Source: Actinomycetota bacterium (GTDB lineage: Bacteria; Cyanobacteriota; Vampirovibrionia; Obscuribacterales; Obscuribacteraceae). From it: 14,854 nt of DNA. The translations under genes were made by a program, and so were the position numbers. The stretch's first letter is position 1. Each line of letters opens with the position of its first letter. Positions 1 to 14,854 of the stretch are shown piece after piece. The notes below the pieces were generated by a model. The model ran no database searches. It saw only the letters and a list, made by a program, of their open reading frames with translations, and had not been told where the DNA came from. The stretch is from assembly GCA_903970355.1 (NCBI GenBank), contig CAJCIF010000289.1, positions 1 to 14,854 of the forward strand. The letters are read 5' to 3'.

Positions 1-55
1 AACTCGGAATAGCGACCAAACACCGCCGCACCAATCGTCAGCCAGGAATGCCGAA

Positions 56-1501
56 ATGACACCACCTGCCTCACCGACTCGGCTCCAGGGACACGCAGCA
101 CGGCACGATGCTCCCCACCCAGTTGAAGTAGCGTTTACGAAAGATAATCCTTCTCCACCGTCTATGGATTTGTTGACGCCCCACGCAGGCGGATTAGATC
201 AAAGTCGAAACGCAGTAACGGAAGCAGCCGACAAGGCTCTTAGCACAGATCAGGCGGCTGAGTTCAAAGCAAATATGAAACAGTTTGAGGAAAGAGCTAA
301 GACAGACCATTTATCTAATGAGGAAATTCAATCAACTTACGAAGCGGCGGAGAGATTGCTTGCAGCAGAAAATGGTGCAGCAACTACCCACAACATGCGT
401 CTCCTTGCGACGCAAGTAATGTCGGAGGCGGCTAATCCCAATAAGGCTCGCACCGGCAAGGCCACACCCAGTTGCGGTCCTGTTGGTTTGGAGTCTTTGA
501 CGTATCAAAATCATCCTGGACAAGCCGCGGATCTTGTAGCTCAGGCAGCAATTACAGGTAAATTCACCACAGCTCACGGTTATTCTGTACAAGCCGATAT
601 CACTCCAACATACGAATCGATGCATCCAGATGAACACAGCCAACTCTATTCAAGCCAAATATTCCAGTCAGTAGCTTTGAATGCCGGTCTCAAAGAATCG
701 GGAGATGATCGAACTTTCCACATGCAATATGGGGAAATAACGGATGGCAAAGGTTCATTTTACGTAGACTCGCAAGGGCACCAAACGCCATTCGAAGGAA
801 CGTATCCTGATGAGATGCTTAACTCATACAACGCGATTACAGGGAAAGATGATCTCACTCTGATTTTGGCAGGTAATGGCGAAAGCACAAACAATATAAA
901 GTTCGTCAATTCTCCTGAAGAAATGCAGAAGACCGTTGCAGATCTCGAAGCCAAAGGCACACCGACCCTCGTAGAATTAGATGCGCGTAATCAACCCTTT
1001 TGGAAGCAAGCTGACGGTTCTGACCTTGGACCTGCCGATCCATACGGTAATTATGCTCACTGGATCAATCTCAAAGGCTACGATGCAAATACTGGTTCCA
1101 TTGCTTATCACAATGGCTGGGATGATGATACTCACCAAATTTCATCAACCGATCTTTTCAGAAGCACCAGAAGTGCAGATCAAAATCTTCCGGATATGAG
1201 TCGTGATTTTGTAGATTCATTGAAAAATAAAAATGGCAATTATGCTGAAGCGCTCGAAGCGTTACGAATAAGATCGGAGTCTGGACGCATTAGTGACTAC
1301 GATCTCAATCGCTTGATGAATCGAGATATAGCCGGGCTGATCGCTCAGCGCGGAGAGCATTGGCTGGATGATGAAACGACGAGAAGAACGATCTTCGAAA
1401 TGACGAATTATCTGTTTCAGAAACATTCCAAAGAGTTTAAGCCAAGCCGACAGTTCCAGCAGTACTACAACAATTGGCTGGCTGCCCATCCCGATGAGTA
1501 G
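56..1501 (+). CDS. Papain-like cysteine-protease-fold protein, Obscuribacterales type
   Basis: A 481-residue protein without signal peptide or membrane segment. The ATG at 56 is chosen because AGGA (44-47) lies eight bases upstream. Residues 1-45 are Pro/His-rich and look disordered, and about 50-130 is helical and charged. A globular domain follows with Cys140 in a PSCGPVGLESL helix start, His335 in YAHWINLKGYD, and Asn353/Asp356 in YHNGWDDD. The order Cys, then a distant His in a beta strand, then Asn/Asp in the next strand is the papain/C39-like arrangement. I recall related proteins with TCN-type nucleophile motifs in Obscuribacter-like genomes; here the motif is SCG. The C-terminal 100 residues are helical and charged. 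The 3' end faces the cupin gene with a three-base gap. Peptidase, transglutaminase-like or inactive roles are all possible. I am confident it is a real gene, moderately confident of the fold, and do not know the substrate. Confidence 0.85.
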   Translation: MTPPASPTRLQGHAARHDAPHPVEVAFTKDNPSPPSMDLLTPHAGGLDQSRNAVTEAADKALSTDQAAEFKANMKQFEERAKTDHLSNEEIQSTYEAAERLLAAENGAATTHNMRLLATQVMSEAANPNKARTGKATPSCGPVGLESLTYQNHPGQAADLVAQAAITGKFTTAHGYSVQADITPTYESMHPDEHSQLYSSQIFQSVALNAGLKESGDDRTFHMQYGEITDGKGSFYVDSQGHQTPFEGTYPDEMLNSYNAITGKDDLTLILAGNGESTNNIKFVNSPEEMQKTVADLEAKGTPTLVELDARNQPFWKQADGSDLGPADPYGNYAHWINLKGYDANTGSIAYHNGWDDDTHQISSTDLFRSTRSADQNLPDMSRDFVDSLKNKNGNYAEALEALRIRSESGRISDYDLNRLMNRDIAGLIAQRGEHWLDDETTRRTIFEMTNYLFQKHSKEFKPSRQFQQYYNNWLAAHPDE

Positions 1502-1504
1502 CTC

Positions 1505-1924
1505 TTAGTTCTTCCAGGTGTGCTCTTCGTGCCGAACGCCATCTTCTTTCGTATATTGTTCAAGGCTGTTTTCTTTCGCTTGAACGCAAAGGTAGGTGAG
1601 TGCTTCTTTTGCACTGGCACGTAATGCTCGTGAACATTTAGGAGCGACGTTTACCATCGAGCCTTCTTTCACATCAATTACATGATCGTCGAGCTGCATT
1701 TGTCCGCTGCCTTCAACGACAATATAGAGTTCTTCATTTTGTTTGTGGCTGTGAAAGAAAGGAGTTTTTCCACCCGCATCTATTCTGGTTACTGAAATTT
1801 CCATGCCGGTAAGACCTAGATCTGCCTTCATGAATTTCTTCGATCTCCCATCAGCAGTTTTATCTGTAAGTCCAGAGAATTTGCCGAGATCTACGTGAGT
1901 GAAATTCTTTATTGTGGTGCTCAT
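1505..1924 (-). CDS. Small single-domain cupin protein
   Basis: A 139-residue protein. The open frame extends to a TTG at 1948, but the ATG at 1924 has AGAGGA about ten bases upstream and is the better start. Cupin motif 1 is clear: Gly52, then His58-x-His60, Glu64 and a closing Gly72 (FHSHKQNEELYIVVEG), giving three metal ligands. Motif 2 is degenerate: after Gly88 and Pro95 the expected His is missing (PKCSRAL), so the usual fourth ligand is absent or supplied elsewhere. Single-cupin proteins of this size include small isomerases, dioxygenases and sugar- or stress-associated proteins, and the reaction cannot be read from sequence. It is transcribed alone leftward. A 17-bp dyad in its upstream region, overlapping the -35 position of a CATAAT -10 candidate, suggests control by a dimeric repressor. 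Confidence 0.85.
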   Translation of the reverse strand: MSTTIKNFTHVDLGKFSGLTDKTADGRSKKFMKADLGLTGMEISVTRIDAGGKTPFFHSHKQNEELYIVVEGSGQMQLDDHVIDVKEGSMVNVAPKCSRALRASAKEALTYLCVQAKENSLEQYTKEDGVRHEEHTWKN

Positions 1925-1989
1925 TTCGTTCGATCCTCTTTGGGTCAAAAGCCAATGAACATAGTTTATCCGATAACAGGAAAAAGCAA

Positions 1990-2042
1990 ATTATGTCGGG
2001 CATTTTCCAAGGGTACTTAGTACCCTCGATGATATGCATCGA
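1990..2042 (-). promoter_or_regulatory. Candidate cupin promoter with overlapping 17-bp dyad operator
   Basis: On the leftward strand a CATAAT hexamer (1990-1995) can serve as a -10 box. The corresponding -35 window (about 2013-2018) lies inside a perfect odd palindrome at 2010-2026, with eight-base arms AGGGTACT and AGTACCCT around one central T. Directly adjoining it is a second inverted repeat, TCGATG/CATCGA (2026-2031 and 2037-2042, five-base loop). The dyad could occlude RNA polymerase at the cupin promoter and might also influence the divergent gene at 2102. No regulator gene adjoins it, so the binding protein is unknown. The palindrome is observed; its function is inferred. Confidence 0.45.
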
Positions 2043-2101
2043 CACCAATCTGACACTGGTTAGCAATCACCCTGACACACTCTTAAGTTACAGTGCTGAC
2101 T

Positions 2102-2473
2102 ATGGAATATAACCCCGAGAAAATGCCAGGCAAGATTGCTCCACCAAACTCTACGGCGCAAAGTTTGTTCGAATCTGCCTATGGTATCCAACCATTGAAT
2201 TCGTCTGGCGAGGAAGGCGGCGGCTTTGCTTCGCCAACACAATTGCAGCAGTTTCTAGAAGGTTTGGGAGTAGCGCATAATTCGACTACACCTCCAGAAA
2301 TTCTTGCAACGCTTGCTCAAGACAAAGATTGGTCTGTAAGGAAAGAGGTTGCCTGGAACCCTAACGTTCCCCCTGAACTTCGACAACAGCTCTCAGCAGA
2401 TTCAGATCCGCGGGTGAGAGATGCCGCGATGAGCACACGGTCCCCAGGCGATTTTCAGGCTGATCCTGATTGA
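2102..2473 (+). CDS. Small LRV/HEAT-like repeat protein
   Basis: A 123-residue protein. The frame opens at a GTG (2093), but the ATG at 2102 is the simplest start; neither has a strong Shine-Dalgarno. Residues 1-45 are Pro/Ser/Gly-rich and probably disordered. From about 46 there are helices, and residues 64-111 hold two tandem repeats of about 24 residues: TPPEILATLAQDKDWSVRKE followed by VAWNPN, and VPPELRQQLSADSDPRVRDA followed by AMST. The PPE-L-x2-L-x-D-x2-x-VR pattern matches leucine-rich-repeat-variant (LRV) and HEAT-type alpha solenoids. Two repeats are too few for a stable solenoid alone, so it may cap a partner or form a small bundle. A protein-binding role is inferred. It is divergent from the cupin gene, and no enzymatic motif is visible. 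Confidence 0.75.
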   Translation: MEYNPEKMPGKIAPPNSTAQSLFESAYGIQPLNSSGEEGGGFASPTQLQQFLEGLGVAHNSTTPPEILATLAQDKDWSVRKEVAWNPNVPPELRQQLSADSDPRVRDAAMSTRSPGDFQADPD

Positions 2474-2557
2474 ATTGTTAATTCACAATTTGGAAACGTC
2501 TTATGGTCACTCGATCACTATTATCAGAAGAGTGATTGGCTCTTTCGGTCTTTTCAA
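2474..2557 (+). other. Short intergenic segment with two weak hairpins
   Basis: After the TGA at 2471-2473 there are two small inverted repeats. AATTGT/ACAATT (2473-2478 and 2485-2490) has a six-base loop, and ATCACT/AGTGAT (2514-2519 and 2531-2536) has an eleven-base loop. The second is followed by a pyrimidine-rich stretch (CTCTTTCGGTCTTTT) but no clean T run, so it is at best a weak terminator. No clear Shine-Dalgarno precedes the ATG at 2558. Confidence 0.25.
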
Positions 2558-3169
2558 ATGTCGAGCAATTTATCCGTAATCGTATCTGATTCTTTTTCGC
2601 CCACCGAAATTGGAAGTATACAGTCTTTCCTTAGCGCGCAATTAGATAAAGGCGAGTATGTAGTGACAATATTTCGCGAAGAAGATAGCATGCGTACATT
2701 GATTCGCTGTGCGTTGGTAGTCTCTACTTGTACGCTGTTACCGGTTGTGGCCCTCGCTGCTTATGTCTTTAGTGGTAGTAAAAGTTGGGATGGCAGCTGC
2801 ACTAATCTGCTCCTCATTATGATGCTACCTGCGGTGCTCTTTTGGATTGGCAAAACATGGTTTGCCTGGCAAAGGCTGAAAAAAATGGCATACGCTCTAA
2901 CCAATAAACGTTTAATGAGTATATACCCGGGCCCGATTATTGGAAGGTATTATTACTGCGCATTCATCAGTAAGCACCGCGTGAACAAAGGTGGCGAGAT
3001 TAAACTTGATTTGTTTGATGCCGTCGATATTTCCAATTGCGAAAGCCATCGCGGTGATCTTACCTTTCATATCGCGAAGCCCAACTTTCTCTCACCCAAG
3101 TCAATATCCTTCCTTGGCGTTTACGAGCCCGACCAAATAAAATCGTGCATGCAGCATTGCTTAAAGTGA
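2558..3169 (+). CDS. Two-helix membrane protein with bacterial PH-like domain
   Basis: A 203-residue protein. The N-terminal 45 residues include LDKGEYVVTIF (about 29-39), which resembles the 'L-x-x-GE' strand opening many bacterial PH-domain membrane proteins. Two hydrophobic segments follow at about 47-71 and 82-104. Then comes AYALTNKRLMSIYPGPIIGR (111-130), which matches the 'Y-x-LT-x-KR' signature of bPH/YdbS-type domains, and beta-rich sequence to the C terminus. The likely topology is a helical hairpin in the inner membrane with the PH-like domain in the cytoplasm. No good ribosome site supports the ATG, but the L-x-x-GE segment argues against the internal Met at codon 45. The stop overlaps the end of the convergent PspA-family gene by nine bases. 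The specific role is unknown; membrane-stress or lipid-associated scaffolding is an inference from the domain and its neighbour. Confidence 0.8.
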   Translation: MSSNLSVIVSDSFSPTEIGSIQSFLSAQLDKGEYVVTIFREEDSMRTLIRCALVVSTCTLLPVVALAAYVFSGSKSWDGSCTNLLLIMMLPAVLFWIGKTWFAWQRLKKMAYALTNKRLMSIYPGPIIGRYYYCAFISKHRVNKGGEIKLDLFDAVDISNCESHRGDLTFHIAKPNFLSPKSISFLGVYEPDQIKSCMQHCLK

Positions 3170-3940
3170 AGTGTCGGAATCTCGTTCAGAGAGCATCTTT
3201 TCCAATTTCACGACGGCTTCAGTAGTCTGCTGCAAATTCTCTATTGCTTCCTTCAGGCTTTTTCTATAGTCAAAGACACCTTCAGAAACTGAGGCTGAGC
3301 CCTTTGCTGCTTGAGCCTCAAGTTCGATGACTTCTTGTTCAAAACTTTTGAACGCAGAAAAAGCGGCATCAGTATTGATTGCGTCCATAATTCTATTGGC
3401 ATTGATAGCAGTTTGAGCAGCTGCTTTACGAGAGATTAGAACTTGCTTCTGTGTATAGGCCTTCTGCACGTTGGATTCGAGATCTGTTAATTTTTGCCGT
3501 AACACCGTTATCGCTTCTTTATGTAGAACAAGCTGTTGCTCTAGCTCATGGGCGGCTTGTTTATATTGGTTCATACGGTGGATAGCCTGGTTGTGCAGGT
3601 CAGGATTCCCCTGCTGCGTAGCTGTTTCGGCTCTTTGTAGCCATGTTTCGGATTGAGCTCTATTCTTTTGTAACTGCGATTCCAACTGCCTTTCGGTGGC
3701 GATTGCCTTCGCGACCGCTTCCCGAACTTTTATTAGGCTGGATTGAAGATCGTCGTAGACTTTTTCCAGCTCCAAATCTAACTTTTTAGAATTGCAATGC
3801 ATTTCATCAGCTGATTCATCGGACTTACCAATCAGGAGGTCTCTCAAACGTTGTATCCATTCGCAAAACTTTTGCTCGACCCAGTCTAATAGACGTTTTG
3901 CTTGGTTGCTTAAAGTTTCAGGCTCATTGTTCTTCGACAT
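3161..3940 (-). CDS. PspA/IM30 (Vipp1) family coiled-coil protein
   Basis: A 259-residue protein, close to the usual PspA length. AGGAAG nine bases upstream supports the ATG at 3940. After a short amphipathic N-terminal stretch (CEWIQRLRDLLIG, about 26-38) and an acidic linker, residues 50-195 are a long heptad-rich coiled coil. Family hallmarks include ETWLQRAETATQQGNPDLHN followed by QAI, the helix breaker (NP) in the middle of the hairpin, and LISRKAAAQTA near 170. These proteins assemble into membrane-binding rods or ESCRT-III-like polymers that stabilise stressed inner membranes. The N-terminal helix is displaced by an extra 40-residue charged preface compared with classical PspA. It starts 13 bases after the TetR stop and is the last gene of the leftward redox operon, so it is probably induced with those enzymes. 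Family assignment is fairly secure; the exact subfamily is not. Confidence 0.85.
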   Translation of the reverse strand: MSKNNEPETLSNQAKRLLDWVEQKFCEWIQRLRDLLIGKSDESADEMHCNSKKLDLELEKVYDDLQSSLIKVREAVAKAIATERQLESQLQKNRAQSETWLQRAETATQQGNPDLHNQAIHRMNQYKQAAHELEQQLVLHKEAITVLRQKLTDLESNVQKAYTQKQVLISRKAAAQTAINANRIMDAINTDAAFSAFKSFEQEVIELEAQAAKGSASVSEGVFDYRKSLKEAIENLQQTTEAVVKLEKMLSERDSDTSL

Positions 3941-3953
3941 CTTCGCGATCTTC

Positions 3954-4535
3954 CTATTTATCTTTTTTCTTTTTCTTCGGGAAGGTCATCGTAAAAAAAT
4001 CTTCGAGTGGCTGATCGTTCAACACCACTTTTGCATAATTTGTAGCACCTTCAAAAGAGTTTGCCAGAAAACGAGCCAATTGATCGGGGTCTTGATTTGA
4101 GTCGATGTCCCCTTCTTCTTGAGCCTGACGGATAACTGCGGCAAGGGCAGCAAACCATCGTTCGAATGCTAGTTCAACAGCACTTCTTAAAGGTTCTCCG
4201 AAATTTGAAACTTCCACGCTGAAGTTACTCATCAGACAACCATTTTTGAAATCAGTGCTTTTGTTAGTGTCGGCTAGACTTCGAAAATGATTTTTCAATC
4301 GACGGTAGGCGGAAGGCGGGCCTTTTAAAATAACCTCGACCGTTACGGCGTGTTCGTATCGCTCTAGAGCAGCTATTGCCAGAGCCTCTTTGCTTGCAAA
4401 ATGATTATAAAAGGAGCCCTTGAAAACACCGGCTTCGTTTGCGATGTCTTCAATAGTAGTGCCTCTATACCCCTGAGCATGGAAACACTTCAAAGCAGCA
4501 TCAAATAGCTGGTCACGGGCACTCGGGCGGGGCAT
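3954..4535 (-). CDS. TetR/AcrR-family transcriptional regulator
   Basis: A 193-residue regulator of standard TetR length. The N-terminal DNA-binding domain is textbook: RDQLFDAALKCFHAQGYRGT then TIEDIANEAGVFKGSFYNHF and ASKEALAIAAL (residues about 7-55), with the recognition helix around GVFKGSFYNHF. The C-terminal helical ligand domain contains KNGCLMSNFSVE, resembling the 'GCL-x-x-N' element of AcrR/YxaF-type regulators often linked to oxidoreductase and quinone or electrophile-response genes. The C terminus is very basic (KKKKKDK). It lies 23 bases after the reductase stop and 13 bases before the PspA-family gene, so it is very likely co-transcribed and autoregulatory. Dyads at 6852-6911, near the head of the operon, are candidate operators. 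The inducing ligand is unknown; a carbonyl or alcohol substrate of the operon enzymes is a reasonable guess. Confidence 0.92.
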   Translation of the reverse strand: MPRPSARDQLFDAALKCFHAQGYRGTTIEDIANEAGVFKGSFYNHFASKEALAIAALERYEHAVTVEVILKGPPSAYRRLKNHFRSLADTNKSTDFKNGCLMSNFSVEVSNFGEPLRSAVELAFERWFAALAAVIRQAQEEGDIDSNQDPDQLARFLANSFEGATNYAKVVLNDQPLEDFFTMTFPKKKKKDK

Positions 4536-4558
4536 TGAGGTCTAAACCATTGTCTGTA

Positions 4559-5587
4559 TTAACCTAAGTCGTTGGTCAATACGATTCTATACCGAGCCTT
4601 TCCACTTTTCAGATGCTCGATGGCTTCATTCACCTTCGACATTGGAAAGCTTTCTGTTACTGGTGAGATGGAGTGCCTATCGCAAAAATCGATCATCTTT
4701 TCAACGGTTCTCGGGCTTCCTAGCGGTGAACCACCAAATGATTTTTGCCCACTTATCAGTGAAAATGCTTGCAGTTGAATCGGATCATTGAAAATACCAA
4801 CAGTGACAATACGTCCTTTTGGAGCAAGCGCTGCAATATATTCTTGCCACTCAAGATTGACACTAACCGTGGATAAAATGAAATCGAAAGAGCCTGCGAT
4901 TTTACTCAGTGCTGCCTTATCGTGAGTATTTACTACTTTATGAGCACCAAGTTTAATTGCTTCATCTCGTTTCGAATCGCTGGAAGTGAAGGCGGTTACT
5001 TCAAACCCCCACTTATTTAAAAAGCCTAGTGCCATATGGCCTAAACCGCCGATACCAATTACACCGACTTTATCAGTTGGATGAATGTTGTTTTGAACTA
5101 TAGGATTGAAGACTGTGATACCACCGCAAAATAGTGGTCCCGCTTTCTTATAATCCAGCTTTTCGGGAAGCGGCTGTGTCCAGATCCATTGTGCTCGCAC
5201 TTTATTAGCGAAGCCGCCATGCCGACCTATTATTGTTTGCTCTTTCTTTGTGGGATCGATGCACAGATTTTGATCCCCTCCGATACATTCAGGGCAAGAC
5301 ATGCAGCATCTCGTAAACCAACCAAGACCGACTCGTTGGCCAACGGATCGTTTTTGAACAAGTTCTCCAGCGGCAACAATTTTGCCTACCACTTCATGTC
5401 CTGGCACGAAGGGATATGTAGTCATTCCCCATTCGTTTTCGAGCATGGAAACATCTGAATGGCAAACACCACAATATTCAACGGCAATCTCTACTTCATC
5501 TTTACCTAGCGGTCCTGGATCGAATTCAAAAGCGCTAAGTTTTTCACCCTTAGCCTTAGCAGCATAAGCTTTGATTTTCTCGGCCAT
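4559..5587 (-). CDS. Zinc-dependent alcohol dehydrogenase/aldehyde reductase (YahK/CAD-like MDR)
   Basis: A 342-residue medium-chain dehydrogenase/reductase. The frame extends to a GTG at 5599, but the ATG at 5587 has GAGGA about six bases upstream and starts 11 bases after the preceding stop. Catalytic zinc ligands are Cys42 with His43 (GVCHSD), His64-Glu65 (PGHEVVG) and Cys154 (PLFCGG). Structural zinc ligands are Cys95, 98, 101 and 109 in a C-x2-C-x2-C-x7-C loop. The Rossmann motif is GIGGLG (178-183), followed after the second strand by TSSDSKRDEA, whose Ser/Lys/Arg residues favour NADP(H). The pattern matches the cinnamyl-alcohol-dehydrogenase/YahK branch, broad NADPH-dependent aldehyde reductases. 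All catalytic residues are present. It sits in the operon with an SDR, a DUF1330 protein and a TetR regulator, consistent with detoxification of reactive aldehydes. The exact substrate cannot be told. Confidence 0.94.
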   Translation of the reverse strand: MAEKIKAYAAKAKGEKLSAFEFDPGPLGKDEVEIAVEYCGVCHSDVSMLENEWGMTTYPFVPGHEVVGKIVAAGELVQKRSVGQRVGLGWFTRCCMSCPECIGGDQNLCIDPTKKEQTIIGRHGGFANKVRAQWIWTQPLPEKLDYKKAGPLFCGGITVFNPIVQNNIHPTDKVGVIGIGGLGHMALGFLNKWGFEVTAFTSSDSKRDEAIKLGAHKVVNTHDKAALSKIAGSFDFILSTVSVNLEWQEYIAALAPKGRIVTVGIFNDPIQLQAFSLISGQKSFGGSPLGSPRTVEKMIDFCDRHSISPVTESFPMSKVNEAIEHLKSGKARYRIVLTNDLG

Positions 5588-5598
5588 TTGTTTCCTCA

Positions 5599-5925
5599 CT
5601 AATTGGAGCTGGGTAATCCATCTACGGAGAATGCACGTGTGTGGGCTGATTTTTCACGCAGTGGAGCTATTTTACGGTAAGTAGGCGATGCAAACCAATC
5701 TCGACCGGCTTGAGCATTCGGAAAAACTACAATTGCTGCTCTTGCTGCCGTTTTTTCGATTCCTTCAATAGGAACTATCGATTCACCAAATGAAAGCAGT
5801 TGGCCACCAAATGGTTCAAGTGTAGATGCAAATTGTTCGGCGTATGGTTTAAAACCAGCCATATCATGAATTTCTACTTCTGCAATGAAATAGGCTGGAG
5901 GACCGCTTTTTGTTTGATTTGACAT
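5599..5925 (-). CDS. DUF1330 domain protein
   Basis: A 108-residue protein, typical in size for DUF1330, a dimeric alpha/beta-barrel (ferredoxin-like) fold. The start at 5925 is supported by AAGGA about nine bases upstream. Visible family features are an opening strand AYFIAEVEIHDMAGFKPYAE, the GGQLLSFGES segment, an Ala/Ile/Val-rich strand (AAIVVFPNAQAG), and W-F-x-S-P-x-Y-x-x-I-x-x-LR (DWFASPTYRKIAPLREKSA). The family has no settled function; homologues often sit beside oxidoreductases. Its stop codon is 11 bases from the reductase start, and the SDR ends 38 bases upstream, so it is firmly inside the operon. A substrate-binding or small-molecule isomerase-like role is only a guess. Confidence 0.9.
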   Translation of the reverse strand: MSNQTKSGPPAYFIAEVEIHDMAGFKPYAEQFASTLEPFGGQLLSFGESIVPIEGIEKTAARAAIVVFPNAQAGRDWFASPTYRKIAPLREKSAHTRAFSVDGLPSSN

Positions 5926-5963
5926 ACCAATAAATCCTTTTGTTTTGTGGTGGCGTTAAAAGA

Positions 5964-6764
5964 TCAAATAACTCGCTCGTACATTTCTTTCTGATGCTTC
6001 TTGAGCAATTCTTCTACAGAGGAAGGAAATACATTCCTGAATTTGCCTTCTTCAGCTGGTATCACTTCGACCATTTTGGCGATCATATCTGCCGGATCTA
6101 AACGACCTTCCGCATTGCCAATTAGATTGGTGACGATATCTTGAAAGTCTTTTCTCTTGGTGAAATTAACTTCGTCATCTAACCAGCGCATAGCATTTGC
6201 GGCCATCGCTTCATTGAAACCCGTTAAAAATGCTCCAGGATTTATGGTTTGAACTTGAATGCCATATGGCTTCAGTTCAACTTGCATGGCTTCTGCCATT
6301 GCTTCGAGTGCATGTTTGGTTGAAGCGTATGCTGAAAAACCAGGTGGGCTAAACAAGCCACCCATCGAAGAAATAAAAACAACTTTGCCTTTAATTTTCG
6401 ACCTCACCCATTTCTTTATGATGCTCTGAGTAAATTCGAGAGGACGAAATACATTGATTTCGAAATTGTTCTTGACGATTTCAATGGGAATTTCTGAAAT
6501 AGGCCCACCTTCACCAATGCCGGCATTATTCACAAGAATGTCGAAATCCCAAGTGGTGGCTTGCTTAACTTCATACTTGTCGAGCAGATCCAGTTTCTCC
6601 ACTTTCAGAGAGAGTCCCAGATCTTTTACTTTATTGCGCAAGGCGGAAACCTGTTGCCAGGTTTGTGCGGCTGCGATGACATCATGTCCTTTTTGACTGA
6701 GGCCAATAGCTGCTCCCTCACCTAAGCCAGATCCGGCACCTGTAACCAGAATTTTTCTCTTCAT
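5964..6764 (-). CDS. Short-chain dehydrogenase/reductase (classical SDR), first gene of the redox operon
   Basis: A 266-residue classical SDR. The open frame continues upstream to 6911, but the ATG at 6764 has GGAG six bases upstream and begins exactly at the conserved MKRKILVTGAGSGLG. The cofactor loop is TGAGSGLG (8-15), NNAG is at 79-82, and the catalytic Ser132/133, Tyr146 and Lys150 (SAYASTK) are intact. A PGAFLTGF loop follows the sixth strand. All catalytic residues needed for NAD(P)-dependent oxidation or reduction of a hydroxyl/carbonyl group are present; the substrate is unknown. It is the promoter-proximal gene of a five-gene leftward operon, divergent from a second SDR at 7282. 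The two SDRs are not close copies: their cofactor loops and C termini differ. Confidence 0.93.
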   Translation of the reverse strand: MKRKILVTGAGSGLGEGAAIGLSQKGHDVIAAAQTWQQVSALRNKVKDLGLSLKVEKLDLLDKYEVKQATTWDFDILVNNAGIGEGGPISEIPIEIVKNNFEINVFRPLEFTQSIIKKWVRSKIKGKVVFISSMGGLFSPPGFSAYASTKHALEAMAEAMQVELKPYGIQVQTINPGAFLTGFNEAMAANAMRWLDDEVNFTKRKDFQDIVTNLIGNAEGRLDPADMIAKMVEVIPAEEGKFRNVFPSSVEELLKKHQKEMYERVI

Positions 6765-6928
6765 TGTTTCTCCATCCAAACACTGGCTTACTATGTTACA
6801 GCCCGCATGGGACAAAGAGCGGTTCGTTGCACGGTATCGGAGCTGGAGATGATGAAAAGTACTTTCATGAACGTTCCTCGCGAACGAAATTAATTCAATA
6901 TGGTCAACCATCTTAAACTGAATCTTCG
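6765..6928 (-). promoter_or_regulatory. Leader/promoter region of the redox operon with three dyads
   Basis: This 164-base stretch lies between the small gene's terminator and the first SDR start. It contains three inverted repeats in 60 bases: ATGAAA-n5-TTTCAT (6852-6868), CGTTC-n5-GAACG (6872-6886) and ATGGT-CA-ACCAT (6900-6911). The first two are centred 19 bp apart, roughly two helical turns, as expected for paired dimers on one DNA face. They lie about 90-150 bases upstream of the SDR start. Because the operon encodes its own TetR regulator, these are the natural candidate operators. I could not identify an unambiguous -35/-10 pair. The dyads are observed; regulator binding is inferred. 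Confidence 0.4.
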
Positions 6929-6969
6929 AAAAAAGATCCAGTATCCAGAAGATACGTGGATACTGAATC
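6929..6969 (-). terminator. Rho-independent terminator of the 40-codon gene
   Basis: The perfect inverted repeat CAGTATCCA/TGGATACTG (6939-6947 and 6957-6965) has a nine-base loop. Beyond one mismatch it is extended by GAT/ATC (6935-6937 and 6967-6969), giving about 13 bp of stem. Read leftward it is followed immediately by six T residues (A6 at 6929-6934 on the plus strand). It lies 25 bases after the stop of the small gene and upstream of the operon, so it isolates the two transcripts or acts as an attenuator between them. Confidence 0.75.
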
Positions 6970-6994
6970 GAAATTACTAGTTAGGCGATCGACC

Positions 6995-7117
6995 TTACTT
7001 TTTTAGTTCGTTCTCTTGAGAAACGGGGTAGCGATCGGAAAGAAGCTCTGATATTTGAAGCATTAGAAGTTGGGACACTATTATAATCACTGCTAATTCA
7101 TCATTCCGCCTGTCCAT
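6995..7117 (-). CDS. 40-aa hydrophobic small protein with strong RBS and own terminator
   Basis: A short frame of 40 codons ending in TAA. AAGGAGG (7125-7131) lies seven bases upstream of the ATG at 7117, the best Shine-Dalgarno in the window. The product reads MDRRNDELAVIIIVSQLLML then QISELLSDRYPVSQENELKK. A charged N terminus (about 1-7) precedes a hydrophobic stretch of about 19 residues (8-26), then a polar basic/acidic tail, as in single-pass or membrane-surface small proteins. There are no Cys or metal motifs. It is followed after 25 bases by a hairpin/T6 terminator, so it appears to be a monocistronic unit placed between two divergent dehydrogenase genes. I do not recognise it. A membrane-associated regulator, toxin-like peptide or leader peptide are options, and none is favoured by sequence. 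The combination of RBS, frame and terminator makes chance unlikely. Confidence 0.7.
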   Translation of the reverse strand: MDRRNDELAVIIIVSQLLMLQISELLSDRYPVSQENELKK

Positions 7118-7281
7118 ATCGCCACCTCCTTCATCTCAAGCAACGTCATCTTTGTTACTCTTTTATCTTCGCGGTCAAAGGCGTAAATGAGACGTCAAAG
7201 TTTGCCGAGCAATTCTTAAGAAAAAGCCTCGTCATTTGAAAGATAATGCCCATGGTAGGGTCACTCTAAGGAAGCTTGCTG
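7118..7281. promoter_or_regulatory. Divergent upstream region with GTCAAAG direct repeats
   Basis: This region separates the leftward small gene from the rightward SDR. GTCAAAG occurs twice, at 7174-7180 and 7194-7200, exactly 20 bp apart (two helical turns). Read leftward both are CTTTGAC and contain TTTGAC, similar to a -35 box, so they may be promoter elements of the small gene or sites for a dimeric activator. A GATAAT at 7242-7247 could be the -10 of the rightward SDR, but no convincing -35 accompanies it. The SDR ribosome site AAGGAAG is at about 7268-7274. Assignments are tentative. Confidence 0.3.
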
Positions 7282-8139
7282 ATGAAGGAATTCGCTGGAA
7301 AGGTCGCTGTTGTAACCGGGGCAGCAAGCGGTATTGGATTGGAGTTGGCCAGGAAATTTGTGGCTGAAAATATGAATGTCGTTCTAGCCGACATAGAACG
7401 CGAGCCTTTGGAGAAGGCAGAAGCAGGGCTCAAAGCACAAGGCGCTAACGTACTAGCCCTTCAAACAAATGTGCTTGATGAACAGGACATCAACCGTTTA
7501 GCCGAGGCAGCCTTCAACAAATACGGCAACGTACACGTACTTTGTAATAACGCAGGAGTAGGAGGAACTTCAGGGGGACTGCCAATTTGGGAGTCTCCAC
7601 TAACCGATTTCGACTGGGTTTTTGGCGTCAATTTTATGGGAGTACTCTACGGAATTCGTGCTTTTGTGCCGCGCATGATTGCAAACAACGAAGAAGGCCA
7701 TATCGTCAATACTTCTTCTATGGCTGGCTTACTCTCAGGAACAAGCGCCTACAGTGTTTCTAAGCATTCTGTTGTCTGCCTGACAGAAGGACTATACAAA
7801 GATTTTCATGCGCGCAAAACTAAACTTTCGGCCTCAGTTGTCTGTCCAGGTTTTGTGAATACTAATATCGTTGATTCTTACAGGAATCGTCCTAAAGAAT
7901 TAGGCGAACCTATTCCTCCATCGCCCGAAAGCGATCAGCAATTAGCTATCATGCGGAATTTGCTAAATAGCGGTTTTTCACCCAGCGATGTTGCTCAACA
8001 AATTTTCGACGCGATAAGGGATGATCAGTTCTGGGTTTTTCCTGCGCAAGAACAAATACTTGCCGCACTGAAAGAACGTCTTACGACAATCCTTGAACAG
8101 CGCAATCCAGTTGTACCGAAATACTCGCAAATTTTATGA
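7282..8139 (+). CDS. Short-chain dehydrogenase/reductase (classical SDR), divergent
   Basis: A 285-residue classical SDR. The open frame begins at a TTG (7276), but the ATG at 7282 has AAGGAAG about seven bases upstream. The nucleotide loop is TGAASGIG (12-19), with acidic Asp37 at the end of strand two (VVLADIER), which favours NAD(H) over NADP(H). NNAG is at 89-92, and catalytic Ser145/146, Tyr157 and Lys161 (SAYSVSK) are all present. The C-terminal part contains NTNIVDSYRNRP, then a segment with FSPSDVAQQIFDAI and FWVFPAQEQI. That C-terminal style is common in uncharacterised SDRs annotated near hydroxysteroid or aliphatic alcohol dehydrogenases; the substrate is not predictable. Its stop overlaps the next start by four bases (ATGA), so the two proteins are made in a coupled way. 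Confidence 0.93.
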   Translation: MKEFAGKVAVVTGAASGIGLELARKFVAENMNVVLADIEREPLEKAEAGLKAQGANVLALQTNVLDEQDINRLAEAAFNKYGNVHVLCNNAGVGGTSGGLPIWESPLTDFDWVFGVNFMGVLYGIRAFVPRMIANNEEGHIVNTSSMAGLLSGTSAYSVSKHSVVCLTEGLYKDFHARKTKLSASVVCPGFVNTNIVDSYRNRPKELGEPIPPSPESDQQLAIMRNLLNSGFSPSDVAQQIFDAIRDDQFWVFPAQEQILAALKERLTTILEQRNPVVPKYSQIL

Positions 8140-8771
8140 ATTTTGAAAGCATCAAAGGCATTCAGGGGTATTTGGGAACAACCAGTTTCCACGGTTGGCA
8201 ATTGGCGGAAAAGGGCGACTGGAAAAATAGACTGGAAATATTTGAGACTTCTTCTGAGCACCAGTTAGCCGCTGCACATGGTTGGTTGAAGAAAACAGGA
8301 AACGTTATTGCGATCGAAGGTTTATTTGATTTACCCAAGAACGAAATGACGTTTCTGGGAGTAAATCTGAAGAAAGAGTCCAAAGATATCCAGACAGCAT
8401 TAATCGAGAAATTCATTGAAACTGTCTTGCCCAGCGACAATTTTGAGACAACTGCTGCAAAGCTAAGTCAATTTACACCAATTCAGTTGTATCTAGGCAA
8501 ACCTTCGTTTTTAGAAGTGGGCGTAATGAATTTATGGCACGATGTGGGTTCGCAAGTTGTTTTTAAGCAGAATGCTGCTGAGCCGATGCCACCAGAAGAG
8601 GTACCATCTCGTCTGCAAGAAGAGCATCCCAACCCAGTTATGTTGGAGGTTGCTTGGGATGAACCGTATCAGCATTGGATAGCGCTACCAATCAGCAGTA
8701 GAACCAGCTCGGGAAAATACAAGTTCAATAAAGCGCGTTATGAAGCGGCTGTTCGTGCGGCATTGTTATGA
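8136..8771 (+). CDS. Unrecognised 211-aa protein, translationally coupled to SDR
   Basis: The start codon ATG at 8136 overlaps the SDR stop as ATGA, the classic arrangement for translational coupling. The protein has no signal peptide, membrane segment or cysteine motif. It mixes predicted strands and helices: FHGWQLAEKGDWKNRLEIFE near the N terminus, a GNVIAIEGLFDLP strand region, a central helix (IQTALIEKFIETVLP), then PIQLYLGKPSFLEVGVMNLW and a Trp-rich C-terminal part (DEPYQHWIALPISS). I do not recognise the family. Its strict pairing with an NAD-type SDR suggests a partner, chaperone or second step in the same conversion, but nothing in the sequence proves this. It converges on the next gene with a 21-base gap. 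Confidence 0.75.
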   Translation: MNFESIKGIQGYLGTTSFHGWQLAEKGDWKNRLEIFETSSEHQLAAAHGWLKKTGNVIAIEGLFDLPKNEMTFLGVNLKKESKDIQTALIEKFIETVLPSDNFETTAAKLSQFTPIQLYLGKPSFLEVGVMNLWHDVGSQVVFKQNAAEPMPPEEVPSRLQEEHPNPVMLEVAWDEPYQHWIALPISSRTSSGKYKFNKARYEAAVRAALL

Positions 8772-8792
8772 CCCACGCAAATCCTGCGCTGT

Positions 8793-9578
8793 CTAGAGCC
8801 TCATTATTGGTTTGGCACTAATTAAGGGTGGTGCATCCGTTGGCTGATCTGTGGGAAGATCAGCCGGCGCTTGTGGGTGGAATTTGAGAAACCTGTCCAG
8901 AGACTCTTGTGTGATATACGGCGATACGCTAGTGACCTCAGCCATCCTCTTAACATCAACATGAGAAATGTTGGCTGCTAACTGTCTTGCAACGTCGCGC
9001 TGGTCAGCCGTAAGTTCATCGTTATTTTGCAAGGCAGCTTCGATTGATTCCCTGGTGAGTCGGTGATCTGGTTCTTTGGGGTCGCCCAGTTTGTCGAGAA
9101 GGGTTTTGCCATTTGCATCGGGAGCCGCTAATGCGCGTGCGACGTCTTCTGCTGGACGGCCTTGTTCAATTCTGAACTGTAGTTGCCCTAATGTGTTTTC
9201 GTTCTCGTCCGGAACATCCCAATTCTTGGTGTAATGACGAGAGTTTGGGTAAGACCCATCCAACATATTATCTTGTGCTGTTTTGAGAATCGCCTCATCA
9301 ATTGGAGAATCTTTCGACTTTGATACGAGATCGCTTATTCGTTCTTTACTAACCGGTTCACCAGAAGAATGTACTTCCTCTTTCAATTTCTCTATTCCCA
9401 GCACTGGCAGCACGCCTGACCTTTCCAATTCACTTGCGGCAAGTTTTTGCTGATCTAGTCCAATGCCAACCGAATGAGTCCAACCATCTAAGTCTTTTAG
9501 CGCTTCAGCCGTTTGGCCATGAGCGGCTTCTTGTTCAATATGAACGATTGTTCGTCTATCCTGTGCACTAAGTTCCAT
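8793..9578 (-). CDS. Unrecognised helical 261-aa protein
   Basis: The frame can start at ATG 9584 or 9578. AAGGA lies eight bases before the ATG at 9578 but only about two before 9584, so 9578 (MELSAQDRRTIVHIEQEAAH) is chosen. The product is acidic, mostly helical, cysteine-free, and has no signal peptide or membrane segment. It contains repeated short helix-loop units with Asp/Asn-rich loops (ALAAPDANGKTLLDKLGDPK, then SIEAALQNNDELTADQRDVA) that resemble cytoplasmic scaffold-like proteins common in large Obscuribacterales-type genomes. The C-terminal 30 residues are Pro/Asp/Thr-rich (PADLPTDQPTDAPP) and probably disordered. I do not recognise a domain. It is last in the leftward run, 142 bases from the selenoprotein candidate. 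An exact TTGACA at 9666-9671 (leftward) is a possible -35 for its own promoter, with no good -10. Confidence 0.7.
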   Translation of the reverse strand: MELSAQDRRTIVHIEQEAAHGQTAEALKDLDGWTHSVGIGLDQQKLAASELERSGVLPVLGIEKLKEEVHSSGEPVSKERISDLVSKSKDSPIDEAILKTAQDNMLDGSYPNSRHYTKNWDVPDENENTLGQLQFRIEQGRPAEDVARALAAPDANGKTLLDKLGDPKEPDHRLTRESIEAALQNNDELTADQRDVARQLAANISHVDVKRMAEVTSVSPYITQESLDRFLKFHPQAPADLPTDQPTDAPPLISAKPIMRL

Positions 9579-9720
9579 GGACATTTTCCTTCGACCGAAA
9601 TTGATCGTGCAGTTCCCATGAATGGCACTTTAGATGTTTTACGTGTCACGCTGGTTACTGGCTGGTGTCAATATAGTGTCGAAGGTGAGTCTTTTAAGGA
9701 GCGAGAGGTGGCAAACAGTC

Positions 9721-10347
9721 TTATATTCGATCGAGTGACTTTCTTAGATAAGCCATAAACTTATCCGGATGATAATTCGTTGCTGATTTCCATTGCCAGA
9801 CGAAGCCACTTCCGGACTCTCCCAAAAGCCTGGTTCCTGTAGAATCAACTACCGCGCTGGTAGCGATTCCCCATTTTAGTGCGGTAAAAGATTTCCAGAC
9901 CTTCTTGTATTTTGCGATTGCGGTAAGCGCTTCCGGGAAACCATATTGATCGCAATCGGCGTACAGCGGAATAAAATCGCGGTTGAGAAGACTTATTACA
10001 TTGGGGTCGGAGAGCGAACTGCCCTGCATCAATCTACCGCCAAGTCATGTCTCGCGAATGTCGTTACTATTCCCTACCCAAGCCTTTGGAGAAGTCTTTT
10101 TCTGTCTGACGACAAAGAATACGAAAATCGGTTTATTCTCTTTGCGCGCCTCAGTTAAAGCAGCAGCAACGCTCGTACGCCAGTTGATTGTTTGCCAGAG
10201 GTGACACTTCTCGTGAGTTGTTATGGTGTCGATTGCCTCTTTCAAATTCTTGTATTCGCAAGTGTTCGCCCCAACTGCAAATTGAGCGCAAAGACCCCCT
10301 GACAAAAGGGAGAGCAATGCAATACTGGCAATTTTTCTGTGCTTCAT
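9721..10347 (-). CDS. Secreted thioredoxin-fold protein with in-frame UGA: candidate selenoprotein
   Basis: Read through one TGA at 10047-10045, this is a single 208-residue frame. Taken as ordinary stop it splits into 100 codons and a downstream remnant without a ribosome site. A signal peptide is visible (MKHRKIASIALLSLLSGGLC then AQFAVGA, cleavage likely before Asn28). The mature part has a helix (ALTEARKENK), the thioredoxin beta strand KPIFVFF (72-78), then after an extended loop RET-U101-LGG, and DPNVISLLNRDFIPLYADCD (114-133). In thioredoxin_7-like proteins the first Cys of CxxC lies 13 residues before that D-P/E-x-V; here U101 lies exactly 13 before Asp114. The site is therefore U-x-x-G, with no resolving Cys. 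GIATSAVVDSTG, near 165, is the usual cis-Pro strand region but lacks the Pro. A redox role in the periplasm is inferred. AGG upstream of the ATG at 10347 serves as RBS. The alternative is a nonsense-mutated pseudogene. Confidence 0.65.
10006..10030 (-). promoter_or_regulatory. Candidate bacterial SECIS hairpin
   Basis: Just 3' of the in-frame UGA, the leftward RNA can form AGGGC-(AGUUC)-GCUCU, a five-pair stem (10021-10025 with 10011-10015; one G-U) closed by a five-base loop (10016-10020). Beyond mismatches it is extended by further pairs to 10030/10006. The loop carries G at its second position, 26 bases after the UGA. Bacterial SECIS elements are described as a small stem-loop with a G among the first two loop bases, about 16-37 bases downstream of UGA, and this one fits. 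The stem is short, and many random sequences satisfy such a loose rule. Confidence 0.45.
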
Positions 10348-10432
10348 AACTACCTAAACCGCTAAAGCCTTCCAACTACTAAATACACGGACCATCGGAA
10401 AAGGTTCTGCTTCGATCTGAGATTTAATAATT

Positions 10433-10882
10433 TTAGGAACCGGCGCCGCTGTTTATTCTCTCAATTTGGCGTGTTTGTATCGCGCCACCAACAAAGCTGT
10501 AGAAAGCAGCGATGTCGACGTAACGGCCGTCTGAACCAAGAATTGGCAGACTAATCGTTTCGCCATTGGTTAGATAGATAAGAAGCACTCTAGCAGCAGG
10601 ATCGTGAATCAAAAGGTGCTTATCATGATGCAGAAAGTCACCCGTTTTTATGTCATCGTAGTTAACAAACCTTGTTTTGCCAGAGCTAGTTATATGCAAG
10701 CCTTTTTGTGTTATAAGTATGCTTCCATCCGGCTTACCAGGCTCATTTTCGTAGAGTCCAAAGATTGTTTCATCAGGATCTAATGTGAAGGTTTTCGCCC
10801 AACCTGAAGAATCATCGAACTTCTTGAAATTGAACATTTTGTCCAAATGCTTGGCTGCTCTAGATGCAATTGGTACAGGCAT
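10433..10882 (-). CDS. Small PH-like-domain protein, tandem copy B
   Basis: A 149-residue protein, about half identical to its upstream neighbour over nearly the whole length. AGG eight bases before the ATG (10882), overlapping the neighbour's stop region, supports the start; the gap is nine bases, so the two are co-transcribed. Shared features are MPVPI-x-SRA at the N terminus, FDDSS, YENEPG (44-49), an LITQKGLHI strand, VNYDDI, HHDK, SLPILGSDG and the C-terminal helix VGGAIQTRQIE. The all-beta strand succession followed by one C-terminal helix, with 'I-T-x-KGL' and 'YDDI', is the pattern of small bacterial PH-like domains. No membrane segment or signal is present, so it is cytosolic. The function is unknown; it might bind a partner or membrane lipid. 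Confidence 0.75.
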   Translation of the reverse strand: MPVPIASRAAKHLDKMFNFKKFDDSSGWAKTFTLDPDETIFGLYENEPGKPDGSILITQKGLHITSSGKTRFVNYDDIKTGDFLHHDKHLLIHDPAARVLLIYLTNGETISLPILGSDGRYVDIAAFYSFVGGAIQTRQIERINSGAGS

Positions 10883-10891
10883 GTTTCTAAC

Positions 10892-11344
10892 CTAAGATTC
10901 TGAACTAGTGTCGCTCTTCTCTTTTTCAATTTGACGATTACGAATCGCGCCGCCAAGAAAACGAGAGAAAGAGGAAATGTCCGCGAATTTGTCTGTTGAA
11001 CCCATAATTGGCAGACTAAAACTTTTACCGTTAAGGAAATGAATAATAATTCGCTTGTCAGGGTGGGCATCCATGAGTGACTTGTCGTGGTGCGCCCAAT
11101 CGGTGGTGCTTATGTCGTCATAATTTATATAGTCGATTTTAGCTGAACCAAAAACATGTAATCCTTTATTGGTTACCAAAACACTTCCGAGTTGCTGCCC
11201 TGGCTCATTTTCATAGACACCATATGGGATTTCATCTTGCGACAAATTGAGAGATTTATCCAATTGGGATGAATCATCGAATGGTTTGAAATTCGACAAT
11301 CTATGCAGGGATTTCTTTGCTCTGGATTCGATTGGTACAGGCAT
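10892..11344 (-). CDS. Small PH-like-domain protein, tandem copy A
   Basis: A 150-residue paralogue of the following gene and the first of the pair. The start at 11344 has GGA about five bases upstream. It shares MPVPI-x-SRA, FDDSS, YENEPG, LVTNKGLHV, INYDDI, HHDK, SLPIMGS and the GGAI-x-x-RQIE C-terminal helix. One residue is deleted relative to its sister in the strand before LNGKSFSLP. The fold is inferred as PH-like (seven strands plus C-terminal helix). No signal peptide and no cysteines are present, and the C terminus is Lys/Glu/Ser-rich. About 50 % identity means the duplication is old enough for the copies to have diverged, perhaps to form a heterodimer. It follows the metalloprotease-like gene by 79 bases. 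Confidence 0.75.
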   Translation of the reverse strand: MPVPIESRAKKSLHRLSNFKPFDDSSQLDKSLNLSQDEIPYGVYENEPGQQLGSVLVTNKGLHVFGSAKIDYINYDDISTTDWAHHDKSLMDAHPDKRIIIHFLNGKSFSLPIMGSTDKFADISSFSRFLGGAIRNRQIEKEKSDTSSES

Positions 11345-11423
11345 ATTGTTCCGGTCTTCAACACCGGGCTATTCTAAGACGGATTCTGTGACAGAACTAT
11401 GACACCCGTTTAAGCCTCTTCCT

Positions 11424-12344
11424 TCAACGGGTAGGAACGCCCAGATCGCGCAAGATTGCTACATCTAGACGGCCAACGGGAATGCGAAGTCCGTATTTGG
11501 GGTCCGTATAAGGCCACGCGCCGGCCATCAGACCGAAGAGACTGAGCGGCGACTCATTGGGCACTGTATAACGACCGTAGTGATAGTAATTTTGAGAACG
11601 AGAAATGCTTGCACTATATTCTCGTCCCTTAGAAGTGAAAGAGATTTGTCCAGAATCCTGGCTGAAAAATGTAAGCGGCAGGTCTCCGCCATAGAGCGCA
11701 TTTGTGAAAGGACCCCGGAAGGCTGGTGCATTAGAAACAGGATTAATCATGCGGGCGTCGAACATGGAAGGGAAATCATTGGGGTTCATTTCTCCCGTCA
11801 TTCTGTTGCGCCGCCCGTTGATACCATAGGCGTGTCCGACTTCGTGCGCAAAAGCTGTAACGAGATCAATCTTGCCCCTTGGGACTGGCAATTTTCTCTG
11901 AAAGGGCTCGGGATCCATCCAATATGATCTGCGCATAAATTCCGGCTCAACATCGACAACCACATCCGGTTTAATACCATTGGTATCTTCCCCGGTGCGC
12001 ATTTTGTGAGCTGCACCTTCCTCGATTGTCTTCTGTCCGTTGTACATGATCGTAGAACAGGACGCCGAGGCTCCTCCGAATCGCCCCGAGCGCGTGTGGT
12101 CAAGAACACGTATCTCGTAATCTACTTTCGAAACGCCATCGATATATTGTGCCCAATCATTCAAAGCAGCAACGAAGTTCAGCTTGACTAGATCTCTATC
12201 ACTACCGAGACGATTGTTTGGGTCATCAATGGCAATGCTATATTCACTTCCCTGCTGGCTGTAAGTTGGTGCGCTCCAAAGCAACTGCGAGCCGGCGGTG
12301 AGAATGACAGAAAAAGATATTTTACGTAAAATGGCTTGCATCAT
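11424..12344 (-). CDS. Secreted metalloprotease-like protein (HExxHxxG, third ligand atypical)
   Basis: A 306-residue protein with an N-terminal signal peptide (hydrophobic about 8-24, then SAPTYSQQ). ATGs at 12344 and 12341 are equally plausible, and no clear Shine-Dalgarno distinguishes them. The active-site helix is AFAHEVGHAYGINGRRN, with zinc ligands His167 and His171 and general base Glu168. Metzincins have HExxHxxGxxH/D, but here the position of the third ligand (177) is Gly followed by Arg-Arg, so either another residue completes the site or it is inactive. A candidate Met-turn, DFPSMFDARM, lies 18 residues downstream. The C terminus ends GRLDVAILRDLGVPTR, like the 'D-x-A-x-L-x-D-x-G' end of bacterial matrixin-like extracellular proteins. 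Cys96 is single. It heads the leftward five-gene run. I am confident of a secreted zincin-like protein, less so of activity. Confidence 0.8.
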   Translation of the reverse strand: MMQAILRKISFSVILTAGSQLLWSAPTYSQQGSEYSIAIDDPNNRLGSDRDLVKLNFVAALNDWAQYIDGVSKVDYEIRVLDHTRSGRFGGASASCSTIMYNGQKTIEEGAAHKMRTGEDTNGIKPDVVVDVEPEFMRRSYWMDPEPFQRKLPVPRGKIDLVTAFAHEVGHAYGINGRRNRMTGEMNPNDFPSMFDARMINPVSNAPAFRGPFTNALYGGDLPLTFFSQDSGQISFTSKGREYSASISRSQNYYHYGRYTVPNESPLSLFGLMAGAWPYTDPKYGLRIPVGRLDVAILRDLGVPTR

Positions 12345-12394
12345 CGCAATGATAAGCCTCTATCATTTGAAGTGCAACGGCAGGAGTGAGAAAC

Positions 12395-12652
12395 GTGTCC
12401 CCAAAAGCAGCAGCAAAAAAGGATGTTTTTATCGTATGGTGGATGAGCTACGATCTAGATGGCAACTGTTATGAGGGAATGGATCGAAGTGACTGTTCTC
12501 TTATAGGAGTTTATAGCGATAGAGACAAAGCTGAAGCCGCGGTCGAACGAGCAAAGTTATTGCCAGGATTTCGCGAGCATCCAGAAACATTCGTAGTCGA
12601 TCCATACACCCTCAATGAAGATCACTGGACTGAAGGGTTTTCGTTTGAGTGA
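12395..12652 (+). CDS. Small DUF7336-like protein
   Basis: An 85-residue protein. Two GTG starts are possible. The GTG at 12386 lies inside AGGAG (12382-12386), whereas the GTG at 12395 has that AGGAG eight bases upstream, so 12395 is chosen (protein begins MSPKAAAKKD). The sequence VFIVWWMSYD, then IGVYSDRDKAEAAVERAKLL, then PGFREHPETFVVDPYTLNED and WTEGF matches a widespread small alpha/beta domain (DUF7336 pattern): strand, loop, 'I-G-V-Y-S' turn, helix with E/A-rich face, 'PGF-x-x-x-P-x-x-F', and C-terminal W-x-x-GF. It has no known biochemical role. It is transcribed alone, divergently from the metalloprotease-like gene with about 50 bases between starts. Confidence 0.8.
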   Translation: MSPKAAAKKDVFIVWWMSYDLDGNCYEGMDRSDCSLIGVYSDRDKAEAAVERAKLLPGFREHPETFVVDPYTLNEDHWTEGFSFE

Positions 12653-12766
12653 ACGCAATTAACGGCGACTAGATCGCGGTTTACGCCAATCGCTCCACTC
12701 CCATCGATTTTGCTAGCCATGCGCTTTGGTACCGCATACAGTGCCTTCGCTAAAAAACGATGATTT
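12653..12766. other. Convergent intergenic segment
   Basis: Between two convergent genes. GCG-n4-GGTAC-n8-GTGCC-n2-CGC (about 12720-12752) can form an imperfect hairpin, with one G-U pair and an internal loop. A-runs and T-runs lie to its right (TAAAAAACG and GATTTTT before 12768) without the standard hairpin-then-T order on either strand. I see no gene here. Confidence 0.25.
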
Positions 12767-13303
12767 TTAACAACATCCGCCGCCAACTGTAGACCTGAGA
12801 ATACCGGCGACGAAAGCGGCGGGCGTAAACATCACACCAAGGATAGTCCAAATTCCTGGAAGTATGGCGTCTGGATTAGAAGTAAACGCCATGGTCATCA
12901 TGCCAAATGCCATAGGCGGCAGAGCAGCCAATGGGCTAAAGCACATACCAAAGAGGGTTCCGAGGACTATAACTCGGCCGGCGCGATCGCGCATTTGATA
13001 TTCAATAAAGTTAGCGAGCCACCGCCCGGCAGTCATTCCTACGAAGTAATACAGAATAGGATTTACGAATGGAATCGAAAAAAAGCTCATTGCCCAGCCG
13101 CTTCCAGCTCCTATAAGCGCGCTCAATCCAAAGAGCTTCACGATGCCGACAGTTGATGATGATGATTTTACCGGGCTGCCAGACATTCCACAGGAACTGC
13201 ACCTGAAGCCAACAGGGCATGTCACCATACAATTGCCGCAAATCGGTTTGCTACAATCGATACAGGTCAGACGCGAATCTTCATGGGAGCATTTTTTAGT
13301 CAA
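12767..13303 (-). CDS. Zinc-finger (B-box-like) multi-pass membrane protein
   Basis: A 178-residue protein whose only sensible start is TTG at 13303, with AAGGA about ten bases upstream. No ATG exists between the upstream in-frame stop and the cysteine cluster. The N-terminal 40 residues carry Cys5, His7, Cys14, Cys17, Cys22, Cys25, Cys29, Cys35 and Cys38, arranged as in B-box/rhomboid-associated zinc fingers (H-x6-C-x2-C-x4-C-x2-C-x9-C-x2-C), and could bind two zinc ions. A Ser-rich linker (about 41-50) leads to four hydrophobic segments (about 52-75, 79-98, 110-140 and 150-170), including a GAGSGWAMSFF glycine-rich helix. It ends GGGCC. A cytoplasmic zinc domain tethered to a helical membrane bundle is expected. 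The role is unknown, and the intramembrane-protease catalytic residues of rhomboid (GxSx...H) are not obvious. Confidence 0.82.
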   Translation of the reverse strand: MTKKCSHEDSRLTCIDCSKPICGNCMVTCPVGFRCSSCGMSGSPVKSSSSTVGIVKLFGLSALIGAGSGWAMSFFSIPFVNPILYYFVGMTAGRWLANFIEYQMRDRAGRVIVLGTLFGMCFSPLAALPPMAFGMMTMAFTSNPDAILPGIWTILGVMFTPAAFVAGILRSTVGGGCC

Positions 13304-13494
13304 TGTTTCGGTTTCCTTGTTGGAGCAGCGACTCTTATTTTATCTTCTTCGGTGAGCCAAGATTAAAAGTGCCCTTTTGGGCCCCAAAATCCCCCTAATT
13401 CCTCTGCTGCCCCCGTAGAGCCTGTAATCGAAATTAAGCCAGGATTTTGTCCCTGGTCATTGACGCAGGATTACCGGTAAGGGGGAATTCGACG
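13304..13494. promoter_or_regulatory. Upstream region of the glycoside hydrolase with dyads
   Basis: This 191-base gap contains several symmetries. TTTTGGG-C-CCCAAAA (13375-13389) is a perfect 15-bp odd palindrome. CCAGG/CCTGG is a short hairpin around 13440-13456. TTACCGGTAA is a perfect 10-bp palindrome at 13471-13480, immediately before the AAGGGGG ribosome site (13479-13485). A TTGTCC at about 13447 and ATTACC at about 13470, separated by 17 bases, are a weak promoter candidate. The palindrome beside the ribosome site could be an operator, or could pair in the mRNA to limit initiation. I see no small gene here on either strand. Confidence 0.3.
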
Positions 13495-14854
13495 ATGTTT
13501 AATCGCAAGCTAAGCCTGGCATTGGTGCTCGCAACCAGTTTTACGTTACCGGTTGGAGCCGACAACGCCACAGTAAATGTACAAGCCAATTTCAGTAGTT
13601 CAGCTGGAACACGAAACGCCTACACAAATGGAATAGATACAACTGCTGCATTTGATCCCGCTGTTTTGGCTTCCGGGTATACAAATGCACTTGCCAGTAT
13701 GGGAACGAATTTCTGGCGATTTCACTATTACCAGTGGATGTACCAGACACCGGATTACCATCCCGGGTTGGACAACAATTTTTTCTATTACCCTGGCTGG
13801 ATGAACAACTACGACTCATCTCAACCCCAAACCATGACTTGGAATGCCGCCAAAATAAAGCAGGTGCTAAGTCAGGTACCGGCAAACGTCAAAATCATAA
13901 TTGATCTTGATTTTCCGCCAGGCATGATCGACAGCAACGGTATGTTGTTGCCTCAATACTATGGAACGTACGCCAATCTATGTGCCAGTCTGGTGGCAAT
14001 TGTGCAACCGCTGCGCACTGGCACCTACTACGAAATTATGAACGAGACCGATCTCTCCTGGGACTGGCAAGCTAGTTCTGTGGAAGACAACTATTTGCCA
14101 CAAGTTGCGCAAGTTTTCAATCAATGTGCTGTAGCCATGAAAGCGGTTGATCCCACAATTCTAGTTGGTGGGCCTGCTTATGCATATTCCAGTGACATTG
14201 CCAGCCAGCAACGGCTTTTAAACTCGATTGTGAACAATCTGGATTTCTATTCCCTGCATTATTATCCAACGGACGACATGACTATAAGCGATGCCACCAT
14301 TTATCAATATGGACAAGCGGTGGGCAATTACATGCAGCAATGGAAGGCTATGTTGCAGCAGGCAAGTCCAAGTAGACACATTCCGTTGTTTATAGACGAA
14401 TACAATATAAACCCTGAATATAACCCAACCGAGCCACGCGATATTACAAACGTAGGAGCGGTATTTGACACGATCATGAACATTGAGGCGATTGCCAATA
14501 ATGTCGAATCTATTTCCTATTGGTGCGACATTGGTGACTTTGGTGCACTCAATGATAATTACACACTGCGACCTAATGGTTATGCATTCGGTCTCCAAAA
14601 CACATTGGGAGTTGGAACCATCAATGTTTCGTCCAGCAGTAACACAACCCTAGTACAAACATTGGCATGTACTAACAACAATGGATCTAATCTCATTCTG
14701 ACCAATGAAAGCGATTCACCTACTAATGTTGCTTTGAACTTCGGCACTAGTATTCCGCAGTCCCGTGCGGTCAATGTGTATGTTCTGGATGCAACATCGT
14801 ATCGGACGTTTACTTCAACCGTTAAAAACCTCACCGCGCAGGCTTATCAGCTTA
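13495..14854 (+). CDS. Secreted GH39-like glycoside hydrolase, 3' end beyond window
   Basis: The open frame runs from ATG 13495 (AAGGGGG nine bases upstream) without a stop to the right edge, at least 453 residues. A signal peptide is evident (MFNRKLSLALVLATSFTLPV then GADN). The catalytic domain is clan GH-A-like. FWRFHYYQW is an early-barrel strand, VKIIIDLDFPP a mid-barrel strand, and the acid/base motif YYEIMNETD has Glu184. YSLHYYP is the strand-6 region, and LFIDEYN has the nucleophile Glu302. The 118-residue gap between the two Glu residues and the 'NE' then 'DEYN' motifs fit GH39 (beta-xylosidase/iduronidase type). From about 375 a beta-sandwich-like C-terminal domain begins (LACTNNNGSNLILTNESDSP), as in GH39 enzymes. 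Many Asn residues are present. The likely job is extracellular plant- or microbial-polysaccharide hydrolysis; substrate unknown. No partner CAZyme is visible inside the window. Confidence 0.88.
   Translation, partial: MFNRKLSLALVLATSFTLPVGADNATVNVQANFSSSAGTRNAYTNGIDTTAAFDPAVLASGYTNALASMGTNFWRFHYYQWMYQTPDYHPGLDNNFFYYPGWMNNYDSSQPQTMTWNAAKIKQVLSQVPANVKIIIDLDFPPGMIDSNGMLLPQYYGTYANLCASLVAIVQPLRTGTYYEIMNETDLSWDWQASSVEDNYLPQVAQVFNQCAVAMKAVDPTILVGGPAYAYSSDIASQQRLLNSIVNNLDFYSLHYYPTDDMTISDATIYQYGQAVGNYMQQWKAMLQQASPSRHIPLFIDEYNINPEYNPTEPRDITNVGAVFDTIMNIEAIANNVESISYWCDIGDFGALNDNYTLRPNGYAFGLQNTLGVGTINVSSSSNTTLVQTLACTNNNGSNLILTNESDSPTNVALNFGTSIPQSRAVNVYVLDATSYRTFTSTVKNLTAQAYQL

Follow-up and report, generated by a model that had tools for sequence, protein, structure and literature searches.

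A single in-frame TGA codon on the reverse strand of a 14,854-nucleotide stretch of DNA (hereafter the window) raises the question of whether it ends a short protein, marks an error or a gene in decay, or is read as an amino acid, and in the latter case as which one. The original prediction, made from the letters of the window, had joined the two open reading frames flanking the codon into one exported thioredoxin-fold protein with selenocysteine (Sec) at its redox position. This interpretation was largely supported, its weak points being the absence of SelB from the assembly and the shortness of the hairpin in the window. We consider it highly probable that UGA codon 101 is decoded as Sec by tRNA-Sec, SelA, SelD, and a presumed SelB, guided by a downstream hairpin. 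The whole statement, namely that the gene product is an exported selenoprotein with a thioredoxin fold that likely acts as a 1-Sec periplasmic oxidoreductase, appears reasonably probable; it is held less firmly than its Sec part since we infer the chemistry.

Open Reading Frames and the In-Frame TGA

The upstream open reading frame (10347-10045, minus strand) comprises 100 codons and terminates at the TGA, and the downstream one (10032-9721, minus strand; 103 codons) begins in the same frame four codons past the TGA and ends with TAA, at exactly the coordinates first described. The frame from 10347 to 9721 is otherwise open, with the TGA as its sole interruption, and the joined product has 208 residues (Table 1). 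With the TGA as codon 101 and the Asp of the DPNV motif as residue 114, the distance is the predicted 13 residues, and the motif at the site reads ETULGG, i.e., the expected U-x-x-G in the form of U-L-G-G. As had been assumed, TGA serves as an ordinary stop elsewhere: seven of the 17 other window open reading frames taken as genes terminate in it, and hence the codon is not generally reassigned.

The nearest homolog for which DNA was available (L015) was used for comparing non-synonymous and synonymous differences, with the first 12 codons past the TGA excluded from the downstream part. The pN was 0.32 upstream and 0.25 downstream of the TGA at a pS of about 0.9 (saturated). Judged from these values, the gene halves on either side of the TGA are both under protein-level constraint, and the claim that the downstream half is intact was borne out. 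An internal ATG is located six codons past the TGA; the sequence upstream of it, judged by eye, has no Shine-Dalgarno-like stretch, which is in line with the proposed lack of a separate ribosome site.

An Rfam scan of the window returned nothing above the gathering score. When open reading frames were compared by eye, no neighbor gene common to the window and two close members was seen, and the surroundings therefore provide no operon clue. Two open reading frames located just upstream (10433-10882 and 10892-11344, minus strand; 149 and 150 aa) both start with MPVPI and are, by eye, apparently paralogous. A further one (11424-12344, minus strand) combines a signal-like N-terminus with an HEVGH motif and may encode an exported zinc protease.

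Table 1. Features of the putative selenoprotein gene in the window and its Sec-type paralogs in the host genome (G000).
Feature	Position	Strand	Basis
Proposed complete selenoprotein gene, TGA read through (208 codons + TAA)	9721..10347	-	Architecture shared by homologs
In-frame TGA, proposed Sec101, at the first-Cys place of CxxC	10045..10047	-	Alignment with homologs
Putative SECIS-like hairpin, 5'-AGGGC [AGUUC] GCUCU-3'	10011..10025	-	Loop 24 nt past the TGA, within frozen codons; weak
Predicted thioredoxin-fold domain, residues 47-208	9724..10209	-	AlphaFold2 model, PDB matches
Predicted active-site helix, residues 102-109 (LGGRLMQG), directly past Sec101	10021..10044	-	AlphaFold2 model
Probable N-terminal export signal, residues 1-27 (cleavage site guessed)	10267..10347	-	Hydropathy
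Putative Sec-type paralog L057, UxNAR	G000:C524:5486-5671		
Putative Sec-type paralog L058, USAGN	G000:C450:3107-3322		

Homologs and Conservation of the TGA

In a single-query protein search of the host genome (3.75 Mb, 548 contigs, 65.7% complete) the window protein matched only itself, and a search of 99 genomes (its own included) yielded nine further matches in seven other genomes, each with exactly one internal TGA. Nine sequences were used for constructing alignment A1, from which the most distant match (L021) was excluded to be retained in another alignment. The A1 sequences are 26-58% identical to that of the window, and the TGA is found at alignment column 119 in all nine. Only six thioredoxin-like loci, all of them distant (28-31% identity), came out of a scan of the genome contigs.

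Searching 50 same-family genomes with the A1 profile produced 109 matches, distributed over 39 genomes. According to a tally of the match table, 81 of these, spread over 35 genomes, contain one TGA (the row of the window itself also shows two TAA, as the match overruns the gene end). The TGA occupies a single position in every one of the 81, including the paralogs on contigs C524 and C450 of the host genome, with 46 + 33 matches placed at model column 95 and two (L015 and L016) placed via the TGA column of A1.

Of the remaining 28 matches, which are TGA-free, 13 have Cys at the site, one has Glu, and one has Gly (in an alignment one residue off a CxxC); the other 13, including two rows of a decayed copy (L034), show a gap or do not extend to the column. 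Cys is thus the residue in 13 of the 15 TGA-free matches that reach the site; it occurs in L047, L071, and 11 among 23 TGA-free loci and in most cases corresponds to the first Cys of a CHWC or CxxC motif. A sequence match to the PDB entry 3ira likewise aligns the TGA site with the first Cys of CHWC, and the proposed location of the TGA at the first Cys of a CxxC was upheld. The Cys-bearing matches are distant (DsbH and Trx types), with the exception of L071, which is closely related to one Sec subgroup but carries Cys; no full-length Cys ortholog of the subgroup of the window was found among the homologs searched. In the decayed copy (G035:C18:93347-93771) the sequences up- and downstream are out of frame with each other, and the stretch with the active site is gone.

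By the motif at the site, 48 sites were sorted into UxGGR (the window type; nine sites, one of which reads UMASR), UxNAR (15), USAGN-like (18), UGNGH (five), and other (one). The host genome has three of these genes, i.e., the window gene (UxGGR), L057 on C524 (UxNAR), and L058 on C450 (USAGN). Going beyond the original prediction, the sites point to a putative superfamily that has four or more motifs at the active site. One paralog (L130, G040:C1:534305-534619) has Cys-Glu in place of Cys-Sec.

Selenocysteine Machinery

The host genome contains a tRNA-Sec (69.6 bits; recognized by ARAGORN as SeC with anticodon tca), selA (509 bits), and selD (343 bits), whereas the assembled 66% of the genome yielded no SelB; the expectation of a Sec machinery held for the first three. 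A 189-bit match to the SelB model, considered as a partial selB, was rejected as EF-Tu (394 aa), with tRNA-Thr and tRNA-Tyr genes located ahead of its open reading frame.

Among the 50 family genomes, tRNA-Sec was above the cut-off in 39, SelB (E-value up to 1e-60) was present in 31, and both were present in 28; SelB at E 1e-60 was absent from 11 of the 39 genomes with tRNA-Sec. TGA genes were found in 32 of these 39 genomes vs. three of the 11 others (G019, G043, and G045; Fisher p 0.0012, uncorrected for ancestry). Two of the three (G019 and G043) have SelB, and when genomes with tRNA-Sec or SelB were taken together, TGA genes were present in 34 of 42 vs. one of the eight with neither (G045). 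Six genomes of genus g12 (G011, G029, G036, G042, G044, and G046) have tRNA-Sec and TGA genes and no SelB at E 1e-60, which may reflect a divergent SelB or gaps.

Codon Constraint and a Putative SECIS Hairpin

The nine close members were compared codon by codon past the TGA, counting only pairs that encode the same residue. At codons +8, +9, and +11 all 72 such pairs are identical, whereas codons +7 and +12 vary (four of 21 and six of 36 pairs agree). Over codons +6 to +12 agreement was found in 99 of 159 pairs vs. 758 of 2096 outside codons +1 to +12, a level matched by none of 2000 synonymous permutations.

Bacterial SECIS elements have been described as having a stem of 4-16 bp and a loop of 3-9 nt with an early G located 16-37 nt after the UGA, with an MFE of -7.5 kcal/mol or lower as energy criterion (PMC13188914). 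A site was considered to pass our hairpin test if fewer than 5% of its synonymous recodings formed as good a hairpin under this published bacterial geometry (PMC13188914). The test was passed at 32 of the 48 sites, namely at 13 of 15 UxNAR, 15 of 18 USAGN, one of five UGNGH, and two of nine UxGGR sites (the window and L015) and at the one other site. Typical hairpins are GAGAAC[CGUGYU]GUUCUC in UxNAR and GAGAGC[CGUGUC]GCUCUC in USAGN; those of UxGGR are weaker and form around [AGUUC] or [GGUCA].

The geometry of the window hairpin (5 bp, AGUUC loop, 24 nt) fits, and 3% of synonymous recodings equal it. The MFE of its region is -5.2 kcal/mol vs. a synonymous mean of -6.6, the hairpin is not the minimum-energy fold, and single-sequence RNA folding at ten sites gave no significant energies (z -1.38 to 0.49). 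SECIS-like hairpins are clear in UxNAR and USAGN (33 sites, 32 distinct), where 87.9% of the cells are paired vs. 38.4-57.1% when the hairpin is slid and where three pairs are altered on both sides. Further pair types in these two subgroups are not above shuffles (499 of 500 shuffles reach the count), the covariation score of 0.282 is approached by that of slide -2 (0.241), and the outermost pair is open in 17 of the 32 sites. We read the hairpin in the window as a weak member of what would be a real element.

Predicted Fold, Export, and Putative Function

The AlphaFold2 model, based on nine sequences (pLDDT 78.7, pTM 0.77), predicts a thioredoxin fold from about residue 47, with DsbD-type proteins, AGR2/3, DsbH, and thioredoxins as PDB neighbors. 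In this model residue 101 is located right before the helix of residues 102-109, which is where thioredoxins have their attacking Cys. Residues 9-20 are hydrophobic (mean hydropathy 2.12), in an N-terminal region that has low confidence in the model, and since a hydrophobic N-terminus is found in all nine close members, export of the window protein is suggested.

Under the favored reading, the Sec machinery together with the presumed SelB would decode the UGA, directed by the short hairpin about 24 nt downstream, and would place a selenol at the N-terminus of the active-site helix in the manner of the attacking Cys of thioredoxin, DsbD, and DsbH. The protein would then most likely be a periplasmic oxidoreductase acting on thiols or peroxide with a single selenol (1-Sec), and in its presumed cycle Sec would form a selenenyl-sulfide or selenenic acid. 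In C-U members the adjacent Cys may provide resolution (Cys directly precedes Sec in 21 of the 48 members); in T-U members, to which the window protein with its Thr at this place belongs, a different thiol may do so. At position +3 Gly is found in eight of the nine close members, the window included, Ser in L017, and Cys in none. At what we take to be the cis-Pro place, judged against the thioredoxin sequence, all nine have Ala, Thr, or Ser (Ala in the window protein), and together with the Gly at +3 this makes a classic dithiol CxxC cycle unlikely.

The missing Cys at +3 and the residues at the cis-Pro place would equally suit a selenoprotein in which Sec binds a metal, a metalloid, an Fe-S center, or a partner protein without turnover, and the vicinal Cys-Sec pair of the C-U members points in the same direction. 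Such a binding role is a serious rival to a 1-Sec oxidoreductase, but it seems less likely given that both the nearest folds and the distant relatives resemble thioredoxin and DsbD/DsbH and that no metal gene was seen by eye in the open reading frame lists around two close members.

Two database proteins cross the site with a residue other than Sec, namely P0002 with Gly and P0027, a USAGN relative, with Trp, which could indicate that the UGA is read as Trp, Gly, or a near-cognate residue through a variant code or leaky termination and without selenium. Gly and Trp are, however, the meanings of TGA under translation tables 25 and 4, so that both proteins may be products of gene calling; they probably represent TGA translated with other code tables. 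As TGA also stops other genes of the window, as the sense-codon matches have Cys in all but two cases, and as tRNA-Sec, selA, and selD are present, we regard a reading as another residue as improbable.

Slightly less probable still is that the TGA is a true stop and that one mRNA yields two chains, an exported piece of 100 residues and about 100 residues from the internal start. Database entries look like this arrangement: in a global protein search with A1, nine of ten relatives (P0003-P0011) begin just past the TGA, as do, past the site, 119 of 120 USAGN subgroup proteins among the matches listed (of 415), and the ATG lies at a suitable place. Yet the downstream piece would, by the model, have neither the export signal nor the initial portion of the thioredoxin fold, nothing resembling a ribosome site precedes its ATG, and two chains would leave the constant TGA, its location at the catalytic Cys, and its link to tRNA-Sec unexplained.

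A nonsense mutation or assembly error in a decaying gene, for which the one decayed relative (L034, in G035) and the fragmented host genome might speak, has next to no probability, as the recurrence of the TGA in 35 genomes, the protein-level constraint persisting on both halves, and the frozen synonymous codons past the TGA contradict it, in agreement with the original view that chance would rarely hit this codon.

Lineage and Distribution in the Phylum

The window belongs to a non-photosynthetic lineage of Cyanobacteriota, Candidatus Obscuribacterales. Of 117 genomes examined in the phylum, 48 contain PsaA/PsaB. These all come from classes other than that of the window, and PsaA/PsaB were found neither in the host genome nor in the same-class genomes sampled, a pattern that places the lineage in the phylum Cyanobacteriota without photosystem I in these genomes. 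Database relatives of the USAGN subgroup carry the names 'Candidatus Obscuribacterales bacterium' and 'Cyanobacteria bacterium'.

In 386 genomes of the phylum, outside the family the A1 profile found only TGA-free frames of 681-732 residues in 19 genomes (one with TAG); because at most seven candidates were scored per genome at E 1e-5, weak homologs may be missed in this search. The tRNA-Sec model scored above its gathering score in 153 of the 386 genomes, eight of which, including that of the window, have matches of 67-72 bits and 91-95 nt. The other above-gathering matches listed (47-50 bits, 84-88 nt) were set aside as probable tRNA-Ser. The seven further genomes with a strong tRNA-Sec (67-72 bits; G099, G103, G109, G115, G117, G131, and G140, from f12, f22, and f28) lie outside the class of the window.

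It is quite likely that Obscuribacterales gave rise to a large superfamily of selenoproteins with a thioredoxin fold that is restricted to their lineage, has many probably exported members, and relies on Sec as the sole catalytic center, with at least four classes (UxGGR, UxNAR, USAGN, and UGNGH) and a shared SECIS loop with an early G-U or G-G. One study reports no Sec trait in Cyanobacteria and adds that users had perhaps not yet been sequenced (PMC1794560), a review likewise reports no Sec use in Cyanobacteria (PMC9312934), and a text search of PMC5330540 returned no occurrence of cyanobacteria. If the reading proposed here is true, Sec use would be placed in a phylum reported by the two former sources to be without it, and the view of the cyanobacterial phylum as lacking Sec would be overturned. 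It would also add a new selenoprotein superfamily that has been hidden by annotation cutting its genes at the Sec codon, and the divergent paralogs with their frozen codons would be a source for deriving and testing a lineage-specific SECIS rule.

Comparison with Known Families

Searches against Pfam and NCBIfam gave only sub-threshold matches for the window protein and the Sec-type members scanned, the sole match above cut-off being DsbH for L054, a TGA-free member. The statement that no described UxxG family matches the protein stood, since among the entries covered of a table from 2026, which comprises 119 families of prokaryotic selenoproteins, none has such a motif in a thioredoxin fold (PMC13188914). 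No selenoproteins of this lineage or with these motifs were found by title or abstract among the open-access papers listed.

The NCBIfam models most often matched by the superfamily are those of the VPGUxxT family (NF041383 and NF041382), which is likewise thioredoxin-like and Sec-containing and shows a weak alignment across the initial portion of the fold. The superfamily scores 12.7-23.0 bits with these models against cut-offs of 275 and 350 and is devoid of VPGU; the window protein itself scores 15.1 bits with NF041383 (cut-off 275) and has ETULGG instead of VPGU. PDB folds of the DsbD C-terminal domain, AGR2/AGR3, and ERp19-like type have 13-22% identity to the window protein and are presumably Cys-based and not selenoproteins. 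The Trx7/PDZ (seleno)protein family (NF041199) also combines a Thioredoxin_7-like part with Sec, but its motif is CxxU according to Table 1 of PMC13188914, in contrast to the U-L-G-G of the window protein, which scores 13.9 bits with this model at a cut-off of 300. Thioredox_DsbH (PF03190; 23.4 bits) and Thioredoxin_7 (PF13899; 16.5 bits), both below the gathering score of 27, are related in sequence and fold, and the first Cys of their CHWC corresponds to the proposed Sec position, with UxxG in the window protein taking the place of CxxC.
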